A stretch of 61,704 nt of DNA from Candidatus Fermentithermobacillaceae bacterium (GTDB lineage Bacteria; Bacillota; Sulfobacillia; Fermentithermobacillales; Fermentithermobacillaceae): positions 1-61,704 of the forward strand of contig DUQH01000125.1 in the NCBI GenBank assembly GCA_012837895.1. The letters run 5' to 3'. Shown here in pieces: positions 1 through 61,704 of this stretch (the stretch's first letter is position 1; every line of letters starts with the position of its first letter). The position numbers were made by a program, and so were the translations under genes. The notes below the pieces were generated by a model. It saw nothing but the letters and a program-made list of their open reading frames with translations. It was not told the DNA's origin and did no database searches.

Positions 1-287
1 TCAAGATGCGTCCTGCCATTGACGACCATGACTTCAACGTAAAAGCCAGGGCCGCAAGGAGGTTCCTCGAGCAAGGTGACAAGGTGAAAGCTACCATCAT
101 GTTCAGGGGCCGGGAACTTGCCCATGTGAGCCTGGGCCAGAAGGTCTTGGAGAGGCTCTTAGAGTCGGTCAAAGACGTATGTCAAGTGGAGAGAGCTCCC
201 AGGATGGAAGGAAGGAATATGACCATGATCCTGGTGCCCAAGCCCCAGGACCGGGCCGGCAACAAGAAAAATGCCCAAGAGCAGTAG
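1..287 (+). CDS. infC: Translation initiation factor IF-3, C-terminal part (5' end lies outside the window)
   Basis: The frame is open from the window edge (first whole codon at 3), so the N-terminal domain and linker are missing. The visible ~94 residues match the IF-3 C-terminal domain, with RPAIDDHDF near the start followed by GDKVKATIMFRGRE. This domain binds the 30S platform and gives most of the anti-association and start-codon proofreading activity. The order infC-rpmI-rplT is the classic ribosomal operon. Autoregulatory leaders of this operon, if any, would lie upstream of the window. Identity is secure; only the 5' limit is unknown. Confidence 0.95.
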   Translation, partial: KMRPAIDDHDFNVKARAARRFLEQGDKVKATIMFRGRELAHVSLGQKVLERLLESVKDVCQVERAPRMEGRNMTMILVPKPQDRAGNKKNAQEQ

Positions 288-321
288 CATTACACAACTG
301 GGACAGAAAGGAAGTTTACAA

Positions 322-540
322 GTGGCTAAGAAGGCCAAGAAAATCAAGATGAAAACCCACAGCGGGGCGAAGAAGCGCCTTTTTGTGACAGGAACAGGGA
401 AGATCAGGCATTACCGTTCGGGCCATGGGCACAAACTTGAGCACAAAGGCCACGCCCGGCGGAGAAGGCTGAGACAAGATACAGCAATCAACAAGGTGTA
501 CGCAAAAGAAATCCGGACTTTGATTCCCTACAAGAAGTAA
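322..540 (+). CDS. rpmI: 50S ribosomal protein L35
   Basis: Small basic protein of the large ribosomal subunit. The core MKTHSGAKKR followed by a Lys/Arg/His-rich body is typical of L35. I chose the GTG at 322 (72 residues, close to the usual ~65) because an AAAGGAAG SD lies about 8 bases upstream. An in-frame ATG at 271 would add 17 residues, lie inside the infC coding end and have no good SD. The gene sits between infC and rplT as in most bacteria and is presumably co-transcribed with them. Confidence 0.93.
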   Translation: MAKKAKKIKMKTHSGAKKRLFVTGTGKIRHYRSGHGHKLEHKGHARRRRLRQDTAINKVYAKEIRTLIPYKK

Positions 541-601
541 ACCAAGTTTCAAATACATGAAAACTCCAAGTGTGAGTGTTGAAGAAAGAGGGTTGTAAGC
601 G

Positions 602-976
602 ATGCCTCGTGTCAAGTCGTCAGTTGTTACGAGAAAAAGGCACAAGAAAGTGTTGAAGCTGGCAAAAGGATATTACGGGAAGCGCTCCAAGTCATTCAGG
701 GTTGCCAATGAAGCTGTCATGAAAGCTCTGAATTACGCCCGTATCCATAGGCGGGAAAGAAAACGGGAGTTCAGGAAACTGTGGATAGCTAGGATTAACG
801 CTGCTGCCAGGCAGAATGGCATGTCATATAACAAGTTCATTAACGGCTTGAAGAAGGCCGGGGTAGACATTAACCGCAAGATGCTGGCCGAACTTGCAGT
901 GTCAGATGCAAAAGCATTTTCCGAATTGGTGGATCTTGCCCGGAGCCAGGCGGAAGCCGCCGGTTCTACTCAGTAA
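602..976 (+). CDS. rplT: 50S ribosomal protein L20
   Basis: Early-assembling 23S rRNA-binding protein, and a translational repressor of this operon in bacteria where that was studied. The product is 124 residues (family ~118) and begins [16 protein letters not shown], with [14 protein letters not shown] and a basic helical N-terminal half, all diagnostic for L20. The ATG follows an AGAAAGAGGG SD. The C-terminus runs a few residues longer than usual. About 60 bases separate it from rpmI with no visible terminator, so co-transcription is likely. Confidence 0.96.
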
Positions 977-1000
977 CACTGCGGCGAAAGAAGGTAAAGC

Positions 1001-1807
1001 GTGTATCCAGACGTACCATGGCGCTTGATAAGGAGCCTGTCACGAAAGAAGGAAAGAGACAGAACCGGCCTTACTGTGGCTGAGGGCCCGTCAGTGGTGC
1101 TGGCTGCTGTAGAGGCCGGGGTGGAACTTCAGGCCTTGGTGTTTGCTGAGGAGTCTGCAGACTCTGAGAAGGCCCACACGGTCCGCCAAGCCATGGATGA
1201 ACACGATTGCTCCTGCCAAGTGTTTGTAGTACCCGGCAGGCTTTACCACAAGATGTCCGGCACAAGAACTCCCCAAGGCGTATTAGGTCTATTGAGATTT
1301 CCTTTCCGGTTTGCCAGGGGCCGGCCGGACAATACCTGGGCACAAGATCTTGACATTGTCGGCGTGGATATCCAGGATCCAGGCAATGTTGGTACGTTGG
1401 TAAGGACAGGCGCGTGTGCAGGCGCAACCAGCGTGATTCTCTGCGGGCAGAGCGCTGATCCCTTCTCGCCAAAAGCAATCAGGGCGTCAGCAGGTGCGAT
1501 TTTCAGCACCGGTGTACTCTATGAAGAAGACTGTATCGCCTTGCTCAGGCAGATTCATGATTCAGGAAAACTCATGTACAAGGCAACGCCTAGGGACGGG
1601 ATGATGCCTTGGGAAGCGGATTTCCGTTCACCTTGCGCAGTGATATTGGGAAATGAAGCACGTGGGTTAAGCCAGGAAATCCTTGAAGGGCCAGGAGAAT
1701 GCGTGACTATCCCCATGCCCGGCGGGATTGAGTCTTTGAACGCTGCCATGGCTTGCACTGCTTTACTTTATGAAGCTGTGCGGCAGAGGACAGGGAGTAA
1801 TGTTTGA
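1001..1807 (+). CDS. TrmH/SpoU-family RNA 2'-O-methyltransferase
   Basis: SPOUT-fold, SAM-dependent ribose methyltransferase acting on rRNA or tRNA. The 268 residues have an N-terminal substrate-binding domain (to ~105) and a C-terminal knot domain with the three SpoU motifs: NVGTLVRTG (~128-136), LGNEARGL (~216-223) and IPMPGGIESLNAAMA (~236-250). The start is GTG at 1001, 24 bases after rplT, with AAGAAGG upstream. Position after rplT and before pheST is common in Firmicutes (B. subtilis YsgA-like). The exact target nucleotide cannot be read from sequence. The stop codon overlaps the promoter of the next transcript. Confidence 0.9.
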   Translation: MYPDVPWRLIRSLSRKKERDRTGLTVAEGPSVVLAAVEAGVELQALVFAEESADSEKAHTVRQAMDEHDCSCQVFVVPGRLYHKMSGTRTPQGVLGLLRFPFRFARGRPDNTWAQDLDIVGVDIQDPGNVGTLVRTGACAGATSVILCGQSADPFSPKAIRASAGAIFSTGVLYEEDCIALLRQIHDSGKLMYKATPRDGMMPWEADFRSPCAVILGNEARGLSQEILEGPGECVTIPMPGGIESLNAAMACTALLYEAVRQRTGSNV

Positions 1808-1831
1808 GGTCCCCGCTACTCGTGGTATAAT
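1804..1831 (+). promoter_or_regulatory. Vegetative promoter with extended -10 for the yqzL / T-box / pheST transcript
   Basis: TTGAGG (1804-1809), 16-base spacer and a perfect TATAAT (1826-1831) preceded by TGG, an extended -10. It lies over the stop codon of the methyltransferase gene and is well placed to drive the small gene at 1879 and the T-box leader. The first eight bases, TTGAGGTC, recur before tyrS at 13918. Confidence 0.75.
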
Positions 1832-1878
1832 ACACGAAAGCGCGAGGAAGCGGGGGATGAGCCACGGATATTGCAGAT

Positions 1879-1983
1879 ATGTACTGGTCAATGTTTGAGA
1901 TGACAGGTTCAGTGTTGGCTTACCTGCTTTACCGGCATTACCTTAAGCTCAACGGGAGAACCCAAGGCGCCCGTGATAACTAA
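1879..1983 (+). CDS. Small YqzL-like protein (34 residues)
   Basis: Short gene encoding MYWSMFEMTGSV followed by LAYLLYRHYLKL. The pattern W-x2-F-x2-TG-x4-YLL-[YF] is that of the YqzL family, tiny Firmicutes proteins of unknown role. The gene falls between the promoter at 1804-1831 and the phenylalanine T-box, so it is probably the first cistron of the pheST transcript. The weak point is translation initiation: the only purine-rich run (GGGGGAT, 1852-1858) is 20 or more bases from ATG 1879. An ATT at 1870 would be better spaced. The protein call is moderate and the exact start uncertain. Confidence 0.6.
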   Translation: MYWSMFEMTGSVLAYLLYRHYLKLNGRTQGARDN

Positions 1984-1994
1984 ATAGCAGTGCA

Positions 1995-2230
1995 GGGCAA
2001 TGAAGGAGAACGTGGATCAGTAGTGTATACAGAGAAGGGAAGCCGTGGCTGAGAGCTTTCCAAATGCACAAGAGCTGATCGAATTCGCTCCGGAGCTCCC
2101 GGGCTGAAAACGCCAAGTAGGTCCGGCGCGCCTTCGCGTTATGGAGAACAAGAGTGGGCCCGGATAAGGGCCAACCACGGTGGTACCGCGGAAGTTGATG
2201 CTTTCGTCCGAGAGGATGAAGGCTTTTTTG
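1995..2230 (+). promoter_or_regulatory. T-box riboswitch (tRNA-Phe sensing leader of pheST)
   Basis: A leader of about 235 bases ends in the T-box signature GGTGGTACCGCGG (2179-2191) followed by an intrinsic terminator. A probable specifier codon TTC (Phe) sits at 2084-2086, between the GAGCT-containing arms of a Stem I-like element. In the signature, TGGT (2181-2184) would pair with an ACCA tRNA 3' end, fitting the A discriminator base of tRNA-Phe. Uncharged tRNA-Phe should stabilise the antiterminator and allow pheST transcription. The 5' limit is approximate. Confidence 0.9.
2200..2229 (+). terminator. Intrinsic terminator of the T-box leader
   Basis: GCTTTCGTCC (2200-2209), loop GAGA, GGATGAAGGC (2214-2223), then six T (2224-2229). 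The stem is complete with two G-U pairs. It lies just downstream of the T-box sequence, where the competing terminator is expected. Confidence 0.9.
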
Positions 2231-2239
2231 TTTAGATGC

Positions 2240-2285
2240 AAAAGGGGGGAAACAGGCGCAGGTTGGTCGCGCAATAACCCTGCGC
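2240..2285 (+). promoter_or_regulatory. Displaced Shine-Dalgarno plus intervening hairpin before pheS
   Basis: No usable SD lies within 20 bases of the pheS ATG at 2293. The best candidate, AAAAGGGGGG (2240-2249), is separated from it by a 7-bp hairpin, GCGCAGG (2256-2262) with CCTGCGC (2279-2285). If folded, the effective SD-to-ATG distance becomes about 13 bases. No earlier in-frame start is possible because a TAA stands at 2275. Confidence 0.45.
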
Positions 2286-2292
2286 TTCAGAC

Positions 2293-3327
2293 ATGGAGCA
2301 TAATTTGGCTGAAATGGAAGTCCGGATCCTTCAACAAATCATCGAAGCATCCACAGCCGGTGAACTTGAGCATGTCCGGATAAAGTACCTAGGCAGGAAA
2401 GGAGAAATATCTGCCTTGCTCAAGAATATCGGAAACCTGGCTCCCGAGCAAAGGCCAGCGTTCGGAGCAGCCGTAAACGCCTTGCGAAACAAAGTCAGCG
2501 AAATGATTGCAAGTAGAAAGGATGAACTTGACAGGGAGGCACTGGAACAAAGCCTCCTTAGGGATGCTATAGATGTGAGTTTGCCGGGGGAGTATTTTGA
2601 GGTTGGCGGGCTGCACCCGCTTACAAAATCCCTGAGGGAAATCACCTCGATACTGTCAGGCATGGGCTTTACAGTCTATGAGAGTCGCGAAACTGAGACT
2701 GATGAGATGAACTTCGTAAAACTCAACATTGCCCAGGGGCATCCTGCAAGGGACATGCAAGAAACGTTTTACCTGACCGAAACCACCCTCATGAGGACAC
2801 ATACTTCGCCAGGCCAGATACGCGGTATGTTGGCTCTGGAAGGCAGGCTGCCTGTACGCTTCATAGTTCCAGGGCGGGTATACAGGCGGGACCCGACTGA
2901 TGCGTCCCATCATCCTGTATTCTTCCAGGTTGAGGGGTTAGCCATTGATGTTGATGTTACCTTCAAGCAATTGAGGGGAGTCATTTCCACCCTTATGAAC
3001 AGGTTTTTCGGCCAGGATGTGAGGATACGCCTGAGGCCAAGCTACTTCCCGTTTACCGAACCTTCATGCGAAGTAGACATATCGTGTGTGTTTTGCAGGG
3101 GCGAAGGCTGCTCAGTATGTGGAGGGTCAGGATACCTGGAGGTTGCAGGTGCGGGGATGGTCCATCCCCAGGTCCTCTTAAACGGCGGCTATGATCCTGA
3201 CAAAGTGAGCGGGTTTGCCTTTGGTTTCGGATTGGATAGGCTAGCGATGCTGAAGTATGGAATTGATGATATACGCCTTCTCTACGGCAACGACAAGAGA
3301 TTCTTGTCGCAGTTCCGGGGGCTTTAG
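2293..3327 (+). CDS. pheS: Phenylalanine--tRNA ligase alpha subunit
   Basis: Catalytic subunit of the (alpha-beta)2 enzyme that charges tRNA-Phe in the cytoplasm. The 344 residues match the family length. The N-terminal coiled-coil tRNA-binding arm leads into YLGRKGEIS (~33-41); class II motif 2 is at about 191 (GRVYRRDPTDASHHP); motif 3 is FGFGLDRLAMLKYG (~311). A Cys-rich insert (CVFC...CSVC) near 263-275 occurs in many Firmicutes PheS and may bind metal. ATG 2293 is the first possible in-frame start after TAA 2275. Expression is governed by the upstream T-box and perhaps by the SD/hairpin arrangement. Confidence 0.97.
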   Translation: MEHNLAEMEVRILQQIIEASTAGELEHVRIKYLGRKGEISALLKNIGNLAPEQRPAFGAAVNALRNKVSEMIASRKDELDREALEQSLLRDAIDVSLPGEYFEVGGLHPLTKSLREITSILSGMGFTVYESRETETDEMNFVKLNIAQGHPARDMQETFYLTETTLMRTHTSPGQIRGMLALEGRLPVRFIVPGRVYRRDPTDASHHPVFFQVEGLAIDVDVTFKQLRGVISTLMNRFFGQDVRIRLRPSYFPFTEPSCEVDISCVFCRGEGCSVCGGSGYLEVAGAGMVHPQVLLNGGYDPDKVSGFAFGFGLDRLAMLKYGIDDIRLLYGNDKRFLSQFRGL

Positions 3328-3358
3328 TTATTGCTACAATCAGGAGGCATGAGTTGAA

Positions 3359-5812
3359 ATGAGAGTACCATGGACATGGCTCAACGAGTATGTGGACTTG
3401 CCGTGGGATCCCCAAGAGGCGGCACACCGCCTGGCCATGGCAGGAATAAACGTGGAGGAGCTTACACACGAAAAACTCGGTGTTAGCTCGGTTGTTTCAG
3501 CAAAAATACTGGATGTTAAGCCCCATCCCAGGAATCCCGGCCAAAAGATCGGCCTGCTTGACACAGGTACTGAGAGACTGCAGATAGTAAGCGGAGCCCC
3601 CGGGTTCAAGCAAGGAAACATCACTTTGGTAGCTAAACCAGGCGCAACCCTTCCCGGAGGGCTGACGATTGAACTGAAGGAGATCGATGGTGTAGCATCA
3701 CAGGGAATGGCGGTGTGCACCAATGAATTGTTGACAGGACAGCCTCCAAGGCCGTTTGAGGACATTATCCTCCTGCCGCCAGGCACTGCCCTGGGCATTC
3801 CCGCGGGAGAACTGTTTGAACTCGATGATTGGGTGATGGAACTCGACCTTACCGTCAATTACTCCCATTGCCTTGGAATTCTCGGAATTGCTATAGAAGC
3901 TGCGGCGCTAGCGAAAAGGTCTCTCAAGTTGCCTGAGGTGCTTGCCAGGTGGAATTGGGCAGACACCCATGGGAGTCAAAAGCCGGAACCAGACCACAAG
4001 GGAGACCCTGAATTCAAGATTGACCTGCCTCAGCCTGAGTTTTGCCCCAGGTATGTAGGCAAAGTCATAGAAGATGTAAGGTTTGCCTATTCGCCTGTAA
4101 ACATGGAAAGGCGCCTTCTGCTGGCAGGGCAAAGGCCGCTTAACCTTATCGTTGATGTGACCAACTACGTCATGCTGGAAACAGGACAGCCTCTTCACGC
4201 ATTTGATGCAGACCAGATAAAAGGGAAGACCATAATCGTGAGATCTTCCAGCCCGGGCGAAAGAGTTGTCACCCTCGATGATGTCGACCGGGAGTTACCT
4301 GAGAACACTATCCTGATTACCGATGCATCAGGCCCCATAGGCATTGCGGGGGTTATGGGCGGCAAGGCCACTGAAATCACTGAAGCCACCCGGAAGGTGC
4401 TCATTGAGTCTGCATATTTCGATCCTCTCACGGTGAGGCTCGGTTCCCAAAAACTCAAGCTCAGGACTGAAGCTGCCCTCAGGTTTGAAAAGGGCGTTGA
4501 CCCAACTGCCCAGGCAGCCATAGCAGAAAGGGCAGCCACCCTGATAGCAGACTTGTCAGGAGGAACACCTGTGCCAGGATATGCAGAGACTAACTACCTG
4601 GACGTGGAACCTAAGCGGATTGTGCTTCATATGCGGATTGTGGAAAGGCTGCTAGGAACCAAGTTTTCGCCTGAGACATGCAAGAATATACTTGAGGGGA
4701 TCAATTTCCAAGTTGAAGACATGAGAACACACACTGAGGACGCCTCGGTTTCAGTGGTGGTGCCCCCGAGGCGTGTAGATATTCACGGGGAAGTGGATCT
4801 TGTTGAAGAAGTGGCAAGGCACTACGGATATGACAATCTCGGCACTGGAGACCTATCCAGGGCAGTTCCTGGGGGTATCACAGATCCCGGGCTGCTTCAT
4901 GTGGAGAAAATAAGAGATCTTCTCGCCTCCCACGGCGGGCTGGAGTGTGTCACCAACTCACTTGTGAATCCTGAGGACTTGGCCAGTCTGGGGTGGGATC
5001 CAGACGACCCCAGGGGAAATCCGGTGAGGCTGCAGCACCCGTTATCTTCTGAGGAATCAGTGTTGCGGACCAGCCTTTTACCCGGCCTTGTGAAAGTAGC
5101 TTCTTCAAACACTAGGTCCGGGATACAAGGGCTTTTTGCATGGGAGATAGGAAGGGTTTTCTTTCCGTCACAGGAGCTTCTTCCTGTTGAAACAAGACAG
5201 ATTGGCCTGGTTTCATACGGCGTTCTCAGGCCCAAAACATGGTTGGGCGGGCAGGAAGAATCCGGTTTCTACCGTATGAAAGGGGTCATAGACAGCCTCA
5301 TGAGCCTGCTTGGAGTAGCTGACGTCAAGTACTTGCCTAAAGCAGGTATGCCGTTCCACCCTGGACGATCAGCCAAGATCGTAGCTAACATGTCAACAAT
5401 AGGGGAAATCGGCGACTTGCATCCTGTCTGTCTAAAGCGCCTGGACCTTCCCATGAGTGTTACTGCATGCTGGCTTTCCCTGGAAGGGTTACTGTCAATG
5501 GTGACGCCTGCAGAGTCAGTTGCCCCGTCCAGATTCATGCCTGTGGAAAGGGACTTGGCAGTGATCGTGCCTGAAGACGTATCCGGCGGAGAAGTAATCG
5601 ATTCCATTAGCAAGACCGGCCGGCACCTGGTGGCGGTAACCTTGTTTGATGTATGGAAAAAGCCGCCTGTCCCAGAAGGCTACAAGAGCCTGGCCTTCAG
5701 GCTTGTATACCAGCCACAAGACCGGACTTTGACAGAGGAGGAGCTGGCAGAGGATAGGGATAGGATCATGGATAAGTTGAGGCAAGATTACAAGGCCGTA
5801 CTGAGGTCATAA
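3359..5812 (+). CDS. pheT: Phenylalanine--tRNA ligase beta subunit
   Basis: Editing and tRNA-binding subunit partnering PheS; it hydrolyses mischarged Tyr-tRNA-Phe. At 817 residues it is full length. In order: an OB-fold EMAPII-like tRNA-binding domain (~40-150), the B3/B4 editing region (GQPLHAFD, ~275-283), the B5 domain, a catalytic-like core, and the C-terminal FDX-ACB anticodon-binding domain starting near SRFMPVERDLAV (~722). ATG 3359 follows AGGAGG by 11 bases. It lies 31 bases after pheS and is clearly co-transcribed. Confidence 0.97.
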   Translation: MRVPWTWLNEYVDLPWDPQEAAHRLAMAGINVEELTHEKLGVSSVVSAKILDVKPHPRNPGQKIGLLDTGTERLQIVSGAPGFKQGNITLVAKPGATLPGGLTIELKEIDGVASQGMAVCTNELLTGQPPRPFEDIILLPPGTALGIPAGELFELDDWVMELDLTVNYSHCLGILGIAIEAAALAKRSLKLPEVLARWNWADTHGSQKPEPDHKGDPEFKIDLPQPEFCPRYVGKVIEDVRFAYSPVNMERRLLLAGQRPLNLIVDVTNYVMLETGQPLHAFDADQIKGKTIIVRSSSPGERVVTLDDVDRELPENTILITDASGPIGIAGVMGGKATEITEATRKVLIESAYFDPLTVRLGSQKLKLRTEAALRFEKGVDPTAQAAIAERAATLIADLSGGTPVPGYAETNYLDVEPKRIVLHMRIVERLLGTKFSPETCKNILEGINFQVEDMRTHTEDASVSVVVPPRRVDIHGEVDLVEEVARHYGYDNLGTGDLSRAVPGGITDPGLLHVEKIRDLLASHGGLECVTNSLVNPEDLASLGWDPDDPRGNPVRLQHPLSSEESVLRTSLLPGLVKVASSNTRSGIQGLFAWEIGRVFFPSQELLPVETRQIGLVSYGVLRPKTWLGGQEESGFYRMKGVIDSLMSLLGVADVKYLPKAGMPFHPGRSAKIVANMSTIGEIGDLHPVCLKRLDLPMSVTACWLSLEGLLSMVTPAESVAPSRFMPVERDLAVIVPEDVSGGEVIDSISKTGRHLVAVTLFDVWKKPPVPEGYKSLAFRLVYQPQDRTLTEEELAEDRDRIMDKLRQDYKAVLRS

Positions 5813-5817
5813 GAGAC

Positions 5818-5845
5818 AACACAAGCCAAGTACATAGCTTGTGTT
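5818..5845 (+). terminator. Hairpin after pheT, weak terminator or processing site
   Basis: Perfect 9-bp stem AACACAAGC (5818-5826) / GCTTGTGTT (5837-5845) with a 10-base loop, just after the pheT stop. It is followed by CATAATTT, not a proper U-tract, so termination would be partial at best. Confidence 0.45.
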
Positions 5846-5906
5846 CATAATTTGCTGAGCCCGCTCATACTCTACCTTGAGGATTTATGTGAAGGAGTGT
5901 CCCAGC

Positions 5907-6860
5907 TTGCCGGGCAAAGCACGACGAAGGCAGCCCCAGTCTGGCTTGTTGATCACCATGTTGCTTGTCACCCTCGCCATGGGACCTTTGGTGAAGCACC
6001 AAGCCCCTGCAATGCTCAGGTTGCACGAGACAGATGATCCCTTGATCCCTGCAACCCCGCCTGTGACCAGGCATGATGTGTACGACCTTAAGGTACGCCT
6101 TGTACAGCTGGGGTTTTACAGCGGGCCTCTCGACGAGGTTTATGATGCTGAGACTGTGAAGGCAGTAAAAGCGTTCCAAGAAAGCTACTGGTTGGAACCT
6201 ACCGGCATTGTGGGTCAAACTACGTGGAAAGCGCTTTCTGTGGGGGTGTCCAGGCCAAGCACTGCCGCCTCAAAGCCACTGCCTGAAGGGGAAATCTACC
6301 TTGAAGTAGATACTGAAGTAGCTGAACTTAGGGTATGGGTAGGCGGCTCGGTATGGAAGACCTACCCTGTGGCTGTGGGCAAGTGGGCAACTTTGACCCC
6401 TGTTGGTGAATGGAAGATCATGGATAAGGGGTATGAGTCAGGAGGCGCTTTCGGGACCAGGTGGATGGCCCTTGATGTTCCCTGGGGAGGGTACGGGATT
6501 CATGGAACCAACAGGCCCTGGTCAATTGGCACTTATGCAAGCCTGGGTTGTGTGCGGATGTTCAATGAGGACATTGAAGAACTGTACGAACTTGTTCCCA
6601 TAGGAACAAGGGTGGTAATCGCGGGTTACAGGCCTCCCCTTGACTTTGGCAAGCCTTTTGGACCTGGGACTATAGGGCCTGAAGTAGTCAGGCTTCAAGA
6701 AGCGCTTCGTGAATTCGGATTTGACGCGGGTCCGACCGACGGAAGGTATGGCCCCCTTACTGAGCAGGCTGTCCAGGAGGTCAGGGAAGTGTTCGGTTTG
6801 GGAAGGGAGGGATGGGCCTCAAGGGACGTGTTTGTGTTGCTCCAAGTTGAGGGACAGTAG
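5907..6860 (+). CDS. L,D-transpeptidase (YkuD family) with two peptidoglycan-binding domains
   Basis: Secreted enzyme predicted to make 3-3 cross-links or attach proteins to peptidoglycan stems. TTG at 5907 is preferred because GAAGGAG (5891-5897) lies 9 bases upstream; the 317-residue product then begins with a signal sequence or anchor (basic start, then [15 protein letters not shown]). A PG_binding_1 domain follows (~50-105), then the YkuD catalytic domain (~130-245) with HGTN and the active-site Cys in SLGCVRM, and a second PG_binding_1 domain at the C-terminus (~252-315). Domains flanking both sides of the catalytic module are less usual. An upstream TTG at 5877 lacks an SD. Such enzymes occur in sporulation and vegetative wall remodelling; I cannot say which applies. 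Confidence 0.88.
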
Positions 6861-6871
6861 GGGGAAGAAGC

Positions 6872-7999
6872 ATGAAAAGGAGAACCGCTGCGGCCCTTGT
6901 TTTGTTTGCTGCAGTGCTATTAACCGGGTGCAAAGCACACACTCCCGTGCCATCTAGAATACCTTCAGGTGATATCACGATTGTCGTATGGGATGCAAAG
7001 GAACCTCATCTTCCCGGCGCGTCTCCCTATTCAGAACTTGCATCCCTTGTGACCGAAAGCTACGCTGAAAATCTGGGAATCACGGTAGAACTTGATTTCA
7101 AGACAAGGCAAGAGATTGAAGACTTGCTTTTGGGCAACTACCAGGGCGAGATCCCGTCTGTGGTATTTTCAACAGAATGGCCCTTTGTAGGAGTGGGCAC
7201 ACAAGACCTCACTGAACTGGTCCGGATTGATGACTACCTGGAAGCCGCTGCATCGTTCTGGGTGCACGATGGCAAGCTCATGGGAATTCCGTCGTATGTC
7301 CATTGGCTGTGCGCCGCCAAGAGGGCGGGTTCAGGCAATTCTCTGGGTGAAACCGGTTACCTATCCGCTTCTCCAGGATTCCTGCATTCGGCCTTAGACT
7401 TCAGAAATCTGGGGTGGACCGCGGAAGGTATATGCACTTATGTGGAATGGGTAAGAGAAAGCTACGGGCTTTGCTCACAGCCTGTGCTCGATCTGTGGGA
7501 ACAAGGCGGGATAAACATGATGTACCCTGTGACTCCCCACCTGTTCAAGTGGATAAGATTATCAGAAACCGGCCCGGACACCCTGATGATGCCTATGGAT
7601 AGCCCTGATGGGGTACCCAGCTTTTACTTCACAGTGCCTGGCTATGTAATCATGGATTGTGACGAGCAGACAATTGAACACGCAGTGGGCCTTGCTCAAC
7701 TGCTTGCCGTCAACAGGGGGAGATGGGCAGCCCGGGCAATCGGGTGTATTCCTGCTTATATGTCAGATATTCCCCTGTTTGATTTAGAAAGCGGGTTTAC
7801 ACAGGAAGAACGGGTGAGGCTCATGGGAGGCTTTCTTGATTCGGGAGCTTGCATAGACGACTGGCTCGAATATGACAAGAAAAAGCAGGTGCGCCTGGCG
7901 GTTACCCAGGCTATTGAAGAATACTTGTCCGGATCGCGGGACCGGGAGCAATTTGAGCAGAGCATTCACCATGCGCTGAAGAGCCATACTAACCAATAG
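6872..7999 (+). CDS. Extracellular solute-binding-protein-like lipoprotein
   Basis: The N-terminus is a lipoprotein signal ending in the lipobox LLTGC (Cys ~20), so it should be anchored outside the cytoplasmic membrane. The 375-residue body (DITIVVWDAKEP, later GIPSYVHWLCAA and FYFTVPGYVI) resembles family 1 extracellular solute-binding proteins, which usually deliver sugars to ABC permeases. No permease or ATPase gene is nearby: the neighbours are an L,D-transpeptidase 11 bases upstream and a DUF421 gene. It may serve a transporter elsewhere or act in envelope sensing. The ligand is unknown; the family call is by overall pattern. Confidence 0.7.
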   Translation: MKRRTAAALVLFAAVLLTGCKAHTPVPSRIPSGDITIVVWDAKEPHLPGASPYSELASLVTESYAENLGITVELDFKTRQEIEDLLLGNYQGEIPSVVFSTEWPFVGVGTQDLTELVRIDDYLEAAASFWVHDGKLMGIPSYVHWLCAAKRAGSGNSLGETGYLSASPGFLHSALDFRNLGWTAEGICTYVEWVRESYGLCSQPVLDLWEQGGINMMYPVTPHLFKWIRLSETGPDTLMMPMDSPDGVPSFYFTVPGYVIMDCDEQTIEHAVGLAQLLAVNRGRWAARAIGCIPAYMSDIPLFDLESGFTQEERVRLMGGFLDSGACIDDWLEYDKKKQVRLAVTQAIEEYLSGSRDREQFEQSIHHALKSHTNQ

Positions 8000-8030
8000 A
8001 CCACATGACAAGACACTGGAGGTAGATACG

Positions 8031-8648
8031 TTGCCCGATCTTGCCGGCTTGAAGCTTGTGATCTTCCGCTCTGTGGCAATGTTTTGGATTACCCTGATTG
8101 CCGTCCGGGGCATGGGCAAGAGATCCATAGCCCAGCTTGCCCCTTTCGACTTGACGGTTATCATTATCATTGGCTCAGCTGCAGCCTTGCCCCTGGAAGA
8201 CGAGGGCATCAGTTTGTGGAACGGGATCATACCCATTCTCATTCTCTCTTTTCTTCAATATTTGCTAAGCGTCATAAACCTGCACTGGAGGGGCGCTGAA
8301 AAAGTGACCCAGGGCACATCAACCCCTTTGGTAGTAAACGGGCAGATACTGCATGATAACCGCAAGAGGGAAAGGGTATCCCTGTCAGACCTTCACATAG
8401 TGCTCCGCCAAAAAGGAGTAGAGCGGGTAGAAGACGTAGCTTTGGCAGTGCTTGAGCCCACAGGCGAAGTATCCGTGATTTTCAAAGAAGAAACCCGGCC
8501 TCTGACCGTTAAGGATATTGATGCTTTCAACCTCTCACGGATTGACGATATAATGGCTCTGTCATCTCAGCGGTTGAGAAAAAGGTATAATGAAATCAGC
8601 ACACCGCTAAGAAGGAGAAAGTTGCCAGGTTGGCCCAAGTTTGATTAG
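8031..8648 (+). CDS. DUF421/YetF-family membrane protein
   Basis: Start TTG at 8031 behind CTGGAGG. The 205 residues contain three N-terminal membrane helices (~8-25, ~38-53, ~62-82) with the family motif RGMGKRS and a helix around FDLTVIIIIGSAAALPL, then a cytoplasmic alpha/beta domain (~95-190) containing TPLVVNGQILHDN, as in YetF/YdfR-type proteins. Such proteins are widespread in spore formers; some paralogues are needed for germinant-receptor or spore-membrane function, but no single activity is established. It sits between the lipoprotein and the thioredoxin-like gene, 31 bases after the former. Confidence 0.82.
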   Translation: MPDLAGLKLVIFRSVAMFWITLIAVRGMGKRSIAQLAPFDLTVIIIIGSAAALPLEDEGISLWNGIIPILILSFLQYLLSVINLHWRGAEKVTQGTSTPLVVNGQILHDNRKRERVSLSDLHIVLRQKGVERVEDVALAVLEPTGEVSVIFKEETRPLTVKDIDAFNLSRIDDIMALSSQRLRKRYNEISTPLRRRKLPGWPKFD

Positions 8649-8672
8649 GGATAAGGGGAGAGGTGTTTATCC

Positions 8673-9248
8673 ATGTCTTTTGAAAGCGAATGGTTGCAGA
8701 GGGCCGTTTCCTTTGACGAGTATCTTGAAAGAGCTGACATGAACGTGCCAACCATGAAACAAAACTTTGGTGAAATCACTGTAGGAGACGAAGATCACAC
8801 CTTCTTCACCGGGCTGTGCTCTAGACTGGCGCCTGGGGCGGTAAAGATCCTGGCCATTTCAGAATCATGGTGCTCAGACTGTATGGAGAATCTGCCCATT
8901 ATTGCCAAATTAGCTTCATCGTATCCGTGCTTTCACCTGCTGGTGTTTTCAAGGGACGACAACCTGGATGTCATGGACAAATACCTGACCTCTGGCAGGA
9001 GGACAATCCCTGTATTTGTGTTCTTCGATGAGGCTGGGAAAGAAATCGGGCGTTTTGTAGAAAGGCCGGAGGGCGCCACACGATTCCTGAACCAGGAAAT
9101 GTCCAAGCATGCTCACCTTCCGGAAAAAGAAAGAAAAAGGGCATCATACGGAATCCGCACGCAGCTAAGAGAATTGTACAAATCACGATTTAGGGATGAA
9201 ACCATAAGAGAAATCCGGAGGATTTTGGAAAGCAGATATGAACCATAA
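8673..9248 (+). CDS. Thioredoxin-family protein
   Basis: 191-residue cytosolic protein (no signal peptide) with a thioredoxin-like core and the redox motif SWCSDC (~67-72), differing from the classical WCGPC, followed by the cis-Pro region RTIPVFVFFDE (~110). The basic C-terminal extension (~135-191) is rich in Arg/Lys/Glu. This form is found in Bacillota as a stand-alone thioredoxin-family protein; the substrate is unknown. Its last 11 bases overlap mutS2, implying translational coupling. Confidence 0.8.
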   Translation: MSFESEWLQRAVSFDEYLERADMNVPTMKQNFGEITVGDEDHTFFTGLCSRLAPGAVKILAISESWCSDCMENLPIIAKLASSYPCFHLLVFSRDDNLDVMDKYLTSGRRTIPVFVFFDEAGKEIGRFVERPEGATRFLNQEMSKHAHLPEKERKRASYGIRTQLRELYKSRFRDETIREIRRILESRYEP

Positions 9249-11601
9249 GACCCTTGAACTATTGGAGTTTGAGAAGATCCAGGAAATGCTTGCATCGCAA
9301 GCCAGTACGCCTATGGGGAAGGAGCTTGCAAGAAAGGCGTTTCCTGCCGATGCGCATCTTGCTAGAAAACGTCAACAAACAGGGCGGGAAATAGCTGAAG
9401 CTATGCTGAAAACGTCTCTGTCCGCTATGCCGCCGGTGAGGGATGTAAGGACCAAGGTAACAGGAGCTATGCAAGGCGGCCAGCTTACACCGCATGACCT
9501 GCGTGATGTGCTCAACTTGCTGGTCGCTTGTGACACTGTTTCTGCCTGGATAGGACGCCTCAACCAAGAGTTTGGGAAGCTTCATGAATTAAGGCAGAGG
9601 TTGCCCGACCAACCTCTACTTAAGGACAAGCTTGCCGGAACAGTTGATGAGCAAGGTGTGATAAAAGATACGGCCAGCCCTAAACTGTATTCCATAAGGA
9701 AATCGTACAGGGAGTCTCAAGAAAAGCTACGAAAACGGGCTGAAGAGATGACACGCCAAGCCAGCATTGCCCAATATCTTCAGGAGCCGATAGTGACGAT
9801 CCGCAACGGAAGATATGTGCTTCCTGTCAGGCAGGAACACGCTTCAAGAATACAGGGGATAGTCCATGACCAATCGGCGTCAGGACACACTGTGTTTATG
9901 GAGCCTTCTGAGCTTCTTGAAATGGCCAACCAAGTAAAGCGTCTGGAACTCCTTGAACGGGATGAAATTGAAAGAATTCTTAATGAGGTATCTGTTTGGG
10001 TGGGCGAAGTGGGTCCGGAACTGCTTGGCGGCGTTGAAGCTTTGGCCGAGTTTGACCTGGGTGTAGCTAAGGCGAGGCTTGCCCACAAGTGGAATGGGTG
10101 TTTTCCCACATTGACAGACAGGTTTACCGTATCCCTTGTTAAAGCCTGGCATCCGCTTCTAAAAGGAAACCCTGTCCCCCTTGATATCCACCTGGACGAA
10201 GCAGGTGTAAGGACTGTGGTTGTGACAGGGCCAAATATGGGTGGCAAGACAGTCTCCTTGAAGACCTGCGGACTGCTGGTTGCAATGGCCCTGGCAGGGA
10301 TGCCGTGCCCTTGCGATCCGAAGACTCAAATCGGGGACATTAAGGCGATCCTATGCGATATAGGGGACGAGCAGTCCATTGAAGAAAACCTGAGCACCTT
10401 TTCAGCTCATATTACAAACATAAAGCAAATTTTGGCCGTGTCAGGCAGGGGTAAACTGGTGCTCATCGATGAGCTTGCCGCCGGTACTGATCCAAGGGAA
10501 GGAGCTGCCCTGGCGCAAGCTATCCTTGAGAAGCTCCACGAGCCAGGGGCATTATGTGTTGTCACCAGTCATTACGGTGAGCTCAAAACAGTAGCCCAGC
10601 AAACTGATGGAATGGCCAATGCAAGTATGGAATGGGACAGTGTCCAAATGGTGCCTACTTTCAGGCTGGTTGTAGGAAGGCCTGGCAGGTCCCATGCTTT
10701 TCTGGTAGCACGCAGGTTAGGCCTGGACGATGACGTGTTGGAGCGCGCAAGAGAACTCATTCCCCAGGACGTAGCCAGGTTAGAAGATATTATCGCTGAC
10801 ATGGAAGCTCATTCCCAGAAAGCCAGGGTAGAGGCGGAAAAAGCAGCTATGGACAGCGCGCTTTACCAGAGATTGCGGGAAGAGTACGAGAACAGATTAA
10901 AGAGTCTGGAATCCCAAAGGAAAAAGATTGTAGGGGATGCCAGGCGGGAGGCACAATCAATCATCTCCAGGGCCAGGGTTGAATTTGAAAAGGCCTTAAG
11001 GGACATAAAAGAAAGCCGGCGCCGGAGCTCTGGGGATATCCATGCGGCGGCTTCTGAGATCCGTGCCAGGCTTTCGGGAATCCAAGCTGAACTGTCTGAT
11101 GGGGCAGGAGAGATTCCCAAGGGCGAGCCTCTGAGGTTAGAGGAGCTGAAAACAGGCATGCAAGTTCAGGTTTCAGGATTCTCAGAGCCCGGTACCATAC
11201 TGGAAGTGTCAGGTCCGGAAGACGTAGTAGTGCAAATAGGAAACCTAAAACTCAGAACTGAAGCTAACCGGTTAACCAGGGCCGGACAAGAAATCCCGGA
11301 AGGCCATATGCCCTCCACAGTTCTTGGGAAGGAGCAAAGCAAAGCCCTGGAAATATCCGCAGAGGTGGACCTGCGTGGTATGACAAGGGAAGAGGCGCTC
11401 ATGACGTTGGACAAATATATCGATGATGCTTTCCTTGCATCTTTGCCACAGATCACCATTATCCACGGTAAAGGTACAGGCGCTTTGCGTAAAGCTGTTG
11501 AAGAGTACCTCCAGTCAATGCAGAAATATATCGCCGGTTACCGCCCTGGCGAGCCGTCTGAAGGCGGTACCGGCGTTACTATTGCAAGACTGAGGAACTA
11601 G
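9238..11601 (+). CDS. mutS2: MutS2 family ATPase/endonuclease (ribosome rescue or recombination control)
   Basis: 787 residues, full length. The N-terminal core and clamp domains precede the ABC-type ATPase with Walker A GPNMGGKT (~331-338), the signature region NLSTFSAHI (~384) and Walker B LVLIDELAAGTDP (~405). A coiled coil (~510-620) leads to the C-terminal Smr nuclease domain with HGKGTGALR (~743-751). MutS2 lacks the mismatch-recognition domain of MutS; homologues suppress recombination and, in B. subtilis, resolve collided ribosomes. ATG 9238 overlaps the upstream gene. It converges on the PBP gene with only 20 bases between stops. Confidence 0.95.
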   Translation: MNHKTLELLEFEKIQEMLASQASTPMGKELARKAFPADAHLARKRQQTGREIAEAMLKTSLSAMPPVRDVRTKVTGAMQGGQLTPHDLRDVLNLLVACDTVSAWIGRLNQEFGKLHELRQRLPDQPLLKDKLAGTVDEQGVIKDTASPKLYSIRKSYRESQEKLRKRAEEMTRQASIAQYLQEPIVTIRNGRYVLPVRQEHASRIQGIVHDQSASGHTVFMEPSELLEMANQVKRLELLERDEIERILNEVSVWVGEVGPELLGGVEALAEFDLGVAKARLAHKWNGCFPTLTDRFTVSLVKAWHPLLKGNPVPLDIHLDEAGVRTVVVTGPNMGGKTVSLKTCGLLVAMALAGMPCPCDPKTQIGDIKAILCDIGDEQSIEENLSTFSAHITNIKQILAVSGRGKLVLIDELAAGTDPREGAALAQAILEKLHEPGALCVVTSHYGELKTVAQQTDGMANASMEWDSVQMVPTFRLVVGRPGRSHAFLVARRLGLDDDVLERARELIPQDVARLEDIIADMEAHSQKARVEAEKAAMDSALYQRLREEYENRLKSLESQRKKIVGDARREAQSIISRARVEFEKALRDIKESRRRSSGDIHAAASEIRARLSGIQAELSDGAGEIPKGEPLRLEELKTGMQVQVSGFSEPGTILEVSGPEDVVVQIGNLKLRTEANRLTRAGQEIPEGHMPSTVLGKEQSKALEISAEVDLRGMTREEALMTLDKYIDDAFLASLPQITIIHGKGTGALRKAVEEYLQSMQKYIAGYRPGEPSEGGTGVTIARLRN

Positions 11602-11621
11602 GCCCCGGCCTGAATGCTGTG

Positions 11622-13760
11622 CTACATTCCCCCTTGGTGATCGCCAAACTCCTCACCAGGCGAATCACCGTGTTCAGGGAGATCATCCTGCAAGATGCCA
11701 GGCCAATCACCTGGCATGCCTTCAGGGTGAAAATCGCAGATTGACGTAGGTGTTTTGCCCTTGACTCCCAGTTCAGTTATTATGTCCTCTTCAGGACAGT
11801 AAGGGCCGGGCAACAACCCTGACTTCTTGCACACCTGGATTTCCACTATAGTGTCTGGCCTGGTGAAATCTTCAACAGGCATATCTGCAGTGATAACCTT
11901 CATCATTGCATTCCAGATCCTCGCAGGATAGCTCCCGCCGGTGATCTTCCACTGGGCCATTGTCTTTTCGTGATCATAGCCCATCCACACCACACCCACA
12001 GTGCTAGGGGTGTATCCTGCAAACCATGCGTCTTTCCAGTCGCTTGTAGTGCCTGTCTTGCCTGCTGCCGGCCTGCCAAAATAGGCGGCTTGCCCGGTTC
12101 CCCCGGCTACAGTAAGCACGTCCTGAAGCATGCTGGTCATCAGGTATGCCGATTCTTCGGAAATCACAATCTGCCTGTTTACGCTGTGCTCTTCTAACAC
12201 ATTGCCATTTTTGTCCTCAACTTTGAGTATTGACAAAGGCTGAACCTGAATCCCCCGGTTAGCTATAGTACTGAAAGCTACTGCCATATCCAGGGGAGTG
12301 ACCCCGTAAGTAAGCCCGCCAAGCGCAAGGGATCTGGTAAGGTCAGATCGGCCTCCTGAATCAGGCGTCTTGACAAGCGTAGTAATTCCAAGTTTTTCAG
12401 ACATCTCAAGGCTGGTTCTCAGGCCGACCATATCCTGAACCTTACACGCCACTACGTTTAGAGACTCCCTTACACCTTTTCTCATCGTGACAAGTCCTTG
12501 GAAGTTGCCGCTGTAGTTTCTCGGCGAGAATTCTTCACCAGTGGTGGGATCTACCCAGGTCACAGGCGAATCGTCGATCACTGTATAAGGGCCCATGCCC
12601 ATTTCCAGGGCAGGTGTATATACGGAAATGGGTTTGAAAGCAGAGCCGGGCTGGCGTTTTGCATCAATTGTACGGTTCCATCCCAGCATACCCTCGTGCC
12701 TTCTTCCGCCTACAAGGGCAAGCAGGTGACCTGTCCTGACGTCCATCACTACTGTGGCGGCTTCAATGTTGTCTTCTCCGGGTTTATAGGGGAAGACAGG
12801 ATCAAGCACCTCTCTTATAGCCGCCTCTGCAGCCCTCTGGGCGGCCGGGTTGTATGTTGTATATACACGTAAGCCGCCTCCGTATACCAAATCTGCCGGG
12901 TAACGCGAGAGCAGTTGCTCCAGCACGAAGTCTAGGAAGTAGCCGCCTTCTGTAACTACCATAGGTTCATGATCGATAATGTTGAGCGGTTTACTCTTGT
13001 AAACCTCAGCCTCATCCTGGGTGATAAACCCGTATTCGGCCATCTGGTTAAGCACTGTATTCCGCCTCTTTACTGCTTGCTCAAGGTTTGATTTGTCCCC
13101 GTAGTACGAAGGCGCCCTTATGGCTCCGGCCAGAAAAGCTGCTTCATCCACTGTTAGTTCAGAAACAGGCTTGGCGAAGTACGCTCTTGCCGCTGCTTCA
13201 GCCCCATGTGCCCCGCGGCCAAAGTGAATCTGGTTGATGTACATCTCCAGGATTTCCTTCTTGGTGTACTTGCGTTCCATGAGCACAGCAACTATGATAT
13301 CCTGGACTTTTCGCTTAAGGGTCCTGTCATACTCAAGGAAGGCAATCTTGGCAAGCTGCTGGGTGATAGTACTGCCTCCTTGCAGCGATGAATCGTCTAC
13401 GATGTTTTGATATAAAGCCCTCATGATCGCCCTTAAGTCGAACCCGGGATGGCTGTAAAACCTGTGGTCTTCAGCAGCGAGAACTGCATCAATCAGGTGC
13501 TGGGGCATATCGTTGACGGAGACGGGGATCCGGTATTCACTTGACCTGAGCTCAGTCCATACGTCTCCGTTACGGTCATATATTATCGATATTTCGCTCG
13601 CCTCAGGCTCAAGGCCTGCAAGTGCCGGGAGATCCCGTATTGCCGAAACTACAACTGCAGCTGCAAAACCGGCTCCCACGAGAACCAATCCCAACAAAAG
13701 GTATATTACCGCCTCAAGGGCCCTGACGCCCTTCTTGGGCCTGCGTCTTCTTTTTGCCAT
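11622..13760 (-). CDS. Class A (bifunctional) penicillin-binding protein, PBP1A type
   Basis: Membrane-anchored peptidoglycan polymerase and cross-linker. The 712 residues begin with a basic cytoplasmic tail and one transmembrane helix (~16-38). The GT51 glycosyltransferase domain carries [12 protein letters not shown] (~97) and [11 protein letters not shown] (~128-138). The transpeptidase domain has SAFK (catalytic Ser, ~377), SLN (~435) and KTGT (~567). A short acidic, Pro/Gly-rich C-terminus follows. It is the only leftward gene in the first 56 kb, expressed from an extended -10 promoter overlapping that of tyrS. Similar to PonA/PbpF/PbpG types; which one cannot be fixed. Confidence 0.95.
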
Positions 13761-13890
13761 AACTCACTACCTCCAGCGGTTGCCATACGGCTCACCTGCA
13801 CTGTTGTATGTCAGCTACATTATCTCTTTATGCGTTTACGCTTGCTACTCCCATGTTACCAGACGAAAAAATCACTGATAAGGTGTCAAC

Positions 13891-13919
13891 ATTATACCAT
13901 TTTCAGCAATTGGCTTCTT
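13891..13919 (-). promoter_or_regulatory. Leftward promoter for the class A PBP
   Basis: On the minus strand TGGTATAAT is an extended -10 (hexamer at 13891-13896). The position 17 bases upstream (13914-13919) reads AAGAAG, so there is no consensus -35. A start near 13884 would give a leader of about 125 bases. It is back-to-back with the tyrS promoter. Confidence 0.6.
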
Positions 13920-13943
13920 GAGGTCTGCCGCGAATGGTATAAT
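13915..13943 (+). promoter_or_regulatory. Rightward promoter for tyrS
   Basis: Extended -10 TGGTATAAT (hexamer 13938-13943). At 17-base spacing the -35 is TTCTTG (13915-13920); TTGAGG at 13918-13923 would leave only 14 bases. The leader to the TTG start at 13974 is only ~25 bases, so there is no room for a T-box, although Firmicutes tyrS genes often have one. Confidence 0.65.
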
Positions 13944-13973
13944 CAAACGAAAAGCCCAAGGAGGGTTAGTGCT

Positions 13974-15206
13974 TTGGGAAAATTGGAAGATGCAGTTAAC
14001 CACCAAACTGAGTTGCTCAGCCAGAGGGCTGCAATGCTGGTTACCGTGGAAGAACTTAGGGCCAAGATAAGGCGTTCCCTGGAGAAACAGCAGCCTCTGA
14101 AAGTAAAATTGGGAGTGGACCCCAGTGCCCCTGACCTCCACCTTGGCCACATGGTGGTTATGAGGAAACTCAGGGAATTTCAGGAACTGGGCCATGAGAT
14201 ATACTTTGTAATCGGTGATTTCACTGGGATGATTGGGGATCCCACCGGCAGGTCAAAGACCAGGAGGCAACTGTCAAGGGAAGAAGTTGAAGCCAACGCC
14301 CGTACATATCATGAACAAGCCACGTTAATCCTCGACCCTGACAAGACCCATGTAGTTTTCAATTCATCCTGGCTGTCGCCTCTTACATTTGGGGAACTGA
14401 TAAAGCTGGCTTCCAAGTTCACTGTGGCCCGAATGCTTGAGAGGGATGATTTCCATAACCGATACACGGAGGGACAGGCCATTGGAATCCACGAGTTCTT
14501 GTACCCACTGGCCCAGGCGCACGACTCAATTGCCATCAACGCTGACGTGGAGCTTGGTGGGACAGACCAGACTTTTAACCTCCTGGTGGGCAGGGACATA
14601 CAGCCCCATTACGGGCAGGAACCGCAGATAGCGCTGACTATGCCGCTTCTTGTAGGAACCGACGGAAAAGAAAAGATGTCCAAGAGCCTTGGCAATTACA
14701 TTGGTGTCACTGATGAGCCCAATGACATGTATGGGAAAGTGATGTCCATTCCCGATGACGTAATGGGCGACTATTTCGAGTTAGTCCTGGCCGAACCCAA
14801 GCCTTCGGTGCAGGGCATGATGCGTGATATAGAGTCAGGTAGACGTCATCCGATGGACGTGAAAATGGAACTGGCAAAGAGAATCGTAACAGAATTCCAT
14901 GGGATGAATGCGGCGAGTACTGCACAAGAAAACTTCTTGAAGGTATTCAGGCAAGATGACCTTCCAGATGATATTGAAACAGTGAACCTGAAGGACCTTA
15001 CGGAAGGCGAAGAAATAGGGCTGGCAAGACTGATTGCATTGTGTGGGCTGGCACCTTCTTCATCTGAAGCCAGGCGCCTGATTAGTAGCGGTGCTGTAAG
15101 GGTCAACCGTGAGAGGAAAGACGATCCGTCTGCTTTGATCAAGGTGACAAACGGTATGCTGCTTCAAGTAGGCAAGCGGCGGATTTGCAAGCTTAGCGTG
15201 AGGTAG
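13974..15206 (+). CDS. tyrS: Tyrosine--tRNA ligase
   Basis: Class I synthetase charging tRNA-Tyr. I chose TTG 13974 (410 residues) because AAGGAGGG lies 8 bases upstream and the promoter -10 at 13938-13943 excludes any longer form. Motifs: HLGH (the HIGH signature, ~55), [13 protein letters not shown] (~81-93), KMSKS (~234), and a C-terminal S4 RNA-binding domain (~345-408). The HLGH/KMSKS pairing and the length suggest the TyrZ-like type. It is a single-gene unit divergent from the PBP gene. Confidence 0.96.
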
Positions 15207-15288
15207 CGCAAGATTTTGGTTTTCTGCGAACTTTAGAGTAAATATAAGCATAACAATGAGAGGCTACTTTTTGTGAAAGGGGCTTCTC

Positions 15289-15942
15289 ATTATTTTCGGC
15301 AGAAGGTTATTTGACAGGAGAAAGCGCCTTAGGTGGCCTGTGGCAACCGCTATAGGGCTTTGTATGGCGTTCTTCTTGTTTGTTTCGGTGGAAAGAAGCG
15401 TTATCCCAACCCTGATAGCTGTGTCAGAATCACGGGTTACAGCCATAGCTAACGAAGCTATCCGCCAGGCGGTAAACTCCCATGTAGATTCGCTGCTCCA
15501 AGGCAAGCAACTTCTGGATTTTCACGTCGGCCCTGAAGGGGAACTCCTGTACGTACAGACCAACACCTCTGACCTCAATAAAATACAGGCTGAATCCCTG
15601 GCTATCCTTCAGGAGGCTATAGAGGATCTTGAAGGGTTCGAAGTCCGCATCCCCCTTGGGCAAGCTCTGAGTTCGAAAATTTTCGCTTCAAAAGGGCCCA
15701 AAATCAAAGTCACCATGTTTCCTTTTGGACATGTAAACGTGCAGGTTATGGACACCTTTGAAGTGACAGGGATTAACCAGATAAAGTATGGCCTGCACCT
15801 AAGGGTTATCTATACGCTGCAAGTGATAATCCCGCTTATCTCATCCAAGACCCACGTTTCAATTGATATACCCCTTGCCACAGTACTCATCCCAGGAAAA
15901 GTGCCCGACACTTACCTCATGTTTCCCTACGATACCAGGTGA
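15289..15942 (+). CDS. yunB: Sporulation protein YunB
   Basis: YunB is a mother-cell (sigma-E regulon) membrane-associated protein of poorly known function in B. subtilis. Coding similarity starts before the first ordinary start codon (GTG 15340): the preceding in-frame residues give a basic stretch RRLFDRRKRLRWPV leading into the membrane helix, as in other YunB. An in-frame TGA at 15274 bounds the frame, and no ATG, GTG or TTG exists between it and 15340. An AAAGGGG (15276-15282) is ideally placed for ATT at 15289 or 15292, so a rare ATT start is proposed (217 residues). The body matches YunB (VERSVIPTLIAVSESR, SIDIPLATVLIPG). Confidence 0.85.
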   Translation: MIFGRRLFDRRKRLRWPVATAIGLCMAFFLFVSVERSVIPTLIAVSESRVTAIANEAIRQAVNSHVDSLLQGKQLLDFHVGPEGELLYVQTNTSDLNKIQAESLAILQEAIEDLEGFEVRIPLGQALSSKIFASKGPKIKVTMFPFGHVNVQVMDTFEVTGINQIKYGLHLRVIYTLQVIIPLISSKTHVSIDIPLATVLIPGKVPDTYLMFPYDTR

Positions 15943-16017
15943 ATTGGCAACTACCTCTTCACAACGGGAATTATCTGGAGGATAATGTGCTTAAAGCAGT
16001 GCTTTGAGGTGATGAGG

Positions 16018-16767
16018 GTGAAAGACATCCGCCAGGTGGCTTTTTCAATTTCTGACTGGATGCGGAAAATGAGCGATTCAGCAGGTGCGGCAGGAGGGAT
16101 TTTTGGCGTTTCTGGCGGGCTGGATTCAGCGTTGCTGGTTGCCCTCGCCAAAGATGCCTGGCAGGAAGACTGCCTGGGTTTAGTGCTTCCGTGCCATTCG
16201 TCAGAGACCGATGTGAAAGATGCCATTTACGTATTGGAGCATTTTGACTGCAACTATCAGGTACTGGATCTGACTCCCGTGTTTGACAGTTTCATTTCGA
16301 TTCTGGGCGAATCTGATGCCAAGTCAGCGTTCATGGCCCGGGCAAACCTGAAGCCCCGCCTGAGAATGGCTGCTCTCTATTACCATGCAAACATGATGAA
16401 TTACGTGGTTGTCGGCACAACCAACAGAAGCGAGTATCACGTAGGCTATTTCACCAAGTATGGTGACGGAGGAGTAGACATGCTGCCCCTGGCAAACCTC
16501 ACAAAAACTGAAGTGAGACAGCTATCGAGGTTTCTCGGAGTGCCTGAAAGGATCTTGGCGAAGACACCTTCAGGAGGGCTTTGGGAAGGACAGACTGACG
16601 AAGGTGAAATGGGGCTATCATACACAGACCTGGATGCCTACCTTCGCGGTGAGAAGGTCCCTCCGGCTGTCGAAGCAAGGATTACGGAGATGCATAACAA
16701 AAGCGGACACAAGAGAGGCCTTCCGCCAATCCCTGTGCGTAGCATTGACTTTTTCAAGGGGGAATGA
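16018..16767 (+). CDS. nadE: NAD+ synthase (ammonia-dependent type)
   Basis: Converts deamido-NAD to NAD using ATP and ammonia. The PP-loop SGGLDSAL (~35-42) and NRSEYHVGYFTKYGDGGVD (~141) are characteristic; GLWEGQTDEGEMGL (~187) matches the NadE C-terminal region. With 249 residues it lacks a glutaminase domain. GTG 16018 is chosen since GAGGTGAT (16006-16013) fits the anti-SD at good distance and the family starts here. ATG 15985 (11 extra residues) has GGAGG only 3 bases away. It is followed after 3 bases by yebC. Confidence 0.94.
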   Translation: MKDIRQVAFSISDWMRKMSDSAGAAGGIFGVSGGLDSALLVALAKDAWQEDCLGLVLPCHSSETDVKDAIYVLEHFDCNYQVLDLTPVFDSFISILGESDAKSAFMARANLKPRLRMAALYYHANMMNYVVVGTTNRSEYHVGYFTKYGDGGVDMLPLANLTKTEVRQLSRFLGVPERILAKTPSGGLWEGQTDEGEMGLSYTDLDAYLRGEKVPPAVEARITEMHNKSGHKRGLPPIPVRSIDFFKGE

Positions 16768-16770
16768 GTC

Positions 16771-17517
16771 TTGGCAGGACACTCAAAATGGTCGAACATC
16801 AAACGTAAGAAATCGAAGATGGACGCCCAGCGTGCAAACTTGATTTCCAAGGCGGTCAGGGAGGTAATGCTTGCCGCCAGGGAAGGAGGAGGTAATCCCG
16901 ACAGCAATTTCAGGTTGAGGATGGCCATAGAAAAGGCCAGGGGATTTAACGTAAGCGCTGACAATATTGAACGGGCGATCAAGCGTGGCACCGGGGAACT
17001 TGACAGTGGCCAAGTCGAGGAGATTACCTACGAAGGGTATGGACCCGGAGGAACTGCAGTGCTGGTAGAGACCGCAACTGACAACCGCAACCGGACTGCA
17101 TCAGAAATAAGGCACCTGTTTTCCAAACACGGAGGTAAACTGGCGGAGCTCGGCGCAGTAGCATGGATATTCGATCAGAGGGGTTTCATCGCCATAGAGA
17201 AACAGGGGCTTTCCGAGGAACAGGCTCTGGAAATGTGTATAGAAGCCGGAGCTCTTGACATGCAGACCGAGGAAGATTGCTATGAGGTCTACACTGAAGT
17301 GAGCCAACTTGAACAGGTGAGGACCCAGCTGGAAAGCTCTGGTGCACGCATCCAAACAGCTGAATTAACCATGGTACCAAAGACATACGTCAACCTTGAC
17401 CGGGACGATGCTGTCAAAATGCTTGCCCTCATGGACGTTCTAGAATCCCACGACGACGTCTCCAGAGTGTATGCCAACTTCGATGTGCCTGATGACATCC
17501 TAGACGCCAACGTATAG
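16771..17517 (+). CDS. yebC: YebC/PmpR family protein
   Basis: Conserved 248-residue protein beginning MAGHSKWSNIKRKK, the hallmark of the family, with GYGPGGTAVLVE (~91) and the three-domain TACO1-like layout. Family members have been described as transcriptional regulators and, more recently, as factors easing ribosome stalling at proline-rich stretches. Start TTG at 16771 behind AAGGGGGA. It lies upstream of bofC and ruvCAB, the usual Firmicutes arrangement. Confidence 0.94.
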   Translation: MAGHSKWSNIKRKKSKMDAQRANLISKAVREVMLAAREGGGNPDSNFRLRMAIEKARGFNVSADNIERAIKRGTGELDSGQVEEITYEGYGPGGTAVLVETATDNRNRTASEIRHLFSKHGGKLAELGAVAWIFDQRGFIAIEKQGLSEEQALEMCIEAGALDMQTEEDCYEVYTEVSQLEQVRTQLESSGARIQTAELTMVPKTYVNLDRDDAVKMLALMDVLESHDDVSRVYANFDVPDDILDANV

Positions 17518-17544
17518 GGTTCCTGAAAGCCATAATGAATACTG

Positions 17545-17584
17545 CCCTCCTTCCTGGGCAACCTAAGTTTGCCTGGAGGGAGGG
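17545..17584 (+). promoter_or_regulatory. Hairpin sequestering the Shine-Dalgarno of the bofC homologue
   Basis: The 5' arm CCCTCCTTCC (17545-17554) plus TGGGCAA (to 17561) pairs with the 3' arm TTTGCCTGGAGGGAGGG (17568-17584), with one G-U pair, one T-T mismatch and one bulge. The outer ten pairs bury GGAGGGAGGG, the only SD for ATG 17588. The yebC stop is 28 bases before the stem. Confidence 0.6.
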
Positions 17585-17587
17585 AAT

Positions 17588-18130
17588 ATGGAACTCAATC
17601 GCTTTGGCGCCAAGAAAAAACACTTGCTTGCACTGGTACTAGCCGCCGGGTTGCTCCTGGGGAGATATTTGTTTCCCGGCTGGAAGTTCCCTGATAACGA
17701 TCCAGGTGCTCAGGCGTCTATGGTCCAAGTAATATATGTCACCAAGTACAGCAAATGCAACGATACAGCTACAATCACAAAAGACGTAGGAAAGGACCAG
17801 CTTGATTCCCTGCTGGCATCCTTGTCTGAAGGTTGGGCTGCCATGGAAGAGCGGGACGGCAAACTTGAACTCGTAAGAGTGATAAACGATTGGTGTCCCA
17901 ACCACAACCATTACAGGCTCATCAAGTTGCACCGGGGACACGTAGTGGTTTTCCGCGGGCAAGACCCTGACGACCGGTTCATCATCCGGGGCTACAGGGA
18001 GTTTGAAGAATCCCTGATTGAGCATTCGCAGACCCTTGAGCAATTGAGGCAAGGAATCCTCCTATTTGACGAGGATCCGGAATACCTTGACATGCTTGTG
18101 CGGTCATATCTGGAAGGAATCACAGACTGA
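17588..18130 (+). CDS. bofC: BofC-like sporulation checkpoint protein
   Basis: 180 residues with an N-terminal signal/anchor (HLLALVLAAGLLLGRYLF, ~13-30) that would place the protein outside the membrane, in a spore in the intermembrane space. The C-terminal half (VVVFRGQDPDDRFIIRG, SQTLEQLRQGILL, DMLVRSYLEG) resembles the BofC C-terminal domain, which in B. subtilis restrains SpoIVB signalling to pro-sigma-K processing. The middle holds a Cys-Pro-Asn-His-Asn cluster (NDWCPNHNHYR). The yebC-bofC-ruvC context supports the call. No spoIVB or spoIVF gene is in the window. Confidence 0.7.
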   Translation: MELNRFGAKKKHLLALVLAAGLLLGRYLFPGWKFPDNDPGAQASMVQVIYVTKYSKCNDTATITKDVGKDQLDSLLASLSEGWAAMEERDGKLELVRVINDWCPNHNHYRLIKLHRGHVVVFRGQDPDDRFIIRGYREFEESLIEHSQTLEQLRQGILLFDEDPEYLDMLVRSYLEGITD

Positions 18131-18138
18131 ACTGTCGA

Positions 18139-18156
18139 ACCCCCTAAAACGGGGGT
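18139..18156 (+). promoter_or_regulatory. Hairpin covering the ruvC Shine-Dalgarno
   Basis: ACCCCC (18139-18144), loop TAAAAC, GGGGGT (18151-18156). The GGGGG is the only SD for ruvC ATG 18163. The bofC stop (18128-18130) is just 8 bases before the stem, so a ribosome finishing bofC would open it: a likely translational-coupling device. Confidence 0.6.
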
Positions 18157-18162
18157 ATTCAC

Positions 18163-18675
18163 ATGCGGATTCTCGGTATTGATCCTGGCATAGCCCGGGT
18201 TGGCTGGGGCGTAGTAGATGCCAGGGGGCACGATTTCACTGCGGTTGATTACGGATGTATAACCACTGCCAAGGATCAAGGCCTCCCTGAGAGGCTTCTC
18301 TTTATTTTTGACAGTCTGACCTCTCTGGTGGACAAATACTCTCCAGACTTAATGGCAGTCGAGGAGCTGTTTTTTGCCAAGAATGCCAAAACAGCCATTA
18401 CCGTTGGCCACGGGCGGGGCGTGTGCCTGCTGGTAGCCGGCAAGTGCAGCCTTCCACTGGAAGAAGTCACTCCGTTACAGGTAAAATCATCTATAGTAGG
18501 GTATGGCAATGCAACTAAAGAACAAGTTGGGGTAATGGTCAAGAGCATTCTGGGCCTGTCCAGGATGCCAAGGCCCGACGATGTATGCGATGCCCTGGCT
18601 GTGGCAATAGCTGCAGCCATAAAGAGGTCTTTTCGCGCAAGGGTTGTACGCAGCCAAAAAACGGAGATGGGGTAA
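18163..18675 (+). CDS. ruvC: Crossover junction endodeoxyribonuclease RuvC
   Basis: Holliday-junction resolvase of the RuvABC complex. The 170 residues carry the RNase H-like fold with the catalytic acids visible: Asp7 in MRILGIDPG, Glu67 in AVEELFF, and the C-terminal acidic pair in RPDDVCDALAVA (~138-147). Length is as expected. It is followed after 8 bases by ruvA and then ruvB, forming a full ruvCAB set. Confidence 0.96.
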   Translation: MRILGIDPGIARVGWGVVDARGHDFTAVDYGCITTAKDQGLPERLLFIFDSLTSLVDKYSPDLMAVEELFFAKNAKTAITVGHGRGVCLLVAGKCSLPLEEVTPLQVKSSIVGYGNATKEQVGVMVKSILGLSRMPRPDDVCDALAVAIAAAIKRSFRARVVRSQKTEMG

Positions 18676-18683
18676 GCCGGAAG

Positions 18684-19271
18684 ATGATATCGCAACTCAA
18701 CGGTATGTTGATTTCAAAAGGCAAGAACACCGTTACCGTCATGGTTGGAGGAGTAGGTTTTGAGGTAAACGTGCCGGCAGGCCTGCTGGCTGCTGTGGAA
18801 GTAGGGCAGCAAATAAATCTGTACACAAGGCTTCTTGTAAGAGATGACAGCCTGCAAGTATATGGATTCAGAAACCCAGAAGAGAGAACATTATTTGATA
18901 TGCTCATGACGGTTCAAGGAGTAGGCCCCAGGACTGCGGTCGGGGTGCTGTCGTCCCTTCCGGTGATGGAGTTTTACAAGGCTGTCTTATCCCAGAATGA
19001 AAGAGCCCTGACAAGGCTGCCTGGAATCGGGAAGAAAACCGCAGGGCGTATCATCGTTGAACTAAGGGACAAAATCGGGCTTCCAAAAGACAAACTCGCT
19101 CTTGTGCATACACAAGCTGACATAATAGGCGAAGCCACGGAAGCGCTCATTGCCTTGGGGTATTCAAGGCAAGAAGCAGAAGAGGCTTTGGTGCTCGCAA
19201 CCAGGTCTTTTTCCGGATCTGATTTGGAAGCATTACTCCGGGAGGCTTTGAAGTATCTTGCCAGATTCTAG
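18684..19271 (+). CDS. ruvA: Holliday junction branch migration protein RuvA
   Basis: Four-way-junction-binding subunit that loads RuvB. ATG 18684 gives the canonical beginning [15 protein letters not shown] and 195 residues. The OB domain is followed by tandem helix-hairpin-helix motifs ([14 protein letters not shown], ~77; [16 protein letters not shown], ~112) and a C-terminal domain III (~150-195) that contacts RuvB. The frame stays open 99 bases further upstream, but that extension lies within ruvC and is not RuvA-like. Its end overlaps ruvB by 14 bases. Confidence 0.96.
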
Positions 19272-20286
19272 AGAACTCATTTCAAGCAAGGCATTGCCAG
19301 GAGACGAGACAACTGAAGTATCGTTAAGACCCTTGGTGCTTGACGATTATATCGGGCAGGAAAGCGTCAAGCGCAACCTGAAGGTGTACATTGAAGCCGC
19401 AAGACAACGGCAAGAAGCCATCGACCATGTGCTGCTATCCGGCCCCCCGGGGTTGGGAAAAACTACCCTGGCCCACATAATTGCCAACGAACTCAATGTT
19501 GGGATTAGGATTACTTCAGGTCCTGCTATCGAGCGTTCCGGCGATCTTGTAGCTATACTCACCAACCTTGAAGACAGGGATGTACTGTTTATTGACGAGA
19601 TCCACAGGTTGAACCATCAAGCTGAAGAAGCTTTGTATCCTGCCATGGAAGATTTCACATTCGACTGGATTGCAGGGAAGGGGCCGGCTGCAAGAACATA
19701 CCGCCTTAAGCTGCCCCGGTTCACCCTGGTGGCAGCTACCACAAGGAGCGGGCTTCTTACATCTCCATTGCGTGACCGGTTCGGCATTTCCTTCCGGCTG
19801 GACTATTACTCAGTTGACGAACTTTTTCAAGTGGTAATGAGATCAGCCAGAATTTTGGGGATTTCCATAGACGAGCCGGGAGCCATGGAGATCGCCAAGA
19901 GGGCCAGGGGTACGCCAAGGATAGCTAACCGGCTCTTGAGAAGGGTCAGGGACTATGCACAGGTAAAAGGAGATGGCGTCATAGACAGGGATATATCATG
20001 TGAATCCCTGGCTGCCATGGGCATAGATTCACAGGGCCTGGACGGACTGGATAGAAAGATTCTTTCAGCTATAATAAATAACTATGATGGAGGTCCTGTC
20101 GGGTTATCCACCTTAGCTGCAAGCGTAAGCGAGGATGCCGGGACCATTGAAGACGTCTATGAACCATACTTGATGCAGATGGGATTCTTGGAGCGGACGC
20201 CCAGGGGACGGGTAGCTACGCAGAAAGCTATGGAATACATTCTGGGCAGCACATACAAGAGAAAGGGGCTTTTTGATAATCCTTGA
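19258..20286 (+). CDS. ruvB: Holliday junction branch migration ATPase RuvB
   Basis: Hexameric AAA+ motor driving branch migration with RuvA. 342 residues: Walker [10 protein letters not shown] (~62), Walker [10 protein letters not shown] (~111), sensor TLVAATTR (~158), arginine-finger region SPLRDRFG (~168) and a C-terminal winged helix (~262-335). The start is TTG 19258, overlapping ruvA. The stop overlaps the TTG of queH by three bases, so ruvC-ruvA-ruvB-queH appear translationally coupled. Confidence 0.97.
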
Positions 20287-20795
20287 GGCTGCTTCTCCAT
20301 TCATGCTGCGGGCCATGTACCACTTTCCCGCTTCACTTTTTCAGGGCGCAAGGGCTCTCGGTGGACGGATTGTTCTTTAACCCTAATATTTACCCTGCAG
20401 AAGAAGAAGAAAAACGTTGGAAAACGTACACTGAGTGGGCAAACCAGGCCGGCCTCGGCACAAGACGGGTAAAGATGCCTTACCAGAAATGGGTTGAAGC
20501 TGTTTCAAAACCAGGCCAATGCAGGGAATGTTACTACGTGAGGCTCAGGCATACAGCTAAGCTTGCCAAAGCAGGAGGATATGACTGTTTCTCCACCACG
20601 TTGCTGGTAAGCCCTTACCAGGACCACGAAGGGATAGTGCTAGCCATGGAAAGGGCTTCCCTCGAATATGAGATCCCTCATATCTACCGGGATCTCAGGC
20701 CTGGGTACCTGCGTTCCAGGCAAATGGCAAGGGGAAGCCACATGTACATGCAGAAGTATTGTGGCTGTGAGTTTAGCATAGGAGGTGAGGGATAA
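20283..20795 (+). CDS. queH: Epoxyqueuosine reductase QueH
   Basis: Catalyses the last step of queuosine synthesis, reducing epoxyqueuosine in tRNA to queuosine; QueH is the cobalamin-independent alternative to QueG. The 170 residues show the family Cys pattern: SCCGPC (~7-12), QCRECYY (~79-85) and YCGCEF near the C-terminus, expected to hold a [4Fe-4S] cluster and a redox disulphide. Start TTG 20283 overlaps the ruvB stop. queA and tgt lie only 1.6 kb downstream, supporting the assignment. Confidence 0.92.
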
Positions 20796-20796
20796 G

Positions 20797-21021
20797 GTGC
20801 CAGGCTCGGGTGATTTCGGCCGCATGCTGATAATAATAGGGGCTGTGCTGGTGGTTCTTGGACTGCTGTTTTCACTTGAGGGGAGGCTGTTTGGCCTTGG
20901 CCGTCTACCCGGCGACATTGTCATAAGACGGGGGAATTTCACGTTTTACTTTCCCTTGATGACGTCAATCCTGTTGAGCTTGGGCCTTACCGTTTTGCTA
21001 TGGCTTTTGCGAAGACGATAA
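20797..21021 (+). CDS. DUF2905 family small membrane protein
   Basis: About 74 residues with two membrane helices (MLIIIGAVLVVLGLLFSL and FPLMTSILLSLGLTVLLWLL) joined by the conserved loop GRLPGDIVIRRGNFTFYFP, the DUF2905 signature. No function is known; it often lies between ruvB/queH and spoIID or queA. GTG 20797 gives the family-like beginning; GTG 20785 is also possible and would overlap queH. The 3' end overlaps spoIID by 22 bases. Confidence 0.85.
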   Translation: MPGSGDFGRMLIIIGAVLVVLGLLFSLEGRLFGLGRLPGDIVIRRGNFTFYFPLMTSILLSLGLTVLLWLLRRR

Positions 21022-22397
21022 GACAGCTAGTGACCATAGGAATCGCAGTCGGACTTGCCTTATGGATAAGCACTGACTTGTTATTGTACACAGCTGTTGC
21101 CCAGGCCGGTACCGGTAACCCCAAGGTGCTGGTAGGATTGGCCAGGAGCAACTCTGTTTCCTTAACTTTTTCCCAAGAGTACCGGCTGGTTACACGTCAA
21201 GGATCGCAGCAAATACCTGCAGGGGGCAAAGTGTCGTTTGAATCCAGACGTGGAAACCTTAACGTTACTGTATCATCAGGCAGCTCCGTCTTGCACAGCA
21301 AGGAAGTAGCTTCGCCGGTTACCATCACACCTTCAAGCAAACCGGCCACAGCATCTTTTTCAGTGTCAGGCCAGGGTAATCCTAATCCGGGTTTCCCAGG
21401 ACAGGAGTTCAGGGGAAGCGCAGTTATCATTGAAGATCAAGGCTCCCTGGTGGTTGCAAACCTGGTTGACTTGGAGCAGTACCTGTGGTCAGTAGTGTCA
21501 AGTGAGATGCCCTGCAGTTGGGCCAAAGAAGCGCTCAAAGCCCAAACTGTGGCTTCGCGTACTTACGCAGTTTACAAAGGAGCCTTAAGTGACGGGAGCA
21601 ATATAGCGACTGCAGGTGACATTAAGATATGGGCAAACGAGTCGAACCAGCTTTACCGGGGAAAACTCCATGAAGACCCGAGGGCTGTGGAAGCTTGCAT
21701 CGAGACCAAAGGGCAGATCCTGACCTATCAGGGCAAGCCCGCTGCAACATATTTCCACGCAGATTCGGCAGGTATGACTGAAAGCTCCAGGTCCGTGTGG
21801 GGTGGAGACATCCCGTATCTTGTAGCAGTAGAAGAAGTGCCGCACGACTCGCCCCATAGCCAATGGGAAGTATGCTTTGACCTGGAAACCCTCAGTCAAA
21901 AGCTGAAGGGGGTCATGCAGGCTTCACCTATAGACATGATACACGGATGCGAACCTGGGACTTCAGGCAGATGGCTGTATGCAAGCATAAGTTCAGGCAA
22001 CAAGAACGCAAATGTGAAGGCAACCGAATTCCGGTCGCTGCTTGAACTCAAGAGTATGTGGTTTTCTGTGTTCAAGAGAGGAGGCGGCCGTGAAACCACC
22101 GGGCAACTCAACCCCGGCCACGAAGTATACATTGACAACGGCACAAGCATACAAGCTGTTCCACTGAAGCAGTGTACAATGAGGAACCCAGGAAGGAGTC
22201 AATTGGCAGTAAGCGGAGCTTATGTGATTGGCCCTGGCAGGCCTGGCCCGATCACCTTTGTGTTTCAAGGACGGGGATGGGGCCATGGAGTAGGATTGTC
22301 CCAGTGGGGAGCCAAAGCAATGGCCGAACAAGGCGCCGGTTACAAGCAAATCCTTATGCACTACTATCCTTCAACAGATATTGAGACTTGGTGGTAA
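21000..22397 (+). CDS. spoIID: SpoIID/LytB-domain protein (stage II sporulation protein D type)
   Basis: Lytic transglycosylase of the engulfment machinery in spore formers. The 465 residues begin with an anchor (~12-35); an N-terminal Ser/Gly-rich SPOR-like region follows. The SpoIID domain starts near 140 with NLVDLEQYLWSVVSSEMP (its Glu being the known catalytic residue), EALKAQTVASRTYA and TYFHADSAGMTE. The C-terminus contains the conserved GRGWGHGVGLSQWGAKAMA. Partners SpoIIM and SpoIIP are not here. Translation is coupled to the DUF2905 gene. Other SpoIID-domain paralogues (LytB) exist, so the stage II role is likely but not certain. Confidence 0.87.
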   Translation: MAFAKTIRQLVTIGIAVGLALWISTDLLLYTAVAQAGTGNPKVLVGLARSNSVSLTFSQEYRLVTRQGSQQIPAGGKVSFESRRGNLNVTVSSGSSVLHSKEVASPVTITPSSKPATASFSVSGQGNPNPGFPGQEFRGSAVIIEDQGSLVVANLVDLEQYLWSVVSSEMPCSWAKEALKAQTVASRTYAVYKGALSDGSNIATAGDIKIWANESNQLYRGKLHEDPRAVEACIETKGQILTYQGKPAATYFHADSAGMTESSRSVWGGDIPYLVAVEEVPHDSPHSQWEVCFDLETLSQKLKGVMQASPIDMIHGCEPGTSGRWLYASISSGNKNANVKATEFRSLLELKSMWFSVFKRGGGRETTGQLNPGHEVYIDNGTSIQAVPLKQCTMRNPGRSQLAVSGAYVIGPGRPGPITFVFQGRGWGHGVGLSQWGAKAMAEQGAGYKQILMHYYPSTDIETWW

Positions 22398-22401
22398 CAA
22401 C

Positions 22402-23415
22402 ATGAAAACCGAAGAATTTGACTATTACCTGCCAGAGGAGCTGATAGCCCAGACTCCGGCGGAAAACAGGGACAGTTCGAAGCTACTAGTACTTGACAGG
22501 AAGAACAGAAGCCTGACCCATGGCATATTTTCTGATATCTTACATTACATCGACCCAGGTGACGCCCTGGTGATTAACAACACCAGGGTGATCAAAGCCA
22601 GGCTTATAGGACGGAGAAGCACCGGCGGGCGGGTGGAAGTGCTGTTGCTCAACCCTGCCGGATCGGACACGTGGGAGTGCCTTGTCCGCCCAGGACATAA
22701 GTTGCCTCCAGGTGAACAGATCTTCGTCGGGGACTTGGTTGGCCAAGTGCAAGCCAGGACCCCTTACGGAGGCCGGCTTATCACATGGCGATACCAGGGT
22801 AACTGGGAAGATGTATTGGAACGGGTTGGGCGCGTACCTTTGCCTCCGTATATCAAGACGCCGCTAGAGGACCCTGAGAGGTATCAGACAGTCTACGCCC
22901 AAGTGCCGGGTTCTGCGGCCGCACCTACTGCTGGCCTGCATTTTACGCCTAGCCTGCTGGATAAGCTTTCGTCCAAAGGGGTTGAGCTTATTCCTGTGAC
23001 ACTCAACGTGGGTTTGGGAACCTTCAGGCCTGTAACAGTAGAGGATATTGAAGACCACGAAATGCACAGTGAAAGTTATGAGATAACTGAGGAAGCAGCG
23101 GAAGCGGTAAACAAGTGCAAGGAATCAGGGCACAGGGTGTTTGCAGTAGGAACTACAGTAGTCAGGGTGCTGGAGAGCTCTTGTCACGATGGAAAAGTGC
23201 TCCCAGGCAAGGCAAGCACCAGCTTATTCATATACCCTGGCTACCGGTTTAAGGTAGTAGACTGCATGATAACTAACTTCCACCTGCCAAAGTCGACGTT
23301 GCTCATGATGGTATCTGCTTTTGCAGGCAAGCAATTTGTGATGGACGCTTACCAGGAAGCAATAAAGCGAAGGTACAGGTTCTTTTCATTCGGCGATGCG
23401 ATGCTGATTTGGTAG
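22402..23415 (+). CDS. queA: S-adenosylmethionine:tRNA ribosyltransferase-isomerase
   Basis: Transfers and isomerises the ribose of SAM onto preQ1 in tRNA to give epoxyqueuosine. ATG 22402 yields 337 residues, beginning MKTEEFDYYLPEELIAQ, the standard start. Conserved blocks: RLIGRRSTGGRVEVLLL (~62), GSAAAPTAGLHFT (~171), VTLNVGLGTFRPV (~198) and NFHLPKSTLLMMVSAF (~294). It lies 4 bases after spoIID and 21 before tgt. Confidence 0.97.
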   Translation: MKTEEFDYYLPEELIAQTPAENRDSSKLLVLDRKNRSLTHGIFSDILHYIDPGDALVINNTRVIKARLIGRRSTGGRVEVLLLNPAGSDTWECLVRPGHKLPPGEQIFVGDLVGQVQARTPYGGRLITWRYQGNWEDVLERVGRVPLPPYIKTPLEDPERYQTVYAQVPGSAAAPTAGLHFTPSLLDKLSSKGVELIPVTLNVGLGTFRPVTVEDIEDHEMHSESYEITEEAAEAVNKCKESGHRVFAVGTTVVRVLESSCHDGKVLPGKASTSLFIYPGYRFKVVDCMITNFHLPKSTLLMMVSAFAGKQFVMDAYQEAIKRRYRFFSFGDAMLIW

Positions 23416-23436
23416 CGGGTAGAGAGAGGGTTTGAT

Positions 23437-24543
23437 GTGTCGCAACTTCAGTACAAGGTGCTTTTTCAGTCGGGAAACTCAAGGATTGGGGAACTCGAGA
23501 CTGCTCACGGCAGATTCGAAACGCCAGTGTTCATGCCTGTGGGAACCCAGGCTACAGTGAAGTCGTTAATGCCTGACCATGTGCGAGACACAGGTTCAAA
23601 GATACTCTTATGCAATGCTTATCACCTGTTCTTGCGTCCTGGGCCTGACATAGTAAAAGCGGCAGGCGGCCTCCATAAGTTTATGAACTGGCCGGGAGCA
23701 ATTCTAACTGACAGCGGCGGCTTCCAAATAATGAGTCTCGGGCACATGGTGTCAATTTCGGATGAAGAAGCTGTGTTCAGGTCTCACATAGACGGAAGCC
23801 TCATCAAGTTCAGCCCCGAGGAGTCTATACAAGTCCAGGTTGCCCTTGGTGCTGATATCATTATGTGCCTTGACCACCTTACCGGATGGCCTATGTCCTT
23901 CGATGCGGCCAAGGAAGCTATGCACCGGACATTGCTTTGGGCCCGCCGTTCGAGACAACTTGAGATATCACCACACCAATCACTGTTCGGGATTGTGCAA
24001 GGTTCGATTTACCCGCAGTTGAGGAAACAATGCGCCCTGGAACTCGCAGCTATGGACTTCCCGGGCTATGCCTTGGGAGGGCTCTCTGTGGGAGAGAGAA
24101 AAAAGGAGTTCTACGACATCATGCACTACACATGTGAATTTCTACCTGCTGACAAACCCAGGTATCTCATGGGTGTAGGGCATCCTGTAGACCTTATCGA
24201 GGGAGTTATGGCCGGCGTTGACATGTTCGACTGTGTGCTGCCAACGCGGAATGCCAGGCACGGAAGGGCTTTCACCTTTGACGGTCCTTTGAACCTCAAA
24301 AATGCCAGGTTCGCCGCTGAGTTTGCTCCTATTGAAGAAGGGTGTGACTGTAAAGCTTGCCAGGGCTTTTCCAGGGCGTATATCAGGCATCTGTTCTCTG
24401 CTAAAGAGTCTTTAGCTTGGACCCTGGTTTCAATTCATAATATCTGGTTTTTCCAAAGACTAATGGATAGGATAAGGCAGTGTGTAATTGACGGCACGCT
24501 TGAAAGACTTCGGGAGCAAATAGAGGCTCTGTATCCGATTTGA
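23437..24543 (+). CDS. tgt: Queuine tRNA-ribosyltransferase (tRNA-guanine transglycosylase)
   Basis: Exchanges guanine 34 for preQ1 in the anticodons of GUN tRNAs. The 368-residue TIM barrel has LTDSGGFQIMSL (~89), GGLSVGERKKEF (~213), the nucleophile region GVDMFDCVLPTRNARHG (~260) and the Zn ligands C-x-C-x2-C in CDCKACQGFSRAY (~306) with a downstream His. GTG 23437 follows GAGAGGG. With queH and queA the late queuosine pathway is complete here. Confidence 0.97.
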   Translation: MSQLQYKVLFQSGNSRIGELETAHGRFETPVFMPVGTQATVKSLMPDHVRDTGSKILLCNAYHLFLRPGPDIVKAAGGLHKFMNWPGAILTDSGGFQIMSLGHMVSISDEEAVFRSHIDGSLIKFSPEESIQVQVALGADIIMCLDHLTGWPMSFDAAKEAMHRTLLWARRSRQLEISPHQSLFGIVQGSIYPQLRKQCALELAAMDFPGYALGGLSVGERKKEFYDIMHYTCEFLPADKPRYLMGVGHPVDLIEGVMAGVDMFDCVLPTRNARHGRAFTFDGPLNLKNARFAAEFAPIEEGCDCKACQGFSRAYIRHLFSAKESLAWTLVSIHNIWFFQRLMDRIRQCVIDGTLERLREQIEALYPI

Positions 24544-24637
24544 TTCTGATTGTGACCAATAAACAAGGTGTTCAAGCCTGTCCGTCGAACAAAGAAGAAG
24601 GCGGGTTTCAAATGTGTTGAAAGGAGGGTTTGGTTTG

Positions 24638-24928
24638 ATGCTTTTTCTGGCAGCAGAGGGAGGAGCTAATCCGCTGGTTGGCAACCTCATTTGGTTGGTT
24701 GTGGTCTTTGGGTTGATGTACTTCCTTATGATACGCCCCCAGCAGAAAGAACAGCAGGAACGTGCTGAAATGATACGCGCTCTCAAACCGGGCGACAAGA
24801 TTCTTACTAATGGCGGTTTGATAGGCGTCATAACTAAAGTTGAAGACTTGTCAATCAAAGTCAGGATTGCTGAAAAGGTAGAAGTTGAAGTGCTAAAGAC
24901 CGGGGTGGCGAGAAAACTAAAGGACTAA
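24638..24928 (+). CDS. yajC: Preprotein translocase accessory protein YajC
   Basis: Single-pass membrane protein, part of the SecDF-YajC subcomplex. About 96 residues: one helix (NLIWLVVVFGLMYFLMI, ~15-31) then RPQQKEQQE and the small domain LKPGDKILTNGGLIGVI. ATG 24638 (or TTG 24635) follows AAAGGAGGG; GTG 24614 would place the SD inside the gene. tgt-yajC-secD-secF is the usual order, but here a terminator and an unrelated GntR operon follow. Confidence 0.93.
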   Translation: MLFLAAEGGANPLVGNLIWLVVVFGLMYFLMIRPQQKEQQERAEMIRALKPGDKILTNGGLIGVITKVEDLSIKVRIAEKVEVEVLKTGVARKLKD

Positions 24929-24973
24929 AACCGGTCATACATACCTGGCTCATATTGGACCTGGTGAGCGATC

Positions 24974-25006
24974 CAATCCGGGTGAAAAGCCCGGATTGTT
25001 CTTTTT
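24974..25006 (+). terminator. Intrinsic terminator closing the tgt-yajC operon
   Basis: CAATCCGGG (24974-24982), 7-base loop, CCCGGATTG (24990-24998), then TTCTTTTT. Perfect 9-bp stem with a U-rich tail, 46 bases after the yajC stop. Confidence 0.92.
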
Positions 25007-25034
25007 CAAAACTGTGAAGGATTTCACAGTTGCA

Positions 25035-25063
25035 TTGGCGAATAACTAAGATTGGTATATAAT
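25035..25063 (+). promoter_or_regulatory. Promoter of the gntR-kor-mcm operon
   Basis: TTGGCG (25035-25040), 17-base spacer, TATAAT (25058-25063). It sits 75 bases before the gntR ATG and directly after the yajC terminator, so it probably starts the metabolic operon. Confidence 0.72.
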
Positions 25064-25137
25064 CGAAAAGGAACGAGAAAGAGATCCAATCAGGCAAATT
25101 GGCAATACCAAGCCGCAATACTGCTGGAGGGGAGACC

Positions 25138-26163
25138 ATGACGGATATACCTTTTGAGATAGACCGGACAAGCGGACTCCCCATTCACCTCCAGATAAGG
25201 CAAAATGTGGCGCACCTTATAGCGTGCAACTACTGGAAAGAAGGCCAAAAGCTTCCCACTGAAAGACAGATGGCAGCCGGGCTTGGAGTGAGCCGCAACA
25301 CAGTAAGCCTTGCTTACCGTCAGTTGGAAAACGAAGGGCTCATAACATCCAGGCAGGGGAGAGGGACCTTTGTTGCAGAGACTGCCGGTGCCCTTGGCGA
25401 GCACAAACGAGAGAGAGCTGTCAAGATCATCGACGCCGCTCTTGACAATGCCCTGTCTTTGGGGCTGAGCCCCGACGAGTTTCTCGGGTTGGCCCAGGAG
25501 TGCGTCGACCAGCGTTACCAGGCCCTGCGCGAAATGACAATTGCGTTTCTTGAATGTAACAGGGAACAGCTTGATTACTTCGCCCGGGAGATCGAGTTAG
25601 GTACAGGCGTACGTGTGGTACCTGTACTCCTGGATGACCTTGAAAAGGATCCGGACGTGTCTTCGGTTGTAGGCAAGGCAGATCTGATAGTCACCACCTT
25701 TTTCCACCTGGATGAAGTGTGCAACAAATTCCCTGACAGGCAAGACGAGATCCTGGGAATCGCGCTTGACCCGGTTATTGAGTCTGTGGTCAAGATAGCC
25801 AGGTTGCCCCAGGGCGCCAAAGTGCTACTGGTCTGCATTTCCGAGGCTTTTGCCGAACGGGTAACAAAGTCCATGGCCCTCGCCGGAATACGGGAACTTG
25901 AAATGGAAGTGTACACCGGCAGGGATCGGCAGTACCTCAAAGGGCTGCTGGAGGACAAGCAAGCTGTAATTGTGTCTCCCGGAAGGCTCAAAGAAGTAGG
26001 TTCAATGGTAGATGAAGGAATCCAGCTTATAGAGTTTATCTACAAACCTGATGCAGGTTCAGTGAACTTGTTAAGGTCCTCTGTACTGGAGCACAAAAAA
26101 AGCAATTATAAGCAGGAGGCGATTGACTGTGGGCAAGACACTGCAATGGGAGGTATCGGTTAA
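25138..26163 (+). CDS. GntR-family transcriptional regulator with atypical effector domain
   Basis: 341 residues from ATG 25138 (GGAGGGGAG just upstream). The N-terminal winged helix (~5-75) is GntR-like: GLPIHLQIRQNVA, LPTERQMAAGLGVSRNTVSLAYRQLE, TSRQGRGTFV. The remainder (~85-335) is not an aminotransferase, FCD or obvious UTRA domain. It has alternating strands and helices (DLIVTTFFHLDEV, GAKVLLVCISEAFAERV, QAVIVSPGRLKEV) suggestive of a Rossmann-like or periplasmic-binding-like fold. Its last 35 bases overlap the ferredoxin gene. As first gene of the operon it probably regulates the kor/mcm genes; the ligand is unknown. Confidence 0.85.
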   Translation: MTDIPFEIDRTSGLPIHLQIRQNVAHLIACNYWKEGQKLPTERQMAAGLGVSRNTVSLAYRQLENEGLITSRQGRGTFVAETAGALGEHKRERAVKIIDAALDNALSLGLSPDEFLGLAQECVDQRYQALREMTIAFLECNREQLDYFAREIELGTGVRVVPVLLDDLEKDPDVSSVVGKADLIVTTFFHLDEVCNKFPDRQDEILGIALDPVIESVVKIARLPQGAKVLLVCISEAFAERVTKSMALAGIRELEMEVYTGRDRQYLKGLLEDKQAVIVSPGRLKEVGSMVDEGIQLIEFIYKPDAGSVNLLRSSVLEHKKSNYKQEAIDCGQDTAMGGIG

Positions 26164-26338
26164 CTCCAAGTGGTGTAAGAAATGCGGGTTGTGTGTAGAG
26201 TTTTGCCCCCGCGACGTACTTGAGATGAACGATATTCCCACCGTTAAAGACGCTGCCCGCTGTATCGGATGTCTAATGTGTGAAATGCACTGCCCAGACT
26301 TTGCAATCACTGTGAAAAGGAGGGAGAACAATGGCTAA
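26129..26338 (+). CDS. korD: 2[4Fe-4S] ferredoxin subunit of 2-oxoacid:ferredoxin oxidoreductase
   Basis: 69-residue iron-sulphur protein with two clusters: CKKCGLCVEFCP (~15-26) and CIGCLMCEMHCP (~45-56). It should pass electrons from the thiamine site of KorAB to free ferredoxin. GTG 26129 is favoured because GGAGG (26115-26119) is 9 bases upstream; TTG 26123 is too close. It overlaps gntR upstream and korA by 8 bases downstream, indicating a tightly coupled kor unit. Confidence 0.9.
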   Translation: MGKTLQWEVSVNSKWCKKCGLCVEFCPRDVLEMNDIPTVKDAARCIGCLMCEMHCPDFAITVKRRENNG

Positions 26339-27479
26339 GAACCAAGCCAGGCTTCTTCAAGGGAACGAAGCAGTTGTAGAAGGAGCAATAGCAGCAGGAC
26401 TGAGGTTTTTCGCAGGTTACCCCATTACTCCGTCTACAGAGATTGCTGAGCACTGCGCGGCCAAACTCCCGGTTGCAGGTGGCAAGTTCATACAAATGGA
26501 AGATGAAATTGCCAGTATGGCAGCAATCTGCGGTGCTTCACTGGCCGGTTTGAAATCCATGACCGCAACCAGCGGACCTGGGTTTTCACTCAAACAAGAA
26601 AACCTTGGATTCGCGGTAAAAGGCGAGATCCCGTGTGTAGTCGTTAACGTCCAGAGAGTAGGGCCGTCTACAGGTATGCCTACATCGACAGCCCAGGGCG
26701 ATGTTATGCAGGCCCGGTGGGGTTCTCACGGCGACCACGAGATTGTGGCCCTTTGCCCGGCATCAGTAAAGGAAGCTTTTACCCTCACTGTAGAAGCTTT
26801 CAACATTGCTGAAGAATACCGTACACCTGTTGTCCTGCTTCTGGATGAAACCATAGGCCATCTGAGGGAAAAAGTGATTCTGCCCTCGAAGGAAGAATTG
26901 GTAGTTAAGGACAGGGAAAAGCCAAACGTTCCCCCTGAGCAGTACAAGCCTTTTGCCATGGACCAGGGAAGGATACCCGGAGTACCTCCCCTTGCTGCCT
27001 ATGGTGAAGGGTTCAAATTCCATGTGACAGGACTCACCCACGGAGAAGATGGTTTTCCCACAGGCAACCCGGCTATTGCCGAGAAGCAACTCAGGAGGCT
27101 CAACGAAAAAATAAGTTCCAACAAGAAGGCTCTCTGTAAAGTTGAGAAGTTCTTCCTGGAAGATGCCGAAGTTGTGATATTTGCATATGGCGCAACTGCA
27201 CGATCTGCCAGGAAAGCAGTAAGGGATGCAAGAGCCGTGGGTATAAAAGCAGGGATGCTGAGACCCATCACCATTTGGCCTTTTGTGGAAGATGCACTCT
27301 TGGAAGTCAAGGCCGGTCGACCCAAGGCTGTTATCGTCCCCGAGATGAACCTGGGACAATTGGTGCTGCCCGTAAAGAGTGTTATGGGGGACAGCGTACC
27401 GGTAATTCCAATCAACAAACTTGCAGGACAACTGATTACACCTGAAGAGATTCTCTCTGCAATGAAGGAGGCGGTCTGA
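26331..27479 (+). CDS. korA: 2-oxoacid:ferredoxin oxidoreductase alpha subunit (2-oxoglutarate type)
   Basis: 382 residues beginning with LLQGNEAVVEGAIAAGLRFF and GYPITPSTEI, the pyrimidine-binding region of alpha subunits. MTATSGPGFSLKQENLGFA and GPSTGMPTSTAQGD are strongly conserved in 2-oxoglutarate and related branched-chain enzymes. With KorB it forms the thiamine-diphosphate core that oxidatively decarboxylates a 2-oxoacid to its acyl-CoA, reducing ferredoxin. The 2-oxoglutarate specificity is inferred from subunit organisation and the adjoining succinyl-CoA-related genes. Confidence 0.92.
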   Translation: MAKNQARLLQGNEAVVEGAIAAGLRFFAGYPITPSTEIAEHCAAKLPVAGGKFIQMEDEIASMAAICGASLAGLKSMTATSGPGFSLKQENLGFAVKGEIPCVVVNVQRVGPSTGMPTSTAQGDVMQARWGSHGDHEIVALCPASVKEAFTLTVEAFNIAEEYRTPVVLLLDETIGHLREKVILPSKEELVVKDREKPNVPPEQYKPFAMDQGRIPGVPPLAAYGEGFKFHVTGLTHGEDGFPTGNPAIAEKQLRRLNEKISSNKKALCKVEKFFLEDAEVVIFAYGATARSARKAVRDARAVGIKAGMLRPITIWPFVEDALLEVKAGRPKAVIVPEMNLGQLVLPVKSVMGDSVPVIPINKLAGQLITPEEILSAMKEAV

Positions 27480-27480
27480 G

Positions 27481-28305
27481 GTGGCACTTCCTATTGACAA
27501 GTACCTTAGAGTGGCCAAGATGCCCCACATTTGGTGTCCAGGATGCGGCCACGGCATTGTAACGCAAGCTATTGTAAGGGCCATCCATGAGCTGGAACTC
27601 GACACCGAAAAAACTGTGGTTGTCTCAGGTATCGGATGTTCCGCCAGGGCTCCCGGTTACCTCCATTTCGATACCTTGCACACTACCCACGGGCGGGCGA
27701 TTGCCTTTGCCACGGGTATAAAGATGGCCAAACCTGAATTGAACGTGATCGTGATTACCGGCGACGGCGATGCTGCTGCAATCGGCGGCAACCACCTTAT
27801 TCACGCCGCCAGAAGAAACCTGGATCTTACGGTAATCTGTTTCAACAACAATATTTACGGCATGACTTCCGGACAGTATTCACCACTTACCCCCCAGGGA
27901 AGCTACGCTACCACTTCACCTTACGGAATGCTCGAAAAGCCATTCGATCTGTGCAACCTGGTGATTGGTGCAGGCGGTACTTTTGCAGCACGCAGCACAA
28001 CATACCATGCAAGGCAGCTTACCAATCTAATCAAGGAAGCCATCGCATATAAGGGGTTCGCTTTTGTGGATGCACTGTCCCAATGCCCGACGTACTTTGG
28101 CAGACGCAACAAACTGAGAACTCCTTTGGAAATGATGAACTGGTTCAAGGACCGCTCAGTCCCGGTTAGCAGCTGGGAGAAACTGAGCCCTGAAGAAAGG
28201 GAAGGTAAGTTCGCTATTGGAGTGCTGACAAAGGCTCAGGCTACTGAACTCACTGAGGTTTACAAGCAGCTCATCGAACAGTTACAGCAAAGAGGTGGAG
28301 AGTAA
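27481..28305 (+). CDS. korB: 2-oxoacid:ferredoxin oxidoreductase beta subunit (2-oxoglutarate type)
   Basis: 274 residues with the thiamine-diphosphate-binding region GDGDAAAIGGNHLIHAARRN and the following NNNIYGMTSGQ (~98-135). The N-terminal WCPGCGHGI and GIGCSARAPGY carry conserved Cys that can ligate the internal cluster. GTG 27481 starts one base after the korA stop with AAGGAGG upstream. The stop shares a base with korC (TAATG). Confidence 0.93.
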   Translation: MALPIDKYLRVAKMPHIWCPGCGHGIVTQAIVRAIHELELDTEKTVVVSGIGCSARAPGYLHFDTLHTTHGRAIAFATGIKMAKPELNVIVITGDGDAAAIGGNHLIHAARRNLDLTVICFNNNIYGMTSGQYSPLTPQGSYATTSPYGMLEKPFDLCNLVIGAGGTFAARSTTYHARQLTNLIKEAIAYKGFAFVDALSQCPTYFGRRNKLRTPLEMMNWFKDRSVPVSSWEKLSPEEREGKFAIGVLTKAQATELTEVYKQLIEQLQQRGGE

Positions 28306-28847
28306 TGCGCATGGAGCTTCGCCTTGCAGGAGAAGGCGGTCAAGGGCTAATCACTGCAGGCATAATTCTGGCTGAGGCGGGTGCTAAGTATACTGACCTG
28401 AATGTTGTGCAGACCCAGTCATACGGTCCTGAATCAAGAGGAGGCGCATCACGGGCCGATGTGATAATCTCGTCTGACGAGATCGATTACCCGCAGGTAA
28501 AGAATCCAGATGTGTTAGTGGTAATGGCCCAGGAAGCTTCTGATAAATACCTTCAGTCGGTAAAAAACGGGGGAACGGTGATTGTAGATACTACCTATGT
28601 TAAACCGGTTCCTGAAGCAGAATCCCAGCGCCTCAAAGTAATAGAATTCCCTATTAGCGCTAAAGCTAGGGAACTCGGGCGGGAAATCGCCGCCAACATT
28701 GTGGCCCTGGGGCTCTTGGTTGAAACCACCGGCATAGTGCCCAAAGATGCAGCGGTCGCTGCAGTACTGGACAGGGTCCCTAAAGGGACTGAAGAACTCA
28801 ACAAACAGGCATTTGCTGCAGGAGTAGAAGCTGCCAAGGCGCTGTAA
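28305..28847 (+). CDS. korC: 2-oxoacid:ferredoxin oxidoreductase gamma subunit
   Basis: 180-residue gamma subunit with the typical start LRLAGEGGQGLITAGIILAEAG, TQSYGPESRGGASRADV (~42-58) and DVLVVMAQEA. This domain binds CoA and channels acyl transfer. Overlap with korB by one base supports a stoichiometric complex, completing a D-A-B-C four-subunit enzyme. Confidence 0.92.
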   Translation: MRMELRLAGEGGQGLITAGIILAEAGAKYTDLNVVQTQSYGPESRGGASRADVIISSDEIDYPQVKNPDVLVVMAQEASDKYLQSVKNGGTVIVDTTYVKPVPEAESQRLKVIEFPISAKARELGREIAANIVALGLLVETTGIVPKDAAVAAVLDRVPKGTEELNKQAFAAGVEAAKAL

Positions 28848-28892
28848 GCCCCGGTTCATGTCTACTGTAACAACCACGTAACAGGGGGGTTT

Positions 28893-30557
28893 GTGAAAAA
28901 CATGACTAAGGAAGCCAGGGAAAAATGGGAACAAGGTGCTCTGGCAAAAACTTTGAACAGGTTTCCTGAGAGACAGGAACAGTTCATGACCGGTTCAGGA
29001 ATTCCAATAGAGCGGATTTACACGCCTGAGGACCTTGAAGGATGGGATTACCTGACTCAGTTAGGGTTTCCCGGCGATTATCCTTATACCCGGGGAGTCC
29101 AGCCAACCATGTACAGGGGACGCCTGTGGACCATGCGTCAGTATGCCGGCTTCGGGACTGCTCAGGAAACCAACGAAAGGTTCCGCTTCCTGCTGGGTCA
29201 GGGCCAGACAGGCCTAAGCGTTGCTTTTGACTTGCCTACCCAAATCGGGTATGACTCTGACCATGATTTGGCTGAAGGTGAGGTTGGGCGCGTAGGTGTT
29301 GCCATTGACTCGCTTGAGGATATGGGAGTTGTGTTTGACGGGATTCCACTTGATAGGGTTTCAACGTCTATGACAATCAACGCTCCGGCTTCTATCCTCT
29401 TAGCCATGTACCAGGCTGTCGGCGAGAAACAGGGTGTTCCTCCGGCTAAACTCAACGGAACTGTTCAAAACGACATTCTCAAAGAGTATGTTGCAAGGGG
29501 CACGTATATTTTCCCGCCGGAACCGTCTATGCGTCTGGTGACAGACATATTTGAATACTGCTCAAAGACTATTCCGTCTTGGAACACGATCTCAATAAGC
29601 GGATACCACATAAGGGAAGCCGGAAGCACGGCTGTACAGGAAATCGCTTTTACCCTTGCCAATGGCATAGCATATGTCCAGGCAGCTATTGACAAAGGGC
29701 TGGACGTGGATGCCTTCGCCGGAAGGTTGTCATTCTTCTTCAACAGCCATGTGAACTTCTTCGAAGAAGTCGCTAAGTTCAGGGCAGCTCGGAGACTCTG
29801 GGCGCGGATAATGAAAGAGCGTTTTGGAGCTAAGAATCCCAGGTCATACAGGCTGCGTTTCCACACCCAGACTGCAGGATCGTCACTTACGGCACAGCAG
29901 CCGGATAACAACATAATCCGCACTACAATGCAGGCATTAGCTGCTGTGCTCGGAGGTACCCAGTCACTACACACCAACTCCAGGGACGAGGCGCTGGCTC
30001 TACCCACTGAGGACTCAGTCAGGATAGCTCTCAGGACCCAGCAGATCATCGCCTACGAGTCCGGCGCGGCAGACACCATCGATCCCCTGGCGGGAAGCTA
30101 TTTCATAGAAAAACTCACAGATGAAATCGAAGCCAGGGCTCTTAGCTATATCGAGAAAATCGACGATATGGGTGGCGCTGTAAGGGCAGTTGAAAATGGC
30201 TTCATGCAGCGTGAAATCCAGGATAGCGCCTACAAGTACCAAAGGGCAGTGGAGTCCAAGCAAAAGAGGGTTGTTGGTGTAAACTGCTTCCAGATTGAGG
30301 AGGAGCAGCCCAAGAACTTGCTGCGGGTGAACCCTGCTATTGGAGAAGCCCAGAAAGAAAGGCTTCGCGGCCTAAGAGCCAGACGGGACGGAAGAGCTGT
30401 AGCTTCTGCCCTGAAGAATATCGAAGCTGCTGCAAAGGGACAGGACAATCTGATACCTCCGATTGTTGACGCGGTCAAAGCGTATGCAACAATAGGAGAA
30501 ATCTGCGACGTACTGAGAGATGTGTTTGGAGTGTACCGCCCTTCCCAGGAAGTATAG
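28893..30557 (+). CDS. Methylmalonyl-CoA mutase large (catalytic) subunit
   Basis: Interconverts succinyl-CoA and (R)-methylmalonyl-CoA with adenosylcobalamin. The 554 residues form the TIM-barrel half only: [20 protein letters not shown] (~63-82), [21 protein letters not shown] (~106), [19 protein letters not shown] (~325) and [18 protein letters not shown] (~355). The ~130-residue B12-binding domain (D-x-H-x2-G) is absent, as in clostridial/archaeal two-part mutases, and no small-subunit gene lies in the window. GTG 28893 follows GGGGGG. The gene follows korC by 45 bases without a terminator. Confidence 0.93.
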
Positions 30558-30591
30558 ATAGACTGGAGAGAGTCCAAAGGGGGCAGATAGT

Positions 30592-31002
30592 ATGTTGAAA
30601 AAAATCCACCATCTTGGTATTGCCGTCAACGATCTGGAGCAAGCAGTGAACGTGCTCAAAGAAGCTTTCAATCTCGAAGTAGGTGGAATCGAGGAGGTTC
30701 CTTCCCAGCAGGTAAGAGTTGCGTTTCTGCCTGTAGGTGAAAGCAGGTTGGAACTCCTTGAACCTACTTCTGAAGAAAGCGCCGTAGGCAAATTCCTCGC
30801 CAAGAGGGGAGAGGGGTTCCACCATGTGGCCTTTGAGACGGATTCCATCGAAGAAGCCCTGAAACTTGCTGAAAGCAAAGGACTGCGGCTCATCGACAAA
30901 CAACCCAGGCCGGGAGCCCATGGGACAAAGGTTGCCTTTATTCACCCGAAGAGCACCTTCGGCGTGCTGGTTGAACTCGTCCAGGAAGGCGATGAAAGCT
31001 AA
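30592..31002 (+). CDS. mce: Methylmalonyl-CoA epimerase
   Basis: Interconverts (R)- and (S)-methylmalonyl-CoA. The 136-residue VOC-fold metalloenzyme has metal ligands visible in HHLGIAV (~5-11), GEGFHHVAFETDS (~77-88) and the C-terminal LVELVQ Glu (~130). GTKVAFIHPKS is typical. ATG 30592 sits behind AAAGGGGG, 34 bases after the mutase. The pairing with mutase supports methylmalonyl/succinyl-CoA flux in this operon. Confidence 0.93.
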   Translation: MLKKIHHLGIAVNDLEQAVNVLKEAFNLEVGGIEEVPSQQVRVAFLPVGESRLELLEPTSEESAVGKFLAKRGEGFHHVAFETDSIEEALKLAESKGLRLIDKQPRPGAHGTKVAFIHPKSTFGVLVELVQEGDES

Positions 31003-31048
31003 GAGGACTCATGACTGAGTGCCTTTGCGGCTAAGTACCGGATGAGCA

Positions 31049-31079
31049 AGAGGAGCTTGGCATTTGGCCAAGCTCCTCT
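31049..31079 (+). terminator. Strong hairpin ending the kor-mcm-mce operon
   Basis: Perfect 13-bp stem AGAGGAGCTTGGC (31049-31061) / GCCAAGCTCCTCT (31067-31079) with a 5-base loop. The tail GGTTTGTG is short on U, but position and strength suit a terminator. Confidence 0.75.
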
Positions 31080-31309
31080 GGTTTGTGACAAGCCCGGCTT
31101 GTGACTAGACTTCAGCCGATTGGACAAGATACTCAGGAGGGCTTTTGTTTTGGAATTATGTACCGACTATATATATTGAACGGCTTGTAGCTGGAAAAAA
31201 GGTTGGCAGTTTCAGGGTCCGGCAGGGAGATTAGCGGACCGGAAAGAATACAATGAATAGCAGGATGCCTGAAGATTCCTAAAACACCCAAACAAGGGGG
31301 CTTGAAAGA
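31080..31309 (+). other. Non-coding gap before the zinc-ribbon gene
   Basis: With the hairpin above, this forms a ~307-base gap without a convincing gene. It contains an AT-rich patch with a possible promoter, TTGGAA (31150-31155), 16 bases, TATATT (31172-31177), and a short stem GGTCCG/CGGACC around 31216-31240. I see no tRNA, riboswitch consensus or small conserved coding sequence. Transcription of the next gene probably starts here. Confidence 0.4.
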
Positions 31310-31516
31310 GTGGAAAGGCCACCCAGGATGGTAGAGTACATCTGTCTCGCTTGTGGGGCCCAAGGATTAGTCCAAGTGCAATCTTCCGGAACTGAAACCC
31401 GAAATCTAAGGAGCGGCTATACCTCAAGGTGTCAGAAATGCGGATCAGACGCATTTCTCATAGAAAGGGAGGCCGCTTCAAATATTCTGACCAGCGTACA
31501 CGCAGAGATTACTTAA
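31310..31516 (+). CDS. Small zinc-ribbon-like protein, function unknown
   Basis: 68 residues from GTG 31310, with AAGGGGGC about 10 bases upstream. Two CxxC pairs 27 residues apart (CLAC ~12-15 and CQKC ~42-45) make a probable zinc ribbon; the stretch between is polar with Gly-Thr-Glu and Arg-Ser-Gly-Tyr. There is no helix-turn-helix or membrane segment. It is flanked by the operon-ending hairpin upstream and its own terminator downstream, so it is a monocistronic unit. I do not recognise the family; a nucleic-acid-binding or metal-storage role is only a guess. Confidence 0.6.
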   Translation: MERPPRMVEYICLACGAQGLVQVQSSGTETRNLRSGYTSRCQKCGSDAFLIEREAASNILTSVHAEIT

Positions 31517-31548
31517 CCCGGAGCAATCCTCAAGACGGTTTGCTACTG

Positions 31549-31573
31549 CCGCCACGCAAAGTGGCGGTTTTTT
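31549..31573 (+). terminator. Intrinsic terminator between the zinc-ribbon gene and mraZ
   Basis: CCGCCAC (31549-31555), loop GCAAA, GTGGCGG (31561-31567), then six T. A compact, textbook terminator that insulates the dcw cluster. Confidence 0.92.
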
Positions 31574-31634
31574 CATTAGATTTTCTCACATACTTGAAGG
31601 ATTTTCCGATAGATATGGCGAAGAGAGTACTCAA

Positions 31635-31660
31635 GTGGGGAAGAGTGGGGAGAAGTGGCC
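31635..31660 (+). promoter_or_regulatory. MraZ operator: three GTGG repeats with 10-base period
   Basis: GTGGGG at 31635, GTGGGG at 31645 and GTGGCC at 31655 repeat exactly every 10 bases, one per helical turn. MraZ is known to bind tandem TGGG-type repeats with this period upstream of its own gene. The third repeat coincides with the proposed GTG start. Confidence 0.75.
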
Positions 31661-32101
31661 CAAGTGAGTGGTGCAAATTTCGTAGGAGAATACCTGCATA
31701 CCCTGGATGCCAAAGGCAGGATAGCCCTGCCTGCCAAGTTCAGAGAGACTCTGGGCCCCAAGTTTATTGTTGCCCGCGGCCTGGACAAGTGTCTCTTTGT
31801 TTATCCACCTGAAGAATGGGATCAAGTAATGGAAAAACTCAAGACTATCCCGATAAGTAGCAAGGATGCACGGCATTTTACCAGGTACTTTCTTTCAGGG
31901 GCCACAGAAGCCGAACCTGACAAACAAGGAAGGGTTGTAATCCCCCAGAATCTCCGCGACTACGCCGGCCTTAACAAAGACGTGTTCATACTAGGTGTAG
32001 GGAGCAGAATTGAGATTTGGGATAAAGATGCTTGGGAAGAGACAAAGCTAGGCCTCGAGGCGGAATTCTCTGTTTTGGCCGAAAGCGTAGCGGGGATATG
32101 A
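31655..32101 (+). CDS. mraZ: Transcriptional regulator MraZ
   Basis: First gene of the dcw cluster; ring-forming DNA-binding protein that controls the operon. 148 residues with two SpoVT/AbrB half-domains: [20 protein letters not shown] (~12-31) and [16 protein letters not shown] (~89-104). The start is GTG 31655 or, 9 bases on, GTG 31664; both lie inside or right after the operator repeats, so repressor binding could also affect translation. The stop overlaps rsmH (ATGATG). Confidence 0.94.
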
Positions 32102-33042
32102 TGGAGAAGTTGAACGGTTCCATATATCACACACCGGTAATGGTCGATGAAGTGCTATCTTTTGTTAATGAGCGCAAGAGAAGCGTGGTTGTCGACTGTA
32201 CTGTAGGCGACGGTGGGCACTCAGAAGCAATACTAGCTGACACACAGAACACCTTCGTTTTCGGTATTGATATTGATGACGAAGCTGTAGCAGTTGCCCG
32301 CAAACGCCTTGGCACTAAGTTCCGGGGCAGGTTTCACTTGAGTAAATGGGACTACAGGGAACTGAACCTGCACCTGGCGCGGGTTGGAGTTCCCAGGGTA
32401 AGCGCTATACTCATTGACCTGGGAGTCTCATCAAGACAACTGGACCAGGCACACCGGGGGTTTTCATACTGGGCCCAAGCGCCCCTGGATATGCGTATGA
32501 ACCCTCAAGATGAAGGCACTGCCAGGGATATCATGGCCTATTGGAGTGAAGCGGAAATCGAGAGAATCCTCAGGGAATATGGGGAAGAACGGTTTTCCAG
32601 GCAAATCGCACGGGCGATCGTGGAACAGAGGGACAAGCGCCAAATCGAAACCACTGCCGACTTGGTGGATGTAGTAAAGAGCGCTATACCTGCCAGGGCA
32701 AGATACAGAAGCTTGCATCCCGCCAGGAAGACTTTCCAAGCACTGAGGATTGCGGTCAACGATGAACTGTCGCGCTTGGATGAGGCGCTACGCCAGTGTT
32801 TTGGTTTATTGGAGCCAGAGGGCGTTCTCATAGTGATTACATATCACTCGTTGGAAGACCGGATCGCAAAAAGAGCCTTCAAACAAATCGAAGCAGGAGG
32901 CCCTGGCCTCGTTAGAACGAGGAAGGTAATCCGGCCTGGTAAAGCCGAAGTTGCCCGTAACCCGCGTTCGCGCAGCGCAAAACTACGGGTAATACAAAGC
33001 CAGGGATGTTGGGGGAAAGAAGCCGATGATAAGAAATGCTGA
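32098..33042 (+). CDS. rsmH: 16S rRNA (cytosine1402-N4)-methyltransferase RsmH
   Basis: SAM-dependent enzyme modifying C1402 in the ribosomal P-site. ATG 32098 overlaps the mraZ stop and gives 314 residues: [11 protein letters not shown] (~11), SAM motif [16 protein letters not shown] (~33-48), [18 protein letters not shown] (~106), [14 protein letters not shown]-like [14 protein letters not shown] (~213) and a C-terminal HSLEDRIAK block (~247). It overlaps ftsL by 17 bases. Confidence 0.96.
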
Positions 33043-33463
33043 ATTCGCACCTAGAAAAACTTATTCAATACAAATAGCCGGACTGATATATTTCATAGCT
33101 GTTGTCATCGCCGGCGTAATGCTGGTATGCCAGCCTGCAAGAGTAGCTCACCTAAACCAGGAAGTAAGGCGCATGGAAAAACACCTTCACGATTTGAAGC
33201 TGCGCAATGAAGACTTGAAGCGGACTGTAGCATCAATGGAATCGCTGTCATTCATAGAAGCTCAAGCACGTAACCTCCTTGGAATGGTCGAGCCCGAGCA
33301 GGTCAAGTCAGTGGTTGTGAATACCGGCCCTGGAGAGGACCAACCTGTCAGAGAAGAGACTTATGCTGCCGCCGAGCCAGCCACCCAAGGTATATTCGCA
33401 TGGTTGAGCCGCATAGCTGAGTTTATGAAGGACAGCGTAGCTGTGGCCAAAGGCTTGCAATAA
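33026..33463 (+). CDS. ftsL: FtsL-like septum formation protein
   Basis: 145-residue bitopic protein: short basic cytoplasmic tail, one helix (~17-37, IAGLIYFIAVVIAGVMLVC) and an extracytoplasmic coiled coil (~42-80, heptad-rich HLNQEVRRMEKHLHDLKLRNEDL) ending in the FtsL/DivIC-like region SFIEAQARNLLGMVEPEQ. It should bridge FtsQ/DivIB and the FtsW-PBP pair at the septum. Assignment relies on topology and position between rsmH and the class B PBP. The C-terminal ~55 residues are poorly conserved. Confidence 0.85.
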   Translation: MIRNAEFAPRKTYSIQIAGLIYFIAVVIAGVMLVCQPARVAHLNQEVRRMEKHLHDLKLRNEDLKRTVASMESLSFIEAQARNLLGMVEPEQVKSVVVNTGPGEDQPVREETYAAAEPATQGIFAWLSRIAEFMKDSVAVAKGLQ

Positions 33464-33488
33464 CCGGCGATAGCAGAGGAGAATAGCT

Positions 33489-35588
33489 ATGGGGGTCTTG
33501 GCCCGCAAGCGGGTTGGAACGGTACTGGGCCTGGTTGGCGCATGTTTTTTGCTTCTAATGGTACGTGTGATCTACGTCCAGTTCATCTGGGCAGGAGAGC
33601 TTGGGCAGCAAGCTTTGGATATGAGGATGCAAGACATCCCCATTCAACCCAGGCGCGGTGTTATTTATGACCGCAATGGCCATGAGCTTGCTTTTAGCAT
33701 TGATGTAGAATCATTGTATGCAATCCCCGCCCAGATCAAAGATCCTTCAGAGGCAGCCAGGGCTTTGTCAGACATCTTGGGCATGAAGTACGACACGCTT
33801 ATGTCAATCCTGACCAGAAATACTGCGTTTGAATGGATCAAGCGTAAGGTGCCCGATGATATCGCGAGGCAGGTCAAGCAACTCAGACTTCCCGGTATAG
33901 GCTTTACCCAAGAGTCCTTGCGGGTATGGCCTAAGGGCAGTTTGCTTGCCCATGTGCTGGGCATTGTGGGAATAGACAATGACGGCCTGGAAGGATTGGA
34001 ATACGAATATGACAGGACCTTGAGCGGAATCGAAGGCAAGTTCACCGTTGAAGTAGACGCTATAGGCGAAGAACTGCCTCATTCCCAAAAAGGCTATGTG
34101 CCTGCTGTCCAGGGCAAGAATCTGGTGCTTACAATCGACGAAGTGATCCAGTTCATAGCCGAACGCGAACTTGAGGCTAAAGTCAAAGAAACCAATGCTG
34201 AAGGCGGGCTGATTATCGCCATGGACCCTTCAAACGGTGAGATACTGGCCCTTGCAATCCGCCCCGAGTACGATCCCAACAAGTACGACGAATACCCGGC
34301 TGAAAACCGTAGAATCAGGGCGATCACCGACTCGTTCCCCCCAGGTTCTACCTTCAAACCCATAACTGCCGCTGCTGCCCTTGAAAGCAGCGCTGTAAGC
34401 CCGGCGGATACATTCTATTGCGACGGCTCTATGCGGGTGGGACCGGACACGCTGTACTGCCACAGGACAGAAGGCCATGGTAGCCAGACGTTTTATGAAG
34501 TTATCCAGAATTCATGCAATATAGGGTTTGTGCAGATAGCACAAAGGACCGGGACTGAGGATTTCTACAAGTACGTAGAACTGTTCGGTATGACATCTTC
34601 CACAGGTATTGATCTGCCAGGCGAAGCCAGCGGGATAATTGTCCCTGAGGAAAGCGCTAAGCCGATTGACCTGGCAGTAATGTCTTACGGGCAGACACTA
34701 CAGACTACTCCCATGCAGATTGTCTCGTCCTTGGCTGCGATAGCCAACGGGGGCCACATGGTAGTACCTCATATTGTCAAGGAAGTGACAGACAATAACG
34801 GTAATGTAGTGGAAACCAAGCACTATGAACCTGTGAGGCAGGTGATTTCGTCCAGGACGGCAGAAGAACTGAGAATCGCTCTTGAAAAGGTGGTATCAGA
34901 CGGCACAGGCAAAGCTGCGTACGTGCCAGGCTACCGCCTTGCAGGCAAGACCGGTACGTCAAACAAGGTTGTAGGCGGCAAAATAGCTGAAGGCAAATAT
35001 ATAGCATCCTTTGCAGGCTTTGCTCCCGCAAACGATCCCAAGCTGGTCTTGCTTGTGATGATCGACGAACCAAAGGGAGAATACTACGGAGGCGTCGTGG
35101 CTGCCCCTGTTTTCTCAGCAGCCATGAGGGACATTTTGCGATACCTTGAAATACCGCCTCAGGAAGAACCGGTTGATGTGACTGAACAGGAGACAGTAAT
35201 CGTGCCTGATCTGGTGGGGAAAGATGTAGCTGCAGCCCAAGCTGAACTGCGCGAAAGTGGGTTGTCGGGCAGAATTGACGGACTGGGAACCACTGTAGTA
35301 TCCCAGTTCCCGGTTGCCGGAGCGAGAGTGTTGAGAGACACAAATGTGATATTATACACGGAAGATGAGGAAGAACCAGGGGAGGGAATGGTCAGGATTC
35401 CTTCGATCATTGGTCTAGGATTGACCCAGGCCAGGGCCAAATTGGTGGATGCCGGATTATCCCTAAGCGCCCAGGGGAAGGGTTTCTGTGTATCACAGGA
35501 CCCCCCTGCCGGGAGCTTTGTTCCCAAAGGATCTATGGTTAACGCTACTTTCAGGATGGATGTGGGCGAAGCACCTGCAGGGGACTGA
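33489..35588 (+). CDS. Class B penicillin-binding protein with two PASTA domains (SpoVD/PBP2B type)
   Basis: Monofunctional transpeptidase for septal or spore-cortex peptidoglycan. 699 residues: one N-terminal helix (~12-32); dimerisation domain with PRRGVIYDRNG (~53) and GLEGLEYEYDRTLSG (~165); transpeptidase with STFKP (catalytic Ser ~287), SCN (~339) and KTGTS (~498); then two PASTA repeats (~575-630 and ~637-695). Only one such gene is in the cluster, where B. subtilis has pbpB plus spoVD, so it may serve both division and sporulation. Confidence 0.93.
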   Translation: MGVLARKRVGTVLGLVGACFLLLMVRVIYVQFIWAGELGQQALDMRMQDIPIQPRRGVIYDRNGHELAFSIDVESLYAIPAQIKDPSEAARALSDILGMKYDTLMSILTRNTAFEWIKRKVPDDIARQVKQLRLPGIGFTQESLRVWPKGSLLAHVLGIVGIDNDGLEGLEYEYDRTLSGIEGKFTVEVDAIGEELPHSQKGYVPAVQGKNLVLTIDEVIQFIAERELEAKVKETNAEGGLIIAMDPSNGEILALAIRPEYDPNKYDEYPAENRRIRAITDSFPPGSTFKPITAAAALESSAVSPADTFYCDGSMRVGPDTLYCHRTEGHGSQTFYEVIQNSCNIGFVQIAQRTGTEDFYKYVELFGMTSSTGIDLPGEASGIIVPEESAKPIDLAVMSYGQTLQTTPMQIVSSLAAIANGGHMVVPHIVKEVTDNNGNVVETKHYEPVRQVISSRTAEELRIALEKVVSDGTGKAAYVPGYRLAGKTGTSNKVVGGKIAEGKYIASFAGFAPANDPKLVLLVMIDEPKGEYYGGVVAAPVFSAAMRDILRYLEIPPQEEPVDVTEQETVIVPDLVGKDVAAAQAELRESGLSGRIDGLGTTVVSQFPVAGARVLRDTNVILYTEDEEEPGEGMVRIPSIIGLGLTQARAKLVDAGLSLSAQGKGFCVSQDPPAGSFVPKGSMVNATFRMDVGEAPAGD

Positions 35589-35629
35589 ACTCCAGGCGCC
35601 AGTTTTCAGGTTAAGCAGAGGTGCATGGC

Positions 35630-37126
35630 ATGCTGTTATCGTACTTGTTGACAGGGTTGGACAGCGCCGGTCTAAGGCGTGATTGCCATGTAAGAGGGAT
35701 TACATATGATTCGCGTAATGTACAAGAGGGCTACCTATTTGTAGCAATCAAAGGGTTCAAACTGGACGGGCATGCCTTTGTACATGATGCATTTGCCAGG
35801 GGCGCAAGCGGCGTTGTGGTGGAGGAGCATGTCCAGGTCCCACCGGGCAAGGGCCTGGCAGTTGTGAGGGATTCCCGGTTTGCCTTGTCCCATCTTGCAT
35901 GCAAGTTCTACAGGGATCCGAGCAGCACTCTCCTGGTTGCCGGGATAACCGGTACAAAAGGAAAAACTACAGTTTGCCACATGGTAAAGCAAGTACTCGA
36001 AAGCATGGGACACGAGACCGGGCTTGTAGGTACCCTGCACAACATCGTCGCAGAGGAAATAAGGCCTGTCGAGCGCACCACTCCCGAAGCTTCAGACCTT
36101 CTCAGCCTGCAACGGGAGATGGTCGACAAGGGCTGTACTGCCATGGCCATGGAGGTGTCGTCCCATGCTTTGGCGCTTCATAGGGTAGCTCATGTCAATT
36201 TTGATATAGCTGTGTTCACAAACATAGGCACCGATCATCTAGACTTCCATCAGACAATGGAAAACTATGTTGACGCCAAAGCTAAGTTGTTCAACATGCT
36301 TAGGCAAGGCCGGGGGCCTCATGCCCCGTTTGCTGTCCTGAACAGGGACGATCCCTATTGGGAGCATTTCATCCCGGATAGGGAGACGAGGGTTATTACA
36401 TACGGGTTTTCAGAAAACGCAGACATAAGGGCATGTGATCCTGAAACAGGGCCCAGGCATAGCCGGTTCACCTTGTGCTTTGAAGGGAAACGGCAAGAGG
36501 TGCAGATAAGACTGCCAGGCATGTTCAACATCCAGAACAGCCTTGCAGCAAGTGCAGTGGGTCTTGGCATGGGCATGGCGCTTGATTCGGTGGCCCAAGC
36601 ATTGTCGGACTTGGATGCAGTGCGGGGCAGGGCAGAACCGGTCCCGGGAACTCACGATTTTACAGTTTGGGTGGATTACGCCCATACCCCTGAAAGCCTC
36701 CGGGATATCCTTGTGACCGCAAGGGATGTGGCTGACAACCGCGTGATCGCAGTGTTCGGGTGCGGGGGGGATCGTGACAAGGGCAAACGTCCGGTAATGG
36801 GGCGGATAGCCGGGGAGCTTGCAGATGTAGTCGTGATAACCAATGACAATCCGCGTACTGAAAACCCGGATGATATATTGGACCAGGTGGAGTCGGGGAT
36901 TCTCGAAGCCCAGGAGGAGAAAGCCGGCATATCTTATTTACGCATACAAGATCGCAGGGAGGCCATTTACACCGCGATTTCCCTGGCACAACAGGGAGAT
37001 GTTGTGGTAATAGCAGGTAAGGGACATGAGACTTACCAGGTGTTTGCAGACAGGACTGTTCATTTTGATGACTTTGAGGAAGCTGCCAAAGCAATCGCAG
37101 CCAGAAACAGGCAAACTGTGGAATAA
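35630..37126 (+). CDS. murE: UDP-MurNAc-L-Ala-D-Glu--meso-diaminopimelate ligase
   Basis: Adds the third residue of the peptidoglycan stem. ATG 35630 (498 residues) follows GAGGTG; GTG 35621 is a weaker option. Mur ligase signatures: ATP loop GTKGKTT (~109), the substrate region TTPEASDLLSLQ (~148), EVSSHALALHRV (~175), and DNPRTENPDDI (~406-416). The DNPR motif is the known determinant for meso-DAP over lysine, so the wall is probably DAP-type. Confidence 0.96.
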   Translation: MLLSYLLTGLDSAGLRRDCHVRGITYDSRNVQEGYLFVAIKGFKLDGHAFVHDAFARGASGVVVEEHVQVPPGKGLAVVRDSRFALSHLACKFYRDPSSTLLVAGITGTKGKTTVCHMVKQVLESMGHETGLVGTLHNIVAEEIRPVERTTPEASDLLSLQREMVDKGCTAMAMEVSSHALALHRVAHVNFDIAVFTNIGTDHLDFHQTMENYVDAKAKLFNMLRQGRGPHAPFAVLNRDDPYWEHFIPDRETRVITYGFSENADIRACDPETGPRHSRFTLCFEGKRQEVQIRLPGMFNIQNSLAASAVGLGMGMALDSVAQALSDLDAVRGRAEPVPGTHDFTVWVDYAHTPESLRDILVTARDVADNRVIAVFGCGGDRDKGKRPVMGRIAGELADVVVITNDNPRTENPDDILDQVESGILEAQEEKAGISYLRIQDRREAIYTAISLAQQGDVVVIAGKGHETYQVFADRTVHFDDFEEAAKAIAARNRQTVE

Positions 37127-37140
37127 GGGAGAGTTTGGCG

Positions 37141-38544
37141 TTGAACTACACGTTAGGTGAAATCGCCCGGATCACAGGGGGAAAGCTCTTGCAGGGCAAT
37201 CCTTGCTCCCGTGCATCAGGTGTTGCTATTGATTCCCGGCAAGGTGTTTCCGGAGCGCTGTTTTGCGCCATACAAGGACAGAGGGCAGACGGCCATGATT
37301 TCGTGGCTGCCGCCGCTTCTAAAGGGGCGATAGGGGCGTTGGTCCAACGTCCCGTGGCAATCCCCGACCAGGCTTTCGGCCTTGTATTGGTGGATTCCAC
37401 TGTTGACGCCCTGGCTGACCTTGCAGTTTTCCACATGAGCCGTCTTGATGTGACAGTGATAGGCATCACCGGAAGTGTGGGCAAGACAAGCACAAAAGAC
37501 CTGATTGGTGCGGTGCTTAATCAGAAGTTCAGGACCTACAAGAATCCAGGCAATCTTAATTCACACATTGGGCTTCCCCTGGCAATCTTGGGTATGGAGC
37601 CAGGCTATGAGTACTCGGTACTTGAGATGGCTATGAGGGCCAGGGGCGAAATCAGAGAACTCTGCAGCATTGCAAGACCCAAGATTGGCGTGCTAACTGA
37701 TATTTCAGCTTCACACATCGGAGTATTAGGTAGTCTCAACGAAATAGCCATGGCCAAGGCTGAGCTCTTGGAAAGCTTGCCTGCTAATGGCCTTGCAGTG
37801 ATTTGCCATGATAACGAAATGGTACGGGGTGCAGGGAAGCATGCCAAATGTAAATTGATCACCTACGGGTTTAGTCCAGAAGCTGACTGTGCTGGGTATG
37901 ATATTGAAAGTTCTGACAGTGGTTTCACCCGGTTCAAAGTGAGCTACAGAGGCAGGCAGTTCTGTTTTGAGTTAGAGTTGCCTGGCCTACATCAAGTCCA
38001 AAATGCCCTGGCAGCGATTGCCATAGGGTTTGAACTGGGCCTCTCGGCAGAGGAAATTGCCCAAGGCTTGCTCAGTGTTTCTTTGAGCCCGATGCGGCTG
38101 GAAGTGATAAGGGAGAAACACCTTACGATAATAAACGACGCCTATAACGCCAGCGTCAAGTCTATGGAGGCTGCCCTGGATCTCCTGGAATCGCTGGGAA
38201 AGGGCAGAAAAATAGCTGTTTTAGGCGACATGCTCGAGATGGGCGGGTACGGACCTGCCGCCCATCTTGAGGTGGGCAGGTACGCAAGGAAAAAAGCTGA
38301 CGCGCTTGTGGCAATAGGCCCGCTCAGCAGTTATATCAAACAGGGTTGGGACGAAGGGGCAACCGCACAAGGTTTTTCATCGTCATGGTTTCCCGACAAA
38401 GAGAGTTCCACCGGTTTTCTGTCTGAATTGATCGAGCGTGGAGATACTTGTCTGGTTAAAGCTTCCAGGGGGTTTGAACTCGAATGGCTGGTTGATTTTC
38501 TCTTGGACTTGAACAATCGCATGACAGGAGATGACCCATGTTGA
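37141..38544 (+). CDS. murF: UDP-MurNAc-tripeptide--D-alanyl-D-alanine ligase
   Basis: Adds D-Ala-D-Ala to complete the pentapeptide. TTG 37141 (467 residues, MNYTLGEIARITGG) is preferred, with GGGAG 9 bases upstream; TTG 37135 adds two residues. Signatures: ATP loop GSVGKTSTKD (~109), NLNSHIGLPLAIL (~139), NDAYNASVKSMEAALDLL (~331) and GDMLEMGGYGPAAH (~362). It overlaps mraY by 7 bases. Confidence 0.96.
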   Translation: MNYTLGEIARITGGKLLQGNPCSRASGVAIDSRQGVSGALFCAIQGQRADGHDFVAAAASKGAIGALVQRPVAIPDQAFGLVLVDSTVDALADLAVFHMSRLDVTVIGITGSVGKTSTKDLIGAVLNQKFRTYKNPGNLNSHIGLPLAILGMEPGYEYSVLEMAMRARGEIRELCSIARPKIGVLTDISASHIGVLGSLNEIAMAKAELLESLPANGLAVICHDNEMVRGAGKHAKCKLITYGFSPEADCAGYDIESSDSGFTRFKVSYRGRQFCFELELPGLHQVQNALAAIAIGFELGLSAEEIAQGLLSVSLSPMRLEVIREKHLTIINDAYNASVKSMEAALDLLESLGKGRKIAVLGDMLEMGGYGPAAHLEVGRYARKKADALVAIGPLSSYIKQGWDEGATAQGFSSSWFPDKESSTGFLSELIERGDTCLVKASRGFELEWLVDFLLDLNNRMTGDDPC

Positions 38545-39527
38545 AGTTACTGGTGCAGTATTTGCTCCCGGGATTCATACTTTCAGCGTTATCTGGCTAC
38601 TGGTTGATCCCCAAACTGAGGGAGCTTAAGTTCGGACAACACATTAGGGAAGAAGGCCCACAGACGCATAAGAAAAAATCTGGAACGCCCACAATGGGGG
38701 GGTTCATGTTCATGTTGGCCATCATTCTTTCCCGCACCGGGTTTTTCGCATTGGAAAGAACCCGGCCAACCCGTGAGGAGATACTGATCCTAGGGCTTAT
38801 GCTGGCATACGGACTCATTGGCTTTATCGATGATTACAGGCAAATCCGCCTGGGCCGCTCCCTGGGCTTGAGGGCAAGGGAGAAAATGGCGCTCCAGGTG
38901 CTGTTCGCGGCCTTGTTCATGTATTTCTTTGTGGACAGGAGCTCTGGCGTCATATTTCCTTTTTCAGGCAACCTCCTTGACCTGGGCATACTGTATCCTG
39001 TCCTGGGTATAGTGCTGATTGTAGGAACAGGCAATGGTATGAACCTGGCTGACGGGCTTGACGGTTTGGCGACAGGAGTAGCCGCAGCCAGCTTGGGGGC
39101 CTACGCGTTCGTAGCTGATGGATACGCTAAGGCTGTAGGCAGGGCGGATCTTTCAAATCTGACCGGACTTGCCCTGGTTTCAGTTGGGGCACTCCTCGGA
39201 TTTCTCGTGCATAATTACAATCCTGCCAAAGTGTTTATGGGGGATACAGGCGCCCTGGCCTTAGGAGGGCTCGTGGCAGGATTCGCGATTGCAACCAGAA
39301 CCGAACTGATACTGCCTTTCATAGCGCTGGTGCCACTCATAGAAGTGATTTCAGTAATGCTGCAAGTGTTCTCGTTTCAGGTGTTCGGAAAACGGATTTT
39401 CAAGATGACCCCCATACACCATCACTTTGAACTGATTGGATGGAGCGAAAAACGCATTGTGTATGTGTTCTGGTTTGTTGCTCTTGCCGGGGCGATCCTT
39501 GGGATCGCTTCAATGGCATATGTATAG
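38538..39527 (+). CDS. mraY: Phospho-N-acetylmuramoyl-pentapeptide-transferase
   Basis: Integral membrane enzyme making lipid I from UDP-MurNAc-pentapeptide and undecaprenyl phosphate. 329 residues with about ten helices. Key motifs: HKKKSGTPTMGGFMF (~46-60), GFIDDYRQIRLGRSLGL (~95) with the catalytic Asp pair, NLADGLDGLATG (~171), FMGDTGALALGG (~233) and PIHHHFELIGWSE (~293). It is directly followed by ftsW; murD, normally between the two in Bacillota, is absent. Confidence 0.97.
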   Translation: MLKLLVQYLLPGFILSALSGYWLIPKLRELKFGQHIREEGPQTHKKKSGTPTMGGFMFMLAIILSRTGFFALERTRPTREEILILGLMLAYGLIGFIDDYRQIRLGRSLGLRAREKMALQVLFAALFMYFFVDRSSGVIFPFSGNLLDLGILYPVLGIVLIVGTGNGMNLADGLDGLATGVAAASLGAYAFVADGYAKAVGRADLSNLTGLALVSVGALLGFLVHNYNPAKVFMGDTGALALGGLVAGFAIATRTELILPFIALVPLIEVISVMLQVFSFQVFGKRIFKMTPIHHHFELIGWSEKRIVYVFWFVALAGAILGIASMAYV

Positions 39528-39544
39528 ATCAGGGGTGGTTCCTA

Positions 39545-40666
39545 GTGAGAAGAAAGAGGGCACAGGGTATTGTACGGAGGGGAGACCCTGATTACATCCT
39601 GTTTTTCACCGTGCTTACACTGGTTGCCCTTGGGATAATCATGGTGTTTTCGGCAAGCATGGTCAAGTCCATCCGATTCTTCGGGCACCCGTACCACTAC
39701 TTGTTCAGGCAAAGCATATGGGCTGGGTTAGGATTAACCGGCATGTACTTCTTGATGAACTATGACTGTTGGCGCTACAGGAATCTCATCCCTTATGCGT
39801 ATATCTTGTCCCTTGTGCTTTTGATCCTGGTCCTGATTCCTGGTGCTGGGGAAATGAGAGATGGGGCAAGACGTTGGTTAGGTATTGGAAGTCTCGGGTT
39901 TCAGCCGGCAGAGGTGGCCAAGCTCACCACGATCCTGTTCTTGGCAGACAATCTTGCCCGCACCAAGGAGAAAATCCGGCAATTAGTCAAAGGGCTTGGG
40001 CCCTACCTTGTAGCCCTGGGCATCACTTTCGGGCTCATCTTGCTCGAGCCCGACCTGGGAACTGCAGTTACCATTGCCGGAGCAGCCGTAGTGGTGCTGT
40101 ACATCGCAGGAGCAAACCTTTTTCATCTGACCTTCTTAGGCTTGGCTGCGATGCCCCTTCTTTACTTCGCGATCATGTCTGAGGACTACCGTAGGAACCG
40201 TTTTCTGGCCTTTCTCGATCCATGGAAAGATCCCACCGGGTCTGGTTGGCAGATAATACAAGCGCTTTATGCTTTAGGATCCGGCGGCCCCTTCGGCACC
40301 GGTGTGGGCTATTCACGCCAGAAATGGTCTTACCTTCCCCAGCCTGATACTGACTTCATATTCGCCGTGATTGGCGAAGAACTTGGATTTTTCGGGACTG
40401 CCCTGGTATTACTGCTGTTTTTTACTCTTGCATGGAGGGGCTACAGGACCGCCATGGCTGCACCTGATAGGTACTCGTGCCTGCTAGCTGCAGGGTTCAG
40501 TACCGTAATCACGCTGCAGGCTGTCGTCAATATTGGCGTGGCCACAGGCTCACTCCCTATTACAGGCATAACACTGCCGTTTGTGAGTTACGGAGGTTCA
40601 TCCCTCCTGATGAGCCTCTTGTCTGCAGGTGTACTGCTGAATATTTCCCGGTATGCCAACCGGTAG
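39545..40666 (+). CDS. ftsW: SEDS peptidoglycan polymerase FtsW/SpoVE
   Basis: Membrane glycosyltransferase partnering a class B PBP. GTG 39545 follows AGGGGTGG and gives 373 residues with a basic start and ten predicted helices; the open frame upstream lies within mraY and is not SEDS-like. Motifs: MVFSASMVKSIRFF (~28-41), RRWLGIGSLGFQPAEVAKL (~109-127), the large loop YRRNRFLAFLDPWKDPTGSGWQ (~214) and PLPFVSYGGSS-like LPFVSYGGSSLL (~343). FtsW and the sporulation paralogue SpoVE cannot be told apart here. Confidence 0.95.
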   Translation: MRRKRAQGIVRRGDPDYILFFTVLTLVALGIIMVFSASMVKSIRFFGHPYHYLFRQSIWAGLGLTGMYFLMNYDCWRYRNLIPYAYILSLVLLILVLIPGAGEMRDGARRWLGIGSLGFQPAEVAKLTTILFLADNLARTKEKIRQLVKGLGPYLVALGITFGLILLEPDLGTAVTIAGAAVVVLYIAGANLFHLTFLGLAAMPLLYFAIMSEDYRRNRFLAFLDPWKDPTGSGWQIIQALYALGSGGPFGTGVGYSRQKWSYLPQPDTDFIFAVIGEELGFFGTALVLLLFFTLAWRGYRTAMAAPDRYSCLLAAGFSTVITLQAVVNIGVATGSLPITGITLPFVSYGGSSLLMSLLSAGVLLNISRYANR

Positions 40667-40681
40667 GGGGGCTTTGGAGGT

Positions 40682-41800
40682 ATGAGATGTTTAGTGACTG
40701 GAGGTGGGACAGGCGGTCACATATACCCAGCTGTAGCTGTGGCCGAAGCCCTGGTCCGGCTTCTTCCCAGATCAAGAGTGCTATATGTAGGGACTGCCCG
40801 AGGTATGGAGAGCGTCCTGGTGCCCAAAGAAGGACTGGACTTTGAAGCCATAAGATCGTCGGGAATAAGGGGCAAATCCCTGTCTTCAGCTCTCAGGGGA
40901 ATCTGGGCAGCTTCTTTGGGTATTGGTGATGCCTGCCGCATTATAAGGCGGTTCAAACCTGATGTGGTGTTTGGCACAGGCGGATACGTATCTGGGCCGG
41001 TAATGCTGGCAGCCCGGCTTATGGGAATCCCCTGCGCCATTCAAGAGCAAAACGTGATCCCGGGTAAGACCAACTTAGTGCTATCCAGGTTTGCCAATAA
41101 GACTTTCACTGCATGGGAAGAATCTGTAGAACAGTTCTCTGGAACAGCAGACGTCAAAGTTACAGGCAATCCGATAAGAGCCAGCCTCCTGAAAGCTACG
41201 GGAAAGCACGAAGCCAGAGCTGCTTTTGGGCTGGAAGACAGATTTACATTGCTGGTCTTGGGAGGCTCCCGTGGTGCCAGGTTCTTGGTTGATCTCGCAC
41301 TGGAGATTGCCCTCTCTGGTAATCTTGATATCCAAATGCTCTTGATAACCGGGCAAGATTACTACCACAATGCCGTAGCTACCTTAGGCGCTGAGCAACA
41401 GGCGGGCATAGCCGGAGCAAAATATGGAAATATTATCTTACAGCCTTATGTTTACAACATGGAAAAGGCATACAGAGCGTGTGACCTGGTGTTAGCAAGG
41501 GCAGGCGGCATGACTCTTGCAGAAATAACGGCACTGGGGCTGCCGTCAGTGATTGTGCCTTCTCCAAACGTCGTGGCCAACCATCAGGAGTATAATGCCA
41601 GGGTATTGGAAACTGCAGGAGCTGCAGTAGTAGTGAAGGAAGGCCCGGATACAAGCAAACAAGTGGAACAGGGTCTGAGGCAAATACTCAATAACCCGGG
41701 ACGGCACAAGAAAATGGCCCAGGCTGCAATGAGTATTGGCCGGCCTGACGCAGCGGAGCAGATAGCCAGGGAACTCATTGCCCTTGCAAGAGGCGTCTGA
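40682..41800 (+). CDS. murG: UDP-GlcNAc:lipid I GlcNAc transferase MurG
   Basis: Peripheral membrane GT-B glycosyltransferase that makes lipid II. 372 residues beginning with the signature loop GGTGGHIYPAVAVAEAL (~7-23). Also FGTGGYVSGPVMLAARLMGIPC (~97), EQNVIPGKTN (~121), the second loop LLVLGGSRGARFL (~190) and the donor-binding CDLVLARAGGMTLAEIT (~268). Its position after ftsW is canonical. Confidence 0.97.
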   Translation: MRCLVTGGGTGGHIYPAVAVAEALVRLLPRSRVLYVGTARGMESVLVPKEGLDFEAIRSSGIRGKSLSSALRGIWAASLGIGDACRIIRRFKPDVVFGTGGYVSGPVMLAARLMGIPCAIQEQNVIPGKTNLVLSRFANKTFTAWEESVEQFSGTADVKVTGNPIRASLLKATGKHEARAAFGLEDRFTLLVLGGSRGARFLVDLALEIALSGNLDIQMLLITGQDYYHNAVATLGAEQQAGIAGAKYGNIILQPYVYNMEKAYRACDLVLARAGGMTLAEITALGLPSVIVPSPNVVANHQEYNARVLETAGAAVVVKEGPDTSKQVEQGLRQILNNPGRHKKMAQAAMSIGRPDAAEQIARELIALARGV

Positions 41801-41867
41801 TATAACCAAGGCGCGCATCAGGATCATAGTATTACACATGAGATATGAAAGCAGAAGAAGGTGCAAT

Positions 41868-43226
41868 ATGAGAAGAGTTCATTTCGTCGCAATAGGCGGA
41901 CAAGGTATGTCTGGTATCGCTACAATCCTGCTTACTAAGGGCATTCAAGTCACAGGTTCTGACCTTAAGCCGAGCGATGTCACCAGGCGCCTTAGCGATA
42001 TGGGTGCCCGGGTTTTCATCGGACACGATAGCGCAAACATCCTAGATCCTGATCTGGTAGTAGTGTCATCAGCTATATCCCAGGACAACCCTGAAGTAGT
42101 TGAAGCCAGAAAACGGGGAATCCCTATACTTCATCGCATGGACATGCTGCTTAAAGCTATTGAAGGCAAGCAAGTCGTAGGAATCGCGGGTGCACACGGC
42201 AAGACCACAACCTCAGCCATGATTGCGTGGATCCTGAAACAAGCCGGGAAAGACCCGACATACTTGATTGGCGGGGATCTTGGAAACAATGGAAACGCAC
42301 ATTCAGGCAACGGCCGTTTTGCAGTAGTAGAGACTGATGAAAGTGATGGCTCGTTCCTCAAATGTCATCCTGAAATAAGTATTGTTACCAACATTGATAA
42401 CGACCATCTGGACTACTGGGGCAGTTTTGAGGCGTTGAAAAAAGCGTTTTACTCATATCTTTCCGGGACAAGGCAAGGCGGTACGCAGATTGTGTGTAAT
42501 GATGATCCTTTGCTGAGGGAATGGGGAGCAAATAATCTGGATGCAGTGTCGTACGGCGTACACCGGGACGCCGTCTGGCAGGCAAGGGAGATAGAAGCAC
42601 GCGGATGGGGGACAAAAAGCCAGGTGTATCGTGAGGGACGCTATGTGGCTCGGTTAGACCTTGAGATGCCAGGGGTATACAATGTGCAGAACGCGCTGGG
42701 CGCTGTAGCTGCGTCGGTGCATGCCGGGGTAGAACCGGAAACTGCATGTGAAAAGCTTGCCACGTTCCCGGGAGTCAAACGCAGGATGGAGCGCATTGGG
42801 CAATTCGGAAAAGTGCTTCTGTTGGATGATTTTGCACATCATCCTAAAGAGATCGCTGCCGTACTCAGCACCATAAAACAAACACTTCCTGGTTCAAAAG
42901 TCATCGCCCTTTTCCAGCCCCACAGGTATTCACGCACCAAGCTCCTCCACGCAGAGTTCGGTGGTGCATTCTCAAGAGCAGATGCTATTGTCGTGACTGG
43001 CATCTACGGCGGTCCGGGCGAGAAACAAGATCCTGGTGTAGATCCTGGTATCATCAGCAAAGCTATAAAAGAAGCTGGCCACCCGTGTGTGTTCGAGCTT
43101 GACGACATGGAAGAGGCGGCAGGTGTGGCAGCCGGCCTGTGCAAGGGAGAGGCAGTATTGATCACCCTGGGTGCAGGAGACATATGGAAAGCCCATAACA
43201 TCCTCAGTGAGCTGCTGGCGACTTGA
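41868..43226 (+). CDS. murC: UDP-N-acetylmuramate--L-alanine ligase
   Basis: First Mur ligase, adding L-Ala to UDP-MurNAc. ATG 41868 has AAGAAGG 6 bases upstream and gives 452 residues. N-terminal Rossmann GGQGMSGIA (~10-18), ATP loop GAHGKTTTSAM (~108-118), VVETDESDGSFL (~153), TNIDNDHLDYWGS (~174) and DDFAHHPKEIAAVL (~321). The specific pattern is MurC, not the missing MurD. The GAP between murG and this start (67 bases) carries no SD for any earlier codon. Confidence 0.96.
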   Translation: MRRVHFVAIGGQGMSGIATILLTKGIQVTGSDLKPSDVTRRLSDMGARVFIGHDSANILDPDLVVVSSAISQDNPEVVEARKRGIPILHRMDMLLKAIEGKQVVGIAGAHGKTTTSAMIAWILKQAGKDPTYLIGGDLGNNGNAHSGNGRFAVVETDESDGSFLKCHPEISIVTNIDNDHLDYWGSFEALKKAFYSYLSGTRQGGTQIVCNDDPLLREWGANNLDAVSYGVHRDAVWQAREIEARGWGTKSQVYREGRYVARLDLEMPGVYNVQNALGAVAASVHAGVEPETACEKLATFPGVKRRMERIGQFGKVLLLDDFAHHPKEIAAVLSTIKQTLPGSKVIALFQPHRYSRTKLLHAEFGGAFSRADAIVVTGIYGGPGEKQDPGVDPGIISKAIKEAGHPCVFELDDMEEAAGVAAGLCKGEAVLITLGAGDIWKAHNILSELLAT

Positions 43227-43305
43227 GTAACCAGTTTTCCGGTGGTTTCGTACAATGGATCAGAAATCGTTGAGACTTGGCCAGGTTGCCGTTGCCGGAG
43301 GTGTA

Positions 43306-44571
43306 ATGAAGACAATGTCAGAGTTCATTATTACAGGCGGGAACAGACTCAGCGGGGATATTGCAGTTAGCGGCGGAAAAAATGCAGTGCTACCTATCAT
43401 GGCTGCTTCGGTGATGGCGAACTCGCCATGTATATTGCATAATGCTCCGGATCTTATTGACGTGAGGGTGATGTCAGAGATCCTACGTGGTCTTGGGGCA
43501 GTGGTTGAGAGAGTAGATTCAGGCCGGTCGCTATATATTGATCCATCCACCCTAAAAAGCTCAGTAGTTGATGAAACACTTGTGAGGCAGGTAAGGTCGT
43601 CCATATTCCTCATAGGCCCCCTTGTAGCTAAGCTGGGAAAAGCTACAGTGTCGTACCCTGGAGGATGTGACATTGGCCAGAGGCCCATAGACCAGCACTT
43701 GAAAGGGCTATCGGCCCTAGGTGTGGTGTTTGAGGAAGCCCATGGCAACATTGTAGCACAAGCACACAAGCTTCAAGGTACAGGTATTCACCTTGATATC
43801 CCATCTGTGGGCGCCACTGAAAACATAATGATGTGCGCTGCAATGGTTGACGGGGTTACCGTTATCCGTAACGCCGCAAAAGAACCGGAAATCGTGGACT
43901 TGCAGGGCTTCTTAAATGCAATGGGTGCAAGAATCCGGGGAGCCGGCACTGACGTAATCCGTATCGAAGGTGTCAGGGCCCTGGAAGGTTGCGAACACAT
44001 GGTGATGCCCGACAGGATAGAAGTTGGTACACTCATGGCAGCAGCAGCTATTACAGCCGGGGACATCTATATCACTAACGCCGTAGCAGAACATGTTCAG
44101 GCAGTTACATCTAAACTCAGGGAAGTGGGGGCAACCATATCGGTTCCGGGCAAGGGTCTCCGGGTGAGAGGTCCGAACAGGCGCAGGCCAACGGATCTCA
44201 AGACCTTGCCTTACCCGGGGTTTCCCACTGATATGCAGCCACAGATGATGGCTTTGCTGTCGATTGCCGAGGGCACATCTGTCATCAGCGAGACTATCTT
44301 TGAGTCCAGGTTCAAGCAAGCTGAGGAGTTGGGGAGGATGGGAGCCCGGATCAGGACAGAAGGCAGAACTGCTATAATAAAAGGAGTACCACGTCTATCT
44401 GGTGCCCGCGTTGTATCCAGCGATCTCCGCTCAGGAGCTTCTTTGGTGCTGGCAGGGCTAGCTGCTGAAGGCAGAACCATTGTCTCAGGGATCGAGAATG
44501 TAGACCGGGGATATGAGGGCATTGAACGCAAACTAGCCGCGCTGGGAGCTGAAATAATCAGGCAAGAATGA
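43306..44571 (+). CDS. murA: UDP-N-acetylglucosamine 1-carboxyvinyltransferase MurA
   Basis: Commits UDP-GlcNAc to peptidoglycan by enolpyruvyl transfer, the fosfomycin target. About 421 residues with the EPSP-synthase double fold; substrate loop SGGKNAVLPIMAAS (~22-35), the active-site Cys present in GGCDIGQRPIDQHL (~121) and FPTDMQPQMMALLSIAEG (~306). GGAGGTG precedes ATG 43306 closely; ATG 43315 is also plausible. In B. subtilis murB lies in this region; here murA follows murC directly. Confidence 0.96.
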   Translation: MKTMSEFIITGGNRLSGDIAVSGGKNAVLPIMAASVMANSPCILHNAPDLIDVRVMSEILRGLGAVVERVDSGRSLYIDPSTLKSSVVDETLVRQVRSSIFLIGPLVAKLGKATVSYPGGCDIGQRPIDQHLKGLSALGVVFEEAHGNIVAQAHKLQGTGIHLDIPSVGATENIMMCAAMVDGVTVIRNAAKEPEIVDLQGFLNAMGARIRGAGTDVIRIEGVRALEGCEHMVMPDRIEVGTLMAAAAITAGDIYITNAVAEHVQAVTSKLREVGATISVPGKGLRVRGPNRRRPTDLKTLPYPGFPTDMQPQMMALLSIAEGTSVISETIFESRFKQAEELGRMGARIRTEGRTAIIKGVPRLSGARVVSSDLRSGASLVLAGLAAEGRTIVSGIENVDRGYEGIERKLAALGAEIIRQE

Positions 44572-44587
44572 GGTTCTCATAGGTACT

Positions 44588-45349
44588 ATGAAACAAAAGA
44601 GGGCAAACACCCGGAGAAGATCAAGAGGATCAAGAGAGTCAAAGATTGAAGGGACAGGCTGGGATTCACCTTGGTCTTTAGTAATAGTCTTTTTCTTTCT
44701 GACAAGCATATTCCTGTTCCTGAGATCTCCGTTCTTCTCTGTAAGAAATTATGTTATCAACGGGGCGAACAGGGTCCCTCACGAAGAGATCATCGCAAGA
44801 TGCAGTCAGAAGTCGGCCAATGCTTTCGACTTGGATTTGGACAAGATGGAAAAGGCCATCCAATCTTCCCCATGGATAAAAGAGGTACGTTGTGTAAGGA
44901 AATTCCCTGATACAATTGTGATCGATGTTGTTGAGCGCAAACCGGTTGTCTTTGCGCCTGTAGGAGGCAAAATATGGCTTGTCGATGATGAGGGGCGGGT
45001 ACTCCAAGAGGATGACGGGGTTTTGGGCGATCTTATCGCTCTCACAGGGGTCCAAGGAATTCTGTCCCCTGGCCAGTTTCTCGGGCCTGAATACGAATGG
45101 GGCCTCAAGATCGTAGCAGGCCTGGGCCCCGTGTCCCAGAAAAAAGTGATTGAACTCAATGTTGAAGGCGGAGAATGTACCCTCATACTAGATGACGGCT
45201 GCATTGTGTTCATGGGCGCTTACGAGACCAACTGTGAGTTTAGGATAGGCCTGCTTGAATCAATCGTATCCGAGTTGGAAGAACAAGGCCAGCTTGCTGA
45301 GTATATTGATTTGCGCTTCGACAAACATGCAGTTAAACTCAAACTATAG
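44588..45349 (+). CDS. ftsQ: Cell division protein FtsQ/DivIB
   Basis: 253-residue bitopic protein: strongly basic cytoplasmic tail, one helix (~28-47), a POTRA domain starting with FSVRNYVINGANRVPHEEII (~50-69) and the beta domain (IWLVDDEGRVLQED, ~136). It scaffolds FtsL/FtsB-like proteins and activates septal synthesis. ATG 44588 is 16 bases after murA. Length and layout are typical for Firmicutes. Confidence 0.92.
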   Translation: MKQKRANTRRRSRGSRESKIEGTGWDSPWSLVIVFFFLTSIFLFLRSPFFSVRNYVINGANRVPHEEIIARCSQKSANAFDLDLDKMEKAIQSSPWIKEVRCVRKFPDTIVIDVVERKPVVFAPVGGKIWLVDDEGRVLQEDDGVLGDLIALTGVQGILSPGQFLGPEYEWGLKIVAGLGPVSQKKVIELNVEGGECTLILDDGCIVFMGAYETNCEFRIGLLESIVSELEEQGQLAEYIDLRFDKHAVKLKL

Positions 45350-45361
45350 GGAAAGGGGGAG

Positions 45362-46096
45362 ATGACTACAGTGGTCCGCCGTGGTTCCCAGGTAGCACTC
45401 ACAATCATCTTTGTTTTATTCGGTTTAATGCTAGCAACTCAGTTCAGAGTGCGGCCATCATCGCCTGCAAACATTCACTACCAACGGGCGGAAGAACTAT
45501 CTTTACTGCTCAGCGCCACAGAAGAAGAGAGGGATCGTTTAAGAGACGAAGTGCGGATGTTAAGGGATCAAGTGGCTGAAGCAATGGTGGCCACTGAAAG
45601 CAGTGAAAGCCAGGTCAAGGTTCTTCAGGAAGCGCTTCTTAAGGCCAGGGTTATGGCAGGGCTAACTGAAGTCAAAGGGCCAGGGGTCACCATCGAGATG
45701 AATGATGCCAAGAAGGAAGTTCCATCCGGACAGGATCCAAATCTTTTCATCATCCACGATGACGACGTGCTGGCCGTGGTAAATGAACTCCTGGCATCAG
45801 GCGCAGAAGCCATAGCGATAAACGGCCAGCGGGTTGTGGCTACCACTGAGATCCGTTGTGCCGGAGCAGTCATCATGATTAACGGCGTTAGGTTTGCCCC
45901 GCCCCTGAAAATCCAAGCTATAGGTGATCCTGAGACATTACACAATGCCTTGAAAATGCGCGGAGGAGTTGTGGACAACCTTTCCTTCTGGGGGATCGAG
46001 GTTAAGATCAAGATGGAACAAGAGCTTGTCCTACCGGCTTATACAGGATCACTCAATTTTAGGTTTGCAAAACCGTTTCAAAGAGAGGGATCGTAA
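45362..46096 (+). CDS. DUF881 family protein (YlxW/YlxX-like)
   Basis: 244 residues: N-terminal membrane helix (~10-27), a coiled coil (~40-90, rich in Glu/Arg), then the DUF881 domain (VKGPGVTIEMNDAK ~114, ELLASGAEAIAINGQRVV ~142, TEIRCAGAVIMINGVR). Usually located between ftsQ/divIB and sbp/ftsA in Firmicutes and Actinobacteria. No biochemical function is established. B. subtilis has two adjacent copies; here there is one. It shares one base with sbp. Confidence 0.88.
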   Translation: MTTVVRRGSQVALTIIFVLFGLMLATQFRVRPSSPANIHYQRAEELSLLLSATEEERDRLRDEVRMLRDQVAEAMVATESSESQVKVLQEALLKARVMAGLTEVKGPGVTIEMNDAKKEVPSGQDPNLFIIHDDDVLAVVNELLASGAEAIAINGQRVVATTEIRCAGAVIMINGVRFAPPLKIQAIGDPETLHNALKMRGGVVDNLSFWGIEVKIKMEQELVLPAYTGSLNFRFAKPFQREGS

Positions 46097-46482
46097 TGTG
46101 GTATCTCTTGGCTGCCTTAATTGTCGGCATCATAATCGGGCTTAATATTCCATGGACGATTCCCGCAATACTTGCACGTTATCTGGCTGTCAGTCTGCTT
46201 GCCGGGGTAGATACCTCCCTGGGCGGCTTAAGAGCCAGTTTGGAAGGTGACTTCGATATCGCAATCTTCGTTACAGGATTCCTTGGCAATGCTGTACTTG
46301 CTGCCGCATTTGTTTACCTAGGTGATGTGTTGGGCATAGAATTATACCTCGCAGCAGTAGTTGCACTGGGTGTGAGGATATTTAACAACCTGGGCAGGAT
46401 TAGACGACATTTATTGAAGGAATGGATGGGGGAAACAGCACAACCCCGGCCAAAGGCGGAGGTTAATAGAGAGAGAATGTAG
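46096..46482 (+). CDS. sbp: Small basic protein Sbp (DUF1290)
   Basis: 128-residue membrane protein with three helices and the DUF1290 signature LGLNIP-like [23 protein letters not shown] then [16 protein letters not shown] (~46-61) and [26 protein letters not shown]. Function unknown; always near ftsQ/ftsZ in Firmicutes. Its tail is longer and more charged than usual. It is separated from ftsZ by 29 bases, where ftsA would normally stand. Confidence 0.9.
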
Positions 46483-46511
46483 AAAGTATAGCTGACCGGG
46501 AGGGGAGTTGT

Positions 46512-47576
46512 GTGGCCATGATCGAAGAGCAACCCAGATATGCAAACCTAAAAGTAGTTGGCGTAGGAGGTGGTGGAACAAACGCAGTTAACCGCATGAT
46601 TGAAGCAGGTGTCAAAGGCGTCGAGTTTATCTGTATCAACACTGACGCTCAATCCCTCAATTTGTCACTGGCTCCGGCCAAAATCCAGATTGGCCAAGCT
46701 CTTACAAGAGGATTGGGAGCAGGGGCCAATCCGGAGATAGGACAAAAAGCTGCTGAAGAATCAAGGGATGACATTGTTGAGCACCTAAAAGGCGCTGACA
46801 TGGTATTTGTAACCGCTGGCATGGGCGGTGGAACAGGAACAGGTGGGACCCCTATTGTCGCCCAAGCTGCCAAAGAGGTGGGAGCATTAACCGTTGGGGT
46901 AGTGACAAAGCCGTTCTCGTTTGAAGGACGCCGGAGGATGGCCGTTGCCCTAGAAGGTATTGAAAAACTACGCGAAAGCGTAGATACCCTGATAGTCATA
47001 CCCAATGACCGGCTGCTCCAAGTGGTTGACCAAACCGCTTCGATCCTGGATGCCTTCAAGGTTGCCGACGATGTGCTCCGACACGGCGTTCAAGGTATAT
47101 CAGATCTTGTGTGCGTCCCTGGGCTTATCAACCTTGATTTTGCTGATGTGAGGACTATTATGATGGACACAGGTTCGGCGCTCATGGGAATTGGTGTGGC
47201 ACATGGGGAAAACAAAGCCAAGGAAGCTGCCATGCAAGCTATAGCCAGCCCGCTCTTGGAAGCAACCATAGAGGGAGCAAAAGGTGTGCTGATGAACGTC
47301 ACCGGAGGACCTGATCTTGGCATATTTGAAGTTAACGAAGCTGCAGAAATCGTGATGCAAGCTGCTGATGGCGATGCAACCATTATTTTCGGCGCTGTCA
47401 TAAACGAGGATTTCCAAGATACCATACAAATAACGGTGATTGCCACCGGTTTTGACAACACCTCTGGGAGGAGGGCGCTCAGGCAAAGAGAGCCGTCACT
47501 CAAAGTGGACACAGGAGACCTGCTGGAGGTCCCCACTTTTCTCAGAAGGGCAAAATCCCGCGAAAAGCCGCGGTAA
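46512..47576 (+). CDS. ftsZ: Cell division protein FtsZ
   Basis: Tubulin-like GTPase forming the Z-ring. 354 residues; the GTP-binding signature [10 protein letters not shown] (~105-114), N-terminal [18 protein letters not shown] (~15), T7 synergy loop [11 protein letters not shown] (~206) and a short C-terminal peptide [11 protein letters not shown], the docking site for FtsZ partners. GTG 46512 or ATG 46518 both follow GGGAGGGGAG. The C-terminal linker is short. There is no ftsA upstream; SepF or another tether elsewhere would have to anchor it. Confidence 0.98.
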
Positions 47577-47696
47577 ATAGAGTTCTAGGCAGCAAACACA
47601 TAGTTACATATTTCGCAGTTTCACCCCTGTATGATTTGGGTTGGGTAATAAACCCGGACAGACATGAATATCCATGTCCATACGGGGTGTTGAAGC

Positions 47697-48593
47697 ATGA
47701 AGAGCTATATCTATGTGGACGTGCTATTTCTTGTTAACCTCATAGTAAACTATGTGGTACTCCTGGCTGCAGGGAAGATGACAAATACTCCAATCCAGCC
47801 CAAGAGGATTGCCTTTACATCTTGCCTGGGTGCCTTGTATTCAGTTTCTTCTCTCATTCTACCTCTTCAACCGCTTTTTAGTTTCCCTGCCAGGGTAGCA
47901 ACCGGCCTGCTAATGGTTACCCTCTCATATCCTGAAATCCGGGGAGTTTCATTCATCTGCCTTGCATCTTCTTTTTATGCATGTTCCATCCTGGTTGCAG
48001 GTACAGCTATGGCGCTGAACACGTGGGGGTCAGCCAAGCTAGCGGGGTTCAGCTTGTATTATACAAACGCCCGTTGGTGGGCCTTGGCTCTTGCCCTGGC
48101 TGTGGTTACGGCCTCAGGCTTTGTGTGGAAAGCATTGAACCTCCCAACCTTCAGGCAGTCTCCCTTTATGCAAGTTGAGATATCCCTCGATGGCCAGAGC
48201 ATTTCGGTAACAGGTATGGTCGACACTGGAAACGACTTGAGGGATCCGGTTTCAGGCTTGCCTGTAATAGTGGTTGACTGGGATTCACTCAAACACATTA
48301 TGCCGCATGAAGTGTCTCATTTCTTCCTGTCTACATGGGATCTGGTCAACACAAAGCTGACTGAATCAGCCGTAGGGAAGAGGCTGAGGCTCATTCCCTA
48401 CACCAATGTATCAGGCCACAGACAAATCCTGCCAGCTTTCAAGCCAGACGCCTTGTACCTTACAGGCAAGAAAGGCAGATTCAAGAAAGCTGCCGTGGTA
48501 GGAGTTGCGGGCAAACCCCTGAGTCCCCAGGGCCTTTACCAAGCTTTGCTGCATCCCGAACTCGTGAACGCACAGGGAGGTGTCTTGATTTGA
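47697..48593 (+). CDS. spoIIGA: Sporulation sigma-E factor-processing peptidase SpoIIGA
   Basis: Membrane aspartic protease that cleaves pro-sigma-E in the mother cell. 298 residues: five N-terminal helices (first at ~6-26, [17 protein letters not shown]), then a cytoplasmic retropepsin-like domain with the catalytic motif [10 protein letters not shown] (~177-186) and a C-terminal [24 protein letters not shown] 47697 follows CGGGGTG. Its stop overlaps the TTG of sigE, so protease and substrate are translationally linked. Confidence 0.95.
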
Positions 48594-49321
48594 CCCTGAT
48601 GTCATGGACTGAATTCAGATTGATGCTTTCCCTAAAATGGGCGCGCCTTGTCGCCAGGTTAGGCTTACATGGCAGGATAGACTATATTGGAGGTGCTGAA
48701 GCATTACCGCCGCCCCTGTCACAGGAAGAAGAGAGCATCTTACTGTCACAGCTTACCGACGGAAGCCCCGATGTAAGATCTATCCTGATTGAAAGAAATC
48801 TACGGCTCGTAGTTTATATTGCCAAGAAGTTTGAAAGCACTGGCATCCCCTTAGATGACTTGGTGTCTATTGGTTCAATCGGTTTGATAAAAGCAGTATC
48901 AACGTTTGACGTAAGCAAGAATATACGGCTGGCAACATACGCTTCAAAATGCATTGAAAATGAAATTCTAATGTATTTGCGGCGAACCTTGAAGACAAAG
49001 TCTGAGATTTCATTCGACGAACCCCTGAATATCGACGGAGAAGGCAATGAGCTTTGCCTTTCTGACGTTAAAGGTACCCCTCCGGATGTGATCTACTGCG
49101 ATCTCGAAAAAGAAGACGACAAGCAAATCCTCAGGCTGGTGCTCAACCGGCTGCCCTGGCGCGAAAGAACCATTGTGGACCTGCGGTACGGCCTCAAAGA
49201 CGGCATTGAGCGCACACAGAAACAGGTAGCAGACATGCTTGGCATCTCGCAGTCTTACATCTCCCGCTTAGAAAAAAAGATCATGCAAAAACTGCAGAGA
49301 GACATCATCAATTTGCAGTAG
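48590..49321 (+). CDS. sigE: RNA polymerase sporulation sigma factor SigE (pro-sigma-E)
   Basis: Early mother-cell sigma factor. 243 residues from TTG 48590 (GGAGG 9 bases upstream). The N-terminal ~30 residues are the amphipathic pro-sequence, ending in [12 protein letters not shown], the conserved SpoIIGA processing zone. Region 2 ([26 protein letters not shown], ~70) and region 4 helix-turn-helix ([23 protein letters not shown], ~206) follow. Membrane-bound and inactive until cleaved. Confidence 0.97.
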
Positions 49322-49346
49322 AAACACAACACAGGCAGGCCCCATT

Positions 49347-49375
49347 GTATAACCCCTGGTAATCGAGGCAATACT
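49347..49375 (+). promoter_or_regulatory. Sigma-F type (forespore) promoter of sigG
   Basis: GTATA (49347-49351), exactly 15 bases, GGCAATACT (49367-49375). This fits the known sigma-F pattern G-Y-W-T-A, N15, GGnnAnAnT at every fixed position. It lies between sigE and sigG, 57 bases before the start. B. subtilis sigG is itself under sigma-F control, so position and logic agree. Confidence 0.75.
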
Positions 49376-49432
49376 TTTTATGAGTGACTTCAACAAAAAC
49401 TGGCAATTTGGTAACCGGGGGGAAAAGCATCT

Positions 49433-50206
49433 TTGTACAAAGTTGAAATCTGCGGAGTAAACACCAGTAAACTTCCTGTCCTTTCCTCATCACAAATGCG
49501 GGAGCTTTTTGTTGCCAAGCAAAACGGTGACCCGACTGCAAGGGAAAAACTGGTCAACGGCAATCTGAGGCTGGTTCTAAGTGTGATTCAGCGCTTTTCC
49601 AACCGCGGGGAATATGTCGACGACCTGTTCCAGGTAGGGTGTATCGGCCTCATCAAGGCCATCGACAATTTCGACCTAAGTCAGAATGTAAAATTTTCCA
49701 CTTACGCTGTGCCTATGATTATCGGCGAGATAAAGAGGTATCTGAGGGACAACAATCCAATACGCGTGTCCAGGTCCCTTCGTGATACTGCTTACAGGGC
49801 ACTTCAGACCCGGGATGCCCTTGTGGCTAAGCTAGGCAGGGAGCCTTCAATCAGGGAAATCTCTGAGCAGCTGAAAACTCCTGAGGATGAAATCGTTTAC
49901 GCTCTCGATGCTATACAAGAACCGATTAGCTTGTTTGAGCCCGTCTACCACGATGGCGGCGACCCCATATACGTTATGGACCAGGTGAAAGACGAAAAGG
50001 GGGAAGATTCGGCGTGGGTTCAGGAAATATCCATAAATGAGTCCATACAGAAATTATCCCAGCGCGAACAGGCAATAATAAGAATGAGATTTTTTGAAGG
50101 AAAAACTCAAATGGAAGTTGCGCAGGAAATAGGAATCTCCCAAGCGCAAGTTTCCAGGCTGGAAAAAGCTGCGTTGATACAGATGAAGCAGCATATGTCG
50201 CTGTAG
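49433..50206 (+). CDS. sigG: RNA polymerase sporulation sigma factor SigG
   Basis: Late forespore sigma factor. 257 residues from TTG 49433: N-terminal KVEICGVNTSKLPVL is the SigG-specific motif; region 2 NLRLVLSVIQRFSNRGEYVDDLFQVG (~42), region 3 (~115-165) and the region 4 helix-turn-helix TQMEVAQEIGISQAQVSRLEKAA (~227) follow. It lies downstream of sigE with its own sigma-F promoter. No anti-sigma genes (spoIIAB, gin) are in the window. Confidence 0.97.
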   Translation: MYKVEICGVNTSKLPVLSSSQMRELFVAKQNGDPTAREKLVNGNLRLVLSVIQRFSNRGEYVDDLFQVGCIGLIKAIDNFDLSQNVKFSTYAVPMIIGEIKRYLRDNNPIRVSRSLRDTAYRALQTRDALVAKLGREPSIREISEQLKTPEDEIVYALDAIQEPISLFEPVYHDGGDPIYVMDQVKDEKGEDSAWVQEISINESIQKLSQREQAIIRMRFFEGKTQMEVAQEIGISQAQVSRLEKAALIQMKQHMSL

Positions 50207-50223
50207 ACAAGGGGGGACACAAT

Positions 50224-50955
50224 GTGGCAAGAAGGGTAAGTAAGGGTTTTGTTGACGCAATAGTGCTGGCAGTGATCGCAGGGGTTATCCTTGGTCTGGG
50301 TTGGGCTATGGCACGGGCTTACGAAACTCGCAAAGCTTATACCCCGACCAACCTGATCAGATTGCATATAATAGGAAATTCAGATTCAGATGCAGACCAG
50401 GAAGTCAAACTTAGGGTCAGGGATTCAATTGTGGACACATTCGGGGGGTACCTGATTCACGCAGAAAATGCAGAACACGCTGAAAAGATCTTGCAGGAGC
50501 TGTTGCCCCAAATCGAGCGTGCTGCGAGTGAGTGTTTAGCTGAATCTGGGATGGTGTACGATGCCAGGGCCAAACTGGCGATTGAGTTCTACCCAGACAG
50601 GTATTATGAGGAGCCGTCCGGAGAGCCGGTACTCCTACCCGCAGGCCTTTACAAGTCGCTGCAGGTAACACTTGGAGCAGGGAAGGGAGACAATTGGTGG
50701 TGCATCATGTACCCGCCCATGTGTTTCATCGATATCGTAAGGAGAAGCGACGGCTCTAATGAGGCCTTGAGCTCTTTGCCAGGCATCTTGACTGGCAATG
50801 ACCGGTATATACTCGTAGACGAAGAATCCCTCAAAGAAGTAGAACCTGAATTGAGATTCCTAATCATTGACTTGCTGGAGAAAGGCAAACGGGCTCTCTC
50901 AGCGATATTCTCTTCAAAGGTGAGTGCGCGGACCAGCTTAGAACCTCGCAAATGA
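50224..50955 (+). CDS. spoIIR: Stage II sporulation protein R (SpoIIR)
   Basis: Forespore-made secreted signal that triggers SpoIIGA to process pro-sigma-E. 243 residues: a signal/anchor helix (~11-30), NLIRLHIIGNSDSDADQEVKL (~43-63), and the conserved LGAGKGDNWWCIMYPPMCFID (~152-172). GTG 50224 with GGGGGG upstream. It is only 17 bases after sigG; in B. subtilis spoIIR is far from the spoIIG operon, so the signal and its target stand together here. Confidence 0.94.
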   Translation: MARRVSKGFVDAIVLAVIAGVILGLGWAMARAYETRKAYTPTNLIRLHIIGNSDSDADQEVKLRVRDSIVDTFGGYLIHAENAEHAEKILQELLPQIERAASECLAESGMVYDARAKLAIEFYPDRYYEEPSGEPVLLPAGLYKSLQVTLGAGKGDNWWCIMYPPMCFIDIVRRSDGSNEALSSLPGILTGNDRYILVDEESLKEVEPELRFLIIDLLEKGKRALSAIFSSKVSARTSLEPRK

Positions 50956-51013
50956 TAGCCTTCTTATACAACTCAGAGACTCCCGGGCAATATACTATTT
51001 AGGGGTGTTTCCC

Positions 51014-51274
51014 ATGATCCGGGCGTCTGATCTTTCAATGCGCGAAGTTATCAACACAAGCGACGGGCGGCGGTTAGGCAACATCGTCGACGTGGAACTG
51101 GACCTCTCTACAGGCAAGATAGTAGCTGTTATTGTGCCTGGCCAATCAAAAGCCTTCGGACTTTTTGGATACGGGGACGATTACGTTATTCCCTGGGATA
51201 GCATAAAAAAAATCGGTGAAGATGTAATCCTTGTAGAGCTCTCCGACCGTTACCTCAGGCGTTCAAACAGGTAG
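51014..51274 (+). CDS. YlmC/YmxH family PRC-barrel sporulation protein
   Basis: 86-residue PRC-barrel protein: MIRASDLSMREVINTSDGRRLGNIVDVEL, then VIVPGQSKAFGLFGYGDDYVIPWDSIKKIGEDVILVEL. This matches the YlmC/YmxH family linked to sporulation in Firmicutes but without defined biochemistry. ATG 51014 is favoured (AGGGGTG upstream, family-like start); GTG 51005 adds three residues. Located between spoIIR and the HlyD-like gene, near the ylm cluster position. Confidence 0.85.
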   Translation: MIRASDLSMREVINTSDGRRLGNIVDVELDLSTGKIVAVIVPGQSKAFGLFGYGDDYVIPWDSIKKIGEDVILVELSDRYLRRSNR

Positions 51275-51329
51275 GACGCTTATGCTCTCCTTGACTTGAG
51301 ACACCGGGTGCAATACTCTCATATTTAGT

Positions 51330-52595
51330 ATGGCAAAGAGAAAGCGATCCAGAAGAAAAAAACTCAGTAACCATATGAGAAACGCAGCCATTGCACTGGT
51401 CTTCATGTTGCTTGGCCTGACTTTGCTTTGGCCCTATATCAGGTCCGCTTTCCTGCGCGCAATAGTACCCATAGGCAGGGGGACCTCAGGGGTGCTTGAT
51501 GAACGAGTCTCAGGAGACGCGGTTTTTTGCAGCGGACAAACCGTGCTTACAGCGCCTGCCCCAGGATCTATACGGTTCACAGTGAAACACGGCGATTCAG
51601 TGCGGGTTGGCGACCCTATTGCCGAAATTGGTGACAAAGATGCTCTAGCGTCAGTGTCTGAAAACCTGGCTTCCGCTCAAGCTCAGCTGCGGATGTATGA
51701 AGCGCAAACTGCTGATGTTTTCCAAGATCTGTCCGGGATAATCCAGGAGTGCTACCAAAGGGCGGTTGCCGCCTTCTATAACTTGCAAACGGCTTTTGCC
51801 TCGGGAGATACATCCAATTACCTTGAAAAATACCACGGTTTTGACCATGAGGTGGACGAGCTTTCTCAACACAGGGCCAAGCTCATGGTCCTTGAGGACG
51901 AACGTTCCAAATTGGTAAGCCAGGTTGAAATGATGCAGCAAATAGCGTCATCATCCTCTGTGAAGATCCTGGCTCCTGTGTCAGGCATCTTCTGCGCTGA
52001 TATCACAGCCCTTGATTCCCGATTGACTGAAGCTAACCTTGCTGCCATGGATGCCTCCGAACTCTCAGTGCTCGCTCGTGAAATCAAGGACGCCACAGAA
52101 TACCGGGTTGAAGACGGCCAGGAGATAGCCTACGGGGATCTTATAGGACGCATAGTGTCAGGCGAAAATGTGAAGTTCTGTCTTACAGTAAAAACCGAGC
52201 AAAGGCCTGACATCCGATCCGGAAGCAAAGTATTGCTTGAAATAGGCAGTAACGCACCTGTGTACTGCACCATTTCCAGCATCATAGACGGAAAGCCGCC
52301 GGGATACTCGGTGATTTCAGGAGAGATAGATTACCTGGCACCAGACAGGTATGTCAGGGCTTCTCATGCTTCGCTGATCACCCGTAGAGAGCAAGGCGTC
52401 ATCGTGCCTGTCAAGAGTCTCATAGACAAGAACGGACAGATAGGTGTCCTCTTGGTTCAAAAAACTTACGCTGTGTTCCATCCGGTTGAGGTAAGGATGA
52501 TAAGAGGCGATCAGGCGGCAGTACAAGGGATCAGTGAAACCAGTGAGATAGTGCTTAACGGAATGAGGTTTTTCGAAGGAAGGAGAGTCAGGTGA
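51330..52595 (+). CDS. HlyD/RND-like membrane fusion (adaptor-type) protein
   Basis: 421 residues: a very basic cytoplasmic tail (KRKRSRRKKL), one helix (~18-40), a biotinyl/lipoyl-like half-motif (VLTAPAPGSIRFTVKHGDSVRVGDPIAEIG, ~70-99), a coiled-coil hairpin (~105-200) with a helix-rich insert, the second half-motif (KILAPVSGIF, ~212), and beta-barrel segments. This is adaptor-like layout, yet no ABC, RND or MFS partner gene is adjacent; yggS overlaps it by four bases. Similar HlyD-like genes precede yggS-divIVA in other Clostridia. Function unknown; envelope assembly is possible. Confidence 0.75.
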   Translation: MAKRKRSRRKKLSNHMRNAAIALVFMLLGLTLLWPYIRSAFLRAIVPIGRGTSGVLDERVSGDAVFCSGQTVLTAPAPGSIRFTVKHGDSVRVGDPIAEIGDKDALASVSENLASAQAQLRMYEAQTADVFQDLSGIIQECYQRAVAAFYNLQTAFASGDTSNYLEKYHGFDHEVDELSQHRAKLMVLEDERSKLVSQVEMMQQIASSSSVKILAPVSGIFCADITALDSRLTEANLAAMDASELSVLAREIKDATEYRVEDGQEIAYGDLIGRIVSGENVKFCLTVKTEQRPDIRSGSKVLLEIGSNAPVYCTISSIIDGKPPGYSVISGEIDYLAPDRYVRASHASLITRREQGVIVPVKSLIDKNGQIGVLLVQKTYAVFHPVEVRMIRGDQAAVQGISETSEIVLNGMRFFEGRRVR

Positions 52596-53320
52596 TTAAA
52601 GACAAGTTCGAGACAATCAAACATAACATCAAGGAAGCGTGCGAAAAAGCAGGGCGGGATCCTGCCTCAGTCAGGATTCTGGCAGTGTCAAAAAGTTTTG
52701 ACGCACAAGCAATTAATGAAGCCAAGACACTTGGGATCTCCTACTTCGGCGAAAACCGTGTCCAAGAGGCCCGTGACAAGGTCCTGGGAGGGGCATTTGA
52801 GGGTTCAACCCTTTGCATGATCGGGCATCTTCAATCTAACAAAGCTTCCTTGGCCGCGAGGGTTTTTGACGAGGTCCATTCAGTTGACAGGCTGAAGCTT
52901 GCGACAGTATTGTCGAAATTCTCCCTGAAGTACAGGAAGCGCGAGCTTCCAGTCTACCTGCAGGCGAATATTTCCGGGGAAGAAACCAAGCATGGGTGTA
53001 AGCCAAGCGAAGCATATAACCTGGCCAGGCACATCCTTGACCTGGAAGGACTGAAGCTGGTCGGGCTAATGACCATTGCCCCTGTGTCTGAATTCCCTGG
53101 TGATTCCAGGCTCCATTTCCGTAACTTGAGGCTCCTCCGTGACGATATGTTAAGTATGGGAATCCCAGCGCACAACCTAAAAGAGCTGTCAATGGGCATG
53201 TCTTCTGATTACCAGCTAGCTATCGAGGAAGGCGCTACAGTGATCAGGCTGGGAACGGCATTATTCGGCACCAGGTTACACCACCGGCAGGATCTAAAAG
53301 CTGCTTCGTGGAACTCCTAA
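52592..53320 (+). CDS. YggS-family PLP homeostasis protein (YlmE-like)
   Basis: 242-residue PLP-binding TIM-barrel protein that maintains vitamin B6 and amino-acid balance without known catalysis. The PLP Lys lies in VRILAVSKSF (~29), followed by YFGENRVQEARDK (~52), HLQSNKA (~80), LQANISGEETKHGCKP (~124), and the phosphate-binding ELSMGMSSDYQLAIEEGATVIRLGTALFG (~205). GTG 52592 overlaps the preceding stop (GTGA). In B. subtilis ylmE neighbours sepF, ylmG and divIVA; sepF and ylmG are missing here. Confidence 0.94.
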   Translation: MIKDKFETIKHNIKEACEKAGRDPASVRILAVSKSFDAQAINEAKTLGISYFGENRVQEARDKVLGGAFEGSTLCMIGHLQSNKASLAARVFDEVHSVDRLKLATVLSKFSLKYRKRELPVYLQANISGEETKHGCKPSEAYNLARHILDLEGLKLVGLMTIAPVSEFPGDSRLHFRNLRLLRDDMLSMGIPAHNLKELSMGMSSDYQLAIEEGATVIRLGTALFGTRLHHRQDLKAASWNS

Positions 53321-53353
53321 GACTGAGAACAAACACAAATTGGAGGGCTATCT

Positions 53354-53890
53354 ATGGGCGAAGAGGAGACCAAGGTAACATCAACGAGAATTCCCAGATT
53401 GACTCCTCTGGATATCCATAACAAGGAGTTTACAAGGTCTTTCCGTGGCTACAACGAAGACGAAGTGGATGAATTTCTTGACCTGATAGTGGCAGAACTT
53501 GAATGGTTCATACGGGAAAATGAAGAACTTCACGCAAACATAGCAGGCCTGGAGTCCAGGATCAACCATTACAAGGGCCTGGAAGAAACCCTCAAGAATG
53601 CCATTGTGCTTGCTCAGAAAGCAGCCGACCAAATCAAAGAATCTGCCGCCAGGGAAGCAGATGCAATAATAGAAGAGGCCCGCCGCCAGGCTGATATAAT
53701 AAGACAGCAGGCAGAAGAAGTCCGCAAGAAGGCCTATGAGGAAATAGAGGCACAACGCCAAAAGGCCATGAGATTCAAGGCTGAAATGCGCACCCTGCTT
53801 CAGTCCACTTTGGAGATGCTCGACAAGAATGTTGACAATATAACCCGGGTCTTTGATGGGGAAAATAATAGAAACGATTGGAGACAGTGA
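53354..53890 (+). CDS. divIVA: DivIVA cell-pole/septum protein
   Basis: 178-residue coiled-coil scaffold that binds negatively curved membrane at septa and poles. The N-terminal lipid-binding domain has LTPLDIHNKEFTRSFRGYNEDEVDEFLD (~16-43) with the conserved Phe/Arg pair; long coiled coils (~45-80 and ~95-155) follow. ATG 53354 follows TGGAGG. It lies at the end of the yggS group as usual. In spore formers DivIVA helps to place the asymmetric septum and the chromosome origin. Confidence 0.95.
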   Translation: MGEEETKVTSTRIPRLTPLDIHNKEFTRSFRGYNEDEVDEFLDLIVAELEWFIRENEELHANIAGLESRINHYKGLEETLKNAIVLAQKAADQIKESAAREADAIIEEARRQADIIRQQAEEVRKKAYEEIEAQRQKAMRFKAEMRTLLQSTLEMLDKNVDNITRVFDGENNRNDWRQ

Positions 53891-53891
53891 C

Positions 53892-54572
53892 ATGAAAGTA
53901 ATCGGAATAGCAGGTGGCATGGGCCCGGAGGCAACATGCGACCTGTACCTGAAGATCATCAGGAATACACCTGCGGAAAAGGACCAAGACCACTTCCGGG
54001 TCATAATTGATTCCAATCCGAAGATCCCTGACAGAACTGCGTTTATACTTGGCCAAGGATCCGACCCCAGGCCCCTTCTTGTTGAGACTGCCAGGAACGT
54101 AGAAAGGGCGGGAGCATCATTCCTAGTGCTTCCATGCAATACTGCCCATTACTTCTATAAAGACGTTCAGGAATCCATCGGGATACCCGTGCTACATATG
54201 ATGGATGAAGTAGCCGGTTACCTCAGAGGCAAGGTGAACCAGGTGGGAATCCTGGCTTCAACCGGAACCCTGAGAACAGGACTTTACGAAAAGGCACTTT
54301 CTGCAGCTGGCATAGGTTCAATCGTACCCAGTGAGGATGACCAGGATGAAGTAATGGAATCTATTTACCTGGTTAAGGCAGGCAAGCTTGAACCTGCAAG
54401 GGCCTTGATCCTAAAACAAGGGAAACTACTCGTCGAACGCGGTGCCCAGGCAGTTATCGCAGGATGTACTGAGATTCCTCTGATTCTAAAGCAAGGCGAT
54501 CTGGATGTAGAAGTCGTAGACGCCACTGACATACTGGCCAAAGCATGTGTACGATTTGCATGTGAAAACTAG
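53892..54572 (+). CDS. Aspartate/glutamate racemase family protein
   Basis: 226 residues from ATG 53892, one base after the divIVA stop. GIAGGMGPEATCDLY (~5-19) and both catalytic cysteines in their usual settings, FLVLPCNTAHYFY (~83) and AVIAGCTEIPLIL (~192), make it an active PLP-independent racemase of the Asp/Glu/hydantoin class. Closest in pattern to aspartate racemases (YgeA-like) rather than MurI. It could supply D-amino acid for spores or wall; the substrate is not proven. Confidence 0.88.
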   Translation: MKVIGIAGGMGPEATCDLYLKIIRNTPAEKDQDHFRVIIDSNPKIPDRTAFILGQGSDPRPLLVETARNVERAGASFLVLPCNTAHYFYKDVQESIGIPVLHMMDEVAGYLRGKVNQVGILASTGTLRTGLYEKALSAAGIGSIVPSEDDQDEVMESIYLVKAGKLEPARALILKQGKLLVERGAQAVIAGCTEIPLILKQGDLDVEVVDATDILAKACVRFACEN

Positions 54573-54584
54573 GGGGAATGTTGA

Positions 54585-56189
54585 GTGAAGGCCAGAGTAT
54601 TCACTAACGGCGATTTCTGGGTGACAGGCCGGGACGTGAGGCGCCGTGACAGTCTGGCTGCCCTGGACGGCAGGATTATCCGTATTGGGGATTATGATGA
54701 ATGTCTTGACGCCTTCCCCAGGGGTATGAAGCCTGACGTGATCGACCTTGAGGGAAAAACTGTGTTGCCCGGCTTCACTGACAGCCACATACATCTCCTA
54801 AGTTTCGGGCTGACCCTGCAAGATATTCCTTTAGCTGATGTAAACTCCATAGAAGCAGTCAAAGCCAGGATTCGTGCAAGAGCAGCTGAAATGCCAGAAG
54901 GCCGATGGATCCTCGGCCGTGGATGGGATCAGGAGGTTTTTGCTGAAAAGCGATATCTTACCCGCAAGGACCTTGACGAGGCGTCCGGAGGCAGGCCAGT
55001 ATTCTTGACCAGGGCTTGCGGACATATTGCTGTCGCGTCTACAAGGGCTCTTGAGATTGCAGGGATAACCCGGGATGCCCAGGATCCCCCCGGAGGTGCA
55101 ATTGACAGGGATGCTTACGGCGACCCGACAGGCATCTTGCGTGAAAGCGCTTTGGAACTTGTGCGATCCCATATACCGCCTGCTAGCCGTGAACTCATGG
55201 AGCATCTGCTGAAGCAAGCGATGGAACATGCGCTTTCCAAGGGTATCACCACGGCTCATACCAACGACGGCCAGGCAGGGTTTCCAGGAACCATGGACCT
55301 GTACCGGAAGGTCCAGGAACAAGGGGTTCCCCTGAGGGTGTATTGGGACATCCCTGTGGAGTTCATGCAGGATTTGTTCAAGACTCCCCTCCGCACAGGT
55401 GATGGCGACGACTACTTCAGGATAGGTGCGATTAAGCTTTTTGCCGACGGTTCCCTTGGAGGGAGAACTGCTGCCTTGGAGGAACCATATTCTGACGACC
55501 CTGGCAACCGCGGCATCCTGGTTACTCCTGAACAAGAACTGAGGGAGCAGGTTTACCTTGCTCATACCCACGGTATGCAAGTAGCTGTACATGCTATAGG
55601 GGACAGGGCCGCCAGGGTGAGTTTAGAGGCAATCAGCTCTGCTCAGTCCAGGCTTCCTGTTAACCACATCCGGCACCGGCTGGTTCACGTGCAAATACTG
55701 TCACCGCATATCATGAGTGAAATGAGACGGGCAAAGGTCGTTGCTGACATCCAGCCCAAGTTCATCTCAACAGATATGAGATGGGCATTGGAAAGGGTCG
55801 GGCCTACCAGAATGCGGTCATCTTACTCATGGCGCACTATGCGCAGGGCCGGTATACCCCTTGCAGGCGGCTCCGATTGTCCGGTGGAACCCCTGGACCC
55901 GCTCCTGGGCATTTACTGTGCAGTAACCAGAAAAGATGTGGAAGGTAATCCTCCTTTGGGGTTTTTCCCAAATGAAAAACTCACACTGGATGAAGCAGTA
56001 AGGTTGTTTACAATGGGCGGCGCCTACGGTGCCCATGAAGAGCACAGGAAAGGCAGCTTAGTCCCAGGGAAGTTGTGCGATTTTGTAGCCCTGTCTGAGG
56101 ACATCGCCTCTGTAAGCCCGGACGATATTAAGGATCTAGAAGTTGTACTTACTGTAGTTGGAGGAGAAATAGCGTACAGAAAAACCTGA
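54585..56189 (+). CDS. Amidohydrolase family 3 protein (YtcJ-like)
   Basis: 534 residues, family-typical length. N-terminal beta-sandwich part (AALDGRIIRIGD, ~26), first metal-site motif LPGFTDSHIHLLSFG (~62-76), HAIGDRAARV (~344-), a central HVQIL His (~367), and the C-terminal Asp in AGGSDCPVEPLDP (~425). YtcJ-type enzymes hydrolyse amide or imide bonds of unknown substrates. GTG 54585 is 12 bases after the racemase, so both may act on the same compound (speculative). Its last 54 bases overlap the 3' end of the opposing DUF1461 gene. Confidence 0.9.
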   Translation: MKARVFTNGDFWVTGRDVRRRDSLAALDGRIIRIGDYDECLDAFPRGMKPDVIDLEGKTVLPGFTDSHIHLLSFGLTLQDIPLADVNSIEAVKARIRARAAEMPEGRWILGRGWDQEVFAEKRYLTRKDLDEASGGRPVFLTRACGHIAVASTRALEIAGITRDAQDPPGGAIDRDAYGDPTGILRESALELVRSHIPPASRELMEHLLKQAMEHALSKGITTAHTNDGQAGFPGTMDLYRKVQEQGVPLRVYWDIPVEFMQDLFKTPLRTGDGDDYFRIGAIKLFADGSLGGRTAALEEPYSDDPGNRGILVTPEQELREQVYLAHTHGMQVAVHAIGDRAARVSLEAISSAQSRLPVNHIRHRLVHVQILSPHIMSEMRRAKVVADIQPKFISTDMRWALERVGPTRMRSSYSWRTMRRAGIPLAGGSDCPVEPLDPLLGIYCAVTRKDVEGNPPLGFFPNEKLTLDEAVRLFTMGGAYGAHEEHRKGSLVPGKLCDFVALSEDIASVSPDDIKDLEVVLTVVGGEIAYRKT

Positions 56190-56924
56190 GATAATGCCCA
56201 AGGCGATATAAGCTGCAGTGATTGAGGCACAAAACAAACCTATGCGTTTCACTGCGGCAAAGAAAAACTCTTGGGGAAACATCTTGATCAGCCAGTCTGT
56301 GTCCGGATCCAGACGCCACAGATCGTTATCAAAGGTTATTAAGTGAAAACCAGTCCACCAGCGCGTGAAATCAAGCGCTGCGGGCAGACTCAGGAGCAGG
56401 GTACACGCTAGCAACAAGATACCAGCTGTCTTAAGTGACTTGGACACGATCTGTCCAATCCTTAAGACAGGGAAAGACCAATTCCGGCGCTCGTCATGAT
56501 GTCCATCCGCGCCCGGCAGCAACCCTGCAAGCAATATTCCTAATAGGACCATTACCTGGCAAACGCGCTTCGCGCTGAATCCCAGTTGAAACAGATCCCT
56601 CACATCATGGAGATGCTCAATCTCGTTATCCCTGAAGACCGGCCTGGATGTTCCGTCTACAGTCACTGTAACCTGTGGAGTATCCTGAGTGCCCAGGAAA
56701 TAACTGACAAGGGTCCTGCCGACCAGTTTGAGGTCATCCCAGGACATCCCTGCAGACCTTGGTATGTCAAGTTCAGCCCATTGAGACACATAGAATTCCA
56801 TGTCCAAAGCTACAGCCTGGATTGAAAGCAATACGTTCAGGCCCGTCAGCCCCAACACAAGAATGATAACAGCTATAGCACCGGTAAGCGCGGGTATCCG
56901 TGATACTTGCCCTTTGTGTTTCAA
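56136..56924 (-). CDS. DUF1461 / TIGR01906 integral membrane protein
   Basis: 262 residues from a minus-strand TTG (ACGGAG ~10 bases upstream). Four predicted helices (~13-37, ~128-143, ~163-183, ~230-252). Features typical of DUF1461: an extracellular RDNEIEHLHDVRDLF (~98-112) and the FDNDLWRLDPDTDWLIKMFPQEFF block (~203-226). Function unknown; common in lactobacilli and clostridia. It converges with the amidohydrolase and ends 54 bases inside it. Confidence 0.82.
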   Translation of the reverse strand: MKHKGQVSRIPALTGAIAVIILVLGLTGLNVLLSIQAVALDMEFYVSQWAELDIPRSAGMSWDDLKLVGRTLVSYFLGTQDTPQVTVTVDGTSRPVFRDNEIEHLHDVRDLFQLGFSAKRVCQVMVLLGILLAGLLPGADGHHDERRNWSFPVLRIGQIVSKSLKTAGILLLACTLLLSLPAALDFTRWWTGFHLITFDNDLWRLDPDTDWLIKMFPQEFFFAAVKRIGLFCASITAAYIALGIISGFSVRYFSSNYSKYNF

Positions 56925-57115
56925 ACTGATCCACTCCGTAAAGTCCGTCGGCCTGCTGTCACTGCTTCTTGCAGGAACCGTGGCTGCAACCGGGCACCAG
57001 GCCGGGCAGTTTTACATAGTATGCCAAGGAAGCTTAAGCCTCAAATCCTGAAAGCTTCGCCCTTTAGTTTACAACATCAAAGAGCTTTTGGCAGCTATGA
57101 GGGGAGGACTGGGTC

Positions 57116-58273
57116 TTGCAGACCAAGGGCGGTATTAAACGGGTGTTTCCTGGAAACAACACCCCTGACGGATTCTTCTCCTATTACGATTACATCATCC
57201 CTAAGAACGCCAACAGGGTTTTTGTGATCAAAGGAGGCCCGGGAGTGGGCAAATCCACATTCATGAGAGCTATAGCAAAGGACATGGTCGAAAGAGGATA
57301 TAACGTGGAAATGCATCACTGCTCATCTGACAACGGATCAATAGACGGGGTTGTATTTCCTGAAATCGGTATCGGGATACTTGACGGCACCTGGCCACAT
57401 GTTGTCGATCCCAAGGTGCCGGGCGCAGTTGATGAGATAGTGTGGCTGGGTGAGTTCTGGGACGAAAAATCAGTGCGCGCTCATAAAAAGGAGATCTTGC
57501 AGGCTCAAAAAGGAGCTGAATCTGTTTTCAGGCGTGCTTACCGGTTCTTGAAAGCTGCCCAGATCATATATGAGGACTGGGAATCGATCTACATGGAAGC
57601 CATGGATTTCGGAAGGGCCAATATGATAGCTGAGCACATTATTCATGAGAACTTCGCACACATAGAGGTGGCAGCCAAGCCAGGGTTTCAGCGCAAATTG
57701 TTTGCAAGCGCCATAACTCCTGACGGCATGGTAAACTACCTCAACTCAATAGTGGCGGGATGCAAGAAGCGCTATGTGATATGCGGCCATCCAGGCACAG
57801 GAAAATCAGTGTTGCTCCACAAAGTAGCCCAAGCAGCCCTTGAACGGGGGTTTTTTGTGGAAACGTACTTCTGCCCCCTGCACCCTCATAAGGTGGAACA
57901 CGTGGTGGTGCCTGAATTAGGGCTTGCCCTGACCAAATCAATCGAGCCGCATACTTACATTCCATGCAGGGAAGACAGGGTAGTCGACATGAATTGCTGT
58001 CTGGATGACGGCATAGTTGAAAAACATTATCCATATATCGTCCGGGCCCAAGATGAATTCTCAAGACTGTTTAGTTCAAGCATCTACTATATTGGCCAGG
58101 CGAAGCAATACCACGACGCCCTTGAAGAATTCTATGCGCCAAACATGGACTTTGAAGGGATTGAGAAACTCAGGCAAACCATAGTGGGAAGAACCCTTGC
58201 CTATGCCAGGGAGGCAGAATCTGAAACCGGACAAAACTCCGGGTTCGGGTACGGGTATGGCCCTGGCTTATAG
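57116..58273 (+). CDS. Double-P-loop ATPase-like protein (PRK06851 type)
   Basis: 385 residues, an internal duplication of two P-loop NTPase modules: Walker A GGPGVGKST (~41-49) and GHPGTGKSVLL (~222-232), each followed by a similar pattern (HHCSSDNGSIDGVVFPEIGIGILDG and YFCPLHPHKVEHVVVPELGLALTK). This matches the PRK06851 group of spore-forming Firmicutes, whose function is unknown. TTG 57116 follows GGGGAGGA. The C-terminus ends in a Gly-Tyr-rich GFGYGYGPGL. It is transcribed divergently from the DUF1461 gene, with 190 bases between the two starts. Confidence 0.82.
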   Translation: MQTKGGIKRVFPGNNTPDGFFSYYDYIIPKNANRVFVIKGGPGVGKSTFMRAIAKDMVERGYNVEMHHCSSDNGSIDGVVFPEIGIGILDGTWPHVVDPKVPGAVDEIVWLGEFWDEKSVRAHKKEILQAQKGAESVFRRAYRFLKAAQIIYEDWESIYMEAMDFGRANMIAEHIIHENFAHIEVAAKPGFQRKLFASAITPDGMVNYLNSIVAGCKKRYVICGHPGTGKSVLLHKVAQAALERGFFVETYFCPLHPHKVEHVVVPELGLALTKSIEPHTYIPCREDRVVDMNCCLDDGIVEKHYPYIVRAQDEFSRLFSSSIYYIGQAKQYHDALEEFYAPNMDFEGIEKLRQTIVGRTLAYAREAESETGQNSGFGYGYGPGL

Positions 58274-58378
58274 GACTATAGCCCTATGCTTGTACTCATC
58301 TTGTGCTTGAATTCATCGTATGTACAGAGGGAACACTAACTCCGGCACTCATCATGTACATCAACCGGGGTATCGGAC

Positions 58379-58708
58379 GTGGAAGCAGAGCGGGGGCATG
58401 CCGGGGAAGATCCGGGAGAAAGCAGGCTAAGGAGCCTTGAAGACACAGTACAGCGGATTTCAGATTCCCTGGAACGATCAAAAATCGCAGAATACGTAGA
58501 TCTTTTGAACCATCCGTGGCGCCTTATACACGTGAACCTGATAGCAGGCCTGGCAAGAGGGGTAGGCCTGGCCGTCGGGTTTACCTTGTTAGGCGCCACA
58601 CTCATATATGTGCTGACCAGGAGTTTTGTACTCAATCTTCCGCTGGTCGGCAATTTCCTTGGAGAATTGGTTTGGATCATCCAAGAGTACCTTAAGGCAA
58701 GACCTTGA
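58379..58708 (+). CDS. DUF5665 small membrane protein
   Basis: 109 residues from GTG 58379. The hydrophilic N-terminus (~1-40) leads to YVDLLNHPWRLIHVNLIAGLARGVGLAVGFTLLGA, the DUF5665 core, with membrane helices at ~59-80 and ~83-105. No function is known; the family is common in spore formers. It overlaps the most upstream possible start of the next gene and is probably in an operon with it. Confidence 0.8.
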   Translation: MEAERGHAGEDPGESRLRSLEDTVQRISDSLERSKIAEYVDLLNHPWRLIHVNLIAGLARGVGLAVGFTLLGATLIYVLTRSFVLNLPLVGNFLGELVWIIQEYLKARP

Positions 58709-58731
58709 TATTAGATCGAACGGGCAGGGTG

Positions 58732-59253
58732 ATGCAATTGAGAAATGATAAAGACGAAGCATGGGGCATAGACACAACTGTTGAACAGCCTGGTTTTGAC
58801 GTGAGTGAATTCGAAAACAAACTCCATTCTGAGCTGGAACGGCTTAAGCAAGGAATGGAAAACATCAAACAAAAAACGTTTTCAATGAGCGAAAAGCAAT
58901 CCCTTGCGGAAGATTCAGCTTACGACCAGCACCCTGGGGACCTTGGCACTGAAACCTTTGAGAGAGGGAAGGACCTGGGCCTTAAGGACGGACTTGAAAC
59001 CAACATAGCAAGGGTCAGGGGCGCGCTACAGCGGATAAGGCATGGAACATACGGCTTTTGCCTCAGCTGCAAACAACCGATTCCCGTTGAAAGATTAAGA
59101 GCTGTGCCCGAAGCTGAATTGTGTGTTCCATGCAAAGAAAAACAGGAGGTAGTGCCGCCTAGCAGGCGGCCTGTTGAAGAACTAGTCATGAGACAGGATT
59201 TCCCTGGCAAGAGTGACGACGAAGAACCCGGGGACGAACCGCCCCTGAGTTAG
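58732..59253 (+). CDS. DksA/TraR-type C4 zinc-finger protein (YteA-like)
   Basis: About 173 residues. N-terminal coiled coil (~28-60), ED-SAYDQHPGDLGTETFERGKDLGL (~60-85), then the C4 zinc finger C-x2-C-x17-C-x2-C in CLSCKQPIPVERL...CVPC (~111-134) and an acidic tail. This is the YteA/YocK group of Firmicutes, related to DksA, which acts at RNA polymerase; the Bacillota members are uncharacterised. ATG 58732 or TTG 58738 follows AGGGTGAT; TTG 58705 is possible but lacks an SD. A further 170 bases to lspA hold no gene, only weak promoter-like matches. Confidence 0.83.
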   Translation: MQLRNDKDEAWGIDTTVEQPGFDVSEFENKLHSELERLKQGMENIKQKTFSMSEKQSLAEDSAYDQHPGDLGTETFERGKDLGLKDGLETNIARVRGALQRIRHGTYGFCLSCKQPIPVERLRAVPEAELCVPCKEKQEVVPPSRRPVEELVMRQDFPGKSDDEEPGDEPPLS

Positions 59254-59423
59254 CAGCGATTTCAAACACACCCCGGTTCTGATAAGGACAGATTGAGCTT
59301 CAGCCCGCAAAAGGGCCGCCAAGACCACAGACAACCCTTGCCTCCAGTGTTTTATCTTCTGTATGCTGTAAGAGGTTAGTTGTATTGTATCAGACATGAA
59401 ACGATGAAAGCAGGGCGGAGGAG

Positions 59424-59897
59424 TTGGCTTTTTGGATCCCTTTCGTGGTAGTTGTGTTGCTTGACCAGTCAAGCAAATGGTTTGTCCGATCGAATTTCGC
59501 AGTTGGCGACACTGTTCAGATCATTGGAAACTGGCTCCAACTTGTTTACAGGGAGAATCCAGGTGCCGCATTTGGAATGCTTGCAGGGGCAAGATGGCTG
59601 TTTATGATCATAAGCGCCGTGAGTATTGCCCTGGCGATGTGCCTCTATCCCAGGCTAAACTCGTTTGGCGCATATAACAGGGTCATGGTGCCGGCGCTTG
59701 GACTTGTGGCCGGGGGCGCTCTAGGAAATCTTATTGACAGGGCCAGACAGGTGACTGTGACCGATTTCATCTATGTAAAGCATTTCCCGGCAGTGTTTAA
59801 TATAGCTGATTCGGCCATAGTCACAGGCAGCATTATACTGGGGATCGTGTTGGTCATACATACTTACAGGTCAGGTCAGTCAGGTGATATACAGTAA
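59424..59897 (+). CDS. lspA: Signal peptidase II (lipoprotein signal peptidase)
   Basis: Membrane aspartic protease removing lipoprotein signal peptides. 157 residues with four helices; the conserved N-terminal LLDQSSKWFV, RENPGAAFGML (~43-53), catalytic Asp in GALGNLIDRAR (~98-108) and second Asp in FNIADSAIVTG (~126-136). TTG 59424 follows GGCGGAGGAG. The lipoprotein at 6.9 kb is a potential substrate. It overlaps the next gene by 14 bases. Confidence 0.95.
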   Translation: MAFWIPFVVVVLLDQSSKWFVRSNFAVGDTVQIIGNWLQLVYRENPGAAFGMLAGARWLFMIISAVSIALAMCLYPRLNSFGAYNRVMVPALGLVAGGALGNLIDRARQVTVTDFIYVKHFPAVFNIADSAIVTGSIILGIVLVIHTYRSGQSGDIQ

Positions 59898-60894
59898 GGA
59901 TTCTGAACCTCAGATAGCGAAAGCCGAGACCTTTGCCGTAGGGGATGACCTTTCGGGCCAAAGGTTGGATGTTTGCGTTGCCCGGGCACTAGAACCGGAA
60001 ATGTCCCGCTCAAAAGCCCAATCCCTTATCAAGCAAGGGATGGTTAGTGTCAATGGGACGGAGGAAACCAAACCTTCACTCAAGGTCAAGTCCGGTGACA
60101 TTGTTGAAGTAAGGATTCCTCCCCCTGATACATGGGACTTGGAACCTGAAGAGATCCCTTTGGACATCATCTTTGAAGACAAGAACGTGCTCATAATCAA
60201 TAAGCCAAGGGGCACGGTGGTTCACCCTGGAGCGGGACACAGGCGTGGGACACTGGCCAATGCCCTCCTCAATTATTTTCCGCAGATTTCAGGAGTAGGT
60301 CATGAAATACGTCCGGGCATTGTTCACAGGCTGGATAAGGATACTACCGGAATCCTGGTGGTTGCAAAAAACGAGAAAGCGCTGAGACAACTCCAAGCCC
60401 AGATGAAAACAAGGAAAGCCAAGAGGGAGTATATCGCATTGTGCAAGGGCCGCCTAGGAGATGACCAAGGAACAGTGGATGCGCCAATCGGGCGGCATCC
60501 GGTCGACCGTAAACGTATGGCAGTCATAGATGAGGCCCAAAGCAGGGGCCTCAGGGCAAGGGAAGCAGTAACTCAGTGGAAGGTCGTAACAAGGTTCGGG
60601 TACGATTACACTCTTCTGCTCGTCAGGTTACATACAGGCAGAACCCATCAGATCCGCGTCCACATGTCATACCTGGGACATCCTGTGGCCGGTGACCCGG
60701 TATACGGTAAGGCCACACGCAACCTAGGCATGTCCGGACAAGCGCTCCATGCCTTTAAGCTTGGCTTGTTCTTAGGCGATGGTTTCGACGAGTGGCATGA
60801 ATTTACAGCACCTTTGCCTGAAGATTTTGCAGAGGTCTTGATAAGGTTGAAAAACAAGCATAGGGAGGAGCTTCCGTCATGGCTAATCAAATAG
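59884..60894 (+). CDS. RluA-family 23S rRNA pseudouridine synthase (RluD-like)
   Basis: 336 residues from GTG 59884 overlapping lspA. N-terminal S4 domain (GQRLDVCVARAL, ~25, KAQSLIKQGMVSVNG) then the catalytic domain with the signature IVHRLDKDTTGILVVAKN (~144-161, catalytic Asp within RLDKD), LHTGRTHQIRVHMSYLGHPVAGDPVYG (~250). The lspA-rluD order is conserved in Firmicutes (ylyB). RluD targets helix 69 uridines, but the exact specificity of this copy is not certain. Confidence 0.94.
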   Translation: MIYSKDSEPQIAKAETFAVGDDLSGQRLDVCVARALEPEMSRSKAQSLIKQGMVSVNGTEETKPSLKVKSGDIVEVRIPPPDTWDLEPEEIPLDIIFEDKNVLIINKPRGTVVHPGAGHRRGTLANALLNYFPQISGVGHEIRPGIVHRLDKDTTGILVVAKNEKALRQLQAQMKTRKAKREYIALCKGRLGDDQGTVDAPIGRHPVDRKRMAVIDEAQSRGLRAREAVTQWKVVTRFGYDYTLLLVRLHTGRTHQIRVHMSYLGHPVAGDPVYGKATRNLGMSGQALHAFKLGLFLGDGFDEWHEFTAPLPEDFAEVLIRLKNKHREELPSWLIK

Positions 60895-61550
60895 ACAGGA
60901 AACACATAGCAGAGAGAACTGCGAAGATATTGATTGATATAGAGGCAGTGGGAGCCAGGCCCGAAGAACCCTTCACGTTGACTTCAGGAACCAAGAGCCC
61001 CGTGTACATAGACTGCCGCAGGTTGATCTCGTTTGTGCCAGAGAGGGAGGAGGCAACAGGCTTTCTACAAGAACTGGTCCAAGCTTCAGTTGAAGAGCAA
61101 ATAGATGCTATTGCCGGGGGCGAAACCGCGGGAATCCCGTACGCTGCTTTTCTTAGCTGGAAAATGGGGCTACCTATGCTTTATGTGCGAAAAAGGCCTA
61201 AAGGATTCGGCAAGGACGCCATGGTAGAAGGCAATTTCACTGACGGGGCACGTGTAGTTCTCGTAGAAGACCTGATTTTTGACGGTGGCAGCAAGGTGAA
61301 TTTCATAGACGGCCTGAGAAGGGCAGGCCTTAAGGTAAACCATGTGTTCACCATCGCATCCTACGGGTTCCATGAAGAGTACGAGAAAACCCTGGGCTCA
61401 ATTGGGGTGAAGGTGTCTTGGCTTACAGACTGGCCTACCATCGTCGGGGTTGCAGAAAGCACCGGGTACTTCAGCCCTGATACAGCGCACATGGTAAGAG
61501 GATTTCTCGCTGATCCACATAAATGGTCCAGGGCCAGGGGCGGGAAATAA
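60879..61550 (+). CDS. pyrE: Orotate phosphoribosyltransferase
   Basis: Makes OMP from orotate and PRPP. 223 residues: FTLTSGTKSPVYIDCRRL (~32-49), GGETAGIPYAAFLSW (~80), LYVRKRPKGFGKDAMVEG (~97) and the PRPP loop VVLVEDLIFDGGSK (~123-136). ATG 60879 overlaps the rluD-like gene by 16 bases with GGGAGGAG upstream. In many Firmicutes pyrR and the pyr operon follow lspA-rluD; here a lone pyrE does. No other pyr gene is visible before the window ends. Confidence 0.94.
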   Translation: MANQIDRKHIAERTAKILIDIEAVGARPEEPFTLTSGTKSPVYIDCRRLISFVPEREEATGFLQELVQASVEEQIDAIAGGETAGIPYAAFLSWKMGLPMLYVRKRPKGFGKDAMVEGNFTDGARVVLVEDLIFDGGSKVNFIDGLRRAGLKVNHVFTIASYGFHEEYEKTLGSIGVKVSWLTDWPTIVGVAESTGYFSPDTAHMVRGFLADPHKWSRARGGK

Positions 61551-61629
61551 CACTTCCCGGAAATCCGATCACCACTCTGACTTCAGCCAACCTTCAAGGG
61601 TAATACTAGAGACGGGCGGGCACAAAGCC

Positions 61630-61685
61630 AGACTGCCTGTAATCATTGACTTCACACATTCTGCACGCACGATTACAGGCAGTCT
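61630..61685. repeat. 15-bp perfect inverted repeat with 26-base spacer
   Basis: AGACTGCCTGTAATC (61630-61644) and GATTACAGGCAGTCT (61671-61685) are exact complements. No U-tract follows, so it is not a standard terminator, and the 26-base loop is long. It lies 80 bases after the pyrE stop in a region without a gene (61551-61704). It could be a bidirectional operator, a processed RNA hairpin or a short mobile repeat; the window ends too soon to judge. Confidence 0.7.
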
Positions 61686-61704
61686 CACTGTAATAGCGCA
61701 CTCA

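Follow-up and report, generated by a model that had tools for sequence, protein, structure and literature searches.

We identified what are probably three promoters in the 213-bp gap between the divergent genes tyrS and pbp1a of a Candidatus Fermentithermobacillaceae bacterium. Judging from sequence and conservation, we assign a probability of roughly three in four (0.74) to a gap holding a sigma-A promoter for tyrS, a sigma-A promoter for pbp1a and an ECF-sigma promoter for pbp1a, which would place the latter gene under both housekeeping and envelope-stress control. The original prediction described two outward-facing -10 elements and overlooked a further element facing pbp, the promoter-like GACACC-N16-CGTCT on the pbp strand (13887-13861), which has the form of an ECF sigma promoter. 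The features in and around the gap are given below; the window is the whole stretch of 61,704 nucleotides that was analysed.

11622..13760, minus strand: class A penicillin-binding protein (PBP) gene (PBP1A family, 712 aa), ATG at 13760
13774-13770, minus strand: PBP ribosome-binding site GGAGG, read in the sequence
13861..13865, minus strand: ECF-type -10 CGTCT, separated by 16 nt from the -35; predicted start ~13856
13882..13887, minus strand: ECF-type -35 GACACC, 3 nt after the sigma-A -10 of pbp
13891..13899, minus strand: extended -10 TGGTATAAT, putative sigma-A-type pbp promoter, predicted start ~13884
13891-13901 and 13933-13943: inverted repeat arms, perfect over 11 bp, 31-bp loop
13901..13933: zone between the -10s, within which both -35 positions fall; no -35 hexamer
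13935..13943, plus strand: extended -10 TGGTATAAT, putative sigma-A-type tyrS promoter, predicted start ~13950
13958-13965, plus strand: tyrS ribosome-binding site AAGGAGGG, read in the sequence
13974..15206, plus strand: tyrS, tyrosyl-tRNA synthetase, TTG start at 13974

Genes and loci compared

The gene names of the original prediction are correct. The tyrS product scores 374.3 bits against TIGR00234 (cut-off 113.8) and the PBP 581.8 bits against TIGR02074 (cut-off 508.75), in agreement with its Pfam domains Transgly and Transpeptidase. In a limited literature search we found no report of a divergent pbp-tyrS gene pair.

The predicted tyrS leader is only ~24 nt and contains no T-box. The sole Rfam match in the window is a T-box leader (RF00230, 97.2 bits) at 1991-2214 (+), upstream of which lies a further copy of TGGTATAAT (1823-1831). 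At the Rfam gathering threshold T-boxes are also absent from 20 class loci. Two relatives, L025 and L029, unlike the family of the window, carry before tyrS the stretch AGGGTGGTACC, which by eye we take to be T-box-like and which falls below the gathering threshold. The L029 stretch also contains a SAM riboswitch (RF00162, 88.9 bits, 3647-3785, +).

For comparison, tyrS was searched for in 61 genomes (60 matched), in 14 genomes of the family, and in 136 genomes of the class (128 matched). We compared 98 stretches preceding tyrS (L001-L031 and L211-L277), 63 of which contain a divergent PBP gene; the other 35, which have no PBP gene in the stretch and some of which end at a contig boundary, were left out, as were 80 distant tyrS loci from a contig search. 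The family set consists of 13 loci with a readable gap from 13 genomes. One family genome (G012) gave only a weak tyrS match and no usable locus, and in another (G001) parts of tyrS lie on two contigs, C72 and C77; L031 is the gap of this genome.

Two probable housekeeping promoters without -35 elements

Extended -10 promoters carry TGn directly before a TATAAT-like hexamer, and in them the -35 element is dispensable. Both arms of the inverted repeat were predicted to be elements of this kind facing outward, which holds: each side of the gap has a conserved TGGTATAAT without a -35, and each is kept in relatives. TATAAT is present on both sides in 13 of 13 family loci. It extends to TGRTATAAT on the tyrS side in all 13 and to TGnTATAAT on the pbp side in 12, while the thirteenth (L031) reads TTGTATAAT. 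Among the five congeners the two -10s are invariant at 9/10 and 8/10 positions, and in relatives they drift between TGG and TGA. Because each -10 is kept on its own account, the pair probably represents two divergent housekeeping promoters rather than an operator.

The two promoters had also been proposed to share a -35 region. The geometry is as described, in that 17-bp spacers put the -35 at 13915-13920 (+) and 13914-13919 (-). However, the bases at these positions are TTCTTG and AAGAAG, and we rejected a shared -35 element since neither side has a recognisable one. The best TTGACA-like hexamer at spacers of 15-19 matches only two of six positions for tyrS and three of six for pbp, and a sigma-70 scan of the sequence lists neither promoter. 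With no usable -35 on either side, both are classed as extended -10 promoters, and the overlap of -35 positions is a coincidence of spacing. In the zone between the -10s, 15 of 33 bases are invariant in the five congeners, a modest level of conservation that fits no known element. The sequence TTGAGG (13918-13923) is invariant in all five and lies at no usable -35 distance.

A candidate ECF-type promoter upstream of pbp1a

The hallmarks of ECF promoters are an AAC-type -35 and a CGT -10 (PMC8103513), and CGTC is described as a determinant for an ECF sigma factor of Thermoanaerobacter (PMC3397946). The element GACACC-N16-CGTCT has this general form (AAC-type -35, -10 CGT(C), ~15-17 nt between them). 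Its -35 is weaker than GGAACC and has CAC rather than AAC.

The pattern GNNACY-N15-17-CGTC is found on the pbp strand in 13/13 family gaps and on the opposite strand in 0/13. Control patterns gave one match when reversed, none when complemented, and a mean of 0.13 (maximum 1) in shuffled sequence. In 12 of the 13 loci the site begins exactly 3 nt after TATAAT, even though the length of its internal spacer varies (15, 16 or 17). The exception is L011, where the site is found upstream of the -10. Among the congeners the two halves are invariant at 10/11 positions, with CGTCT identical in all five, and the spacer at 5/16.

Beyond the family the site becomes scarce. A wider pattern (N14-18, CGTC[TA]) applied to the 63 class loci matches the pbp strand in 19 and the tyrS strand in one, and at least three of the 19 look like chance (L219 and L220 with N14, and L224 over a T-box-like stretch). 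Similar sites precede pbp outside the family in L017, L018 and L216, lying upstream of the sigma-A -10 in the latter two. Among these 63 loci the motif is absent from the order-level relatives L014-L016 and from most other families.

A conserved pbp site of this form might instead be unrelated to promoters, such as a repressor site or a leader element. We consider this unlikely. The -35 half does vary (GACACC, GGCACC, GGGACC, GGAACC) and no autoregulated ECF gene was found, as would fit such a site. However, its orientation is fixed, its spacer varies in sequence while staying 15-17 nt long, the same form precedes two other envelope genes, and it matches sigma-E promoters (as described in PMC6767563). 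An ECF-type promoter is the reading we prefer.

Further candidate targets and sigma factors

In the genome of the window, the pattern AGACG-N15-17-GGTKBC is not in excess (19 matches, 19 in the control), nor is a second ECF pattern (21 matches, 31 in the control). In five other family genomes the total for the ECF pattern is near the control level. Given this lack of genome-wide enrichment, the case for an ECF promoter is one of conservation.

Among own-genome matches outside ORFs of at least 90 aa, two face a gene, and a third (L333) lies near a contig end without a clear target. The first, a match to AGACG-N15-17-GGTKBC, precedes a gene for a DUF4015 putative glycosyl hydrolase (L092 1501-1527; G000:C96:24881-24907). 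Of 15 loci with orthologues of this gene, 9 contain the site (against 2 antisense and 1 reversed), with GAAACC-type sites in 5/5 congeners and 3/3 g4 loci and one doubtful match in g5. In genera g2 and g3 it is found in 0/6 DUF4015 loci, although the 400 nt searched may not extend as far as the true gene start in g2. The second, which came from the second pattern, precedes a gene for an SLH/Germane/Gmad2 protein (L328 1501-1527; G000:C64:53925-53951); 7 of its 13 orthologous loci contain the site (against 1 antisense and 2 reversed). By their domains, all three predicted targets (pbp, DUF4015 and SLH/Germane/Gmad2) are envelope proteins. The motif is shared by this set of envelope genes within one genome, the DUF4015 and SLH/Germane/Gmad2 sites being conserved in part of the family. 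The SLH/Germane/Gmad2 gene is divergent from a probable serS, a second divergent pair of an envelope gene and an aminoacyl-tRNA synthetase gene in the genome.

The genome contains 11 matches to Sigma70 region 2, and three of these look like ECF sigmas, judging from their length and their resemblance to one another. The strict motif occurs within 350 nt upstream in 0/28 ECF-like sigma loci of the family, and a loose form gives four matches in three loci, none of them convincing. Autoregulation is therefore not seen at these loci. It is common but not universal among known ECFs, at about 55% (PMC8103513). Two adjacent sigma-70 family genes in the window, at 48785-48988 and 49550-49756 (+), read like sporulation sigmas.

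Possible exclusion between the tyrS and pbp1a promoters

RNA polymerase at a promoter has a standard footprint of about -55 to +20, or about 75 bp. Taking each predicted start as 7 nt after its -10, the tyrS and pbp starts are 66 bp apart, and on this general figure for the footprint two polymerases would overlap by ~45 bp. They would be expected to clash, making simultaneous occupancy unlikely. The original prediction that polymerase can face only one direction at a time is thus probable for this genus, but the distance on which it depends is not conserved across the family. The -10 hexamers are separated by 41 bp in the five congeners (g1), 15 bp in four g2 loci, 55 bp in g3, 76 bp in g5 and 98 bp in two g4 loci, and the predicted starts in these other genera by 40 (four loci), 80 (one), 101 (one) and 123 bp (two). 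Steric exclusion is likely, and more so than here, at the 40 bp of g2. It is unlikely at the 123 bp of g4, where footprints need not overlap.

The original prediction went further and linked tRNA-Tyr charging capacity to wall polymerase expression; read as a conserved design, mutual exclusion over the common upstream DNA would be a selected device tying tyrS to pbp output. Some observations favor this. Spacing is constant within genera, with starts 66 bp apart in 5/5 congeners and 40 bp apart in 4/4 g2 loci. Both -10s are near consensus, so that high occupancy is conceivable. In addition, a close pair occurs in L233 of another family (f19), whose pbp-tyrS gap has two TGTTATAAT with 13 bp between the -10 hexamers. 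However, start distances ranging from 40 to 123 bp among genera of the family, including the 80, 101 and 123 bp noted above, argue against coupling by exclusion as a conserved design. Strict extended -10s on both sides are present in 22 of the 63 class loci, where the 9-mers are separated by 7 to 234 bp; in 10 of these the separation is at most 50 bp, and 9 of the 10 belong to this family. Moreover, the promoters lack -35s, and a physiological reason for an inverse link between tyrS and pbp is not evident.

Tighter arrangements in E. coli also show no basal competition. At the five bidirectional promoters tested in the work described in PMC12825309, with starts ~10-23 bp apart, basal activity is reported as too low for competition, which arises only upon strong activation of one direction. 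A selected device thus seems decidedly unlikely, and exclusion of the tyrS and pbp promoters is probably a consequence of the short gap. Like the bidirectional promoters studied by Warman, Grainger and colleagues, the gap would bring opposed polymerases onto common DNA with steric exclusion. However, those promoters share one symmetric -10 and have starts 10, 18 or 23 bp apart (PMC12825309), whereas here there are two separate -10 hexamers, 41 bp apart, with predicted starts separated by 66 bp, closer to the separate divergent promoters described in the same source.

The inverted repeat

The sequences ATTATACCAT (13891-13900) and ATGGTATAAT (13934-13943) are present as predicted and do form a perfect inverted repeat, although the match runs over 11 bp rather than 10, extending one base further toward the loop on each side. 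Bare repeats of 10 bp around a short loop are not rare in this window, which contains 17 complementary 10-mer pairs (loops of at most 60 bp, overlapping pairs counted) compared with 3.6 +/- 1.7 in 20 shuffles. The sequence TGGTATAAT has nine copies in the 2.05-Mb genome against six for a reversed control. The pair is meaningful because two of these nine copies are back to back in a 213-bp divergent gap.

Conservation of the repeat in relatives had been put forward as a check on its role. The perfect 10-bp form is intact in only two of five congeners (G000 and G002); what is kept are the -10s, not the repeat or the distance. That the repeat is an operator through which a dimeric regulator controls both genes is highly improbable, since despite perfect 11-bp symmetry and centers about four helical turns apart, the symmetry is left perfect in only those two congeners, the substitutions are those tolerated at the third base of an extended -10, and the arm spacing ranges from 7 to >90 bp in relatives, yet each arm remains a -10. 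An RNA hairpin was also rejected, as neither predicted transcript covers both arms. On the sequences compared, the inverted repeat is a by-product of two near-consensus -10s.

A three-promoter model and its implications

In the arrangement that we favor, promoter 1, a -35-less extended -10 sigma-A promoter, would transcribe tyrS rightward from ~13950, and promoter 2, a similar extended -10 sigma-A promoter, pbp1a leftward from ~13884. The latter would supply a basal level of the wall polymerase. Promoter 3, the putative ECF-sigma promoter GACACC-N16-CGTCT, would transcribe pbp1a leftward from ~13856 and raise the level of the wall polymerase upon release of an envelope-stress ECF sigma. As only 3 nt lie between the sigma-A -10 and the ECF -35, simultaneous occupancy of both pbp promoters would not be possible. 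An extension of this model, which we regard as very doubtful, is a switch in which stress-induced ECF polymerase ousts sigma-A polymerase from the pbp -10 and largely clears the tyrS zone, so that pbp would rise while tyrS would not be silenced and might even be freed. If such a three-promoter switch were true, the selected feature would be the exact 3-nt offset, which is held in 12/13 loci despite changing spacers.

Parts of this arrangement resemble known systems. As proposed for pbp1a here, PBP1 of B. subtilis (ponA), the major class A PBP, combines basal expression with control by an ECF sigma, being a member of the sigma-M regulon (PMC7478892). In the present case the candidate ECF promoter begins 3 nt after the sigma-A -10, within a gap that also serves tyrS. 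The element also resembles sigma-E promoters of Streptomyces coelicolor, which have a GNNAAC/GACACC -35 and a CGTCT -10. Validated examples have a spacer of 16 or 17, one reads GACACC, and the targets include high-molecular-weight PBPs (PMC6767563). However, Streptomyces belongs to another phylum, and the likeness is one of promoter form. Moreover, a spacer of 15 also occurs in this family.

In place of a speculative connection from tRNA charging to wall synthesis, these results suggest a simpler one that can be tested. In an uncultured lineage that bears spore genes, a class A PBP is probably controlled by an envelope-stress sigma of the ECF type, for which the same genome contains at least two more candidate targets. 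The constant overlap between the housekeeping promoter and the stress promoter would offer a natural test of sigma competition.
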